A DNA stretch of 50,289 nt from Candidatus Arthromitus sp. SFB-turkey (GTDB lineage Bacteria; Bacillota; Clostridia; Clostridiales; Clostridiaceae), in contig NZ_LXFF01000027.1 in assembly GCF_001655775.1 (NCBI RefSeq), positions 1-50,289 on the forward strand. The letters are read 5' to 3'. The translations under genes were made by a program, and so were the position numbers. This document shows positions 1-50,289 of this stretch, piece by piece; within the stretch, counting starts at the first letter, position 1, and each line of letters starts with the position of its first letter. Under the pieces are notes generated by a model, which was given only the letters and a program-made list of their open reading frames with translations, had not been told where the DNA came from and searched no databases.

Positions 1-45
1 ATAAATTAAGTCAATAGTATTTTTATATTTTTTTATTTTTCAAAA

Positions 46-78
46 AAGCAAAAGCATCAATTTAAGATACTTTTGCTT
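46..78 (-). terminator. Terminator after the 903-aa gene
   Basis: A 9-bp inverted repeat (AAGCAAAAG at 46-54 against CTTTTGCTT at 70-78) lies just past the stop codon and is followed on the minus strand by a T-rich tract. It fits an intrinsic terminator for the 451-aa/903-aa gene pair. Confidence 0.7.
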
Positions 79-81
79 TAT

Positions 82-2793
82 TCATATAGAACATTCAAGT
101 ATTTTTACATATAAATCTAATTTTTTAGAATCTTTTAAAGTAGATATTATTACATTCGGATAAAAAGATAATAGCTTTATAAACACTCTAGCAACAAAAA
201 TATTTTCTATACTCTTCTTATATATCTTACAAAGAGCATTCAAACTATTTTCATTGACATACTCATAAAATAAATTCATACTTTCATTATAGAATTTAGT
301 TTCATTGGAAAGGATACTAATTATAAGATCAATATTTTGTGATATAAATATATTTTCATAATATTCATCCGCTTCTGAACTTTTAAATATTTTATTTATC
401 TTTTTTAAAATTTCACTATATCTCATTTTAAAATTAGATTTTTTATTTATATCCACTTCATGGTTCAACTCTATATCTTTATGCTCTATTTCATTACCGT
501 TTAATTTAACAAATTTATTTTCAAATAAATTATATATTTCTTCCAAAACTTCAAATTGTGTAAGCGACACAAAAGACTTAGTATATACTTCAAAACATTT
601 GTTAAAAATCTCATATACTAGTACATCATTTTCTATAATTTTATTATTATCTTCCTTAAGCAACTTCATAATAGTCTTTAATTTTAAGGTGGTCATATTT
701 ACATCATTATAAATACTAGTACTATCTACGTGATCTAAAAAAACAATTATATAAACAAAAGCATACGAATTTAATTTTGTACCAAATCTATCTAAATATT
801 TAAATATAATTTCCCTTAAACTATCAAGTTTTATATTACCTCTCACCATTTCCCATTTTATCACAAAAACATATGACTCATGAGAAGATAAAATGTATTC
901 TTCATCTAAACACTTAAATTTTCTATAAACTTCATAAAAAATATCACCATAAGTTAATTTTGAAACAACATTCTTATAAACATCTTCATAAATTTTTTCA
1001 TCTAATTCAAGCGAAAGCAATATACCAAATTTAAACCCTTCTTCATGTGGAGAATCATATATTAAAAAATCACATTCATCTTTTAATACACACTTATCAA
1101 TACATAATTTCTTAATTTTTTCTAAAATATCAAATTTATAAACATCAAAATACTTGTTATTTATTAAAAATCTATAATAATCATCTCTATTTAAAGAATT
1201 TCTATTTTCAAAATAACTTTCTAATTTTTTTATTAATTCCTCTTTTTCATTTAAAACTTCAAAATCATATTCTTGATAAAAAATACTTTTAGCATGAAAA
1301 TATTCCCTATCTATTCTTCTATAATAAACACCCTGCTCTTTTTCCAAAACAAACTTATAAAATGATTTCCCCTCAAAACTGTATGTATAAACATGTTCAA
1401 TTTTTGAAACTAAATTTTTAATTAAGTTATACATTTGACTATTTTGAATTTTATTATTTCTACTCAATAAATTTATAACATCTTCAATTCCAGTAATATT
1501 AGTTCCACTATTTACTATATCATTAGTTATCCATAATAAATAATTAAATAACACCTCATCTCCATAAGTAAATTCTTCCAATATATTAGTATAAAATATC
1601 TTTATAAAATATATAAAATAATCTCTTTTATTATCAATTTCTTCAGATAATATAAGTTTCAAAATATATAAACATATTTCTTTATTAAAACCATACTTTT
1701 TACAATTATCACTAAACAAAATAACATAATTAAGTCCCGTTAAAAAAGAAAAACTTAATATATTTATAATATCCTGAGTGTTATTTGAAACCATAATACT
1801 TTCAATCTTGTCATACTTAAATACAGGTGAAACTAAGTATTTAACAATTTTTGTCACCTTTTTCACAACATCATAATCCATATAATCAAACATTAATCTT
1901 GAATATACACTTAAAATAACACTGCAATCTTCTTCATTAATCAGAAATTCAGTTAAATATTTCAAAAACGTATAAATAACATCTCTATTCTCTATAAATT
2001 TCTTATTTTTATCATCAATTTGCTCAATAAACACCAAATTATATTCTCTACAATAATTACTAAATAATTTTAGTGTAGCCAATATAAATTTCTTATCCTT
2101 TGACCAAAAATCATTCTCTGAATTTTTTGACAAATTAATTAGTGTTTTATTCAACTTAAATGTTAGAAACATAAGTATGGATATGTGCTCAACAGAATTA
2201 TCAATAACATCTAAATAATCTTCTGAATATAGTATAAATTCTTTAACATATTTATCTAAATATTTAAATTCAACCATATCTTTCAAAAAATTTATGAGAA
2301 AATAAAAATCATCAAATGTTAAACTATTGTATTTTATAATATCATATATAAATTCCATAAATTTCTCTTGAGACAAATTTATAAAAACTCCAAAAATAGA
2401 TATATAAAAACTTTCATAATCAAATATGTTTTCATTATATATATCCATAAAATCATCAAACATTAAAGATAATGATTTAATGGAAATTCCTCTATTATCT
2501 GAAGCCTCAGAATTTATATTTTCAAATAAAAATTTATTTAACTTCTGTTTATAAGAAATATTCTTTTCAATTATGTCATTTATATTTTTTATCAAATGAT
2601 CTAATTCAAATATACAAAAATTAGAATTATCAAAAAATTCCAACAAATCATTAGAAGATATATCCCCATATAAATAAGATCTTATATTTTCAAAATAAAT
2701 TAAATAACTATCCCCTTCATAATCACTTCCAAATTCATCAACCAATAATTTTGTAAACAAAGGAATATGTTCTGAATATCCAATATAAGCCAT
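82..2793 (-). CDS. Hypothetical helical protein, 903 aa
   Basis: I do not recognise this protein. It is 903 residues, very rich in Ile, Asn, Lys, Phe, Glu and Asp, with few Gly, Pro and Trp. I see no signal peptide, clear membrane segment, Walker motif or Cys cluster. The pattern of alternating hydrophobic and charged residues over the whole length suggests a cytosolic, all-helical repeat fold; this is inference. The ATG start has an AAAGGAG site that overlaps the end of the upstream 451-aa gene (its stop lies 7 bp before this start), so the two are very likely translationally coupled and act together. Composition resembles the degenerate NTPase at 11239-12900. A hairpin terminator follows at 46-78. 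Confidence 0.8.
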   Translation of the reverse strand: MAYIGYSEHIPLFTKLLVDEFGSDYEGDSYLIYFENIRSYLYGDISSNDLLEFFDNSNFCIFELDHLIKNINDIIEKNISYKQKLNKFLFENINSEASDNRGISIKSLSLMFDDFMDIYNENIFDYESFYISIFGVFINLSQEKFMEFIYDIIKYNSLTFDDFYFLINFLKDMVEFKYLDKYVKEFILYSEDYLDVIDNSVEHISILMFLTFKLNKTLINLSKNSENDFWSKDKKFILATLKLFSNYCREYNLVFIEQIDDKNKKFIENRDVIYTFLKYLTEFLINEEDCSVILSVYSRLMFDYMDYDVVKKVTKIVKYLVSPVFKYDKIESIMVSNNTQDIINILSFSFLTGLNYVILFSDNCKKYGFNKEICLYILKLILSEEIDNKRDYFIYFIKIFYTNILEEFTYGDEVLFNYLLWITNDIVNSGTNITGIEDVINLLSRNNKIQNSQMYNLIKNLVSKIEHVYTYSFEGKSFYKFVLEKEQGVYYRRIDREYFHAKSIFYQEYDFEVLNEKEELIKKLESYFENRNSLNRDDYYRFLINNKYFDVYKFDILEKIKKLCIDKCVLKDECDFLIYDSPHEEGFKFGILLSLELDEKIYEDVYKNVVSKLTYGDIFYEVYRKFKCLDEEYILSSHESYVFVIKWEMVRGNIKLDSLREIIFKYLDRFGTKLNSYAFVYIIVFLDHVDSTSIYNDVNMTTLKLKTIMKLLKEDNNKIIENDVLVYEIFNKCFEVYTKSFVSLTQFEVLEEIYNLFENKFVKLNGNEIEHKDIELNHEVDINKKSNFKMRYSEILKKINKIFKSSEADEYYENIFISQNIDLIISILSNETKFYNESMNLFYEYVNENSLNALCKIYKKSIENIFVARVFIKLLSFYPNVIISTLKDSKKLDLYVKILECSI

Positions 2794-2799
2794 TAATCC

Positions 2800-4155
2800 C
2801 TAACTCCTTTCCAAAATTTTTTGGGCTATAAAATTTATATAACTACTACTTTCATCATAAAATTCTTGATAATCCATAATAATATTTAAAAAACTACTTC
2901 CAACAATTTCAAAATTAAAATCTTTATAAACTATACACAAGCTTCTAAACAAAATAATTCTAAAATCAAAATCATTTACAAGTTTAGTTAAATAAAACCT
3001 TTTCTCTAATTGACCTATAATAGAAGTAAAATACTCATAATCTCTAAATGCTCTTAAAATAAATTTTCCAAATTCTACAGAACTATACTCTTTATTAAAT
3101 ATTTCAGAAATTTTTTCACCTATATTAATATTTAGTTCATTATATATCATTATAATTTGTTTAACTTCTCTAAAATTTCTATCATAAAAAGCTTCTCTAA
3201 GTTTTACAAAAATAAAGTTTAAAAATTCATTCCCTAAATAAATTTCTTTTAAATCATCAAATAAATTTATATTTAAATAAATAAATTCCATATCAAGATT
3301 TTCATAATTTAAAAATCTTTCTTTAATAATATCTCTCATTTTATTTAAAACTAAATTCAAATCTTCATTTATATTTTTAAATTCATTAAATTTATCTTCA
3401 AATAAAAACCTATCACTAATATTATTTAAAGATTTTCTACAATTTGAAACATATCTAAGTAATATTTTAAAATTAAAATCATTTAAATCACGTAAATTTA
3501 AATCTTTAATATTAAACAAATAAAAACCCACAATAAATTTTCTATAACTATTACTATAAATTTTATTTAATCTATCTAATAATTCCGTAATATTCACATT
3601 CTTATAGACATACTTAAACAAATCAAAATACGTATAATTATCCTCAATATTATAATTTTTCAAAACAAAACTTGATATTTCTAAATAATCTATATCCTTA
3701 CATAAAACATTTTTACAAAAATCAATAATTTGATTGAAATCAAAAACACTGAGAACAAAAATAGCTAAACTTATACTATTTACCGTTTCTCCTTTTTTTA
3801 ATAACTCCATAAAAATAGAATATATTTTCTTAAAATTATTACAATCAATAACAACATTTCTACTTATGTAATCAAAAACTTTAAAAAATCTAAATTCATA
3901 GGAATCACATAAATAAATTAATTTTTCAAAATCAAAACTATTTATTGAAGTTTTAATATTCTCTAAAAACTCCAAATCTTCCTCATGAAAATCAAAAGCA
4001 AATTTTAATCTATAAAACCCATCTTTTATTAAAGATTGATTACTATTTACATTCTCAAATTTAAAGCTTTTTAAATATTTTATATTCTCTATTTCTTTCT
4101 TAACTTCATTACTAATTTTTTTATTGAATTTATTTCTTATGTAAATATCTTTCAT
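2800..4155 (-). CDS. Hypothetical helical protein, 451 aa
   Basis: Unrecognised protein of 451 residues with the same Phe/Asn/Ile/Lys-rich, low-Gly composition as the 903-aa product encoded immediately downstream. No signal peptide, membrane segment or known catalytic motif is visible. It starts with ATG behind AGGAG and is the first gene of a two-gene unit; its stop overlaps the ribosome site of the 903-aa gene. The unit is divergent from the 107-aa gene at 4389. The pair might be two parts of a complex or a split long protein, but neither can be shown from the sequence alone. Confidence 0.78.
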   Translation of the reverse strand: MKDIYIRNKFNKKISNEVKKEIENIKYLKSFKFENVNSNQSLIKDGFYRLKFAFDFHEEDLEFLENIKTSINSFDFEKLIYLCDSYEFRFFKVFDYISRNVVIDCNNFKKIYSIFMELLKKGETVNSISLAIFVLSVFDFNQIIDFCKNVLCKDIDYLEISSFVLKNYNIEDNYTYFDLFKYVYKNVNITELLDRLNKIYSNSYRKFIVGFYLFNIKDLNLRDLNDFNFKILLRYVSNCRKSLNNISDRFLFEDKFNEFKNINEDLNLVLNKMRDIIKERFLNYENLDMEFIYLNINLFDDLKEIYLGNEFLNFIFVKLREAFYDRNFREVKQIIMIYNELNINIGEKISEIFNKEYSSVEFGKFILRAFRDYEYFTSIIGQLEKRFYLTKLVNDFDFRIILFRSLCIVYKDFNFEIVGSSFLNIIMDYQEFYDESSSYINFIAQKILERS

Positions 4156-4301
4156 TAAAAATTCTCCTAAAAGTAAATTTAGAAACCTTAGACCATTATA
4201 TCAAATTAATTTATTATAACTAACTAGTTTTTAAATAAAATTTTTAATATTTGTTATTAATTACCATATTTATACTTAAAAATTAAATTATTTTAAATTA
4301 C

Positions 4302-4330
4302 TGTACAATTTTATAACTTAAATGTATAAT
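4302..4330 (+). promoter_or_regulatory. Sigma-A-type promoter for the 107-aa gene
   Basis: TGTACA at 4302-4307 and a perfect TATAAT at 4325-4330 are separated by 17 bp, about 58 bp upstream of the ATG at 4389. This is a good housekeeping promoter for the plus-strand gene. Confidence 0.6.
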
Positions 4331-4388
4331 TTACTTATCACTTATTACAAATGAACCTATTTTCACTTTTTGTTTAGGAGAAATATTT

Positions 4389-4712
4389 ATGATTAAGTAT
4401 AAAATTCTTTCATCCTTGGAACTTCTTAATTTATCAAAACCAAGGGTCACATTAATATTAAAAGAGTTAATAGACAATCTCTTGCATTTAATTAATAATG
4501 GTTATTGTGAAAATTTATCTGATTTCAAAAATTTATGTGTACAATTAAAAAATAAAAATATCAGTGATATTTCTTCTTTTCTCACGCAAAATATTGTTGA
4601 CTATAACATTAAACTAAATACATCTTCAAAAATAACTACAGCGGATATAGAACTTATTTTTAAAAATAATTTTCCTATAAATAAATTAAACATAAAAAAT
4701 TTAGAATTATGA
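4389..4712 (+). CDS. Hypothetical protein, 107 aa
   Basis: Unrecognised 107-residue protein starting at an ATG behind a TTAGGAG site. The first 60 residues are amphipathic and probably helical, with Lys-rich and Asn-rich stretches. There are two Cys and no membrane segment or recognisable motif. It has its own promoter with a perfect -10 box and is closed by a strong bidirectional hairpin, so it looks like a real monocistronic gene. It is divergent from the 451/903-aa pair and convergent with manA. Function unknown. Confidence 0.7.
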   Translation: MIKYKILSSLELLNLSKPRVTLILKELIDNLLHLINNGYCENLSDFKNLCVQLKNKNISDISSFLTQNIVDYNIKLNTSSKITTADIELIFKNNFPINKLNIKNLEL

Positions 4713-4752
4713 AAAAAATAGAATCACCTAATTAAAGATGATTCTATTTTTT
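4713..4752. terminator. Bidirectional terminator between the 107-aa gene and manA
   Basis: A 14-bp perfect stem (4713-4726 with 4739-4752) ends in A-runs on one side and T-runs on the other, so it can serve both converging genes. Confidence 0.85.
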
Positions 4753-4762
4753 GTATGAAAAT

Positions 4763-5575
4763 CTAATATATTTTTAATAATTCTAACTTTCCTTTTATGG
4801 TATAATCCACATTTTGAAAAATATATAAAGTCTCTCCCTGATTTATAGAAATTTCATTTCCAAAATTATCTAATATTATCCCATCTCCACTTAAGCAAAC
4901 GTAAACATTAAATTTATCTTTTGAATTATCTCTGTAAACATCTGAAACTAATATTTTTCCTACAACAAAATACGGAGTATTAAGTATTTCAAATTGTTCA
5001 ATTTTTCCTGATTTTTCATCCCCATTAAAATTTATAACATCTAGTGCTTTATTTATGTGAACTTCTCTGTCTCTTCCCCAATCATAAATTCTATATGTTA
5101 CATCACTACATTGCTGAATTTCTATTAATTTTATTCCTTTATCTATAGCATGTACTGTTCCTGCTTGTATGTATATCATATCACCTTTTTTTACATATTC
5201 TCTTTTTAAAAATCCCTCAATATCATTTCCACTATTAAGTATTTCTAAAAATTTTTCTCTATCTAATCCATCTTTTATTCCACAAATTAAACTAGCATCA
5301 TCATCAGCTTCTACTATATACCAACATTCAGTTTTTCCATTATCATTTTCATGTTTTTGAGCATACTCATCAAAAGGATGAACTTGAACAGACAATGCAT
5401 CATTTGCTTTTATCTCTTTTATCAAAATAGGTAATTCTTTTCCTAAATATTCAAATAAATTTTCTTCCTTCCCATCTATAAATGAATACCCATTTTTATG
5501 TGTGGACAGAATCCACTTTTCATATCCCCAAACTTTTTCAACATAATATGGTTTTAGTTTTATTATTTTATCCAT
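4763..5575 (-). CDS. manA: Mannose-6-phosphate isomerase, class I
   Basis: This cupin-fold zinc enzyme interconverts fructose-6-phosphate and mannose-6-phosphate and supplies mannose units or feeds mannose into glycolysis. The short Firmicute form is visible: PYYVEKVWG near the N-terminus, the metal-binding SVQVHPFD, the Glu ligand in KTECWYIVEA, and AGTVHAI. I place the start at the ATG at 5575 because GAGGGATGAG lies just upstream; an in-frame GTG at 5590 overlaps that site and is less likely. It is 270 aa, normal for this subfamily. The gene follows tRNA-Leu on the same strand and converges on the 107-aa gene. Confidence 0.93.
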   Translation of the reverse strand: MDKIIKLKPYYVEKVWGYEKWILSTHKNGYSFIDGKEENLFEYLGKELPILIKEIKANDALSVQVHPFDEYAQKHENDNGKTECWYIVEADDDASLICGIKDGLDREKFLEILNSGNDIEGFLKREYVKKGDMIYIQAGTVHAIDKGIKLIEIQQCSDVTYRIYDWGRDREVHINKALDVINFNGDEKSGKIEQFEILNTPYFVVGKILVSDVYRDNSKDKFNVYVCLSGDGIILDNFGNEISINQGETLYIFQNVDYTIKGKLELLKIY

Positions 5576-5645
5576 AAACTCATCCCTCACTTTCTATAAA
5601 AAATAAAATAGCGATGTAACAAACTACAAACGCTATTTAAAATCA

Positions 5646-5732
5646 TGGTGCAGGTAAAGGGACTTGAACCCATACGTGCATACGCACACTAGACCCTCAA
5701 TCTAGCCTGTCTGCCAATTTCAGCATACCTGC
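5646..5732 (-). tRNA. tRNA-Leu (anticodon GAG)
   Basis: Read on the minus strand, a 7-bp acceptor stem (GCAGGTA with TACCTGC), discriminator A and an encoded CCA enclose a 5-bp anticodon stem (CTAGA/TCTAG) with loop TTGAGGG, giving anticodon GAG. A long variable arm (class II) agrees with leucine, and the TTCAAGT T-loop is present. One U-U mismatch appears in the T stem. It decodes CUU/CUC. It sits between the transglycosylase and manA, on the same strand as both. Confidence 0.95.
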
Positions 5733-5741
5733 AAATATACG

Positions 5742-6326
5742 TTAATTATAATTATAATTTTTACTATTGTCAATTAATTTATCTCCATAAAGAGCTTTAT
5801 AAATATTATAATTTAAATTAATTTTCTTTATATAAAGTTCTGTTTCTTTAAACAGTATATAATCTAAATTCTTACCATCTTTTGAAAATTCTGGATTTTG
5901 TAACCATTTATTTACATTTCCTCTTCCTGCATTATACGCAGAAAGTATTAACATGTAATTATCATCAAACTCTTTTCTTAAATTATCTAAATACCAACAT
6001 CCCATAAATATATTCTGTTCTGGATCATACAATTTATCTGGAGAAAATTCCACTAAATTCATTTGTTCTGCAATCCAATTTCCTGTAGATGGAGTTATTT
6101 GCATTAATCCTCGTGCATCTTTTACAGAAGTAGCCTTTTCATTAAAATTACTTTCTACCTTTATAACAGACATAACTAAATATTTATCCAAATCATACAT
6201 TGCAGAATATTTTTCAATGTAACTATAATACTTAATAGGATACATCATCCTCAAAAGATTATTGAACACGAAAAACGTAATTATCAAACCAAATATTATT
6301 AAAAAAAACACCTTTAATTTACTCAT
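5742..6326 (-). CDS. Lytic transglycosylase, SLT domain, membrane-anchored
   Basis: This enzyme cleaves the MurNAc-GlcNAc bond of peptidoglycan outside the membrane. A single N-terminal hydrophobic segment (about residues 5-25) with few positive residues ahead acts as an anchor. The goose-lysozyme-like SLT domain follows: the catalytic Glu in KVESNF, then ARGLMQITPSTG, and LSAYNAGRGNV. At 194 aa it is typical of the small clostridial form. Start ATG lies behind AGGTGG. It is 16 bp after coaE and belongs to the polA-coaE run; a tRNA-Leu follows it directly. Confidence 0.92.
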   Translation of the reverse strand: MSKLKVFFLIIFGLIITFFVFNNLLRMMYPIKYYSYIEKYSAMYDLDKYLVMSVIKVESNFNEKATSVKDARGLMQITPSTGNWIAEQMNLVEFSPDKLYDPEQNIFMGCWYLDNLRKEFDDNYMLILSAYNAGRGNVNKWLQNPEFSKDGKNLDYILFKETELYIKKINLNYNIYKALYGDKLIDNSKNYNYN

Positions 6327-6342
6327 AACTCATACCACCTAT

Positions 6343-6936
6343 TTATAACGTTTTTAAAATAACACATAGGCGATGTATTTGTTGTCTTAAATATTCTTTT
6401 CCTTTTGAATTATCAACAATAAAATCCGCAAACTGTTTCTTAAAATCAATATCTATTTGAGAATTTATTCTTTTAATAGCATTTTCTTCATCTATTTTAT
6501 CTCTATCTATAAGTCTTTTTAACTGTTCTTCTGCACTTACCCAAATCAATACAACATAATCCATTTCTTTATGTAAATTTTTTTCAATTAATAATGGAGC
6601 ATCTAATATACACAATTTTTCATGATTTTTCTCGTGGAAGGAAAATTCTTCATTAATTTTATTAAAAATTTTATCCATTATAAAGTTCTCGTATCTAATT
6701 CTTTCATCCTCATAAGTAAATATATAATTTCCAAATTCTCTTTTTAAAATTTTATTATTATATACAAATTGATTTCCAAATTCCCTTTCAATATATCTAA
6801 TAACTTCTTCATCTTCTCTTAAAATATTTTTCACAATCATATCAGAGTCAATAACTTTGAATCCATTCTCAAGTAGTATACTTACAGATGTACTTTTACC
6901 TGATGCAATACCACCAGTTAAACCAACTTTTTTCAA
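6343..6936 (-). CDS. coaE: Dephospho-CoA kinase
   Basis: It performs the last step of coenzyme A synthesis, phosphorylating the 3'-hydroxyl of dephospho-CoA with ATP. The P-loop GGIASGKST lies at residues 8-16, followed by the DSD motif, the lid region and LILDAPLLIE-type strand (CILDAPLLIEK). Length 197 aa is normal. The start is TTG behind a GGGGG ribosome site. It lies 17 bp after polA and 16 bp before the transglycosylase gene, the polA-coaE order being common in Firmicutes. Confidence 0.96.
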   Translation of the reverse strand: MKKVGLTGGIASGKSTSVSILLENGFKVIDSDMIVKNILREDEEVIRYIEREFGNQFVYNNKILKREFGNYIFTYEDERIRYENFIMDKIFNKINEEFSFHEKNHEKLCILDAPLLIEKNLHKEMDYVVLIWVSAEEQLKRLIDRDKIDEENAIKRINSQIDIDFKKQFADFIVDNSKGKEYLRQQIHRLCVILKTL

Positions 6937-6953
6937 AATTAAACCCCCAAAAT

Positions 6954-9542
6954 TTATTTAGCTTCAAACCAATTTTCACCATAAGATATATTGACAACAA
7001 GAGGTACTAACATATCTTTATAACATAATTCCATCTCTTCTTTTACAATATTTGAAACCTTATCTAACTCATTTTTAAAAACATTTAAAACAAGTTCATC
7101 ATGCACTTGAAGTATTATTTTAGATTTTAAATTTTCACTATTTAATCTATTAAAAACTTTTATCATTGCAAGTTTTATAATATCTGCAGCACTTCCTTGA
7201 ATAGGAGTGTTCATAGATAATCTTTCTCCAAGAGATTTCACTATTTTATTTGAAGATCTAATCTCTGGAATATTTCTAATTCTGTTAAAAATTGTTCTAA
7301 CATACCCATTTTGTTTTGAAAATTCTATAATATTATCTAAATAGTATTTTACTCCAACATATCTAGCAAAATATTTATCCATGTATTCTTTTGCTTCTTT
7401 TCTTGAAATTTTCAAATCCTGAGAAAGTGCAAAATCGCTTATCCCATAAACTATACCAAAATTTACAGCTTTACATTTATTTCTCATTTCAGTTGTTACC
7501 TCATCTTCTTCAACAGAAAAAATTTCAGATGCGGTAATTTTATGTATGTCCAAATTATTTCTAAAAGCTTCTATCATTTGTTTATCTTCTGAAATATGAG
7601 CTAACACTCTAAGTTCTATTTGAGAATAATCAGCACTTAAAATAACACATTCTTCATTATCTGGAATAAAAACTTTTCTAATCTCTCTTCCTAACGGATA
7701 CTTAATAGGAATATTTTGCAAATTAGGATCTGTACTTGATAATCTTCCAGTAACAGTTATTGTTTGATTAAAAGAAGTATGAATCTTTCCATCATTATCA
7801 ATAACCTCAATTAATCCAGTTATATATGTAGATTGAAGCTTTGTAATTTGTCTATAATTAATTATCTCATTTATAATATCATGTTTATCTATTAAAGCTT
7901 CAAGCACATCAGCATTTGTTGAATAACCTGTTTTAGTCTTTTTTATAACAGGTAAATCTAATTTCTCAAACAAAATTTTTCCTAATTGTTTAGGAGAATT
8001 TATATTAAATTCCTCTCCTGCTAAATCATATATCTTTTCAGAATACTCTTTTATTTTAATTTCAAACTTTTCTTTTAAATAATTCAAAGTATTTAAACAT
8101 ACCTTAAATCCTTCTAATTCAGTTTTAGCCAAAACTAAGGACAAAGGATTTTCTATTTCAAAATATAAATCCTCCATATTATTTTCTTCTATCTTGTTTT
8201 TTAAAATATTATAAATTTTTTCAAAACAACAAATTCCTAAATATTTTTTATCTTCATTTAAATATGTATTTGCATAATTGCTACACAAACTAAGAACATC
8301 ACATTCTTTACCTGGATTTATCAAATATTCTGCAAGTATTATATCAAAAATAACATTATTAATTTCTTTATTGTGTTTAAACATAATTTTATAAATAATC
8401 TTAGAATTAAAACAAACTTTTTTAACTTCACAGGAAAATATTTTTGAAATTAAATCAAAATTTTCCTCTATTAATTCTCTACATATTAAATAACTTTCAT
8501 TATTAAAATTCAAATATATATTTTCAAAGTCAAGATTAGATACCTTATCTCCTCTTGTATCACAATCTAAGTATAAAATTCTTGCATTTTTATGTATGTT
8601 TTTTACTAAATTCTCTAATTCCTCAATATTATTAACTTTATTTATATGTAAATTTTCATTTTCACTACTTGTTTTATCTCCAAAACCAATTTTACTCATA
8701 ATTGATTTCAGTTCATACTCTTTATATAATTCAACCACTTTATTTAATTCAAAATCTTTATAAATTTTAAGCTCATCAAAATTAAATTCAATAGGAACCT
8801 CTCTATTTATTCTACTTAATTTCTTAGATAAAAAAGCTAAATCCATATGTTCTATTAAATTGTTTTTAACTTTTCCTTCTTTCATAGAATCTATATTTTC
8901 ATAAATATTTTCGATAGATTTGTATTCCTTAATTAAATTTATAGCTCCCTTTTCTCCAATTCCAGATACTCCAGGTATATTATCAGACTTGTCTCCCATA
9001 AGAGCTTTAACATCAATAAATTCACTTGATGTTACTCCATAAGTCTCAATCATTTTCTTATTATCATAAATTTCTTTATCTGATATTCCCTTTTTTGTTA
9101 TAATTACTTTTGTTATATCAGAACAAAGTTGAAGAGCATCTTTATCTCCAGTTATTATTATAGGTTCAAATCCCATCTCTTCAAAAATTTTCGAAAAAGT
9201 TCCAATTAAATCATCTGCTTCAAAACCATCAAGTTCAAAAATATTTATGTTCATAGCTCTTAAAATTTCTTTTAAAGGATCTAATTGCTCTCTTAATTCA
9301 TTTGGCATGGATTTTCTACCAGCTTTATACTCTTTATACTCTAAATGTCTAAAGGTTTTTGCTTTTCTATCAAATGTAGCAACTACATATTTTGCATCAA
9401 ACTCCTCTTGCATTTTAAAAAACATAGTTAAATATCCAAGTATTCCATTTGTATGAATACCTTTTGAGCTTGTTAAAAGTGGAAGTGCATAAAACGCTCT
9501 ATTTAAAAGACTGTTACTATCAAGTATTAAAATTTTTTCCAT
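6954..9542 (-). CDS. polA: DNA polymerase I
   Basis: It fills gaps and removes RNA primers during repair and lagging-strand synthesis. Residues 1 to about 290 form the 5'-3' exonuclease (FEADDLIGT, GDKDALQL, GDKSDNIPGVSGIGEK). A degenerate 3'-5' exonuclease-like region follows (about 300-470), without the acidic proofreading residues I would expect. The polymerase occupies the C-terminal half, with DYSQIELRVLAH (motif A), NFGIVYGIS (motif B) and QVHDELV (motif C). At 862 aa it is like Bacillus PolI. ATG start behind AGAGGT. It heads polA-coaE-transglycosylase and is divergent from rmuC. Confidence 0.97.
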   Translation of the reverse strand: MEKILILDSNSLLNRAFYALPLLTSSKGIHTNGILGYLTMFFKMQEEFDAKYVVATFDRKAKTFRHLEYKEYKAGRKSMPNELREQLDPLKEILRAMNINIFELDGFEADDLIGTFSKIFEEMGFEPIIITGDKDALQLCSDITKVIITKKGISDKEIYDNKKMIETYGVTSSEFIDVKALMGDKSDNIPGVSGIGEKGAINLIKEYKSIENIYENIDSMKEGKVKNNLIEHMDLAFLSKKLSRINREVPIEFNFDELKIYKDFELNKVVELYKEYELKSIMSKIGFGDKTSSENENLHINKVNNIEELENLVKNIHKNARILYLDCDTRGDKVSNLDFENIYLNFNNESYLICRELIEENFDLISKIFSCEVKKVCFNSKIIYKIMFKHNKEINNVIFDIILAEYLINPGKECDVLSLCSNYANTYLNEDKKYLGICCFEKIYNILKNKIEENNMEDLYFEIENPLSLVLAKTELEGFKVCLNTLNYLKEKFEIKIKEYSEKIYDLAGEEFNINSPKQLGKILFEKLDLPVIKKTKTGYSTNADVLEALIDKHDIINEIINYRQITKLQSTYITGLIEVIDNDGKIHTSFNQTITVTGRLSSTDPNLQNIPIKYPLGREIRKVFIPDNEECVILSADYSQIELRVLAHISEDKQMIEAFRNNLDIHKITASEIFSVEEDEVTTEMRNKCKAVNFGIVYGISDFALSQDLKISRKEAKEYMDKYFARYVGVKYYLDNIIEFSKQNGYVRTIFNRIRNIPEIRSSNKIVKSLGERLSMNTPIQGSAADIIKLAMIKVFNRLNSENLKSKIILQVHDELVLNVFKNELDKVSNIVKEEMELCYKDMLVPLVVNISYGENWFEAK

Positions 9543-9625
9543 AGTTTACCTCTTTAAACGTAAATACTTATCTTTAAATTTACAATAATTAAAAATAATT
9601 TTCAATTTTATAAAAGGAGATTTAT

Positions 9626-10924
9626 ATGTTAAATATTTTTTTATCTATAGGTATAATAATCATAATTTTATTAAACATATTTTTGATTTTATGTTTCCGA
9701 GAATACATATACAAATTTCAAACAAATAACTATTTAAACAAAATATCAAACATAGAAAACATAATTTCAAAAATTGATTCTAAAATCACGAATTATGTTT
9801 CAAATACTGAAAAAAATCTACGTGATGAAATTAGAAATCAAATTATGGCATTAATAGAAATTTTAAATAATAGGTTAAACGAAATTAATATAAATTTAAA
9901 CTCTTCCATAAATTCATTAAGAAATCAATCAAATATAGATTCGAAAATGAATAGAGATGAACTTTCAAATTCATTTGAAAAAATTTCTACAAACCTTGAA
10001 AAACAATTAAATATTATTAACACCACTCAAAATAATCTTATTATATCTACAGAAAAAAAACTTGATATAATGCGTGATACCGTTGATGAAAAACTTCAGA
10101 AAACTCTTGAAAATAGAATATCAAAATCTTTCGAATTCGTAAGTAAAAGATTAGAATTTGTACATAAAGGAATAGGTGAGATGAACACTCTTGCAGTTTC
10201 AATAAACGATCTTAGAAAAATTTTATCAAACGTAAAAACTAGGGGAATAATAGGAGAATATCAATTAGAAAATATACTTTCTCAAACACTTAATGAAAAT
10301 CAATATTGTAAAAATGTTATAACAAAACAAAACTCAAAAGATAGAGTTGAATTTGCTTTAAAAATACCAACTAAAAATTCTAATGAACAAATACTACTTC
10401 CAATTGATTCAAAATTTCCAATTGAAAACTACGCTAATTTATTAAACGCATATGAAACTTCAAATAAAGAAGAGATTTCAAAATTTTCAAAATTATTAGA
10501 AACATCTATTAAAAAATTTTCAAAAGATATAAGCGAAAAATATATAGATATAAACAACACAACAGACTTTGCAATATTATTTCTTCCAATAGAAAGCCTA
10601 TACTCTGAAATATCTAAAAGAGTACATTTAATAGAATTCATACAAAGAGAATACAAAATAATTATAACTGGTCCTACAACACTATACGCATTATTAAACA
10701 GTTTAAACTTAGCATTTAAAACAATATCCATAGAAAAACATTCGAGCAAAGTTTGGAAAGTATTAGGAGAGGTAAAAAAAGAATTTGAAAGTTTCTCAAA
10801 TATACTAGAAAAAGCAAAAGATAAACTAGAACAGGCAACAAACGATTTAAATTCTCTATCAACAACTAAAACAAAAAAGATACAAAATAAACTTAAAAAC
10901 GTAGAATCTTTACCATACAATTAA
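9626..10924 (+). CDS. rmuC: RmuC family DNA recombination protein
   Basis: RmuC-type proteins carry a PD-(D/E)XK-nuclease-like core and limit certain rearrangements at inverted repeats; the biochemical role is not settled. Here an N-terminal membrane segment (about residues 3-25) precedes a long coiled coil (about 35-200) and the RmuC core with RGIIGEYQLENIL, LPIDSKFP and FAILFLPIESLYSE. The length of 432 aa is normal. ATG follows AAAGGAG. It is divergent from polA and ends in a strong hairpin. Confidence 0.93.
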   Translation: MLNIFLSIGIIIIILLNIFLILCFREYIYKFQTNNYLNKISNIENIISKIDSKITNYVSNTEKNLRDEIRNQIMALIEILNNRLNEININLNSSINSLRNQSNIDSKMNRDELSNSFEKISTNLEKQLNIINTTQNNLIISTEKKLDIMRDTVDEKLQKTLENRISKSFEFVSKRLEFVHKGIGEMNTLAVSINDLRKILSNVKTRGIIGEYQLENILSQTLNENQYCKNVITKQNSKDRVEFALKIPTKNSNEQILLPIDSKFPIENYANLLNAYETSNKEEISKFSKLLETSIKKFSKDISEKYIDINNTTDFAILFLPIESLYSEISKRVHLIEFIQREYKIIITGPTTLYALLNSLNLAFKTISIEKHSSKVWKVLGEVKKEFESFSNILEKAKDKLEQATNDLNSLSTTKTKKIQNKLKNVESLPYN

Positions 10925-10930
10925 AAATTT

Positions 10931-10960
10931 AACATGAGTTCTAATTTTAGAACTCATGTT
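10931..10960. terminator. Bidirectional terminator between rmuC and the 54-aa gene
   Basis: A near-perfect 14-bp stem (AACATGAGTTCTAA with its complement, 10931-10944 and 10947-10960) is followed by T-runs. It terminates rmuC and can also end the minus-strand small gene at 10974. Confidence 0.88.
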
Positions 10961-10973
10961 TTTATATGTACAC

Positions 10974-11138
10974 TTAATTGTGAAAAAATGAACATTCCTC
11001 AAGTTCCTTTAAAATACTATTTGGTATTTCTCCATATATTTTACATTCATTGTTTTCACCTCTATTTTTACAATCATAACAATTAATGCTTCTTATTATA
11101 ACATCAATATTATTGTTAATTATGTCATTATTGTTCAC
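10974..11138 (-). CDS. Small Cys-rich protein, 54 aa
   Basis: A short gene of 54 codons starting at GTG behind a GAGGGGTG ribosome site. Four cysteines are arranged as CxxC (residues 20 and 23), C32 and C49, with YGEIPNSILKEL between the last two. The arrangement resembles small clostridial proteins thought to bind zinc or an iron-sulfur centre; I cannot name the family. The strong ribosome site and the terminator placed just past the stop support it as real. It is alone on its strand, between the NTPase-like gene at 11239 and rmuC. Confidence 0.72.
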   Translation of the reverse strand: MNNNDIINNNIDVIIRSINCYDCKNRGENNECKIYGEIPNSILKELEECSFFHN

Positions 11139-11238
11139 TTAGACACCCCTCAAAATTATAATAACTTAAAACACAAATAAACTCTTCATCAACAACTTAA
11201 AAATATTATACTATATTAATTTTAAAAAATTTGTTTTT

Positions 11239-12900
11239 TTATGCCTTAAATTTGCAAATATTTTTCTTAATTTCTTCAAATATCCATTCCAAATTTATAT
11301 TTTCAAAAGTATATTCTATAAAATCTTTATTCCTATCAAGCTCATTTTCAAAATATATAAGCGTGTAATATTCCTGATTATTTTGTGGCACAAAATTAAT
11401 TACATTGTTAAATAATTCATTAAATTTATACTTTACATTATTAAAAAGCTCTTCTACATTTTCTAAAAATATAAACTTAACATTGAACTTTTCAATTAAA
11501 ACTTTTAAATCAATTAAAGCTTGTTTAATTTCATTACTTAAACTAAAATACTCTAAATTAAAATATGAATTTATATTATTTAAAATTATGTTTACAAGTC
11601 TATCAAAATATTTTTTTATATCCAAAAATTCCTCATCATCTATAGTATCATACAAATTATAAAACTCACTTACAAATAAAAAATATTTAAAATTATAATT
11701 ATAAAATTCAAAATCTCTTAAAGAATTATAACTATACATTAAATTAAAAAGCTTATTTTTAAATATCTCATTCTCTATTAAAATCTCTTTAAAATCTTTT
11801 ATAACACAAAAATAATTTATAGCGTTATCCATATTAACATTTGAATAAATTATTCTAATATTTAAATTATCTATTATAGAAAAATCTCTTACTCCTATAA
11901 TATCAAACAATTCTAAACTAAATTTTAAAAGCCCTATAACATCCTTAATATTATTTGAACATATAATTTCAAACAAATTACACTTTAAATTACTTTCATA
12001 TTCTTCCTGTGTATAACTAACTTTTATATTTAATTTTTTCAAAATTCCTACAAAGTTTTTCAAATTAGAATAACAACTTATATTATTAAACAAGTCTTTA
12101 ACAATATTAAGTTCATTTTTTAATTTACTTAATAAGAAGTCCTCAACAACTAAATTTTTTATACAAAAACTTCCATCTTCACATATAGAAATAAATTCAT
12201 CTTCAAGTTTTTTAAATGATTCCAAAATACTCTCATTAAAATCTTTATTTTCCCTTAAAATATGTTTACCTAAAAAATAATTTTTCGTAATTTTTAACCA
12301 CATATCTATATGATTTAAATTATTAATAACTACAGAAAATAAAATAAACTTATCCATATAGAAAAATCTAGAATATACATCTTCAAAAGTATTAGTTACT
12401 TCTTTTAGGTTACTACCTAAAATATTTAAAATATCATCTTTATAATCATTTAAATTTTCACATAAAGCAAAATGAGAAATTTTATCTTTTGTAAAATCTC
12501 TTATATTCACAATTAAAAACTTATTTTTTGAATTAGTTATTCTATCTAAATAACTTTTAAATTTTAATAATTTAAAATTAATTTTTCCAAAAAAATCATT
12601 TAAATAAAATATCTGAGCTTTATCACCTAAATAAATTTCATCTAATTCATCCACGCAACTTATTTTAAAAACACTCAAATCTAAATTTTCATTACCATAA
12701 AAAAACCTATAAATAACTTCAATACAAATCTCTTCTCTAATTTTGTTATCAAATCCATAAACAATCAAAACATTTTCATTACGAATTTTATTCAAAAATT
12801 TATCAAATAAATAACTCTCACTACAACCAAATAATTTATTCCTAAAACTACCATTTTTTATATTAAAAATGATTTCCTCACTTATATTAAACTTAAACAT
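11239..12900 (-). CDS. Degenerate nSTAND3-like NTPase, 553 aa
   Basis: The first 140 residues match what I know of the nSTAND3 family of STAND NTPases: NVLIVYG at 43-49 in the place of the P-loop strand, VFKISCVDELDEIY, QIFYLNDFFG (96-105) in the Walker B position, and SKNKFLIVNIRDF. The Walker A has become GFDNKIREE with no GK(S/T), and the acidic Walker B pair is Asn-Asp, so nucleotide hydrolysis is unlikely. The remaining 400 residues are helical and unrecognised, with no obvious N-terminal effector domain. STAND proteins often serve in defence or signalling; here that is inference only. The ribosome site is weak. It lies downstream of the acyltransferase gene on the same strand, separated by a terminator. 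Confidence 0.55.
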   Translation of the reverse strand: MFKFNISEEIIFNIKNGSFRNKLFGCSESYLFDKFLNKIRNENVLIVYGFDNKIREEICIEVIYRFFYGNENLDLSVFKISCVDELDEIYLGDKAQIFYLNDFFGKINFKLLKFKSYLDRITNSKNKFLIVNIRDFTKDKISHFALCENLNDYKDDILNILGSNLKEVTNTFEDVYSRFFYMDKFILFSVVINNLNHIDMWLKITKNYFLGKHILRENKDFNESILESFKKLEDEFISICEDGSFCIKNLVVEDFLLSKLKNELNIVKDLFNNISCYSNLKNFVGILKKLNIKVSYTQEEYESNLKCNLFEIICSNNIKDVIGLLKFSLELFDIIGVRDFSIIDNLNIRIIYSNVNMDNAINYFCVIKDFKEILIENEIFKNKLFNLMYSYNSLRDFEFYNYNFKYFLFVSEFYNLYDTIDDEEFLDIKKYFDRLVNIILNNINSYFNLEYFSLSNEIKQALIDLKVLIEKFNVKFIFLENVEELFNNVKYKFNELFNNVINFVPQNNQEYYTLIYFENELDRNKDFIEYTFENINLEWIFEEIKKNICKFKA

Positions 12901-12990
12901 ATTATCTCAAAATACCTTCTATAATTTCGCAAAAATGTAACTTCTAATTGATTTCATTAAATTAATTTAACATATTTCAAAAAAAAAATA

Positions 12991-13016
12991 AACACTTATA
13001 AAACCATATAAGTGTT
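12991..13016 (-). terminator. Terminator after the acyltransferase gene
   Basis: A 10-bp perfect stem (AACACTTATA at 12991-13000 with TATAAGTGTT at 13007-13016) is followed on the minus strand by a T-rich run, just past the stop at 13022. Confidence 0.8.
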
Positions 13017-13021
13017 CATTT

Positions 13022-14053
13022 TTAAATTCTATGTATTAACATTTTAACAAAATTTATACTTAAAACTAAAGGAGTAATAACAATAATTAAAATTAAAGTG
13101 TATATAATTCCAACTAAATTCAAATTTATTCCATTTAAAAATTCACCACTCAATATAAAACTAAATACACCTTCATTATAAAGTATGTAATAAATAGGCA
13201 TATGAAAAGCAAAATAATACAATGAATTTCTACCAATAAACCTTAAAATATTTATCCATTTTAAAATATAAGATAAAAACAAATAAGTAAATACCCCTGT
13301 TAAACTTATAAATACATGAAAAAGATATGATATTAAAGCGATCCAAAAACCAAAGTCGTAATATATAATATCTGCATGCTCTATTAAATTAAATAAATTC
13401 ATAACATTAATTGTTATAGATACAACAAAAACTAAAAATAAATTTTTAAAAAAATGTAAAAAATCTCTATTTGAATATGTAACAACATTTGCAAATAAAT
13501 CCCCAATGAAATAATAAATAATAAAATACAAAGAGGCATCAAAGCTCCAAGGAAGAGTATACAAAGATCCTGTAGTCCTAAAAATTACGACTCCAATAAA
13601 TCCAAATACAAATACTAAAATAAAAATTACATAATTATTAAATATACATTTCAAAACATAATAAATAATTTCTACAGTAAAAAACGAAGTTAAAAACCAT
13701 AATGGTACATTAATATAAATTTTATTTCTTTTAGATATTAAAAGAGAATTCGCTATATCTAAAACATCATAACTCTCCCCCAAATATCTGTTATATAAAA
13801 TATATACAATAGATGACAATATTCCTAAAATAAAATAAGGAACAAGAACTCTTTTTATTTTTTTCTTTAAATAATCCCAAAATGAATTAATTAAATGAGC
13901 ATCTCTATATAAAAAACCACCAACAAAATAAAATATAGCTAATTGAAATGAAAAAATATAAGAATATATCTCTCCTTTAATCGGCATATGTCCAAGTATA
14001 ACAAAAAACACACCAAAAGCCTTAAATACATCTATAAAGTCAAATCGTCTCAA
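13022..14053 (-). CDS. Acyltransferase 3 family membrane protein
   Basis: A multi-pass membrane protein of 343 aa with the acyltransferase-3 signature: RFDFIDVFKAFGVFFVILGH at the N-terminus holds the conserved His, followed by YFVGGFLY and a basic loop before KRVLVPYFILG. About ten hydrophobic segments follow. Family members transfer acyl groups to cell-surface sugars or peptidoglycan; the substrate cannot be told here. The start is TTG behind AAGGATG. It has its own terminator and probably its own promoter. Confidence 0.85.
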   Translation of the reverse strand: MRRFDFIDVFKAFGVFFVILGHMPIKGEIYSYIFSFQLAIFYFVGGFLYRDAHLINSFWDYLKKKIKRVLVPYFILGILSSIVYILYNRYLGESYDVLDIANSLLISKRNKIYINVPLWFLTSFFTVEIIYYVLKCIFNNYVIFILVFVFGFIGVVIFRTTGSLYTLPWSFDASLYFIIYYFIGDLFANVVTYSNRDFLHFFKNLFLVFVVSITINVMNLFNLIEHADIIYYDFGFWIALISYLFHVFISLTGVFTYLFLSYILKWINILRFIGRNSLYYFAFHMPIYYILYNEGVFSFILSGEFLNGINLNLVGIIYTLILIIVITPLVLSINFVKMLIHRI

Positions 14054-14101
14054 ATTTTAATCATCCTTAATCTATTTTAAAAACTCTTCTTAAAAAATAA
14101 A

Positions 14102-14133
14102 AATGCAATACTAACTAATTATAGTATTACATT
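14102..14133 (-). terminator. Terminator after the amidohydrolase gene
   Basis: An imperfect hairpin (AATACTA with TAGTATT, extended by AATG/CATT) with a short T tract on the minus strand lies just past the stop at 14151. Confidence 0.55.
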
Positions 14134-14150
14134 TTTAATTTTTATTATAA

Positions 14151-15311
14151 CTACAATCTATGTACAATCTCACCATTAATTATAGTATATAAACATTTTG
14201 AATCAGAAAATAATGCACTTTTATCAAAAATTACAATATCTGCATCTTTTCCTTTTTCAATACTTCCAACTTTATCTTGTATATTTACAATTTCAGCTGC
14301 ATTAATTGTAATTGCTTTAAGAGCATCTAGTTCGCTTAATCCTGTATTTTTAGTTGCAAGCCCTGCACAAATTGGAAGATATTCTTGCTCTATTACTGGA
14401 TGATCAGTAACTATAGCAACCTTTACTCCTTTATTTATTAAAACAGATGGTGTATCAAAAGTTTTATTTCCTAATTCTATTTTTGATGCGTGAGTCATTG
14501 TAGGACCAACTATAGCTGGAAAACCTGACTCTTTTATTTTATCTGCAATTAAATGTCCTTCAGTGCAGTGATCTAAAGTTAAATCTAAATCAAATTCTTT
14601 TGCAATTCGTATAGCTGTTAAAATATCATCTGCCCTATGACAATGAGCTTTTAAAGGAATTTCTTTCTTAAGAACAGGTATCATAGCTTCATATTTTAAA
14701 TTAAATTCTGTAAATACTTCATTTTTTGATTCTGCTTTTTCCTTTTTAGCTAAATAATTTTTTGACTCCACTATTAAACTTCTTAAAAGCGCCGCAGTCC
14801 CCATACGAGTCATTGGCATTTTAGATTTTGAATTGTAAACCCTCTTTGGATTTTCTCCAAATGCTACTTTCATACCTATAGGATTTTTAACAACCATTTC
14901 ATCTATACAAGTTCCATAAGTTTTAAACGCTCCAAATGTTCCACCACAAACATTTGCACTTCCAGGTCCAGAAACAACTACAGTAACCCCTCCTTCTCTA
15001 GCATGCTTAAAACTAATATCCATAGGATTTATTCCATCTATTCCTCTCATGTGCGGAGTTATTGGATCTGTCATTTCATTTCCATCAGCTCCTTCAAATC
15101 CCATTCCCCATTCATACAATCCCATATGTCCATGTACATCAATAAATCCTGGATAAACAAATTCTCCATTAAGTTTTATAACTTCCTCATTATTTATAGG
15201 TGATAAATCATTTCCAATCTCAACTATTTTACCTTTATCTATTCTTATATCTCCAGAATTTAAAATTCCAAAATTACTCATAGTATAAACTTTACCATTT
15301 TTAATTAACAT
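14151..15311 (-). CDS. Amidohydrolase family metal enzyme
   Basis: A 386-aa TIM-barrel amidohydrolase with binuclear-metal ligands in order: HGHM (residues about 61-63), Lys in PLKAHCH, His in LDHCTEGH, and Asp in VTDHPV. The beta-sandwich pieces at both ends (LIKNGKVYTM; GKDADIVIFD) are typical. Members hydrolyse amide or ring bonds such as imidazolonepropionate or dipeptides; the true substrate is unknown. ATG start behind GGAGGG. It is 29 bp downstream of the TspO-like gene, with which it is probably transcribed. Confidence 0.88.
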   Translation of the reverse strand: MLIKNGKVYTMSNFGILNSGDIRIDKGKIVEIGNDLSPINNEEVIKLNGEFVYPGFIDVHGHMGLYEWGMGFEGADGNEMTDPITPHMRGIDGINPMDISFKHAREGGVTVVVSGPGSANVCGGTFGAFKTYGTCIDEMVVKNPIGMKVAFGENPKRVYNSKSKMPMTRMGTAALLRSLIVESKNYLAKKEKAESKNEVFTEFNLKYEAMIPVLKKEIPLKAHCHRADDILTAIRIAKEFDLDLTLDHCTEGHLIADKIKESGFPAIVGPTMTHASKIELGNKTFDTPSVLINKGVKVAIVTDHPVIEQEYLPICAGLATKNTGLSELDALKAITINAAEIVNIQDKVGSIEKGKDADIVIFDKSALFSDSKCLYTIINGEIVHRL

Positions 15312-15340
15312 CTCAAATCCCTCCTATATATAACTAATTT

Positions 15341-15817
15341 TTACATTTCATTATACACCCATATAAAATAATTTAATAGTCCTGCATAACTTAACCATAA
15401 TAAATATATCAAAATAATTAATGATGCAATTTTTGAATTTTTAAAAAACCTTATTCCTAAATAAATACATAAAACAATTAAAACTATTATTATTAAAAAA
15501 CCTATGCCATAAAGTCTTTGTGCAAAAAATATATAACTCCATGAAAAATTTATAAACATTGATATAAAATATATTAAAAAATCTCTTCCACCTTTTTTAT
15601 AATTTAAAAAAATTGCAACAGCCAGTAAAAAATATAAAATACTCCAAACTATCGGAAACACAATACTAGGTGGTGAAAACCAAGGTTTTTCTAAAGAATT
15701 ATATACTAACTTTTGATCTCCTGAAAGTAAGCTTGATATGTATCCTCCCAAAAAATTAAATATTAAAATAAAAATCAAAACTCTTAAATTATTTAATTTT
15801 TCTTTCACAAATATCAC
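15341..15817 (-). CDS. TspO/MBR family membrane protein
   Basis: Five transmembrane segments in about 158 aa and the signature LEKPWFSPPSIVFPIVWSILY are those of TspO/peripheral benzodiazepine receptor homologues, which bind porphyrins and similar ligands. The conserved Trp residues are present. The start is a GTG; 15817 or the GTG three codons later at 15808 are both possible, the latter being better spaced from AAAGGTAG. It lies after a terminator and before the amidohydrolase gene. Confidence 0.9.
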   Translation of the reverse strand: MIFVKEKLNNLRVLIFILIFNFLGGYISSLLSGDQKLVYNSLEKPWFSPPSIVFPIVWSILYFLLAVAIFLNYKKGGRDFLIYFISMFINFSWSYIFFAQRLYGIGFLIIIVLIVLCIYLGIRFFKNSKIASLIILIYLLWLSYAGLLNYFIWVYNEM

Positions 15818-15871
15818 TACCTTTTTTTATTTTTTAATATATTATTATAATCTAATTGCTTTTATACAAAA

Positions 15872-15903
15872 AAATAATTGGAAGCTAAACCTCCCAATTA
15901 TTT
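15872..15903 (-). terminator. Terminator after the rhomboid-like gene
   Basis: A 10-bp stem (AAATAATTGG at 15872-15881 with CCAATTATTT at 15894-15903) lies directly past the stop at 15906. On the minus strand the 3' arm runs into a weak A/T tract. Confidence 0.55.
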
Positions 15904-15905
15904 TT

Positions 15906-16709
15906 TTATTCTCTATGTTCATGATTAAATATATGTTCACTACAATATTCATAACTTCCATTACATTTAGAACAATATCTAAACTCTAAATTTTCATCAT
16001 CTTTTTCAGTCTTTTTACATTCACAACATCTATGTCTTGAAATTTTAGAATCTTCAAATTTTAAAACCTTGGACTCAAAAACTTGTCTCCTTTTTGTAGC
16101 TTTAATTCCACTTTTTGTATTTTTCAAAAAATATGGCAAAAAGAATATTAAAAAATTTAAAATTGGAGCAATTACTATAAATTTAATTTGCCAAAAACTA
16201 GTTGTAAAGAATTTATAACCTAATATAGTCAAAGTAACTATAGCTAAATATTTCATTTTTATTGGAAAAACCATAAATAAATATAACATATGATCTGGAT
16301 TTAAAACTGCATAAGCCAAAAATAAAGACATATTTAAATCTGAAACTCCAACAACTGGTATATTAAATATCATTGCTGTTACACTACTTATCAATACCCC
16401 TGAAAAATAATATAAATTAAATTTAAATGTTCCCCAATAATTTTCAAGTTCTCTACCAATATAAAAATAGAACATCAATACAAATATTAAAAAGAATGGA
16501 TTAAAAGTTGGAGGTATAAAAATATAACTTATAACTCTCCAAATCTCTCCTTGAAGCACACGACTAGGAATAAGTGCAAGTGCTAAAGACAAATTAATGT
16601 TTCCAAACATAGATAATAAATAAACCAAAATATTCGCAGAAATTATTACAAACATTAAGTTTTTAATTCCAAAGTTTCTGTACTTATGTTTAATTTTTGA
16701 AGCCTTCAT
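15906..16709 (-). CDS. Rhomboid-like membrane protein with C-terminal zinc-ribbon-like tail
   Basis: About six membrane segments between residues 15 and 195 resemble the rhomboid/Derlin fold, including GEIWRVISYIFIPP and LSLFLAYAVLNPD-like text (residues MSLFLAYAVLNPD). The usual GxSG active-site motif is not intact (GVSD instead) and I see no catalytic His in the expected helix, so it is probably a non-proteolytic relative. The cytosolic tail holds CCEC, CSKC and a CSEH/HEH cluster, suggesting bound zinc. ATG start behind AAGGAGG, 43 bp downstream of pepD. Homologues of this layout are common in Clostridia. Confidence 0.75.
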   Translation of the reverse strand: MKASKIKHKYRNFGIKNLMFVIISANILVYLLSMFGNINLSLALALIPSRVLQGEIWRVISYIFIPPTFNPFFLIFVLMFYFYIGRELENYWGTFKFNLYYFSGVLISSVTAMIFNIPVVGVSDLNMSLFLAYAVLNPDHMLYLFMVFPIKMKYLAIVTLTILGYKFFTTSFWQIKFIVIAPILNFLIFFLPYFLKNTKSGIKATKRRQVFESKVLKFEDSKISRHRCCECKKTEKDDENLEFRYCSKCNGSYEYCSEHIFNHEHRE

Positions 16710-16752
16710 AAAAAGCCTCCTTCCTGAAACTAGCTATCACATTATAACAAAA

Positions 16753-18207
16753 CTACTTTATATCAGATAATATTGCCTTTAAAAATTCCCAAACTTTTTT
16801 TGTTGAACCTATAGAAACCCATTCACCTGGAGTATGATTATCTTTAATGATTGGACCAAAGGATACCATATCAAGATGTGGTAATTTTTCCTTTATAAGT
16901 CCACATTCAACTCCTGCATGAATAGCATAAACTTCCATTTCATCATTAAACATTTTTTTATAAACTCTTTGAGCAATCTCTCTAATTTCTGAATTTTTAT
17001 CATATTCCCAACCTGGATATGATGCAGATTCTTTTGTTACAGCTCTAAAAGCACGACTTAAAACATCTATTTCCCTAACAACATTATATTTTGCAGAATC
17101 TATAGAACTTCTAATAGCATTTTTAAAAATTACAGTATCTCCATCATATTCAATAACTCCAAAATTATTAGAAGTTATAACCAAATCTTTTATAGCAATA
17201 CTTTGAGTTTTTACTCCATTTGGAATTAAGTACATTAAATCTATTAAATCTTTAGAATCTTTAACTGTAATCATATTATTTTTTAAAGGTTTATCATTTT
17301 TAGAAACTATAACATTAAATTCTTCTTCACATTCTAACTCTTTTTTTATAACTTCTTCTACAGATTTAACAGCTAAAATTATATTGTCAACATCACTAGA
17401 ATCAACAGCTATTTGACAATCTGCTTCCCTTGGAATTGCATTATCTTTAGCACCACCGCTTAAAGATACAATATTTATGTTAGTATAATTTTTCTCTATA
17501 TTTATCAAAATTCTTCCAAGTATTTTATTTGCATTTCCTCTTTCTTTATTAATATCAATTCCAGAATGTCCACCTTTTAATCCTCTTACTTTTATTGTAA
17601 CAATCTCTCCTTGAATCTCTTCATGATTAACCTTTTTTGTCACAGAAGCTCTAAGTCCTCCAGAACAACTCACTAAAAGTTTAGAGTCATATGTTGAATC
17701 AATATTTATTAAATATTTACCTCTAAAAAAACTAGGATCAAAAGTTTTAGCACCATTCATAGAAGTTTCTTCATCAACAGTTATTAAAGCTTCTATTTCA
17801 GGGTGAGGTATATCTTTTGATGCCATAAGTGCCATTATATATGCTACAGCTATACCATTATCTGCTCCTAATGTTGTATCTGTTGCATAAATTTTTCCAT
17901 CAATAACTCTAAGTTTTAAAGGATCTTTTTTAAAATCGTGTATTGTTCCCTCATTTTTTTCACAAACCATATCCATATGACCTTGTAAAATAACAGTTTT
18001 TCCATTTTCATATCCAGGTGTTGCTTTCTTTCTCATATAAATATTTAAATTTTCATCTTGTACTACTTCTAAATTCAATGTTTTTGCAAAATTTAATAAA
18101 TAATCACTAATTTGTTTTTCTTCCTTAGATGCTCTTGGAATTTTACTTATATCCTCAAAATATTTTAAAACCTCTTTAGGCTCGATATTTTCTAAAACCC
18201 TACTCAT
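16753..18207 (-). CDS. pepD: Aminoacyl-histidine dipeptidase (peptidase M20)
   Basis: A cytosolic dinuclear zinc peptidase that splits Xaa-His and other dipeptides. Visible motifs are LQGHMDMVCEKN (metal His and catalytic Asp), LGADNGIAVAY (bridging Asp), TVDEETSMNGA (catalytic Glu pair), the lid domain starting about residue 200, and HAGVECG near the C-terminus. Its 484 aa match the PepD family. ATG behind AAGGAG, 22 bp downstream of the S1-domain gene. It fits an organism that lives on peptides. Confidence 0.95.
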   Translation of the reverse strand: MSRVLENIEPKEVLKYFEDISKIPRASKEEKQISDYLLNFAKTLNLEVVQDENLNIYMRKKATPGYENGKTVILQGHMDMVCEKNEGTIHDFKKDPLKLRVIDGKIYATDTTLGADNGIAVAYIMALMASKDIPHPEIEALITVDEETSMNGAKTFDPSFFRGKYLINIDSTYDSKLLVSCSGGLRASVTKKVNHEEIQGEIVTIKVRGLKGGHSGIDINKERGNANKILGRILINIEKNYTNINIVSLSGGAKDNAIPREADCQIAVDSSDVDNIILAVKSVEEVIKKELECEEEFNVIVSKNDKPLKNNMITVKDSKDLIDLMYLIPNGVKTQSIAIKDLVITSNNFGVIEYDGDTVIFKNAIRSSIDSAKYNVVREIDVLSRAFRAVTKESASYPGWEYDKNSEIREIAQRVYKKMFNDEMEVYAIHAGVECGLIKEKLPHLDMVSFGPIIKDNHTPGEWVSIGSTKKVWEFLKAILSDIK

Positions 18208-18229
18208 AATATAAATTCTCCTTAAACAA

Positions 18230-19375
18230 TTATTTTAACTTTGAAAAAATATCCTTAAAAACATCTCCAAGAGTACTATTTGAAACTTCATTATCTACAT
18301 AAGTAGAATCATTTTCTTCTTCAAAAACTTTTTTATAACTTAAAGATATTTTTTCATCTTCCCCGTTTATAGATAAAATTTTAGCTTTTATTTTATCTCC
18401 TACCTTAAATGATTTATTCAAATTTACCATATCATCTGAAATTTCACTTACATGTATAAAACCTGTTAATTCGTCATTTAAAGATACAATAATTCCTGAA
18501 GATACAATTTTTAAAACAGTAACATCATATATATTTCCTTCTATGAAATCATTTTTATATTCTAAAAATGGGCTATAATTTGAATCTTTCATAGTTAATA
18601 ATACTTTGTTATTTTCCTTATCATAATTTAAAACATAAACATTAACCTTGTCCCCAACTTTAACCAAATCATTAATATTAAATTTTTGCTTGTGAGTCAT
18701 TTCAGATTTATGTACAAATCCTTGAACTCCTCCAATATCTAAAAAGATTCCAAAATCCTTTATATTTTTAACTGTTCCTAAAAATTTATCTCCAACATTT
18801 ATTCTACTTAAAAGTTCTCTCTTATTTTTTTCAATTTTCTCTTGCTCTATTTCCTTTCTTGAAAATACAACTTTATTTTTACTCATATCAAATTCAATTA
18901 AAACAACTTCTAAAACTTTATTTAAATAATCACTCAAATTAACTTTATTAATTGAAACTCTTGATTTTGGAATAAATCCTCTAACTCCTTTAAAGTCACA
19001 AACAAGTCCTGCATTTACTTCTTCTTTAACAAAAACTTCAACCTTTTTACCATTTTTATAAATTTCTCTAAGCTCATTAATAGCATTCTCATAATAAGCT
19101 TTTTTCTCAGATAATAATACATTTCCAAATCCATCATCTAATGAAACAACAAACACATCTATTTGCTGACCTTTTAAATATGTTTCTCCAACTACTATAT
19201 CTTTTAAAAGTTCTTCTTTCCTTACAATTCCGTCACAAAAATAATTTATATTAACAACAATTTCATCTTTTAATGAAGAAATTATTTCTCCTTTTAGTAT
19301 GCTTCCCTTTTTTATTTTTTTAAAACTTAAAGAATCATCCATTAGTTCTTCCATTATTTTTTTATCTCTATCCAT
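18230..19375 (-). CDS. S1 RNA-binding domain protein (four S1 repeats, ribosomal protein S1-like)
   Basis: Four S1/OB repeats occupy about residues 23-95, 108-180, 192-262 and 278-350, each with an FxGxV/GFIxxSxx-type core (GVRGFIPKSRV, IGGVQGFVHKSEM, ELTGFIHVSEI). The length of 381 aa matches the short ribosomal protein S1 homologues of Firmicutes, which bind mRNA and, in some species, assist translation. An acidic tail follows. The ATG is separated from a strong AGGAGG by 45 bases that fold into a hairpin (see 19383-19427), so translation is probably controlled. pepD follows 22 bp later. Confidence 0.9.
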   Translation of the reverse strand: MDRDKKIMEELMDDSLSFKKIKKGSILKGEIISSLKDEIVVNINYFCDGIVRKEELLKDIVVGETYLKGQQIDVFVVSLDDGFGNVLLSEKKAYYENAINELREIYKNGKKVEVFVKEEVNAGLVCDFKGVRGFIPKSRVSINKVNLSDYLNKVLEVVLIEFDMSKNKVVFSRKEIEQEKIEKNKRELLSRINVGDKFLGTVKNIKDFGIFLDIGGVQGFVHKSEMTHKQKFNINDLVKVGDKVNVYVLNYDKENNKVLLTMKDSNYSPFLEYKNDFIEGNIYDVTVLKIVSSGIIVSLNDELTGFIHVSEISDDMVNLNKSFKVGDKIKAKILSINGEDEKISLSYKKVFEEENDSTYVDNEVSNSTLGDVFKDIFSKLK

Positions 19376-19382
19376 AGCTAAA

Positions 19383-19427
19383 ATGTATTTATAAAAATAA
19401 ATTTATATAAATACATCCCCACCTCCT
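19383..19427 (-). promoter_or_regulatory. Leader with AGGAGG site, bridging hairpin and 12-codon mini-ORF
   Basis: On the minus strand AGGAGG (19422-19427) is followed by an 11-bp perfect stem, ATGTATTTATA (19406-19416) with its complement at 19383-19393, and then by the ATG of the S1-domain gene at 19375. Folding would bring the ribosome site next to the start codon. The same stretch also holds an ATG with 12 codons ending in TAG four bases before that start, so a coupled leader peptide is the alternative reading. Confidence 0.55.
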
Positions 19428-19586
19428 AAAACAAACTTCTTTATACATTTTAACACTTTAAAAAAAAAATTAAAACAATTTAAATTTGTATTTACACATT
19501 AAAATTTTTATTAAATGAACTAAAGACATTTATTTCTAAAACGACAATAAATACTATAGTTAAAAAAATTACTAAGGAGAGTGCTT

Positions 19587-20246
19587 ATGGGAAGAAATAA
19601 TCGTGATTATAAAATTAAGGATAAGAATTTAACTAAAAACAAGAAAAATGCAAAATTAAATAAAAGTATTGCTCTTACATTAGCTGGTATGGCTGCTATT
19701 GGAGCAGGGGCAGCAATTGGAGGACAAAATCAAGATGCTCAAGCTATGATGGGAAGAGTTGGAAGTATGGCAGCTAAAATGGTTAAAGGAGGAACAATAA
19801 CTAGAATTCCTGGATCAACTGGAAAAATAAGTTCTTCTTCTGGAGTTAAAATCGGGACTTCAAGAGTATTACACGGAGCTCCTGGGTCTATAAATTCTGG
19901 AAGAATAGGATCTAATGGAACTCAATTTGCAGGACTTCCAAAAACTTCTGAAAGTTCAGGAATGTTAAATAAAAACACTTCACCTACTGCTCCAAAAACT
20001 CAAACTTCAACTTTAACAACAACAACTTCAACTTCAAGCTCAGCTGGATCATTAACGTCAACAGGTGGTAAAGGAACTCCAAAATTATCAAATGTAGGTT
20101 CACTTGGAGATAAAACAAAACCATTTCAAGGTGGAAATGCTAGTAGCTTAACATTAAAAGACGGAGGCTTAAATCAACAGGCTTATAGCCAACAGAAAAA
20201 TACTGGAGGACCTGTTTTTACTACAGAAGGATTTCATAGAAAATAA
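19587..20246 (+). CDS. Small secreted or membrane protein, Gly/Ser/Thr-rich
   Basis: Unrecognised 219-residue protein. A strongly basic N-terminus (residues 1-28, many Lys and Asn) precedes a hydrophobic small-residue segment, SIALTLAGMAAIGAGAAIGG, that could be a signal peptide or membrane anchor. The rest is low-complexity Gly, Ser and Thr with a Thr/Ser run at about residues 135-155, and looks disordered and extracellular. I start it at the ATG at 19587, behind AAGGAGAG; an upstream GTG at 19581 overlaps that site. It is followed 54 bp later by a shorter paralogue with the same LTGMAALGA-type core. It is more GC-rich than its neighbours because of Gly, Ala and Ser codons. Confidence 0.75.
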   Translation: MGRNNRDYKIKDKNLTKNKKNAKLNKSIALTLAGMAAIGAGAAIGGQNQDAQAMMGRVGSMAAKMVKGGTITRIPGSTGKISSSSGVKIGTSRVLHGAPGSINSGRIGSNGTQFAGLPKTSESSGMLNKNTSPTAPKTQTSTLTTTTSTSSSAGSLTSTGGKGTPKLSNVGSLGDKTKPFQGGNASSLTLKDGGLNQQAYSQQKNTGGPVFTTEGFHRK

Positions 20247-20300
20247 TTAAACTCAAACTTTATCTATAAATTTCAAAAATAAATTAAGGAGAGTTAGCCT

Positions 20301-20552
20301 ATGTCAAAATATAATTCTTACAAACACAATATACAAGACTATAATAAAAGCTTAAATAAAATAATGGTTTTAGGTCTTACTGGCATGGCTGCTCTCGGAG
20401 CATCAATGCTTATTATTGAATCTAACAGAACAAATGCTTCTACAATTAATAAAACATCTGAAACTTCTACCCATTCATCAAATACAAAAACACATTTAAA
20501 ATTACCCACATTAACCCCCAAAACCATTCAAACACATGAAACTAATCAGTAA
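20301..20552 (+). CDS. Small paralogue of the preceding gene, 83 aa
   Basis: An 83-residue product starting at ATG behind AAGGAGAG. It repeats the plan of the upstream gene: a basic, Asn/Tyr/Lys-rich start, a hydrophobic segment (IMVLGLTGMAALGASMLII) matching the upstream LAGMAAIGAGAAIGG, then a Thr/Ser/His-rich tail. The tail is much shorter, so this may be a truncated or diverged duplicate. Probably exported or membrane-held; function unknown. The gene converges on lgt, with a shared terminator. Confidence 0.65.
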   Translation: MSKYNSYKHNIQDYNKSLNKIMVLGLTGMAALGASMLIIESNRTNASTINKTSETSTHSSNTKTHLKLPTLTPKTIQTHETNQ

Positions 20553-20657
20553 ATCCATTAAAAAAATCACCAAAATTCACCCCAAACAAATTCTATAAAA
20601 AACAAATGTAAAATAATAACAATACCAACTTAAAATTAAATTATCACTTTAATACAA

Positions 20658-20689
20658 AAAAATAGTCCTCATGAAAGAGGACTATTTTT
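20658..20689. terminator. Bidirectional terminator between the 83-aa gene and lgt
   Basis: A 13-bp perfect stem (20658-20670 with 20677-20689, core AGTCCTC/GAGGACT) is flanked by A- and T-runs. The lgt stop codon at 20669 lies in its stem. Confidence 0.9.
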
Positions 20690-21478
20690 AATTTGTTTTT
20701 TGTAAAATCTAGAGTAAATAAACAAAACCGTTCCAGCTATTACTAGTATTAAAGAAACTATCTGTGATATTCTAAAAATTCCTAAATATAAACTATCTGT
20801 TCTCATACCTTCTATAAAAAATCTTCCAATACCATAGAAAATTCCATACAAGTATGTTACTTCTCCAGAATTTTTCCTAAACTTATTGAAAAATATCATG
20901 AGAATTATAAATACTACAACATTTAAAACACTTTCATATAAAAAAGTTGGATGAACCGTTACAAACTTTCCATTTTCCATTATAGTCATTGCAAAAAGAG
21001 AATTTGTCTCATATCCATAAGCTTCTTGATTTACAAAATTTCCCCATCTACCTATAGCTTGAGCAATAGCAAGAGCTGGAACTATACAATCCGTATAATC
21101 TAAAAATTTTTGTTTCTTTACCATAGTATATATTAAAACAGTAAGAGCACCAAAAATTATAGCTCCATATATTGCAATTCCGCCTTCTCTTAAATTAAAT
21201 ACACTTAATAAATCATCTCTATACAAATCAAAATTAAAAACTACATAATAAATTCTAGCTCCAATAATCCCAAATATTATCATGTAAAAAAATACATCCA
21301 TAAATAAATTCGTATCCAACTTCATCGCTTTTGCATTTCTATATGAAATCATCATGGCTACAATAATTCCAAAAGTTATTATTATAGCATACCAAGCAAT
21401 ATCTATTCCAAAAATAGAAAATGCTATTTTATTCACCATAAATTCTAGCCCAAGATTTGGGAACGATATTTTATCCAT
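20669..21478 (-). CDS. lgt: Prolipoprotein diacylglyceryl transferase
   Basis: This membrane enzyme attaches diacylglycerol to the lipobox Cys of prelipoproteins. Seven membrane segments are visible in 269 aa, with the Lgt signature AIGRWGNFVNQEAYG and the conserved HPTFLYES and GIFYGIGRFFIEGMRTDS motifs. ATG start behind GGAGGT. It is the last gene of a run kbl-SDR-aminopeptidase-lgt with gaps of 11-25 bp. A lipoprotein substrate candidate in the window is the nuclease at 35880. Confidence 0.97.
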   Translation of the reverse strand: MDKISFPNLGLEFMVNKIAFSIFGIDIAWYAIIITFGIIVAMMISYRNAKAMKLDTNLFMDVFFYMIIFGIIGARIYYVVFNFDLYRDDLLSVFNLREGGIAIYGAIIFGALTVLIYTMVKKQKFLDYTDCIVPALAIAQAIGRWGNFVNQEAYGYETNSLFAMTIMENGKFVTVHPTFLYESVLNVVVFIILMIFFNKFRKNSGEVTYLYGIFYGIGRFFIEGMRTDSLYLGIFRISQIVSLILVIAGTVLFIYSRFYKKQIKNSPLS

Positions 21479-21492
21479 TATACCTCCAATTT

Positions 21493-22740
21493 TTATTGTC
21501 TATTTTTTTCCATAAATTCTTCAATTTCTTCAACGGTTTTAATTATACCTTTTGATAATACTTCATAACCATCTTTTGTAACCAAAACATTATCTTCTAT
21601 TCTAATACCTATTTTTTCATCTTCTATGTAAAGACCTGGCTCAACTGTTACAACCATACCTTCTTTATAAACAACATCTCTTCCTCCAACGTCATGAGTA
21701 TCAAGTCCTAATAAATGACCTATACCGTGATAATAATATTTAGAAATTTCATCACGCTCATTTATTTTTCCAATTTTTTTAAGTCCTAAATATAAATTCT
21801 CTTTTGCAATTTCATTTAATTCTTTTTGAGTAACACCTGGACAAATAGCTTCAATTACTTTAAGTTGAGCATTTAACACTATGTTATATAATTCTTTTTG
21901 TCTTTCTGAAAATTTACCATTTGATGGAAAAGTACGAGATATATCCGCTTTATAACAATCTTTTTCTGCTCCCAAATCAAATAAAACTAAATCTCCATCT
22001 TTAATCTTACTATCATTTTCTATATAATGTAAAATTGTTGCATTCTCTCCTGATGCTACTATAGATTTAAAGGAAGTATTCTCAGCTCCACTATATTTAA
22101 TCATAAAATCGAAATATGACTCTATTTGGTATTCATACATATTAGGTTTCAAATTTTTCAAAATATTTATAATACCGACTTTTGTAATATCAATAGATTC
22201 TCTAATTTTTAAAATTTCAACTTCATCTTTTACCATTCTCAAATTTGATAAAATAGGATAAATATTTTTAATTACTAAGTTTGGATACTTAAGTTTTAAA
22301 TTATTAGCATAGTTTTCAGAATATAAAACATCATGTCTATAATCATCACGATCAAAATCAAAATAAACAGTTGGACTCTCTTCTTCTAAAAATATTTTAT
22401 TTAAAAAAGTATCAAATTCATCTAAGTACTCTACTTCTTCAACAGAACTTATAGAAATAGCCTCATATTTTAAAATAGTTTTTCCCACCCATTTTATTTT
22501 ATCTTTATCTCTATTTTCAATAAAAAGCGTAGACTTTATTTCACCATTTATTTTTTTCATAAAAAGAATTAAATTTTCATTTTTAAGTCCTGTTAAATAA
22601 AAAAAATTCTTATTTACATTAAAATCATAATTTTGATCCCTACTAAGTCTTATTTCTTTACCAGAAAAAATAATGCACATATCACCATTTCTCATGGTAT
22701 TTGATACATTATTTCTTCTTAATAAATAAATATTTTTCAT
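21493..22740 (-). CDS. Aminopeptidase P family (Xaa-Pro) metallopeptidase
   Basis: A pita-bread-fold M24 peptidase that removes an N-terminal residue before proline. The N-terminal domain (to about residue 170) is the creatinase-like part. The catalytic half shows the metal ligands in order: LVLFDLGAEKDCYKADISRTFP (two Asp), YYHGIGHLLGLDTHD (His), VVTVEPGLYI (Glu) and GIRIEDNVLVT (Glu). Length 415 aa is normal. ATG behind AAGGAGGG, 14 bp from lgt and 11 bp from the SDR gene. Confidence 0.93.
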   Translation of the reverse strand: MKNIYLLRRNNVSNTMRNGDMCIIFSGKEIRLSRDQNYDFNVNKNFFYLTGLKNENLILFMKKINGEIKSTLFIENRDKDKIKWVGKTILKYEAISISSVEEVEYLDEFDTFLNKIFLEEESPTVYFDFDRDDYRHDVLYSENYANNLKLKYPNLVIKNIYPILSNLRMVKDEVEILKIRESIDITKVGIINILKNLKPNMYEYQIESYFDFMIKYSGAENTSFKSIVASGENATILHYIENDSKIKDGDLVLFDLGAEKDCYKADISRTFPSNGKFSERQKELYNIVLNAQLKVIEAICPGVTQKELNEIAKENLYLGLKKIGKINERDEISKYYYHGIGHLLGLDTHDVGGRDVVYKEGMVVTVEPGLYIEDEKIGIRIEDNVLVTKDGYEVLSKGIIKTVEEIEEFMEKNRQ

Positions 22741-22751
22741 AAATTCCCTCC

Positions 22752-23699
22752 TTATTTAATTTTCTTAGAAATTTTATCAATCATATCAATTGTCATTTTA
22801 TTTAAATCATACTCAAATTTAAATCCCCATTCATCCTTTGCACAAGAACTATCAATAGAGTTTGGCCAACTCTCTGCAATTTTTTGTCTAACAGGATCTA
22901 CTTCATACTCAATTTCAAAATCTTTAATGTGCTTTTTAATTTCGCTATAAATTTCTTTTGGAGAAAAACTCATAGAGCTAATATTGTAAGCATTTCTATT
23001 TATAAGCTTTCCTTTATCTGCTTCCATTAAACTTACTATAGAATTTAATGCATCTGGCATATACATCATATCCATATAAGTATTTTCATCTATATAACAT
23101 TTATATTTTTTATCACAAATAGCCTTATAATAAATTTCAACAGCATAATCCGTAGTTCCTCCTCCAGGAAGAGTCATATAAGAAATAAGTCCTGGAAAAC
23201 GAACACCTCTTGCGTCTACACCAAATTTTTCAAAATAATAATCACAAAGAAGTTCTCCTGAAACTTTTGTAATACCATACATAGTATTTGGTCTCATAAT
23301 AGTATTTTGAGGCGTATTATCTTTAGGAGTGGTATTTCCAAATACAGCTATGGAGCTTGGAACAAATAATTTTAAGTTCAGTTCACGGCAAACTTCTAAA
23401 CAATTTAAAATACTTCCCATATTAATATTCCAAGTATTTTTAGGATTTTTCTCTCCATTTGCAGATAAAAGGGCTGCAAGATGTATTATAGTATCAACTC
23501 CATATTTTTTAGATACTTCAAAAATTTTATCTCCATCTAAAACATCCAAAATATGAAAAATCCCATCACCTGTAATTTCATTATCTACACTTTTAATATC
23601 AGTTGAAATAACATTAGAAATTCCATATTCTTTTCTTAGTTTAAGAGTTAATTCACTTCCAATTTGTCCAAGAGATCCAGTAATTAATATTTTTTTCAT
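22752..23699 (-). CDS. NAD-dependent epimerase/dehydratase, threonine 3-dehydrogenase-like
   Basis: An extended short-chain dehydrogenase of 315 aa with the NAD site ITGSLGQIGSEL at residues 5-16, the Asp after strand 2 (STDIK), LAALLSANGE, and the YGITKVSGE catalytic Tyr and Lys. This subgroup oxidises L-threonine to 2-amino-3-ketobutyrate. The gene directly follows kbl (25 bp), whose enzyme cleaves that product to glycine and acetyl-CoA, which strongly supports the assignment. Start ATG behind GAAGG. Confidence 0.88.
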   Translation of the reverse strand: MKKILITGSLGQIGSELTLKLRKEYGISNVISTDIKSVDNEITGDGIFHILDVLDGDKIFEVSKKYGVDTIIHLAALLSANGEKNPKNTWNINMGSILNCLEVCRELNLKLFVPSSIAVFGNTTPKDNTPQNTIMRPNTMYGITKVSGELLCDYYFEKFGVDARGVRFPGLISYMTLPGGGTTDYAVEIYYKAICDKKYKCYIDENTYMDMMYMPDALNSIVSLMEADKGKLINRNAYNISSMSFSPKEIYSEIKKHIKDFEIEYEVDPVRQKIAESWPNSIDSSCAKDEWGFKFEYDLNKMTIDMIDKISKKIK

Positions 23700-23724
23700 T
23701 TTAAAAACCTTCCATAATGTAAAT

Positions 23725-24915
23725 TTATATAACTTCTAATTCTTTTCCAATTTTCTCATATATACTTAAAGCTTCATCTAAAATATCTTTAGAATGCTGA
23801 GCTGTAGGCATATTTCTTATTCTTCCAGTTCCTTTTGAAACAGTTGGAAAAACTATAGCTTTAGCATAAACTCCATTTTCAAATAATTTCTTAGAAAAGG
23901 CTTGAGTTTTATTTTCATCACCTATTATACATGGCGTTATAGGAGTCTCACTTTTTCCTATATTAAATCCTAAATTTTTAAGTCCTCTTTTAAAATAATT
24001 TCCATTTTCCCAAAGCCTTTGTACTGGTTCAATACTAAAATTTAATATTCTTATAGCTTCAAGTGCTGCAGCTGCACTAGCTGGTGTTAAAGATGTAGAA
24101 AATAAAAATGGTCTAGCCTTAACTTTTAAATAATCTATTAAAAGTTTACTTCCAGCAACATACCCTCCAACAACACCTATTGCTTTAGATAATGTTCCCA
24201 TTTGAAAATCAATTTTATCTTGAAGTGAAAAATGCTTACAAGTACCAGCACCATTTCCCATAACTCCTGTTCCATGAGAATCATCAACATAAGTTATTAA
24301 ATCATATTTTTCAGCAACTTTAACAAGCAAAGGTAAGTTTACAACATCTCCATCCATAGAAAAAACTCCATCTGTTATAATCATACCTTTGTTAAAATCA
24401 AGACTATTTTTTGCTTCTAATATTTTTTCCTCTAAATCTTTCATATCATTGTGTTTATATCTTACAATTTTAGCACCAGATAACCTACAACCATCTATAA
24501 TCGATGCATGATTTAATTCATCTGAAAATATACAATCTCCTTTCATCATAACAGAAGAAATAACTCCTATATTACAATTAAAACCAGATTGAAATGCAAT
24601 CGCATCTTCTGTTCCTTTAAAATTTGCAATTTCTTTTTCAAGCTCATCATGAATTAAAAGTGTTCCATTTATAGTTCTAACAGCACCAGCACCAACACCA
24701 TATTTTTCTATGGCTTCTATAGATTTTTCCATTATAGTTTTGTGAGTTGTAAATCCCAAATAGTTATTTGATGATAAATTTATAAATTTTTTCCCATCTA
24801 TATTTATTACACTTTCATTTGAACCATTTAAAATTTGTATCTCATTGTATAATCCATCTTTTTTCAAAGAATTTAAAGAATCTTTCAAAAATAAATTAAG
24901 AGTTTTATTTGACAT
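23725..24915 (-). CDS. kbl: 2-amino-3-ketobutyrate CoA ligase (glycine C-acetyltransferase)
   Basis: A PLP-dependent alpha-oxoamine synthase that converts 2-amino-3-ketobutyrate and CoA to glycine and acetyl-CoA. Visible are NYLGFTTH, the FQSGFNCN phosphate site, [10 protein letters not shown], and the PLP lysine in [14 protein letters not shown], ending with [12 protein letters not shown] start it at the ATG at 24915, behind GGAGG; an in-frame start at 24930 would overlap that site. 396 aa is the usual length. It heads the four-gene run toward lgt and is divergent from queD. Confidence 0.93.
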
Positions 24916-25013
24916 AAAATTATCCTCCAAATTTTTACTGTTAACTAAATACTATTACATTATAGCATGTCTTAAAATATTTTTTTATAATATAAACTAA
25001 AGGAGGTATTAAA

Positions 25014-25346
25014 ATGTTTTACGTAAGAAAACGAATTATGTTATCTTGTTCCCATAATTTAAATCTTCCTTACGAGACACCTTGTAACAATCTTCATGGA
25101 CATAACTACGTAATATACATTCACTGTAAATCTAAAAATTTAAATGAAAATGATATGGTTGTAGATTTTAAAGAGATAAAATCTAAAATACATAATAAAC
25201 TAGATCACAAAAATATAAATGAAGTTTTAAACTTTCATCCTACTGCTGAAAATTTAGCAAAATGGATATGTCATGAAATTACCAATTGTTATAAAGTTGA
25301 AGTTTATGAAACTGAAAATAATTTAGCAATATACGAAATTGATTAG
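25014..25346 (+). CDS. queD: 6-carboxytetrahydropterin synthase
   Basis: It turns dihydroneopterin triphosphate into 6-carboxytetrahydropterin, the second step toward queuosine. In 110 aa it shows the zinc His residues in SCSHNLNL and LHGHNY, the catalytic Cys in the CNNLHGH motif, DFKEIK, and LDHKNIN. The Cys rather than Glu at the active site favours QueD over the folate-bypass type. ATG behind AAAGGAGG. It is adjacent to folE, which makes its precursor; queC and queE are not in the window. Confidence 0.92.
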   Translation: MFYVRKRIMLSCSHNLNLPYETPCNNLHGHNYVIYIHCKSKNLNENDMVVDFKEIKSKIHNKLDHKNINEVLNFHPTAENLAKWICHEITNCYKVEVYETENNLAIYEID

Positions 25347-25356
25347 AGGTGATTAT

Positions 25357-25869
25357 TTGGATAAAAACATAAATTTAGAAAATGCGGTTAAAACCATATT
25401 AAAAGAAATTGGAGAAGATTTAAATAGAGAAGGCTTAATAGATACTCCAAAAAGAGTTTCAAAATCACTTAGGGAAATTTTAAATGGATATAATGAAAAT
25501 ATTGAAGAAATAATGAGTAAAAAATTCAAATTACATAATCATTCAAAGGATATCGTAAAAATTAATTCAATTGAATTTTTTTCATTATGCGAACATCATC
25601 TTCTACCATTTTTTGGACACGTTAACATTGAATATATTCCAAAAGAAGAAATACTAGGATTATCAAAATTCGGTAGACTAGTAAACGCCTTTTCAAAAAG
25701 ACTCCAAGTTCAAGAAAAGTTAACTAAGCAAATAGGGGAAACAATAGTTAAATATTTAAACTGCGATTATGTAAAAGTTCATATAAAAGCATCTCATATG
25801 TGTATGACTATGAGAGGAATTTCAAAAACTAGTTCTTATACAGAAACAGAATTTGTATACAAAAAATAA
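25357..25869 (+). CDS. folE: GTP cyclohydrolase I
   Basis: It opens GTP to 7,8-dihydroneopterin triphosphate, the entry to folate and queuosine. The zinc ligands are visible in FFSLCEHHLLPFFGH and ASHMCMTMRGI, with the signature GLSKFGRLVNAFSKRLQVQE between. I start it at TTG 25357, placed behind AGAGGTGA; this gives 170 aa. An upstream in-frame TTG at 25339 overlaps the queD end and the ribosome site and is less likely. It sits 10 bp after queD, so the pair is co-transcribed. Confidence 0.94.
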   Translation: MDKNINLENAVKTILKEIGEDLNREGLIDTPKRVSKSLREILNGYNENIEEIMSKKFKLHNHSKDIVKINSIEFFSLCEHHLLPFFGHVNIEYIPKEEILGLSKFGRLVNAFSKRLQVQEKLTKQIGETIVKYLNCDYVKVHIKASHMCMTMRGISKTSSYTETEFVYKK

Positions 25870-25895
25870 AAGGCATAGAAAAACCTATGCCTTTT
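25868..25895. terminator. Bidirectional terminator after folE
   Basis: An 11-bp stem (AAAAGGCATAG at 25868-25878 with its complement at 25885-25895) with flanking A and T runs terminates folE and reaches the stop codon of the 42-aa minus-strand gene. Confidence 0.85.
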
Positions 25896-26023
25896 TAAAA
25901 TATAACTGCTAATATAAAAAACAATCCAATACCTACTGTTACATAAAATTGAAGCCTTTCTTTTGCACTCATTTCACGCAACCCTTGTTCTATATCATTT
26001 TTTATATCTCTTAAAGATATCAT
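25895..26023 (-). CDS. Small membrane protein, 42 aa
   Basis: A 42-codon gene starting with ATG behind AAGGTGG. The first half is charged and amphipathic (RDIKNDIEQGLREMSAKERL) and the second is a single hydrophobic helix (QFYVTVGIGLFFILAVIF), giving a tail-anchored layout. It follows the 216-aa gene by 17 bp on the same strand and ends in the folE-side terminator, so it is probably the last gene of the spmA-spmB run. Function unknown. Confidence 0.65.
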   Translation of the reverse strand: MISLRDIKNDIEQGLREMSAKERLQFYVTVGIGLFFILAVIF

Positions 26024-26040
26024 ACAAACCACCTTAAATA

Positions 26041-26691
26041 TTAATAACTAAACTCTCCTAGAGAATCAAATTTTATAAACCAATCTGCGTTTGCAATACT
26101 AAGCATTTTTTCCTGATCAATAACTTTATCATCTGCCTTATCCTCTCCAGCCATTATACTTGTATGTATCGCTTCATTTCCATTTTCTTCTTCTAATAAA
26201 CCACTACTAGAATTTTTTGTTTCATCATTTTCAACAGTTTTATTATCATATTGCCTATCTATATTTAAACCATATATATCAACAAGTTGTTTTTTTAATA
26301 GTTCTTTAAGTTCTTCAACTTTTAAAATTTCAGAATCTAAAGTTTCTTCCTTAACCTTAAGAGAGTTTAAAGTTTCATTTAATTGCTTATTCTTCTCTTC
26401 ATATTCAAGTTGTAATTTCAAAAGTTTGTCATTTTCTTCTTTAAAAGTTTTTTCCATAGAAAGTCTTTCTTCTGCCAGTTTTTGTTTTTGAAAATTTAGA
26501 TTTTCTTCAAAACTCTTAACATTTTCAAATTTATCTTTAATAAAAAATATTCCACCAAATATAGTAAGAGATAGAATTATAAAAATCGTAAATCTTATTA
26601 AATATTTTTTCTTCTTTAATTGTTCACCATTTATTCTTGAATGCACATTAAAATTTTCATTTTTAATTACTTGTAATCCACTATTATTCAT
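26041..26691 (-). CDS. Membrane-anchored coiled-coil protein, 216 aa
   Basis: Unrecognised. A basic cytosolic start (residues 1-29) is followed by one membrane helix (RFTIFIILSLTIFGGIFFI, about 33-51), then about 90 residues of heptad-patterned, Glu/Lys/Leu-rich coiled coil and an acidic, probably disordered tail. Such type II anchored coiled coils are common among division and sporulation proteins, but no family is assigned. Its ATG is 1 bp after the stop of the 65-aa gene, with TTAGGAG in that gene's end, so the two are coupled. Position after spmA-spmB hints at a role in sporulation. Confidence 0.75.
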   Translation of the reverse strand: MNNSGLQVIKNENFNVHSRINGEQLKKKKYLIRFTIFIILSLTIFGGIFFIKDKFENVKSFEENLNFQKQKLAEERLSMEKTFKEENDKLLKLQLEYEEKNKQLNETLNSLKVKEETLDSEILKVEELKELLKKQLVDIYGLNIDRQYDNKTVENDETKNSSSGLLEEENGNEAIHTSIMAGEDKADDKVIDQEKMLSIANADWFIKFDSLGEFSY

Positions 26692-26692
26692 A

Positions 26693-26890
26693 TCAAACTC
26701 CTAATACTCTTCTCATACTAAATGATACAAAAGACATTAATATAAAACATGATATTGTAGTTTGAAATATTTTTATAATAAATGTAACAAGTAATTCCCT
26801 TCCACTTGTTAAAAATTGTTGTACTGGTTCAACTCCTATAAAACATGTAAGTAAACCGACTATCATTAAAAAACCTTTTACTATTCTCAA
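26693..26890 (-). CDS. Small two-helix membrane protein, 65 aa
   Basis: A 65-residue product with two hydrophobic helices (about residues 5-21 and 32-57) and little else. The start is TTG behind AAGGAG with an 11-base spacer. It lies 89 bp after spmB and is coupled to the 216-aa gene. The name of the family is not known to me. The layout is similar to small subunits in spore-forming operons, but no motif proves a function. Confidence 0.65.
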   Translation of the reverse strand: MRIVKGFLMIVGLLTCFIGVEPVQQFLTSGRELLVTFIIKIFQTTISCFILMSFVSFSMRRVLGV

Positions 26891-26979
26891 GAAGAATACA
26901 ACTCCTTAAATTAATTCTCCTTCGTATAATATATTAAAAAACCTTAATAAAAATTTATTCATTTTATTTATTTTTTATG

Positions 26980-27504
26980 TTAATTAAAAAATATTATTTT
27001 TGTAATATTTATAGCGAGTATAACTCCAATTATTTCAGATAAAATAGCAGTCCAAAGTGTATGTCTTATTTTTTTTATTTTTACCGCCCCAAAATAAAGA
27101 GCAATAGTATAAAATATAGTTTCAGTAGATCCCATTAAAACAGAAGATAATACACCTAAAAATGAATCTGGACCAAAATTCTTCATATTATCTGTAAAAA
27201 TTCCAAGTGCTCCACTACCTGATAAAGGTTTTATAAAAATTTGAGTTATAACTTCTTTTGGTACTCCCAAAACATTTGTAAACGGTTCAATAAAATTAAT
27301 TATGTACTCAAGTATTCCAGATTCTCTAAAAACTTTTATAGCTAAAAGCATACATAAAAGATAAGGAAAAATATTTTTACATATTTTAAGCCCATCTTTA
27401 GCTCCTTCAACAAATACTTCATAAACCTTAACTTTCTTAAACACACCATAACTTACTATAAACAAAATAATAATTGGAATAAATGAAGATGATATTAATG
27501 ACAT
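26980..27504 (-). CDS. spmB: Spore maturation protein B
   Basis: A membrane protein of 174 aa of the nucleoside-recognition (Gate) family. It shows IFPYLLCMLLAIKVFRESG, FIKPLSGSGALGIF and VLMGSTETIFYTIALYFGA, typical of SpmB. In Bacillus, SpmA and SpmB are needed for proper dehydration of the spore core. ATG behind GGAGGT, 14 bp after spmA. Confidence 0.94.
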   Translation of the reverse strand: MSLISSSFIPIIILFIVSYGVFKKVKVYEVFVEGAKDGLKICKNIFPYLLCMLLAIKVFRESGILEYIINFIEPFTNVLGVPKEVITQIFIKPLSGSGALGIFTDNMKNFGPDSFLGVLSSVLMGSTETIFYTIALYFGAVKIKKIRHTLWTAILSEIIGVILAINITKIIFFN

Positions 27505-27518
27505 TTTTTCACCTCCAA

Positions 27519-28091
27519 TTAAAAAATTCTTTGAAGAATTTTACAAATAATAACTGAAATTATACTGGTTAAAAAAGTTGTAGTAATAATTCCAAACATA
27601 ACTACTCCATGATTAGAAGACCCCTCAATAGCTCTAATAGATAAAATTGTTGTTGGAAATAATTGAATACAATTAGCATTTAACACTAAAAAAAGTGCCA
27701 TATCATTAGAAGCAATGCCCTTTTTTTCATTAACAACATCAAGTTCCTCCATAGCTTTTATACCAAATGGAGTTGCAGCATTTCCAAGTCCTAAAATATT
27801 AGCAGTTAAATTCATAACCACAGGTCCCATAACCTTTTCATTATTCTTTTCTTTAAATAAAATTTTCAAAATTGGTTTTAAAATTTTAGAAATTTTATTT
27901 GTAAGACCACTTTCTTCTGCAATTTTCATGATTCCACACCATAAACACATAATACCCACTAAAGAAATTACAAATGTTACAGTAGAAGAAGTTGAATCAG
28001 TTATAGCTTTAGTAATTTTTTCTCCACTTCCATTAATTAAAGAAACAATTAATCCAGATCCTATCATAAAAAACCAAATATAATTTATCAA
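27519..28091 (-). CDS. spmA: Spore maturation protein A
   Basis: A 190-aa membrane protein with the SpmA signature: MCLWCGIMKIAEESGLT, MNLTANILGLGNAATPFGIKAM and VLNANCIQLFPTTI. It partners SpmB in spore core dehydration. The start is TTG behind GGGGTGA. It leads a run of five same-strand genes (spmA, spmB, 65-aa, 216-aa, 42-aa). It is the clearest evidence that the organism forms spores. Confidence 0.95.
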   Translation of the reverse strand: MINYIWFFMIGSGLIVSLINGSGEKITKAITDSTSSTVTFVISLVGIMCLWCGIMKIAEESGLTNKISKILKPILKILFKEKNNEKVMGPVVMNLTANILGLGNAATPFGIKAMEELDVVNEKKGIASNDMALFLVLNANCIQLFPTTILSIRAIEGSSNHGVVMFGIITTTFLTSIISVIICKILQRIF

Positions 28092-28163
28092 ATAATCACC
28101 CCAAATAACTTTTAAGATAATTTTATTTTTCTTATTCTCTTTTTATGTTAAAAAAGAAAAAAA

Positions 28164-28184
28164 GAGCACAATTACCTTGTGCTC
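28164..28184 (-). terminator. Terminator after the LacI-family regulator
   Basis: An 8-bp stem (GAGCACAA/TTGTGCTC) whose loop contains the regulator's stop codon is followed on the minus strand by a run of seven T. Confidence 0.85.
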
Positions 28185-29170
28185 TCTCTCTCTATTAAAT
28201 TATGTGATACCACGTAATTTAAATTATCAACATGCTCATTATTAATAATTTTTAAAAGCATTCTCATGCCTATTGATCCTAAATCATAACTTGAAGGATC
28301 AACTGTTGTCAATTTAGGATAAAAAACCGATGACATTAAAGTATTATTAAATCCTATAACTTCACAATCATTTGGAACTTTTATATTATTATCTCTTAAA
28401 GCATTTATTGCTCCCATAGCTAATTCATCACACGTACAAAATACTCCGTTAAAATTAATACCTTGAGATATCTTCTTTTGCACATAATTATAGCCATTGT
28501 TTAAAAACGGCTTACAAAAACAAACAAGCTCATCTAAAATCTTTAAATTATTTTCAAGTAAAGCTTCTGTATATCCCTTAAATCTATAAGCAGAAGCATT
28601 TAAAACATCTTTATGATCTCCTATATACAAAATCCTATCTCTTTTATTTGAAATAAGTTTATTAACCGCCTCTTTAGCTGCTTCTACATTGTTTATTGTA
28701 ATATTTGGAATATTTTTATTATCAAACTTTGTTTCAATTAAAACAGTTTTCATGTTAAGTTTTTGTATAATACTTAAAACATCTTCATCTAACGAATTAC
28801 TCATAAAAAGTAAACCATCTACCATCTTTTCTTTTAGTATATATACATATTCTTTCTCTTTATCAAGATTCAAATCTGAATTACACAAAATTATATTATA
28901 ATTATAAATATTTGCAACATCTTCAATCCCACGTACTATCTCTGGGTATAAAGAATTCGAAATATCAGGAATTAAAATACCAATAGTTCTTGTTCTTTGA
29001 GTCTTTAAACTTCTAGCTATAATATTAGGTCTATACCCTAATTTCTCAACAGCATCTCTAACTCTTTTCTGTGTTTCTTCATTTACAACTTCAATTCCAT
29101 TTAAAACCCTAGACACAGTTGCAATGGATACTTTTGCTTCTCTTGCAACATCTTTAATCGAAATAGCCAT
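28172..29170 (-). CDS. LacI/GalR family transcription regulator, CcpA-like
   Basis: A 332-aa repressor with an N-terminal helix-turn-helix and hinge (SIKDVAREAKVSIATVSRVLNG; RPNIIARSLKTQRT) and a periplasmic-binding-protein-like effector domain (GILIPDISN onward). Length and the hinge are close to CcpA, the global catabolite regulator that works with HPr-Ser-P, but a sugar-specific paralogue is possible. No good ribosome site stands close to the ATG; a GGAG lies about 30 bases upstream. It follows ileS by 43 bp and has no sugar operon next to it, which favours a global role. Confidence 0.8.
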   Translation of the reverse strand: MAISIKDVAREAKVSIATVSRVLNGIEVVNEETQKRVRDAVEKLGYRPNIIARSLKTQRTRTIGILIPDISNSLYPEIVRGIEDVANIYNYNIILCNSDLNLDKEKEYVYILKEKMVDGLLFMSNSLDEDVLSIIQKLNMKTVLIETKFDNKNIPNITINNVEAAKEAVNKLISNKRDRILYIGDHKDVLNASAYRFKGYTEALLENNLKILDELVCFCKPFLNNGYNYVQKKISQGINFNGVFCTCDELAMGAINALRDNNIKVPNDCEVIGFNNTLMSSVFYPKLTTVDPSSYDLGSIGMRMLLKIINNEHVDNLNYVVSHNLIERESTR

Positions 29171-29213
29171 AACTACATTTGCTACACTTAGTAACTGCTC
29201 CTCTCTTAAAATT

Positions 29214-32200
29214 TTATATTTTCAAAATATCTAACGTCAATATTTCTCCATTTATATTTAAATCAATATAATTTAAATTGTTTTCTTCAAATAATATATC
29301 AACTGTTAAAGTTTCCTTTTTTATATTATCCTTATACTTTTCAATGACATTAATTAAACTTTCACTATTTTTTATATAAATTCTTATTTTATCACTTACT
29401 TCAAAACGTTTTTCTTTTCTTAGATTTTGAATTTTACTTATAATTTCTCTAACAAATCCTTCTTCTTTCAAAGTTTCATCTATACTCGTATCAAGTATAA
29501 CTCCTATAGATCCTTCTCCAGAAAAAGCATACCCTCCAAGTCCATTCATATTTATTAATAAATTTTCTTTACTAAGTAAAATACTTTCTTCTCCTAGATT
29601 TAACTCTACACTTTCACCTTTATTTAATTTCAAAGCAAGATCCATTTGATCACTTTCATTTAAAAATTTACGTATAGTCGGTATATGTTTTCCATAAGCC
29701 TTACCTATTATAGGTAAATTAGGTTTAATATCAAAATTAACATACTTGCTTATATCGGCATTAAATTCAATTTCTTTAACATTCAATTCTTCTTTTATAA
29801 TGGAATGATAATATATTTCTAAATTTTCCCCACTAACTAATATTTTATAAAGCGGTTGTCTATTTTTTATATTAGCATTATTTCTCGCACTTCTTCCAAG
29901 TTTTACAATTTTATAAGCCAAATCCATATGTTTTTCAAGATCTTTATCAATTAAATTTTCATTACATATTGGAAATTTACATAAATGTATACTTTCTGGA
30001 GAATTTTTATCAATATTAACAACAAGATTTTGATAAATCTCTTCTGTAATAAATGGAATAAATGGAGACAATAATTTTGATAAATCAACCAAAACTATAT
30101 AGAGAGTCATAAATGCACTTATTTTATCCTCATCTACACCACCTATCCAATATCTGGATCTATTACGTCTAACATACCAATTTGAAAGCTCATCAACAAA
30201 AGTTTCAATTTTAAATGCAGCATTTGTTATTTTATAAGATTCAAGTAAAGAATCTACCTCTTTAATCAAAGTATTTAATTTAGATAATATCCATTTATCC
30301 ATAATGCTTACAATTTTAAAATCTCTATGTTTTGAAGGATCAAATTTATCTAAATTAGCATACAAAACGTAAAAAGAATAAACATTCCAATAAGTTGATA
30401 AAAATCTTCTATGAACTTCTTTTACATCATCTTCTGAAAATCTAGATGGAAGCCATGGATAACTTGATGTATAAAAATGCCATCTAACAGCATCTGCTCC
30501 CAAAGAATCTATAACTTCATTTGGATCTACAACATTTCCTAAATGTTTTGACATTTTTTTACCATGTTTATCTAGAACATGACCTAAAACTATACAATTT
30601 TCAAAAGGACTTTTATCAAAAATCGCAGTAGAAATAGCCATTAATGTATAAAACCATCCTCTTGTTTGGTCAACAGCTTCTGATATAAACTGTGCTGGAA
30701 AATTTTTCTCAAATAATTCTTTATTTTCAAAAGGATAATGATATTGTGCAAAGGGCATGCTTCCAGAGTCAAACCAACAGTCAACAACTTCTTTAGTTCT
30801 CTCCATTTCCTCTCCACACTTTTCACACTTAAGTTTCACATTATCAATAAATGGTTTATGAAGCTCAATATCTTCTGGAACATTTATTCCCTTTTCTTTA
30901 AGTTCAGAGATAGAACCAATACATTCTCTATGTGAGCATTTACATTCCCAAATAGGAAGAGGAGTTCCCCAATATCTATCCCTTGAAATACTCCAATCTA
31001 TTACATTTTCTAAGAATTTTCCGAATCTTCCAGTTCTAATATTATCAGGATACCATGAAACCTCATTATTATTTTTCAAAAGATTTTCTCTAATAGCAGT
31101 AGTTTTAACATACCAACTATCTTTTGGATAATAAAGAAGTGGAGTATCGCATCTCCAGCAATGTGGGTATGAGTGAGTATATTTTTCAGATTTAAATAAA
31201 CTATTTTTATCTTCTAATAGTTTTATAATTTTTAGATCACAATCTTTTACAAACATACCTTTGAAATCTGTTATTTCATCTATAAATTTTCCTTGAAGAT
31301 CTACTGGATTTATAAAAGGTAAATTATATTTTTTTCCAAGTTTATTATCATCTTCACCAAAAGCAGGTGCAATATGTACAATACCAGTACCATCAGATAA
31401 AGTTACATAATCCCCATGAACTACATAAAAACCTTTTCCCTCTGGTTTTATATAAGAAAGTAATTGTTTGTACTCAAGATTTAAAATTTCTTCCCCTTTA
31501 AACTCTTTTAGGATTTCATATTCTATATCTCCTAAAACCTTTATTAAATCCTTAGCTAAAATAAAAATTTCATCTTCCACTTTAATTTCAACATAAGTGT
31601 AAGATTTATTAATAGCAAGAGCAGTATTTGAAGGAAGAGTCCAAGGAGTAGTTGTCCAAGCTAAAATGTATTTATTTTCAAATCCTTTAACTTTAAATTT
31701 AACAACAACAGTATTATCTTTAACGTCTTTATATCCTTGGGCAACCTCATGTGAGGAAAGACCAGTTCCACATCTTGAGCAATAAGGAAGAATTTTATGA
31801 CCTTTATAAAGCAAATCTTTCTCCCACATTTCCTTAAATGCCCACCAAACAGATTCTATATAATTGTTGTGATACGTTACATATGGATTCTCCATATCTA
31901 CCCAATATCCAATTTTTTTAGACATTTCTTCCCACATCTCAACATATTTAAAAACGTTATCTTTACATTCATTTACAAATTTACTAACACCAAATTCTTC
32001 AATTTCTTTTTTACCAGATATTTTTAATTTTTTCTCAATTTCAAGCTCTACAGGAAGACCATGAGTATCCCATCCTGCTTTTCTTAAAACTTTATATCCT
32101 TTCATAACTTTGTATCTTGGAATTATATCCTTAATAACACGAGTTATAACATGACCTATATGAGGCTTTCCATTAGCTGTTGGTGGACCATCATAAAAAC

Positions 32201-32324
32201 TAAAATACTCACCATCTTCATTTAATGCAAAATTTTTACTTACAATATTATTTTTTCCCCAAAAATCGAGTATATTTTTATCTATTTCACTCATAGAAAC
32301 ACTAGAATCAACTTTTTTATACAT
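29214..32324 (-). CDS. ileS: Isoleucyl-tRNA synthetase (type 2)
   Basis: It charges tRNA-Ile and edits valine. The class I motifs are [12 protein letters not shown] (HIGH) and KKMSKHLGN (KMSKS); the editing domain lies between, with [12 protein letters not shown]. Sequence around the HIGH motif and the length (about 1036 aa) match the eukaryote-like type 2 enzyme, usually less sensitive to mupirocin. I prefer the ATG at 32324 because GGAGGAG lies directly upstream; an in-frame TTG at 32339 is the alternative. A consensus promoter sits at 32414-32442. No T-box element is seen although ileS often has one in Firmicutes. Confidence 0.95.
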
Positions 32325-32361
32325 AAACTCCTCCAACAAATTAATTTCTCCCTAGAAACTA

Positions 32362-32398
32362 AAAATACTTCACTCTAAAATTTAAAGTGAAGTATTTT
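32362..32398 (-). promoter_or_regulatory. Hairpin at the 5' end of the ileS transcript
   Basis: A 13-bp perfect stem with core ACTTCACT/AGTGAAGT (32362-32374 with 32386-32398) is followed by a short T run on the minus strand. With the promoter at 32414-32442 the transcript would begin about 32407, so this hairpin forms its very 5' end. It may protect the mRNA or end upstream transcription. Confidence 0.6.
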
Positions 32399-32413
32399 AA
32401 ATCATTTTTTAAA

Positions 32414-32442
32414 ATTATAAATTCATATAGTAAAATTGTCAA
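32414..32442 (-). promoter_or_regulatory. Consensus sigma-A promoter for ileS
   Basis: On the minus strand TTGACA (32437-32442) and TATAAT (32414-32419) are both perfect and are spaced by exactly 17 bp. It reads toward ileS, about 90 bp ahead of its start. Confidence 0.85.
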
Positions 32443-32510
32443 TTACGTACACTTCCTATTAATTTAAAAAAATAATTTTAGTTTCAATTCGTATATGAAA
32501 ACAAAGATAA

Positions 32511-32662
32511 TTATTTATGAAGTAACTCACATCTTAACCTATCTATCTTAGATTTTATTCTAGAGTAATCACTAAGTTTAAAGGCAGGATCTAATCCTAC
32601 AGTTCCTACTATAACGATGATAAACTTATTCCTACACAACCACCAATTACTCAGCGATTCAT
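32511..32662 (-). pseudogene. Broken third copy of the small Gly-rich membrane protein family
   Basis: An ATG at 32662 with an AGAGGG site opens a frame reading M-N-R, then TGA at codon 4, then VIGGCVGISLSSL; a frameshift follows, and the next frame reads VIVGTVGLDP and then a charged helix with KIDRL before TAA at 32511. The plan (basic start, Gly/Val-rich helix, charged helix) and the IDRL segment match the neighbouring gene at 32733 (MKLRWLVVGAG...IDRLSDEI). I read it as a decayed paralogue. It is also richer in G+C than ordinary intergenic DNA here. The rest of the 32401-32732 gap holds the ileS promoter and nothing else I recognise. Confidence 0.5.
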
Positions 32663-32732
32663 AAAACCCTCTTCTATGTAAAACTCTATTTAATCCGCTT
32701 ATAACACTTAAAACTTATATAAATTTTAAATA

Positions 32733-32951
32733 TTAGTTTTCATATCCAGGTGAAGGTAATGAAGGCCCAGTTCTTGGTAATACTCTAGACTCTGGTGGAA
32801 TAGGTGGATAAATAGTATCATTAATTTCATCACTTAATCTATCTATTTGACTGGGCTTATCAAGATTAGAAACCCCAACTCCAGCAAGTCCTCCTACCAA
32901 TCCTAAAACTGTAACCATACCTGCTCCAACAACTAACCAACGCAATTTCAT
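32733..32951 (-). CDS. Small Gly-rich membrane protein, 72 aa
   Basis: A 72-aa product with a short basic start, a Gly/Val-rich hydrophobic helix (LVVGAGMVTVLGLVGGLAGV), a charged stretch containing IDRLSDEIN and a Pro-rich tail. ATG behind AAAGGAGG. The gene upstream at 32988 encodes the same layout (hydrophobic Gly helix, charged helix, then DDIN...PP), so the two are paralogues, and a broken third copy lies downstream. Probably a single-pass membrane or exported peptide. Function unknown. Confidence 0.7.
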   Translation of the reverse strand: MKLRWLVVGAGMVTVLGLVGGLAGVGVSNLDKPSQIDRLSDEINDTIYPPIPPESRVLPRTGPSLPSPGYEN

Positions 32952-32987
32952 AAAATTCCCCCTCCTTTTTCTTTAAATTCAATTTAC

Positions 32988-33221
32988 TTACCTAGAATTA
33001 ATAAATCCTTTTCCGCCAGGTGGATCTATATTTATATCATCTGCTATTAATCTACTTGTCCTTAATTCATCTTTAAGAATTTCAATTTTTTCATCATAAA
33101 CAGCTTTTTTGCTACCTTCAATTCCAAGTCCAACACTTAAACCAATTACTGTTGCTAAACCTAAAGTTCCTCCAAGTAAAACTTTTCCAAGTCCAACACC
33201 ATTACCAGGATTAAACCCCAC
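32988..33221 (-). CDS. Small Gly-rich membrane protein, 77 aa
   Basis: Paralogue of the 72-aa gene, 36 bp upstream of it on the same strand. A Gly-rich hydrophobic helix (VLLGGTLGLATVIGLSVGLGI) is followed by a charged helix and DDINIDPPGGKG. I start it at the GTG at 33221, ten bases after AGGAGG; a GTG at 33230 overlaps that site. The function is unknown; anchored by one helix is the best structural guess. Confidence 0.68.
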   Translation of the reverse strand: MGFNPGNGVGLGKVLLGGTLGLATVIGLSVGLGIEGSKKAVYDEKIEILKDELRTSRLIADDINIDPPGGKGFINSR

Positions 33222-33351
33222 GATACACACCTCCTAAAAACACAAAAAAATTTATTTTAAAAACCATGATGTAAATTCACAATATATTAATAATATTATA
33301 TAATAATTTACATTTAAACACAATACTTTTTAAACTTTATTGTAACTTTTT

Positions 33352-35556
33352 CTAATCTTGAAATTTAAAATCTATATCTTTTGTATTGTTTATTCCATTT
33401 AAAATTCTAAATCTATAACCTAAATGATCCTCATTTCTTATTGAAATAAGAGTTTTTTCTATACCTTTTAAATTTCCATAATTAGTCGTAACTACCATAT
33501 CTTCAATTAAATTATCTCCACTTAAAAATAAAAACTCCTTATTTTTAAGCACAATATACTCATCTATACTCTTTAAACTTTGGTGTTTATCTTCTAAAGT
33601 TACTTTATTTAAAAACACTTCATCTTTAGGCTTCTTTGAAGAAAAGGAAATATAAAACCCAGAATTTATATCCTCTAAAGTTTCAAAATCAACCATGTAA
33701 ATTTCAAAAACATCAAAATTATCTTCAACATTAAAAAACTTTTTCAAAAATCCAGATGAAGTAACCTTTGCAAAATTATCCGATTCATCAAAAGCTAGAT
33801 AACTTCCATAATCATCTTTTATTTTAAATTCATTATCTCTTCCATCATTTTTTTCAAGAACAAATCTAACTTTATTGTCATTATTTTTATCAAATATTAA
33901 TTTATTATTTAAAAATCCATAATCAGTATTTAAAGATGTTCCCGTAGCTTTGCTGTATAAATTAAAACTGGTAAGTTCATTATTATATGGACGTATTTCA
34001 AATAAAAAATTACTTAAATCACTAACACCTTTATTATAATTAAACTTAATATTTAAATAAGAATCATTGTATAAAGTTTGATTTATAGCTTCAGATGACT
34101 TTAAATCAACACTTAAAAATTCATCTGTTTCTTTATTCTTCAAAAGAACTTGTATGTAATTTCCAGAAACTATTTCTTTTTTTATTTCATCATAACTAAC
34201 TTTTTTAAATAAAGAGGATGTCATATTATTAAATTCAAAAACATGTCCATTTTCAAAATTACTATCCCCTATATAAAAATAATTTTTATTATTTCCTTCA
34301 TCTCTTTTTAAAAAAACTCTATTTGAAATATCAAAAATTTTATTATCATTTGTTATTACAAATTTACTTCCAATTTCTTTATCAACAAATTTATTTGTTT
34401 CTTCGTTATAAGATAAAAATTTATCTTCTTTAAAATCATAAAATCTATATAAACCAATGCTTTTATTAGGAGCAAAAACATAATTTCCATCTCTTAAATC
34501 TCTATAAATTCTAAAGTTAATTAAATTCTCATCATCAATTTCTCCTTCATCTTCATAAAGTTTATAAGTTTTCATCATATTTTCATCAAAATATATTTTG
34601 TAATTATCAATTAAATTAATTATATCTACAGAATCATCTTCTCTTTTGCTGATTTTAAAAATATTATCTTCATTCGATTCAAACACAAATACTTGATCCT
34701 TAAGCTCAATATCATATACATTTGACAAATTATAATTATTTATAACCCTAAGTTCTGAAGAATTTAAAACTCCTATAGTTATAAAAGGATTTCCAAACCT
34801 ATTATACAAAGTGAAACTAGTATTTTCTTTGAAAAAAGTATCCACATCTTTACTTTCTAAAGAAACCTTCAAATTATTTACAATAGGAATTTTCACATTC
34901 TTATTTACATGACCAAAACTATAAATAAAATTTTGGGAATTATCGCTATAATAACTAGTTTCCACTTTAAATTCTTTGTCATAAAAATTTGATATGTAAT
35001 TTTCAAAATTCAAATATAAAAAATTAGAATCTTTTGAAAAACTAAATCTAAACTCAAAAGAATCAATTTCTATGTTGTAAAAAATATTATCATACCTATT
35101 ATAGACAGTTATAACTTCCGTTAATTTATTTGTGTTATTTTCACTAAATTCACTAATTGGAATTTTAAAAATACTTTTTCCATCTTTAGTTTCAACAACT
35201 TCAAAATCATAATTTAAAAGTGGAGTACCATCTATTATTATTTCATTTAAAATTACATCTCTTAAAACATTTCTATCTTTAACAATAATATTTAAACTTT
35301 CATAAGTATTTTTAATTTCATAAATATCTTTAACCCCTTGTGATGAAACCTTATTTAAAGAAGAATTCCACCATTCTAAATAAATTTTTTCAATTAAATT
35401 TGTATTTTCTTTTAATTGACTTATGGTTCCATTAGCCATTTTCACATCTTTATCTTTCAAAAAAATTTGAAGAATCCCCACAATTAAAAAGAATATAACT
35501 AAAACAAACCCAATTAAAAAATAAATAAACTTCCTTGTCTTTATATAATCCCCCAT
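33352..35556 (-). CDS. Large membrane-anchored beta-rich protein, 734 aa
   Basis: Unrecognised. One N-terminal helix (FIYFLIGFVLVIFFLIVGIL, about residues 10-29) anchors a large, probably extracellular part dominated by alternating beta strands. From about residue 365 I see recurring units of the form F/Y-x-x-x-x-x-x-FLSxx (KFLSYNEE, EFLSVDLK, SYLAFDES, EFLFLSGD), spaced by about 60-100 residues; this resembles beta-trefoil or fascin-like repeats, which bind carbohydrates or proteins. That fold is inference. ATG behind AGGAGG. The small-protein pair follows 121 bp later on the same strand. A surface or spore-related role is possible. Confidence 0.75.
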   Translation of the reverse strand: MGDYIKTRKFIYFLIGFVLVIFFLIVGILQIFLKDKDVKMANGTISQLKENTNLIEKIYLEWWNSSLNKVSSQGVKDIYEIKNTYESLNIIVKDRNVLRDVILNEIIIDGTPLLNYDFEVVETKDGKSIFKIPISEFSENNTNKLTEVITVYNRYDNIFYNIEIDSFEFRFSFSKDSNFLYLNFENYISNFYDKEFKVETSYYSDNSQNFIYSFGHVNKNVKIPIVNNLKVSLESKDVDTFFKENTSFTLYNRFGNPFITIGVLNSSELRVINNYNLSNVYDIELKDQVFVFESNEDNIFKISKREDDSVDIINLIDNYKIYFDENMMKTYKLYEDEGEIDDENLINFRIYRDLRDGNYVFAPNKSIGLYRFYDFKEDKFLSYNEETNKFVDKEIGSKFVITNDNKIFDISNRVFLKRDEGNNKNYFYIGDSNFENGHVFEFNNMTSSLFKKVSYDEIKKEIVSGNYIQVLLKNKETDEFLSVDLKSSEAINQTLYNDSYLNIKFNYNKGVSDLSNFLFEIRPYNNELTSFNLYSKATGTSLNTDYGFLNNKLIFDKNNDNKVRFVLEKNDGRDNEFKIKDDYGSYLAFDESDNFAKVTSSGFLKKFFNVEDNFDVFEIYMVDFETLEDINSGFYISFSSKKPKDEVFLNKVTLEDKHQSLKSIDEYIVLKNKEFLFLSGDNLIEDMVVTTNYGNLKGIEKTLISIRNEDHLGYRFRILNGINNTKDIDFKFQD

Positions 35557-35610
35557 ATATTCCCTCCTAATTTAATTTTACACTAATCAAATATGTTATA
35601 AAATATAAAA

Positions 35611-35653
35611 AAACTGACAATTTACAAGAAAAATCTCATAAACTTGCCAGTTT
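35611..35653 (-). terminator. Terminator of the copper operon
   Basis: A 14-15-bp imperfect stem (AAACTG.CAA.TTTA arms at 35611-35624 and 35639-35653) is followed on the minus strand by T-rich sequence, just after the copZ stop. Confidence 0.75.
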
Positions 35654-35662
35654 TAAAAATCT

Positions 35663-35860
35663 CTATTCAATTTTATCTACATCAAATCCGTAATCACCTA
35701 TTGCATTAATTATCTCTTCATTAGATTTATCAATTTCTACATTTACAATTTTATTTTCTAAATCAATTTCTATAAAACTTGCACCAATATCTTTTAAAGC
35801 ATTCTCTATTTTACTTTCACAATGCTTACAGTTCATACCGCTTATAAATATTTTTTTCAT
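35663..35860 (-). CDS. copZ: Heavy-metal-associated domain protein, copper chaperone type
   Basis: A 65-aa ferredoxin-like HMA domain with the metal site GMNCKHC at residues 8-14. It would carry Cu(I) to the CopA pump encoded two genes upstream. ATG behind AGGAG, 19 bp after the nuclease gene. The position in a copA run supports copper over other metals. Confidence 0.88.
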   Translation of the reverse strand: MKKIFISGMNCKHCESKIENALKDIGASFIEIDLENKIVNVEIDKSNEEIINAIGDYGFDVDKIE

Positions 35861-35879
35861 AAACTATACTCCTATAAAA

Positions 35880-36401
35880 TCAATTTTGCTTTTTAAATCC
35901 GCTATCAGTAACATATCCTTCTATACTCCAAATATTTTCACCTTTAACTTTAGCATTTTCCTGAGCTAAATTCAATATTTCTAAATGTTTAGCACCTTCA
36001 AAAACATACGCAACACGTGCCAAGCCCTCACCAACGACATCTTCATTTAACATTTTAAGTTTATCTCCATCATAATACCAAACATAAGCAAGAAGTCTTC
36101 CATAGTTATCTCTTTCTTTACCATCCATCTCCAAATAAACATATTCATCATCAGAAAGTCTACGTTCTAAAAATTTTCTAGCTTCACTTGAATAAGGATA
36201 ACTCCCTCTAAGCTCAGGTGCATCTATAAGAAGTAACCTAACATTTTCAAGTTTACCATCTATTGAAACTTTTATTGTATCTCCATCTATTACTCTATTT
36301 AAAGATACCTTTTTTAAATTTCCATTATATCCACTTAAACAAGACAGTAAAATAAAACAGCTAAAAATAATTATAAATAGATTTCTGAATTTAAATTTCA
36401 A
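35880..36401 (-). CDS. Thermonuclease-like (SNase) lipoprotein
   Basis: A staphylococcal-nuclease fold protein of 173 aa that would cut DNA and RNA outside the cell. A signal peptide ends in the lipobox LLSC (Cys at about residue 20), so the mature protein is tethered to the membrane by Lgt. Catalytic pieces are visible: VIDGDTIKV, VRLLLIDAPE (Arg and Asp) and KERDNYGRLLAYVW (Glu and Arg). The start is TTG behind GGAGGG. It is inserted between copA and copZ with 19-bp gaps on both sides, which is unusual for a copper operon. Confidence 0.9.
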   Translation of the reverse strand: MKFKFRNLFIIIFSCFILLSCLSGYNGNLKKVSLNRVIDGDTIKVSIDGKLENVRLLLIDAPELRGSYPYSSEARKFLERRLSDDEYVYLEMDGKERDNYGRLLAYVWYYDGDKLKMLNEDVVGEGLARVAYVFEGAKHLEILNLAQENAKVKGENIWSIEGYVTDSGFKKQN

Positions 36402-36420
36402 ATTAAACCCTCCAAAATAT

Positions 36421-38646
36421 TTAACTTATTTTTATAAATTTAAGCCTTATTGCATTTAAAATAACCGATACAGAACTAAAACTCATAGCAAGTGCTGCTA
36501 TCATTGGATTTAATAAACTTCCTCCAAATAAATAAAATACTCCCATAGCAAAAGGAATACCGATTACATTGTACAAAAAAGCCCAAAATAAATTTTGTTT
36601 AATATTTCTAATAGTATTTTTTGAAAGTTTGAAAAACTTTGGTATATCAAACAAGTCATTTTTCATTAAAATAACTGATGCAGATTCTATAGCAATATCA
36701 GTACCAGATCCTATAGCAATTCCTATATGTGCATTCATAAGAGCTGGGGCATCATTTATACCATCTCCTACCATACAAACCTTATATCCAATATCTTTTA
36801 ATTTACTTACTTCTAAAGATTTATCCTTAGGTAAAACCTCAGCTATAACTTCTTCTATTCCAACTTCTTTTCCAATACTTAAAGCAGTTTTTTTATTATC
36901 TCCAGTAAGCATTAAAACCTTTATTCCCATTGATTTTAATTTTTCTATAGCTTTCTTAGAGTTTTCTTTAACAGTATCTGCAACTGCTATAATTCCACCA
37001 AATTTATTATCCACAACCATATACATTGGCGTTTTACCTGAATTAGCGAGAATATCACTTACATTTTTAAACTCTCCGATGTTTATATTATTCTCATCTA
37101 AAAGTTTTTTATTACCAAGTAATATTCTTTTAAAATTTACTGAAGCTGAAACACCCATTCCTTCTATATTTTTAAAATCTTCAATTTCAAAAATATCTAC
37201 TTTTTTCTCAATACCATACTCTAAAATAGCTTCTCCTAAAGGGTGCTCAGATCCCTTTTCAATACTAACTGCATAACTTAAAAATTCTTTTTCATCATTA
37301 AACACATCACTATTTATAAGTAAATCCGTAACTTTAGGCTTTCCCTCAGTTATAGTTCCTGTTTTATCTAAAACAACAACATTAGTTTTATGAGCAATCT
37401 CAAGAGCTTCTCCTGATTTTATAAGTATACCATTTTCTGCTCCAAGTCCTGTTGAAACCATAATAGACGTTGGTGTTGCAAGACCTAAAGCACATGGACA
37501 CGCTATAACAAGTACAGACACAAAAATAGTAAATGCAAATTCAAAATCTCTTCTATAAAATATCCAAAACAAAAATGAAACAATTGCTATAAAAATTATT
37601 GTTGGAACAAAATAATAAGATACCTTATCTGCAAGCTTTGCAATTTTAGATTTTGAATTTTGAGCTTCTTCAACAAGTTTAATTATTTGAGATAACATTG
37701 TATCTTCACCGATTTTTGTTGAAACATATTTTACAAATCCGTTTTTATTTATACTAGCACCTATTACTTTATCATTTATTTTCTTTGAAATAGGAATACT
37801 CTCACCTGTAATCATAGATTCATCTACCAAACAAGAACCATAAATTATTTCACCATCTACAGGAAATTTCTCCCCAGACTTTACAATTAAAATATCTCCA
37901 ACCTTAACATCTTCAATTTTAATCTCCACCTCAACTCCATCACGTTCAACTAGTGCTGTCTTAGGTGAAAGACCTATTAATTTTTTTATAGAATTAGATG
38001 TTTTTCCTTTAGTAACCTCTTCTAAATATTTTCCAAGTGTAATTAAAGTAAGTATAGTGGCTGAAGATTCATAATAAAGATTCATGGCTGAAGCATGATT
38101 TCCACTAATAACTTTTACACTTTCATAAAGAGAATATAAAAACGCAGAAATAGTCCCAATAGTAATCAATGAATCCATATTGGGTTTAAAATTTATTAAA
38201 CTTTTTATTCCCTTTTTAAAAAAAGGAGTACCTACAATTAAAACTGGTATAACTAATATAAACTGAGCTATAGTAAAATTCAGTGGATTTTTTTCATGAT
38301 TTAAAAAATCAACAACCTCATATGAAAACATATGTCCCATGGATATATATAAAAGTGGAACAGTGAAAATAAGTGAAATTATAAATCTAATCAATATTTT
38401 TTTTGTATGAATATTTTTATCTAAATAACTACTACTTTGTGATTTATCAATTCCATATCCAAGTTTTAAAATTATTTCCTCTATTTGATCAAGTAAAATA
38501 ATATTTTCATCAAATTCTACAGTTAACCTTTCTGTTGAAAGATTAACCATAGCACTTTTAATTCCTTTCTTCCTTGAAATTGCTTTTTCAATAGATGAAG
38601 AACATGCAGCACATGTCATTCCCGTAATTTTTAAATTCTTCTTCAT
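36421..38646 (-). CDS. copA: Copper-exporting P1B-type ATPase
   Basis: It pumps Cu(I) out of the cytosol at the cost of ATP. One N-terminal HMA domain (GMTCAACSS at 8-16) precedes eight membrane helices, with the CPC transport site in IACPCALGLATP, the actuator motif MITGESIP, the phosphorylation site DKTGTITEGKP and GDGINDAPAL. Length 741 aa is normal. ATG behind AGGGG. It lies 33 bp after the DUF4250 gene and is followed by the nuclease and copZ. Confidence 0.96.
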   Translation of the reverse strand: MKKNLKITGMTCAACSSSIEKAISRKKGIKSAMVNLSTERLTVEFDENIILLDQIEEIILKLGYGIDKSQSSSYLDKNIHTKKILIRFIISLIFTVPLLYISMGHMFSYEVVDFLNHEKNPLNFTIAQFILVIPVLIVGTPFFKKGIKSLINFKPNMDSLITIGTISAFLYSLYESVKVISGNHASAMNLYYESSATILTLITLGKYLEEVTKGKTSNSIKKLIGLSPKTALVERDGVEVEIKIEDVKVGDILIVKSGEKFPVDGEIIYGSCLVDESMITGESIPISKKINDKVIGASINKNGFVKYVSTKIGEDTMLSQIIKLVEEAQNSKSKIAKLADKVSYYFVPTIIFIAIVSFLFWIFYRRDFEFAFTIFVSVLVIACPCALGLATPTSIMVSTGLGAENGILIKSGEALEIAHKTNVVVLDKTGTITEGKPKVTDLLINSDVFNDEKEFLSYAVSIEKGSEHPLGEAILEYGIEKKVDIFEIEDFKNIEGMGVSASVNFKRILLGNKKLLDENNINIGEFKNVSDILANSGKTPMYMVVDNKFGGIIAVADTVKENSKKAIEKLKSMGIKVLMLTGDNKKTALSIGKEVGIEEVIAEVLPKDKSLEVSKLKDIGYKVCMVGDGINDAPALMNAHIGIAIGSGTDIAIESASVILMKNDLFDIPKFFKLSKNTIRNIKQNLFWAFLYNVIGIPFAMGVFYLFGGSLLNPMIAALAMSFSSVSVILNAIRLKFIKIS

Positions 38647-38679
38647 ATAATTTCCCCTATGAAAACAATTTTCTTATAA

Positions 38680-38865
38680 TTATAAATTTTTAATTTGATT
38701 CACATCCCTATCATAAATTAAATTAAATTCCTTTAATTTTTCATAAAATTCATTTACTTCTATAGAAAAATAAGAACACAAATCTTCTATATCACTAAAA
38801 GAATCTCTAAGTTTCATATTAACTATACTTAAAAACATATTTTTATCCATTTTTAATAAATCCAT
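38680..38865 (-). CDS. DUF4250-like small protein
   Basis: A 61-residue protein with the pattern of DUF4250: MNMKLRD-type phrase (VNMKLRDSFSDIEDLCSYF), then EVNEFYEKLKEFNLIYDRDVNQI. The function of that family is unknown; it looks like a small helical DNA- or protein-binding unit. I start it at the ATG at 38865, behind GAGGTG; an upstream GTG at 38877 overlaps the site. It is 33 bp ahead of copA and may be the first gene of the copper run. Confidence 0.72.
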   Translation of the reverse strand: MDLLKMDKNMFLSIVNMKLRDSFSDIEDLCSYFSIEVNEFYEKLKEFNLIYDRDVNQIKNL

Positions 38866-38884
38866 AAAACACCTCACAAAAAAT

Positions 38885-38915
38885 TTAACTTCCTTAAAAA
38901 ATTTAAGAAAGTTAA
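38885..38915 (-). terminator. Terminator after the 57-aa gene
   Basis: An imperfect stem (TTAACTT.CTTAAA with TTTAAG.AAGTTAA) is followed on the minus strand by a T run, 28 bp past the stop of the 57-aa gene. Confidence 0.65.
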
Positions 38916-38942
38916 AAAATTAAATCATTTAAAATTTTAAAG

Positions 38943-39116
38943 TTAAATAGTAGCCTCTTCAACTACTATATTATTTGAGGATTCTTCCTGTACATTTTCA
39001 TCTGAATCATCAGCACAATCAAAATCACATTCTGCATTTCTTTTCTTATCTAAAATAATAACTGTAGCCACTAATGATAAAGTCAAAGCCAATAAACCTA
39101 ATTTGTATAACTTCAT
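38943..39116 (-). CDS. Small membrane or secreted peptide, 57 aa
   Basis: A 57-codon gene with ATG behind GAGGTGA. The N-terminus (MKLYKLGLLALTLSLVATVI) is a signal peptide or anchor; the rest is acidic with a CDFDC motif and many Asp, Glu and Ser, probably disordered. No family recognised. Its layout (short anchor, charged tail) recalls the peptides at 32733-33221, but the sequences do not align. It stands alone between terminators. Confidence 0.65.
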   Translation of the reverse strand: MKLYKLGLLALTLSLVATVIILDKKRNAECDFDCADDSDENVQEESSNNIVVEEATI

Positions 39117-39198
39117 AAAATCACCTCAAAACTTCTAAACTTTTTATTTAATTATACCACAACTAAATACATATTAATATAAATTAATAAATTTAAAT

Positions 39199-40266
39199 TT
39201 AATATTCCCTTATATATCCTAAAACCTTACCCAAAACAATAACATCATCATCCATACGTATTTCTTTAAATATATTTTCACTTGAAATGAATTTAAATTT
39301 ATTTTCATCTTCAATAAATTTTCTAGCATAAATATATCCATTCTTTAAAATTACAACAACATCACTATTTTCTATATTAGAGCTCCTATCAATCAAAACA
39401 ATATCTCCTCTAAATAAATCATATCTTCCCATACCCTCATCATCTATTTCTACAAAACACAAATCCTCTTTATAATTCATCCATTGTTTAAAAACTTTGA
39501 CAAAACCTTTAATATTTAACTCTCTATTTAACAAACAAACATCTAAACTTTCATTTGTCACATTATGTAAAAATGTACCTTTATCTATATACAAATTTCT
39601 ACATTTTGTGTAATAACCATTTATTTTCTTCGTACAAAAATCTACATATTCTTTATAAGTATAATTTAGATACTTAATATCTGGGGTCATACTTATTTGA
39701 GTAAACTCATCTCTATCTCCATTATCTATTACATATCTAAATTTAAATACTCCCTCACGTACACCTATTAATTTTCTTGAACATTCCAGTATACTTAAAA
39801 CATTTTCAATATTATCAATTGAATTTTGTATAAAATAAACTTTGGAATAAGAACAATTTTTAAAAAGTGAAAACACGTATGTTATCTTATTTTCATCCAT
39901 TTTTTCAATATTATCAATTATCACATGAGCATAAACCTTGTCCATTTTTAATGAAACAAGATCTTCATATGATAAAACATGAACTTCAATATCATCTGAT
40001 GGGATTATTGATTTATATAAATCACTTCTATTTATGTAATTAAAAATATCTGCAACATTTCCACACTCTTCTTTTGATGTTAAAAATAATATTTTATCTT
40101 CTTTTTCGAAACAATAGTTTCTTTTTAAGTATAAAGTTTTAAATATTATCGAAATTGTTTTTCCTGAATTTCTGTGTCCTTTAACTAAACAAAATTTATC
40201 ATTTTTATGTTTAACAAATGTATCCTGCGTATTATTTAAAAACATATCTAAAGAAACTACTACCAT
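39199..40266 (-). CDS. UvrD-like P-loop plus degenerate LexA/S24-like domain fusion
   Basis: The N-terminal half resembles the start of a superfamily 1 helicase: Walker A GHRNSGKT at 30-37, YCFEKEDKILFLTSK (motif Ia region), and IIDNIEKM near 117 where DEAQ is expected, so the Walker B Glu and Gln are lost. Later helicase motifs are absent. The C-terminal 90 residues match the S24 peptidase fold of LexA (RGDIVLIDRSS, VVVILKNGYIYARKF, VLGKVLGYIREY), but the nucleophile Ser is Gly278 in DEGMG, and the Lys position holds Arg315. It therefore looks unable to hydrolyse ATP normally or cleave itself. No helix-turn-helix is visible. ATG behind GGAAGGGA; monocistronic. Confidence 0.65.
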   Translation of the reverse strand: MVVVSLDMFLNNTQDTFVKHKNDKFCLVKGHRNSGKTISIIFKTLYLKRNYCFEKEDKILFLTSKEECGNVADIFNYINRSDLYKSIIPSDDIEVHVLSYEDLVSLKMDKVYAHVIIDNIEKMDENKITYVFSLFKNCSYSKVYFIQNSIDNIENVLSILECSRKLIGVREGVFKFRYVIDNGDRDEFTQISMTPDIKYLNYTYKEYVDFCTKKINGYYTKCRNLYIDKGTFLHNVTNESLDVCLLNRELNIKGFVKVFKQWMNYKEDLCFVEIDDEGMGRYDLFRGDIVLIDRSSNIENSDVVVILKNGYIYARKFIEDENKFKFISSENIFKEIRMDDDVIVLGKVLGYIREY

Positions 40267-40408
40267 ATGTCATCCCTTCCAAGTTTTAATCATCTTTTGT
40301 TATTCTAAGTATTTTATAAGTATTATAATATATATTTATAAAAAAGTATATTTTAATATTTCATTTTTTGACAAATTTAAATAAATTTTCGCAAATTTTA
40401 ACATAAAA

Positions 40409-40434
40409 AGGAAGTGTTTTATCAAACACTTCCT
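40409..40434 (-). terminator. Terminator after the GHL10-amidase gene
   Basis: An 11-bp perfect stem (AGGAAGTGTTT/AAACACTTCCT) is followed on the minus strand by a run of T and overlaps the stop region at 40433. Confidence 0.9.
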
Positions 40435-42670
40435 AAATATCTTTTATATCTAAAAATGAAATTATACTTTTAAATATTGCTTGTGAAATATTTTTTTGAT
40501 ACTCTTCATTAATAAGATTTTTAAGTTCTTCATTATTGGTTATAAATCCACATTCTATAAGAGTTGAAGGAACTATATTCTCACGTAAAACAACAAAATT
40601 TGAATTTTTTATACCTCTATCAAAAGCGTTTGTTTCACTTATTAAATTTTTCTGTATAAATTCACACAATTCTTTACTAAAATTTTCCTTTAAGTAATAA
40701 TACGTTTCAATACCATTAACTTTTTCATTATCAAAAGCATTTTGATGTATTGATAAGAATATATCTCCTCCTAAAAATGAGCATAATTTTACTCTATCAC
40801 TTAAATCAATTTTTATATCATTTACACGTGTATTTTTAACCTTAACTTTTTCAACATTTCCTAATAGTTCACTAATATAGTTACATATAGATAAATTTAT
40901 ATCCTTCTCTAAAATTCCATCAAAACTTTTAGCTCCAAGCTCTTCTCCACCATGTCCAGCATCTAAAACAACAACATATTCATTTTTAACCTCAAAATTT
41001 AAATAGGATTTTAAAATATTTTCTCTATCTTTATCTTTAGATATGAACACATTTAATTTATAAATTCCCTCTTTTTCTGGAATAAAGGAGTATAAATTTT
41101 CATTTCCAAATTCACTTTCTAATAAAAACTCTCCATCTCTTTCAAGCAAAAATTTAATCTCATTATTTTTACTATATGAATTTACCATAAATTGAATTTC
41201 ATCATTAATAACTCTAGGTTTATCAACTAAAAATTTCTCTTCAATAAGTCCAAAATCATCATTTAAAATAAATGCTGAAACTATTTTGCTTTCAATAGAA
41301 TTATAATTTAATTTTGTAACAGCATAAACACCATTATCTTTTTTAACATTTAACTTAGTTAATTTACCACCACTAGGTAATATATCTTCTATGTATTTTC
41401 CATTTTCAAAATTTAAATCATCATATGGAAACTTATATACAACAAAACTTTTTGTATTTTCAAACCCTTCATCTAAAACACTAAATTCTATATTTTCTCC
41501 AACAATCTTTGGAGTAACTTCAACATTTGTAGCAGTATAATAACTATCAAAAGATTTAAACCTTGGAATCAAAGCTTTTTCACTTAATAAATGTTTAATT
41601 TCATTATTATTTTCAAATTCCTTAAGTACAAACCCATTTATAAAAAAATTATCTCTAACTTCATTTAAAATATTTAAAATATTTTTATTTCCTTGGACAA
41701 AAACATCAACTAAATGTATTCTAAGTTTCTTTTCCCACCAAGAAATAATATCTTTTATATTATCTTCTTCTACTATACTATCATCAATTTTAACAACAAT
41801 ATAATTAACATACCCCATTTTACTTATATTTAAAGAATCAAAAGAACCCCTATCATAATCAGAATATCCATCATAATTTAATCCATTTGAATCATTGTGA
41901 ATAGTCCTCCAAATGTAATTAACACCAACTCCAAACTTCAATTCATTTTTATAACTTTTAAATTTTTCTCCTAAAATTTTCATAAAATCATTTATATTTT
42001 GGCGTCTCCAACTATCTTTTGAAAGTTTATCTTCATTGTATTTAGCATAACTGTATGAATCATTAAAAACATATCTATTAATATTTTCAGGATAAATAGT
42101 ATCATTTAAATAAACACCATCAAACTTAAACTTATTAGATAAATTCACTATTAAATTAATAAAATAATCTCTAACCTCATGTACCCCTGGATCTAAATAA
42201 TACTTATCATTAAATTTTACAATCCACTCTCTATTATTTTTTATAAATGATTTCTCTGGAAGAGCAGTTAAATACGCTTCTATATTTTCATTTTCTATAT
42301 TTTTTAAAGAAAAATCAAAAAAAGATGCATGTATATCTAAACATCTTTTTAAACCTTCTTTAACAATAAAATTTAACATATTTTCTTCTCTATTGTTAAA
42401 TTTTTCAGTGATATGTAAATCAATAAATTTTGATAAATCAATAAATACAGTATTAAAACCGTTATTTTTAAATTCATCATAAGAAGTTGTTATATAATTC
42501 TTAAATTTAACTAAATCAAATTCATCTAAATAAAAATCAAATTCATCTAAACTAAGAATTGCTCCTCTCATTTCATACTTAATTTCTTTAGTTAAAACTT
42601 CATAAGAATAGAACAATACGTGAGAAAATGTACACAAAAAAAATAAAAGTAGCTTAAAAATTTTTTTCAA
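40433..42670 (-). CDS. GHL10-type glycosidase-like domain fused to N-acetylmuramoyl-L-alanine amidase
   Basis: A signal peptide (hydrophobic stretch about residues 5-20) precedes a barrel domain of the GHL10/DUF187 type (MRGAILSLDEFDF, NTVFIDLSKF, FDGVYLNDTIYPEN, GVGVNYIWR), several beta modules (about 370-560) and a C-terminal Amidase_3 domain with the zinc set: DAGHGG, LEKDIN, SIHQNAF and IECGFITN. It should act outside the cell on peptidoglycan, the amidase removing stem peptides. I choose TTG at 42670 as start, behind AGGTGG; a GTG three codons upstream overlaps that site. 745 aa. A strong terminator follows. Confidence 0.88.
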   Translation of the reverse strand: MKKIFKLLLFFLCTFSHVLFYSYEVLTKEIKYEMRGAILSLDEFDFYLDEFDLVKFKNYITTSYDEFKNNGFNTVFIDLSKFIDLHITEKFNNREENMLNFIVKEGLKRCLDIHASFFDFSLKNIENENIEAYLTALPEKSFIKNNREWIVKFNDKYYLDPGVHEVRDYFINLIVNLSNKFKFDGVYLNDTIYPENINRYVFNDSYSYAKYNEDKLSKDSWRRQNINDFMKILGEKFKSYKNELKFGVGVNYIWRTIHNDSNGLNYDGYSDYDRGSFDSLNISKMGYVNYIVVKIDDSIVEEDNIKDIISWWEKKLRIHLVDVFVQGNKNILNILNEVRDNFFINGFVLKEFENNNEIKHLLSEKALIPRFKSFDSYYTATNVEVTPKIVGENIEFSVLDEGFENTKSFVVYKFPYDDLNFENGKYIEDILPSGGKLTKLNVKKDNGVYAVTKLNYNSIESKIVSAFILNDDFGLIEEKFLVDKPRVINDEIQFMVNSYSKNNEIKFLLERDGEFLLESEFGNENLYSFIPEKEGIYKLNVFISKDKDRENILKSYLNFEVKNEYVVVLDAGHGGEELGAKSFDGILEKDINLSICNYISELLGNVEKVKVKNTRVNDIKIDLSDRVKLCSFLGGDIFLSIHQNAFDNEKVNGIETYYYLKENFSKELCEFIQKNLISETNAFDRGIKNSNFVVLRENIVPSTLIECGFITNNEELKNLINEEYQKNISQAIFKSIISFLDIKDI

Positions 42671-42764
42671 ACAAACCACCTACAAAAGAAATTAATCTTA
42701 TATATGTTTTGCATTTTGAAAAAAACTATACTTCCAAATAAAAGCTACTTTTATAAAATTTTAC

Positions 42765-44414
42765 TTATTTTAATTTGAAAGAACTCTTAAGAGATGCTAT
42801 TCTATTAAAAACTAATTTATCTTGGGTTGTATATTTAGGATCAACTGAAAAATATCCATGTCTAAATATTTGATATTTATCAAATCCCTTACTTCCTTTA
42901 GCATTATCTTCTATAAATCCCTCACAAATCCTTAAAGAATTCTCATTTATATTTTTAAGAAAATCAGAGTCACTGCTCCCATCTAAAATAAGAGGTTCAA
43001 ATAATCTAAACTGAGCAGGTATTGAAGAAGAAGAATCAACAAAATGTATTGTTCCTTTAACCTTTCTTCCTGAAAAACCACTTCCACTTTTAGTTTCAGG
43101 ATCATAAGTACAATGAAGCTCAATTACTTTTCCATTTTCATCTTTTATAACCTCATTACACTTTATAAAATAAGCTCCCTTAAGCCTTACTTCATTTCCT
43201 TTAAAGAGTCTAAAATATTTAGGAGGTGGATTTTCCATAAAATCATCTCTATCTATATAAATATATTTTGAAAAAGTTATTCTCCTAGTTCCCATAGATT
43301 CATCATCTTTATTATTTTCAATAAATAACTCTTCAACTTTTCCCTCTTCATAATTAGTTATAACAACTTTTATAGGATCAATTACTGCCATAATTCTCTT
43401 ACATTTTGGATTTAAATCCTCTCTTAAAAAGTGCTCAAGCATTTGATAATCAACTAAACTATTTGCTTTAGCAACCCCAATAGCACGGCAAAAATTTCTA
43501 ATAGATTCTGGTGTAAACCCTCTTCTCCTAAATCCAGCAATAGTTGGCATACGCGGATCATCCCAACCATCTACAATATTTTCATCAACTAAAGCCTTAA
43601 GCTTTCTTTTACTCATAACAGTATTTGTTAAATTAAGTCTCGCAAACTCAATTTGTCTCGGAACATTTTCCATTTCACACTCACGAACAAACCAATCATA
43701 AAGAGGTCTATGATCCTCAAACTCAAGAGTACAAATAGAATGAGTAATTCCTTCTATTGCGTCTTCTAATGGATGAGCAAAATCATACATTGGATAAACG
43801 CACCATTTTTCTCCTGTGTTATGGTGTGGAGTGTGAGAAATTCTATAAATAACGGGATCTCTCATATTCATATTACTAGAAGACATATCAATTTTAGCTC
43901 TTAATACCTTTTCCCCATCTTTAAACTCTCCATTTTTCATACGAGTAAATAAATCTATATTTTCCTCAACACTTCTATTTCTATATGGAGATTCAACTCC
44001 AGGCTCTTGAAGATTCCCCCTAAACTTTTTAATTTCTTCTCCTGTTAAATCACAAACAAAAGATAATCCCTTTTTAATAAGAAACATTGCCTTTTCATAC
44101 ATAATTTCAAAATAATCAGATGCAAATATAACCTTATCCCACTTATATCCAAGCCACTTTACATCTTCCTCAATTGAATTAACATATTCCACATCTTCTT
44201 TTAAAGGATTTGTATCATCAAATCTTAAATTTGTTTTTCCTCCAAACTCCTCAGCTAAAGAAAAATTTATTTCAAGAGATTTAGCATGACCAATATGTAA
44301 ATACCCATTAGGTTCTGGTGGAAACCTTGTTATTATAGTTTCATATTTTTTATTCTTTAGATCATCAATAATAATATTACGAATAAAATTCGATGTTTTA
44401 AATTCACTTTCCAT
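42765..44414 (-). CDS. glnS: Glutaminyl-tRNA synthetase
   Basis: It charges tRNA-Gln directly. Class I motifs are visible: [15 protein letters not shown] and [12 protein letters not shown], with [34 protein letters not shown] (GlnRS-specific) and a C-terminal anticodon-binding beta-barrel ([12 protein letters not shown]-like region, [13 protein letters not shown]). 549 aa is the usual size. It is monocistronic with ATG behind AAGGAAGG. Its presence means the GatCAB route is not needed for glutamine here. Confidence 0.95.
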
Positions 44415-44522
44415 AAAAAACCTTCCTTAACCTTATATTTTATTTTACTATAGCATATTTAAATATTTTAGTGTACACTCTTTAATATTCCCTATTTAAA
44501 AAGCTTTTAAAAGGAGGTCAAT

Positions 44523-45098
44523 TTGGTAAAAAAATTTACATTAACAGAGATAATAAATTTATCCCTATCAATTATAATTCTGATTTTAGCTTTTTTTACT
44601 CCAAATAAAAATTTATATTATGGAGGAGTATCTTTTTTAATTGCAGAAATACTTAGCATACTTTTTGTTAGAGTACTTCCTCTTCCTTTCACATCATTTG
44701 AAGTAACTATATTACAATTTCAAATTTTTATATCAATTTTTTTAGGGACAACCTTAAACTTTTATGGATTAATATCTGAATTTGATTTTCTCCTACACAT
44801 ATCCTTTGGAGTTGTAGCATCTGTTTTATCCATACCATTTATAAAATTCTTCATAAATAAATTAAATCTAGATATAAATAAAACACAAATATTATTTATA
44901 ATTTTTATAATTTTTTGTTTCTCAACAACTTGTGGTACACTTTGGGAAATTTACGAATTTTCCGTAGATAAATTATTGGGATTAAATACTCAAAATAATA
45001 GTCTGTTAGATACAATGTCAGATATTATAGCAAATACCATAGGAACACTTTCCTTTTGCATTATATATTCATATAAACACAAAAAACAGGCCAAATAA
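44523..45098 (+). CDS. DUF2238-like multi-pass membrane protein
   Basis: A 191-aa membrane protein with about six helices. The LLHISFGVV, GTLWEIYEFSVDKLLG and DTMSDIIANTIGTL motifs are those of the YjdF/DUF2238 family, whose function is unknown. The start is TTG, placed five bases after AGGAGG. It is divergent from glnS and ends in a terminator shared with the TetR gene. Confidence 0.75.
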   Translation: MVKKFTLTEIINLSLSIIILILAFFTPNKNLYYGGVSFLIAEILSILFVRVLPLPFTSFEVTILQFQIFISIFLGTTLNFYGLISEFDFLLHISFGVVASVLSIPFIKFFINKLNLDINKTQILFIIFIIFCFSTTCGTLWEIYEFSVDKLLGLNTQNNSLLDTMSDIIANTIGTLSFCIIYSYKHKKQAK

Positions 45099-45109
45099 TG
45101 CCTGTTTTT
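45082..45109. terminator. Bidirectional terminator
   Basis: A 10-bp perfect stem (AAAAACAGGC/GCCTGTTTTT) ends the DUF2238-like gene and, on the other strand, the TetR gene. Confidence 0.88.
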
Positions 45110-45653
45110 ACTTTTTTTGGTAACTTAAAAACAAATTATATATAAACTCCAAATTATCCTTATCATTAAATTCATAAGAATTTGTAAAAAGTATTATTGA
45201 CATAAACAAGGATAATGCTATTCTTCTTCCTATGTTCTTATAATCATCGTTTATAAAATTTACAATATGTCTTGCTACATCATTTACTATTTTATCATAC
45301 AAATTATTTACGTTATTTGCTTTCTCAATTGGTATACTCTTAAATGTTAAACCAAATCCCTTATTGTTCCTAATATAATAATAAATCTCTTCTATAAATT
45401 CACCTAACACCTTCTTACGTTTCAGTGTTTTAAAAAACAAATTCCAACTATCACTTATAATTTCACAAAATATTTCTTCCTTATTTTCATAGTAATTATA
45501 AAAGGTTCCTACTGCCATTTTACATTCATAAGCAATAGTCTTTATATCAACCCCCGAGTAACCATTTACAAGAAATAAACTTTTAACTCTTTCATAAATT
45601 TCTTTTTTGTCGCACAAAACCGATTTAGGCATCCACATTTTGAAACTATTCAA
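45108..45653 (-). CDS. TetR family transcription regulator
   Basis: A 181-aa repressor with the N-terminal TetR helix-turn-helix (RVKSLFLVNGYSGVDIKTIAYECKMAVGTFYNYYENKEEIF) and a helical ligand/dimer domain. The start is uncertain: TTG at 45653 and ATG at 45638 are both in frame, and the only good ribosome site (GGAG) lies more than 20 bases upstream. It is divergent from the peroxiredoxin gene across a 389-bp gap, so it might control that gene, itself or a membrane protein nearby. The ligand is unknown. Confidence 0.85.
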   Translation of the reverse strand: MNSFKMWMPKSVLCDKKEIYERVKSLFLVNGYSGVDIKTIAYECKMAVGTFYNYYENKEEIFCEIISDSWNLFFKTLKRKKVLGEFIEEIYYYIRNNKGFGLTFKSIPIEKANNVNNLYDKIVNDVARHIVNFINDDYKNIGRRIALSLFMSIILFTNSYEFNDKDNLEFIYNLFLSYQKK

Positions 45654-46042
45654 ATTTAAAAATTTAAATAGCTATCTCCTTTCTCAAAAAATGAATTTAT
45701 CCTCAATTTCTTTACCTCAAAAAAATTATAACTTAATAAATATTAAATTAAAAAACATAATTTAATCTACATATTAAATTACAATCTGGTAAAAATAAAT
45801 CTCAAATACTATACTATTATATAATTATTTTAGTGTTTTAGAAATAACTTTACCAATTTTTAAAACTTTTAATACACTTAACATTTATACAATTTGTTAA
45901 ATTAACAAAATTTATAAAAATATATAAAGTTTTTAATAAATATCTTTTATATAAAGTTGAATATCTATTTCACTTATGATAAATTCAATTTGTACTTAAA
46001 GTACTTAAACTTTTTAAATTTATATTTAAAGGAGATATTTTT
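45654..46042. other. Long intergenic region upstream of the peroxiredoxin gene
   Basis: This 389-bp gap separates tetR and the selenoprotein gene. It contains no gene I can support. It does hold a perfect 8-1-8 palindrome TTTGTTAAATTAACAAA (45893-45909) and a tandem direct repeat GTACTTAAA (45992-46000 and 46001-46009) 34 bp before the start codon; both may be operators. No clean promoter is evident, though TTGAAT-N17-TAAATT near 45959-45988 is a weak candidate. Confidence 0.55.
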
Positions 46043-46576
46043 ATGGAAAGAATTGTTGGACTTAAAGCTCCTGATTTTAAAATGACTGCAATATCAGGAG
46101 ACGGTTCTAAAGAATTAACTGTTTCTTTAAAAGATTATTCTAGAAAATGGCTTGTATTATTTTTCTACCCACTAGACTTCACTTTTGTTTGACCTACTGA
46201 AATAAGAGCCTTCAGTGAAAGGTACGATGAAATTAAAGAATGTGGAGCTGAAGTTTTAGGAGTAAGTATAGACTCTCACTTTACTCACGGAGCTTGGATT
46301 AAAAATGGTCTTGGCGAATTAAAATTTCCACTAGCTTCTGACTTAACTCACGAAGTTTCTAAAAACTACGGAGTTTATATCGAAGATTTTGGAGCTGCTC
46401 AGAGAGGAATATTTATAATTGATGATGAATCTATCATAAGATATGTATCTATTTCAGATCTAGGCGCTGGTAGAGATGTTGACGCTGTTGTTAATATTTT
46501 AAAAGCTGCTCAACAAGCTAAAGCTGGAAAATTAGTTCCTGCTAACTGGAAAGAAGGAAATTCTTTCTTAAACTAA
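46043..46576 (+). CDS. Selenocysteine peroxiredoxin (TGA at codon 50)
   Basis: A 177-residue AhpC/Prx-family peroxidase that reduces hydrogen peroxide and organic hydroperoxides. The active site reads FYPLDFTFV-[TGA]-PTE; the TGA at 46190-46192 stands exactly where the peroxidatic Cys belongs, and the frame continues with 127 well-conserved codons ([48 protein letters not shown]). I therefore translate it as Sec. The usual resolving Cys before PANW is Val, leaving only one other Cys (in KECGAE), so it is not a typical 2-Cys enzyme. ATG behind AAAGGAGA. Codons and G+C suggest high expression. A nonsense mutation or sequencing error is the alternative, but the exact position argues against it. 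Confidence 0.88.
46193..46222 (+). promoter_or_regulatory. Candidate bacterial SECIS hairpin
   Basis: Directly after the TGA, CCT-ACTGAA pairs with TTCAGT-gaa-AGG around a nine-base loop ATAAGAGCC: a 6-bp perfect stem, a bulge and a 3-bp outer stem. Position and form suit the element that recruits SelB, although the loop is nearer the TGA than in E. coli fdhF. Confidence 0.5.
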
Positions 46577-46581
46577 AAAAC

Positions 46582-46616
46582 AAAAAAGAGATGAATTTTA
46601 AATTCATCTCTTTTTT
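46582..46616. terminator. Bidirectional terminator between peroxiredoxin and TtcA-like genes
   Basis: A long stem (AAAAAAGAGATGAAT with its complement) lies between the converging genes and is flanked by A- and T-runs. Confidence 0.9.
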
Positions 46617-46624
46617 TAAAATGT

Positions 46625-47491
46625 TTATTCATACTCATCTAAATAAGAAATTTTTTCTCCATCTTTTACCCAACCAAGTATACTATCCATATTTACATTT
46701 TGAGCCGCCGAAAAAATAGATTTATCTACATGTTTATAATTTTTCTTCATACTAGAAATTAAATCTTTTATTTCATATCTTTTATTTCCAATTCTTTTCG
46801 CCGCAACCATACAAGCACAATTTAAAGCTAATATACCAGAATTTTTTATAAATGTAATAATAGATTGCTCTTCTATAAAATACATCGGTCTTATAAGCTC
46901 TATATTATCAAAATTATCTGATCTAAGCTTTGGAAGCATTGTTTTAAAATTTCCTGAGTAAAAAACATTTAAAAGTGTTGTCTCAATTACATCATTAAAA
47001 TGATGCCCTAAAGCTAACTTATTACATCCAAGTTCTCTTGCTTTTGCATACAAAAAACCTCTCCTCATACGTGCACACATATAACATGGATACTCTCTAG
47101 CAATTTTATCTACAACTAAAAACACATCTGACTCAAATATTTTTACAGGTATATTCAAATGAGCACAATTATCCTCCAATAATTTACGTATATGTTTATG
47201 ATATCCTGGATCCATTGCAATAAATTCAAGTTCAAAATTATTTCTTCCATGTCTTTTTAACTCTTGAAATAATTTAGCAAGAAGAAGAGAATCTTTTCCA
47301 CCTGAAATAGCAATTCCAATTTTATCTCCATCATTAACTAAATTATATTCATTTATTGCTTTAGTAAATTTTGTCCAAATCCTCTTTCTATATTTTTTTA
47401 TTATACTATTTTCAATCTCTTCTAAAGATTTTCTTTCCCCTTCCGGAATATGAGATTCACAATGAGAAGCAATTGTATTTCTATCGCTCAT
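46625..47491 (-). CDS. TtcA-like tRNA thiolation PP-loop protein
   Basis: A PP-loop ATPase with SGGKDS (about residue 65-70 from the chosen start) and GHHFND, plus the CxxC pair in YPCYMCARMRRG and a third Cys region NCACMVAA, as in TtcA-type enzymes that carry an iron-sulfur cluster and thiolate tRNA (2-thiocytidine at position 32). I start it at the ATG at 47491, behind AAGGAG, giving 288 aa; an upstream start at 47521 lacks a site. It is convergent with the peroxiredoxin gene and divergent from speH. Confidence 0.85.
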   Translation of the reverse strand: MSDRNTIASHCESHIPEGERKSLEEIENSIIKKYRKRIWTKFTKAINEYNLVNDGDKIGIAISGGKDSLLLAKLFQELKRHGRNNFELEFIAMDPGYHKHIRKLLEDNCAHLNIPVKIFESDVFLVVDKIAREYPCYMCARMRRGFLYAKARELGCNKLALGHHFNDVIETTLLNVFYSGNFKTMLPKLRSDNFDNIELIRPMYFIEEQSIITFIKNSGILALNCACMVAAKRIGNKRYEIKDLISSMKKNYKHVDKSIFSAAQNVNMDSILGWVKDGEKISYLDEYE

Positions 47492-47590
47492 AATAAATTT
47501 CTCCTTATGTGGAATACACAAAATAATTTAAATTTATATATTAAAAAATAAATTTATTAATTTTAATTTTAAATACTTTATTTTTTTATA

Positions 47591-47619
47591 TTGACTACGA
47601 AATAAATTTATTATATATT
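47591..47619 (+). promoter_or_regulatory. Promoter P1 for speH-speE
   Basis: TTGACT (47591-47596) and TATATT (47614-47619) are separated by 17 bp and read toward speH. Confidence 0.6.
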
Positions 47620-47633
47620 TTAAGTCAGATATA

Positions 47634-47662
47634 TTGCAAGTCAAAGTTTAATATACTATACT
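47634..47662 (+). promoter_or_regulatory. Promoter P2 for speH-speE
   Basis: TTGCAA (47634-47639) and TATACT (47657-47662) are 17 bp apart and read toward speH. The start site would lie near 47669, leaving a leader of about 140 bases. Confidence 0.55.
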
Positions 47663-47677
47663 TCAAATTGATTTTCA

Positions 47678-47727
47678 CAAGTCATTATTATATTTAATTA
47701 GAATTAGTTAAATATTGTAGTGACTTG
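47678..47727 (+). promoter_or_regulatory. Structured leader of speH
   Basis: A 50-base imperfect inverted repeat: CAAGTCA, TA and TATTTAA on the left pair with TTAAATA, TA and TGACTTG on the right, around a ten-base loop. It lies in the leader between P2 and the start, with no T tract, so it is more likely a regulatory fold or operator than a terminator. Confidence 0.5.
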
Positions 47728-47810
47728 AATTTTTGTGTTATAGAGTTTAATTATACTAAACTTTATATATTTATTAAGTAAACTTTTATTGTTTTAAGGG
47801 AGGGTGTGAA

Positions 47811-48224
47811 GTGCATACTATTAATGCATTAGGTCGTCATATTTTAGTTGAATACTATAACTGTAACAGTGAACTTTTAAAAGATCCAAAATTTATAGAA
47901 ACTCATATGAAAGAAGCTGCTATTAAAATGGGAGCGACAATCGTTGAAAGTTGCTTTCATCATTTTAACCCTTACGGCGTAAGCGGTGCTGTTATCATAT
48001 CTGAATCTCATTTAACTATTCATACATGGCCTGAATATGGTTACGCTGCTGTTGACCTATTTACTTGTGGAACTATTGACCCTTGGGTTGGGTTTGATTA
48101 TCTAGAAGAAAAACTTGATGCTGACCTTAGCGAATCAACAGAAATTCCAAGAGGACTTACTCAAAAAATTGCAAAACATGGAAAATTTGATATAAAAACT
48201 ATTTATCATAAACCTAACGATTAA
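47811..48224 (+). CDS. speH: S-adenosylmethionine decarboxylase proenzyme
   Basis: It makes decarboxylated AdoMet, the aminopropyl donor for spermidine. The proenzyme cleaves itself to form a pyruvoyl group; the site is in IISESHLTIHTWPEYGYA, and the catalytic Cys is in DLFTCG. 137 aa is the short bacterial class (SpeH/1b). The start is GTG behind GGGAGGGTG. speE follows 17 bp later. Confidence 0.95.
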   Translation: MHTINALGRHILVEYYNCNSELLKDPKFIETHMKEAAIKMGATIVESCFHHFNPYGVSGAVIISESHLTIHTWPEYGYAAVDLFTCGTIDPWVGFDYLEEKLDADLSESTEIPRGLTQKIAKHGKFDIKTIYHKPND

Positions 48225-48241
48225 AATACTGGAGGACAATA

Positions 48242-49096
48242 ATGAACTGGTTTACAGAAAAATATGATGAAAATGTTAAAATTTCATACAAAGTAGATAA
48301 ACACTTATTTCATACTCAAAGTAAATTTCAAACAATAGATGTATATAATAACGATTTATTTGGAAATTATCTAGTAATAGACGATATAATGATGGTAACA
48401 GAAAAAGATGAGTTCATATACCACGAAATGATAACTCACGTCCCAATGGCATGTAATCCTAATATTAAAGATGTATTAGTTATAGGAGCTGGAGATGGAG
48501 GTACTGTTCGTGAACTTTGTAGATATGAATCAATAAACTCAATAACAATGGTTGAAATAGATGAAGAAGTTGTTAATGCATCAATAAAATTTCTTCCAAC
48601 AATATCTAAATCTCTTAAAACAGATTCAAGAGTAAATCTTTTATTTAAAGATGGTATTGATTTTGTTAAAAATTCTTCTAATAACTCTTACGATTTAATA
48701 ATAGTTGATTCAACTGATCCTATAGGACCAGGAGAAGGATTATTTAGTATAGAATTTTATGAAAATTGTTATAGAATCTTAAGAGAAAACGGTATTCTTG
48801 TTAACCAAAGTGAAAGTCCTTATTATCCATTTAATATAAAAGAATTAAAAAGATCTTGTAATAAGATAAATAAAATATTTCCTATTTTAAATTATTATCA
48901 AGCTTTTATTCCAACATATCCTTCTGGACATTGGCTATTTGGATTTGCATCTAAATCAGTTAATCCTCTAAATGAAAATATAGATAATTGGAATAAAAAC
49001 AATATAGACACCAAATATTATAATACAGAACTTCATAGAGGAAGTTTTGCTCTTCCTAATTATGTTAAAGAAATTATAAAATCTTCAAAAATATAG
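48242..49096 (+). CDS. speE: Spermidine synthase
   Basis: It transfers the aminopropyl group from decarboxylated AdoMet to putrescine. The methyltransferase-like fold shows the start domain with NWFTEKYDENVK, the AdoMet site VIGAGDGGTVRELCRY, the VEIDEEV acidic end, and IIVDSTDPIGPGEGLFS around the catalytic Asp. 284 aa is normal. ATG behind GGAGGA. With speH it forms a two-gene spermidine operon; putrescine must come from elsewhere. Confidence 0.96.
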   Translation: MNWFTEKYDENVKISYKVDKHLFHTQSKFQTIDVYNNDLFGNYLVIDDIMMVTEKDEFIYHEMITHVPMACNPNIKDVLVIGAGDGGTVRELCRYESINSITMVEIDEEVVNASIKFLPTISKSLKTDSRVNLLFKDGIDFVKNSSNNSYDLIIVDSTDPIGPGEGLFSIEFYENCYRILRENGILVNQSESPYYPFNIKELKRSCNKINKIFPILNYYQAFIPTYPSGHWLFGFASKSVNPLNENIDNWNKNNIDTKYYNTELHRGSFALPNYVKEIIKSSKI

Positions 49097-49130
49097 CCAA
49101 AGGGAATTAAATTTAATTCCCTTTGGCTAT
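49093..49130. terminator. Bidirectional terminator after speE
   Basis: A perfect 19-bp palindromic stem (49093-49111 with 49112-49130) contains the speE stop codon and the end of the converging beta-propeller gene. Confidence 0.9.
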
Positions 49131-50289
49131 TAAAATTTAAACTCACCTAAAGAAACACCTTCAAGATTAAAAACTTTCAAACAATCATTTGTAAAAATAA
49201 ATATATTATTTTTATGTAATTTTATATAATCAATATCTATATAATCAACTACCTTAAATTCTTTATTATTATCAATTACAAATTTCAAGTCTATACCCGC
49301 TTCATCATTAACATCAAAAACATATACTCCATTAAATAATTTTTCATAATTTAAAATAAAATTACTATAAAAATTATGACTAACTTCCATAGCACTATTT
49401 ATATCAACATCATTATTATAATTATTAATATCTAATGGAAGAACTAATATATTTTTATCTCTTAAATATAAAAGTTTGCTTTCATCCATAAATGAAGGTG
49501 AATAAACTTGCTTACCTTTAATTAAATATTCATCAAATATTTTAGGATTAACTTTATCACAAACATCTATTAACATAACCTTAATTCCTATATTTTTAAT
49601 AATTTCATACACTTTATCACTTTGTAAATTCTTATATGTATCTCCTCTATTTTCACTTCCTATAGCAAGAAATTTATTATCACTTAATTTATAAATATTA
49701 TTAATAGAAGAAGATAACTTTAATTTTCCAACTTCTTTAAATTCATTACTTTTTAAATCGTAAATATAAAAATACCCATTTTTAAAAAAACCAGATGCAT
49801 AACACATATCTCCATCAAAATAAACGTTATTTATATTCTCATTTTCAAATATTCCATCTATAGAATTTATAAGTTTTAAATCCTCATCAAAAAAATAAAT
49901 CTTATTTCTATCATTATCACAAGAAACTAAAATTCTCAAATTATCCATATGTTCATTCATAAATTTTTCATTCAAAATATTACCATCAAAAGATATTTTA
50001 TCAACATAAGTCAAAATATCTTTATCAACATGAAATTTATGTAATGTTGTAAACTTTTTATCTATCATATCCTCATTGCAAACAATATATAAATCATCAA
50101 AAGACAAATGCATAAAATTAATTTTAGTTCCATTAAATTCTTGCATTTTAGGATAAATTCTATCTTTATTTAAATCTACAGAAACTACACTTATTTTATT
50201 TTCTTCTTCCTGAACTAATAAATGTATAATCCCATCCTTTTCTTTAAATAAATAATAATTCCCATCAATTGAAAATTCATTTATTTTAA
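49130..50289 (-). CDS. Beta-propeller domain protein (PF09826-like), 5'-truncated by the window
   Basis: The frame stays open to the window edge, so the N-terminus lies beyond 50289; an internal ATG at 50146 has no ribosome site and is not the likely start. The visible 386 residues hold repeated four-strand blades and match the secreted beta-propeller family PF09826: TTLHKFHVD, LRILVSCDND, IYFFDEDLKLI, VMLIDVCDKVNPKIFDEYLI, LLYLRDKNILVLPLDI and GVYVFDVND. Members are extracellular proteins with an N-terminal signal and inhibitor-like region; function is poorly known. It converges on speE, sharing a terminator. Confidence 0.75.
   Translation of the reverse strand, partial: KINEFSIDGNYYLFKEKDGIIHLLVQEEENKISVVSVDLNKDRIYPKMQEFNGTKINFMHLSFDDLYIVCNEDMIDKKFTTLHKFHVDKDILTYVDKISFDGNILNEKFMNEHMDNLRILVSCDNDRNKIYFFDEDLKLINSIDGIFENENINNVYFDGDMCYASGFFKNGYFYIYDLKSNEFKEVGKLKLSSSINNIYKLSDNKFLAIGSENRGDTYKNLQSDKVYEIIKNIGIKVMLIDVCDKVNPKIFDEYLIKGKQVYSPSFMDESKLLYLRDKNILVLPLDINNYNNDVDINSAMEVSHNFYSNFILNYEKLFNGVYVFDVNDEAGIDLKFVIDNNKEFKVVDYIDIDYIKLHKNNIFIFTNDCLKVFNLEGVSLGEFKF

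Follow-up and report, generated by a model that had tools for sequence, protein, structure and literature searches.

The peroxiredoxin locus of turkey SFB

The window analysed here is the whole 50,289-nucleotide stretch of contig NZ_LXFF01000027.1 from Candidatus Arthromitus sp. SFB-turkey (a segmented filamentous bacterium, SFB, of turkeys; below, turkey SFB). Near its end lies a frame for a peroxiredoxin of the AhpC/Prx1 type, which runs from an ATG start to a TAA end with a single internal TGA at codon 50 (Table 1). The gene is flanked by a divergent TetR-family regulator, which is also kept by rat SFB, a genome without the peroxiredoxin gene, and by a convergent gene for a TtcA-like PP-loop protein that scores 204 bits on the TtcA model, below the cut-off of 272. 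Between the peroxiredoxin gene and its convergent neighbour, one terminator-like stem was found, against 0.2 expected. Further downstream, a beta-propeller protein (PF09826; 49130-50146) reaches only 55-58% identity between SFB species, well under the 80-93% of the nearby speD and speE, and thus appears to be fast evolving.

Table 1. Features of the peroxiredoxin locus and related genes elsewhere in SFB genomes. Positions are those of the window unless a locus is named.
Feature	Position	Strand	Remarks
TetR-family regulator, divergent neighbour	45108..45653	-	PF00440; present in rat SFB, 73% identical
Ribosome-binding site AGGAGA	46030..46035	+	by eye; kept in sister species
Peroxiredoxin gene, AhpC/Prx1 type	46043..46576	+	177 residues with TGA read as Sec at codon 50
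In-frame UGA at peroxidatic position, taken as selenocysteine	46190..46192	+	basis: homologue codons and sister species
Competing minimum-energy hairpin	46192..46223	+	pairs the A of UGA; apical loop only 9 nt past UGA
Candidate SECIS hairpin GCCUU-CAGUGA-AAGGU	46208..46223	+	start 15 nt, loop 20 nt past UGA
Cys67, sole cysteine besides Sec50	46241..46243	+	kept in both SFB proteins
Val165 codon in place of resolving Cys (LCPxxW)	46535..46537	+	Val in both SFB proteins
Terminator-like stem between peroxiredoxin gene and convergent neighbour	46582..46616	called on minus strand	16 pairs, 3 G-C
TtcA-like PP-loop protein, convergent neighbour	46625..47521	-	PF01171 above cut-off; present in rat SFB
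SelD gene with UGA	L125 1489-2517		
SelD gene with UGA	L144 from about 2476		
SelD gene with UGA	L145 3251-2226	-	
NCQKC thioredoxin, turkey SFB	L219 1480-1812 (G000:C32)		
NCQKC thioredoxin, G002	L218 1447-1761 (G002:C87)		

When the TGA is translated as a residue, a profile search assigns the protein to PF00578 (AhpC-TSA) with 136.6 bits (cut-off 26). The motif around codon 50, PLDFTFV-U-PTE, fits the family pattern PxxxTxx(C/U), and the AlphaFold model has a mean pLDDT of 90.2. Among the matches listed, the PDB relatives found by sequence are peroxiredoxins and AhpC, and the best folds are those of peroxiredoxins 1-4 and of their counterparts in plants and protists. The initial annotation had placed the TGA exactly at the active-site cysteine codon of an otherwise intact family motif, and the profile match together with a frame that continues to the TAA bears this out. 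It had also expected ordinary gene calling to split or miss the gene; indeed, plain ORF calling returns no ORF of at least 80 aa between 45653 and 46625. Five TGA-interrupted frames in the window run on for at least 40 codons both before and after the TGA, and the peroxiredoxin frame alone is protein-like; the other four were rejected by eye. A scan of the window against Rfam gave no match at gathering scores.

The alignment of homologues at codon 50, which the same annotation had suggested, covered 182 loci, reduced to 175 distinct ones after seven duplicates were dropped. The cysteine forms are a sample of the listed matches (one homologue list comprised the best 80 of 558 loci), while the selenocysteine forms comprise every listed TGA match except weak ones, with E-values of about 1e-12 or worse and in some cases further stops. 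The codon at the peroxidatic place is TGC in 83 homologues, TGT in 55 and TGA in 37, with no other codon seen; cysteine is thus encoded in 138 of the 175.

Reading of the TGA codon

The turkey SFB genome (1,631,326 bases in 41 contigs) was searched for the selenocysteine machinery, whose complete absence the initial annotation had named as evidence against its reading. SelA (598 bits, cut-off 268), SelB (348 bits, cut-off 242) and SelD (389 bits, cut-off 125) were all found by profile search, with the order selD-selA-selB and the SelA gene immediately 5' of the SelB gene, together with a tRNA-Sec (Rfam score 65, cut-off 47) that carries the anticodon TCA according to ARAGORN. SelB scores above cut-off in each of the three SFB genomes considered, namely turkey SFB, rat SFB and G002, a separately assembled SFB species whose genome is 94% complete and which is referred to below as the sister species. 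In each of the three, the SelD gene is itself interrupted by UGA at its own catalytic selenocysteine site and is followed by a hairpin of the form AGAACC-NNN-GGUUCU (6 bp, -5.0 kcal/mol) whose G-rich triloop lies 17 nt past the UGA. Taken together, the sel genes, the tRNA-Sec and the UGA-containing SelD indicate that the SFB genus is equipped to decode UGA as selenocysteine. The tRNA 2-selenouridine synthase SelU is also above cut-off in 3/3 SFB genomes (L212, L213, L214), which suggests that selenium is used for tRNA selenouridine as well.

Judged from gene content and sequence comparison, the TGA at codon 50 is, by a wide margin, best read as selenocysteine, and three other readings of the codon have to be set against it. 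If the TGA were a plain nonsense mutation, it would act as a stop in a decaying gene. The lack of a strong canonical SECIS would agree with such decay, as would the situation in rat SFB, where the neighbours stand in the same order (ttcA-like 85%, tetR 73%, speD 92%, speE 80% and glnS 85% identical) and the peroxiredoxin has no counterpart between ttcA and tetR. However, the gene and its TGA recur at the corresponding place in the sister species (JAGHEJ010000051.1; protein 94% identical), the frame is intact to the C-terminus in a genome with a full selenocysteine system, and the two species differ after the TGA by only 4 nonsynonymous against 16 synonymous changes. The resulting dN/dS of 0.065 places the frame beyond the TGA under strong purifying selection (before the TGA, with 6 nonsynonymous and 4 synonymous differences, dN/dS is higher, at 0.42), and decay of the gene is considered very unlikely.

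The occurrence of the codon in a second, independent assembly also argues against a base-call or assembly error; although the turkey SFB assembly UMNCA01 is a draft from a metagenome, its average coverage is 100x (PMC6979296), and the chance of such an error is close to nil. Genome-wide recoding of TGA as tryptophan or another amino acid appears just as improbable. It might be suspected from the fact that TGA terminates only one of the 19 long ORFs of the window, but TGA is found inside none of them and their tryptophans are encoded by 54 TGG codons, in agreement with the earlier statement that TGA is a stop elsewhere and Trp is TGG. Moreover, the tRNA-Sec has the anticodon TCA, and the position holds Cys or TGA in 175/175 homologues.

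According to PMC13188914, bacterial SECIS elements (bSECIS) follow a set of rules: the loop is small, has a G near its start and lies 16-37 nt past the UGA, and the energy is <=-7.5 kcal/mol. The candidate hairpin GCCUU-CAGUGA-AAGGU fits the spacing (20-21 nt) and offers a G as the second base of an AGU loop or the third of CAGUGA. Its energy of -1.5 to -4.1 kcal/mol falls short of the rule, as does that of the isolated SelD hairpins of SFB; the value of -4.1 is for a fold that leaves out the first 10-15 nt, among them the UGA. At the one of four cut points that was compared with synonymous recodings, 2.3% of these are as stable. All 16 bases are identical in the sister species, and the hairpin is written in codons that the 19 window ORFs seldom use for their residue (GCC for 3% of alanines, TTC for 4% of phenylalanines, AGG for 14% of arginines), with GCC and AGG occurring nowhere else in the peroxiredoxin gene. 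Codons 51-64 carry 1 synonymous change over 8.8 sites and the codons beyond them 15 over 77.7, numbers too small to inform.

The minimum-energy structure of the region is a competing hairpin of -7.8 kcal/mol, whose stability is equalled by 5/200 dinucleotide shuffles of 41 nt, by 8/200 of 51 nt and by 2.4% of synonymous recodings; one of its pairs is disrupted in the sister species. The whole fold of a 74-nt stretch is unremarkable (86/200 dinucleotide shuffles as stable). Given the pairing with the UGA itself and the short distance to the apical loop, a ribosome positioned at the UGA would be expected to open this competing hairpin. A bSECIS scan with the energy rule set aside gave hairpins of <=-4 kcal/mol in 31 of 37 selenocysteine genes and 46 of 138 cysteine genes. 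The SFB genes, at -1.5 kcal/mol, are joint 35th among the 37 and belong to the six exceptions; this energy is reached by 76 of the 138 cysteine homologues, so the scan does not distinguish the SFB hairpin from chance. Another exception is L160 (G427), a selenocysteine peroxiredoxin that has the resolving cysteine and lacks a good hairpin in the scan. With moderate confidence, GCCUU-CAGUGA-AAGGU is the likely SECIS and probably the hairpin that acts.

The resolving position among homologues

Two sequences of the SFB selenocysteine type were found, in turkey SFB and in the sister species, where it is the sole match; turkey SFB has an additional Cys-type relative on a different contig (41% identical), and the sole match in rat SFB is a cysteine form (37% identical). 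Both selenocysteine proteins have lost the resolving cysteine. Across the homologue set, this residue is present in 116 of the 138 cysteine forms and in 12 of the 37 selenocysteine forms. The 22 cysteine forms without it all carry the motif TPVCTTE and make up a clade of their own together with one selenocysteine row, which is among the 25 selenocysteine forms that have lost the residue. Members of this clade are presumably Prx6-like 1-Cys peroxiredoxins. Outside the clade, the resolving cysteine is kept in 116/116 cysteine forms and in 12/36 selenocysteine forms, leaving 24 without it.

The tree was built from 123 of the 175 rows, 52 cysteine rows with a resolving cysteine being left out, and its bootstrap was not fully settled. 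The SFB pair falls into a group with 46 cysteine rows and three other selenocysteine rows, all of which have the resolving cysteine (support 100/99). The remaining 22 selenocysteine rows that lack the residue are divided between two clades. The larger has 19 rows, 17 of them lacking it, and the three rows tested from it all exceed the PrxU cut-off, at 297-361 bits; the smaller has five rows, and the single row tested is below that cut-off. By the AU test, a tree that unites the 24 rows in one clade is rejected (p 7.7e-7; these rows were grouped only once the tree had been inspected, and long branches are present), which indicates that the loss probably arose more than once. An independent-pairs sign test of selenocysteine against loss of the resolving cysteine found only two supported pairs (median p 1), and the correlation is therefore not statistically established on the tree; it is best described as a pattern in the sequences and not as a proven rule. 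Should the resolving cysteine be lost only in selenocysteine forms, this would bear on the question of why peroxidases use selenium.

Proposed mechanism and relation to known peroxiredoxins

The preferred reading of the locus, to which a probability of roughly 0.88 is assigned, is that its product is a selenocysteine peroxiredoxin lacking the resolving cysteine, whose UGA is decoded by the SelA/B/C/D system with the aid of a weak hairpin and which works as a 1-Sec peroxidase reduced directly by thioredoxin. The SelA/B/C/D system would insert selenocysteine at codon 50, guided by the weak downstream hairpin, which would form while the ribosome pauses at the UGA. Sec50 would then attack hydrogen peroxide or an organic hydroperoxide, presumably assisted, in line with peroxiredoxin chemistry, by Pro43, Thr47 and Arg121, which are invariant in a 27-row alignment, and would be converted into a selenenic acid. 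Since the resolving cysteine is gone and Cys67 is apparently distant, this selenenic acid would be reduced from outside by a thiol, most likely that of thioredoxin.

The remaining alternative concerns Cys67, which might have replaced the lost residue, so that a Sec50-Cys67 selenenylsulfide would make the protein a two-residue peroxiredoxin. That Cys67 is the only other cysteine and is present in both SFB proteins speaks for this possibility. In the model, however, Sec50 begins the helix 49-59 and Cys67 stands just past the helix 61-66, an arrangement that, as judged from secondary structure only, probably keeps the two residues far apart; a cysteine at or beside position 67 also occurs in some cysteine homologues with a normal resolving cysteine. 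Formation of the selenenylsulfide is thus regarded as unlikely.

As for the external reductant of a 1-Sec enzyme, gene content and the analogy with PrxU make thioredoxin the most likely candidate. The turkey SFB genome has two thioredoxin matches as well as a thioredoxin reductase that scores 366 bits (cut-off 343), and PrxU is named a thioredoxin-dependent peroxiredoxin by NCBIfam. Glutaredoxin was set aside as a reductant, as PF00462 had no match in the three SFB genomes searched; SFB are credited with a glutaredoxin-related protein in PMC13153320. In both SFB species with the selenocysteine peroxiredoxin, the thioredoxin reductase gene is immediately followed by that of a second thioredoxin, whose active site reads NCQKC and which scores 105 bits on the clostridial TrxA model (cut-off 140). 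Rat SFB has one thioredoxin match only. Across these three genomes, the pairing of the NCQKC thioredoxin with the reductase appears to go with the selenocysteine peroxiredoxin, which is suggestive at most.

SFB are much-studied gut symbionts that shape immunity. A selenium-dependent peroxidase missed by gene calling would link the selenium supply of the host to the oxidant defence of these bacteria. Word searches for 'seleno-' and 'selenium' in the main text (supplements excluded) of the SFB genome papers PMC9482736, PMC12942676, PMC7474095 and PMC13153320 gave no occurrence, and among the papers listed by a literature search, whose scope excluded most subscription papers, none had a title joining SFB with selenoproteins. 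Selenocysteine peroxiredoxins as such are already known and are common in Clostridia, and loss of the resolving cysteine has already been seen in PrxU. Peroxiredoxins with a TxxU motif are described as an established family in PMC13188914, Table 1 of PMC1794560 gives 12 for Prx, and PMC3091704 places a selenocysteine peroxiredoxin in Clostridium sticklandii as well.

A broader proposal can be put forward tentatively, as one that is quite possible but not to be counted on. Selenocysteine may free enzymes of the AhpC/Prx1 type from the resolving cysteine, because thioredoxin would itself reduce the selenenic acid, after the fashion of glutathione peroxidases, and the cysteine would have been lost repeatedly, in PrxU, in a further clade and in SFB. 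Turkey SFB and its sister species would then represent a separate and recent case, tied to a life attached to the epithelium, and their minimal SECIS would fold only once the ribosome opens the stronger hairpin.

Among the known systems, the Prx6-like 1-Cys enzymes resemble the SFB protein in having no resolving cysteine at the aligned column, but differ from it in their TPVCTTE motif, their length (217-279 residues as extracted) and their separate clade. On the model for typical 2-Cys AhpC (TIGR03137), the SFB protein reaches 157.7 bits against a cut-off of 272, and it has Val165 instead of the resolving cysteine. PrxU (NF040737), which was reportedly first described by Soehling et al. in 2001 from Eubacterium acidaminophilum, is the type to which the initial annotation had likened the SFB protein. 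The two have in common a selenocysteine as the peroxidatic residue, and 17 of the 19 rows of the PrxU clade are likewise without a resolving cysteine. The assignment to the PrxU type itself has to be given up, however, as the SFB protein, at 143.9 bits, stays far below the PrxU cut-off (270) and lies in a different tree group, with cysteine enzymes of the AhpC/Prx1 type. Within that group, L030, L071 (Candidatus Petromonas tenebris) and L121 (Clostridiaceae bacterium M8S5) have the same TGA codon, are 51-54% identical to the SFB protein and possess SECIS-like hairpins 16 nt past the UGA (-4.0 to -7.4 kcal/mol); unlike SFB, they keep the resolving cysteine. The nearest sampled cysteine enzymes of the AhpC/Prx1 type, mostly from Clostridia and Bacilli, are 52-60% identical to the SFB protein and share its fold, motif, length and tree group; where those examined have a peroxidatic and a resolving cysteine, the SFB protein would have selenocysteine and has valine, respectively.
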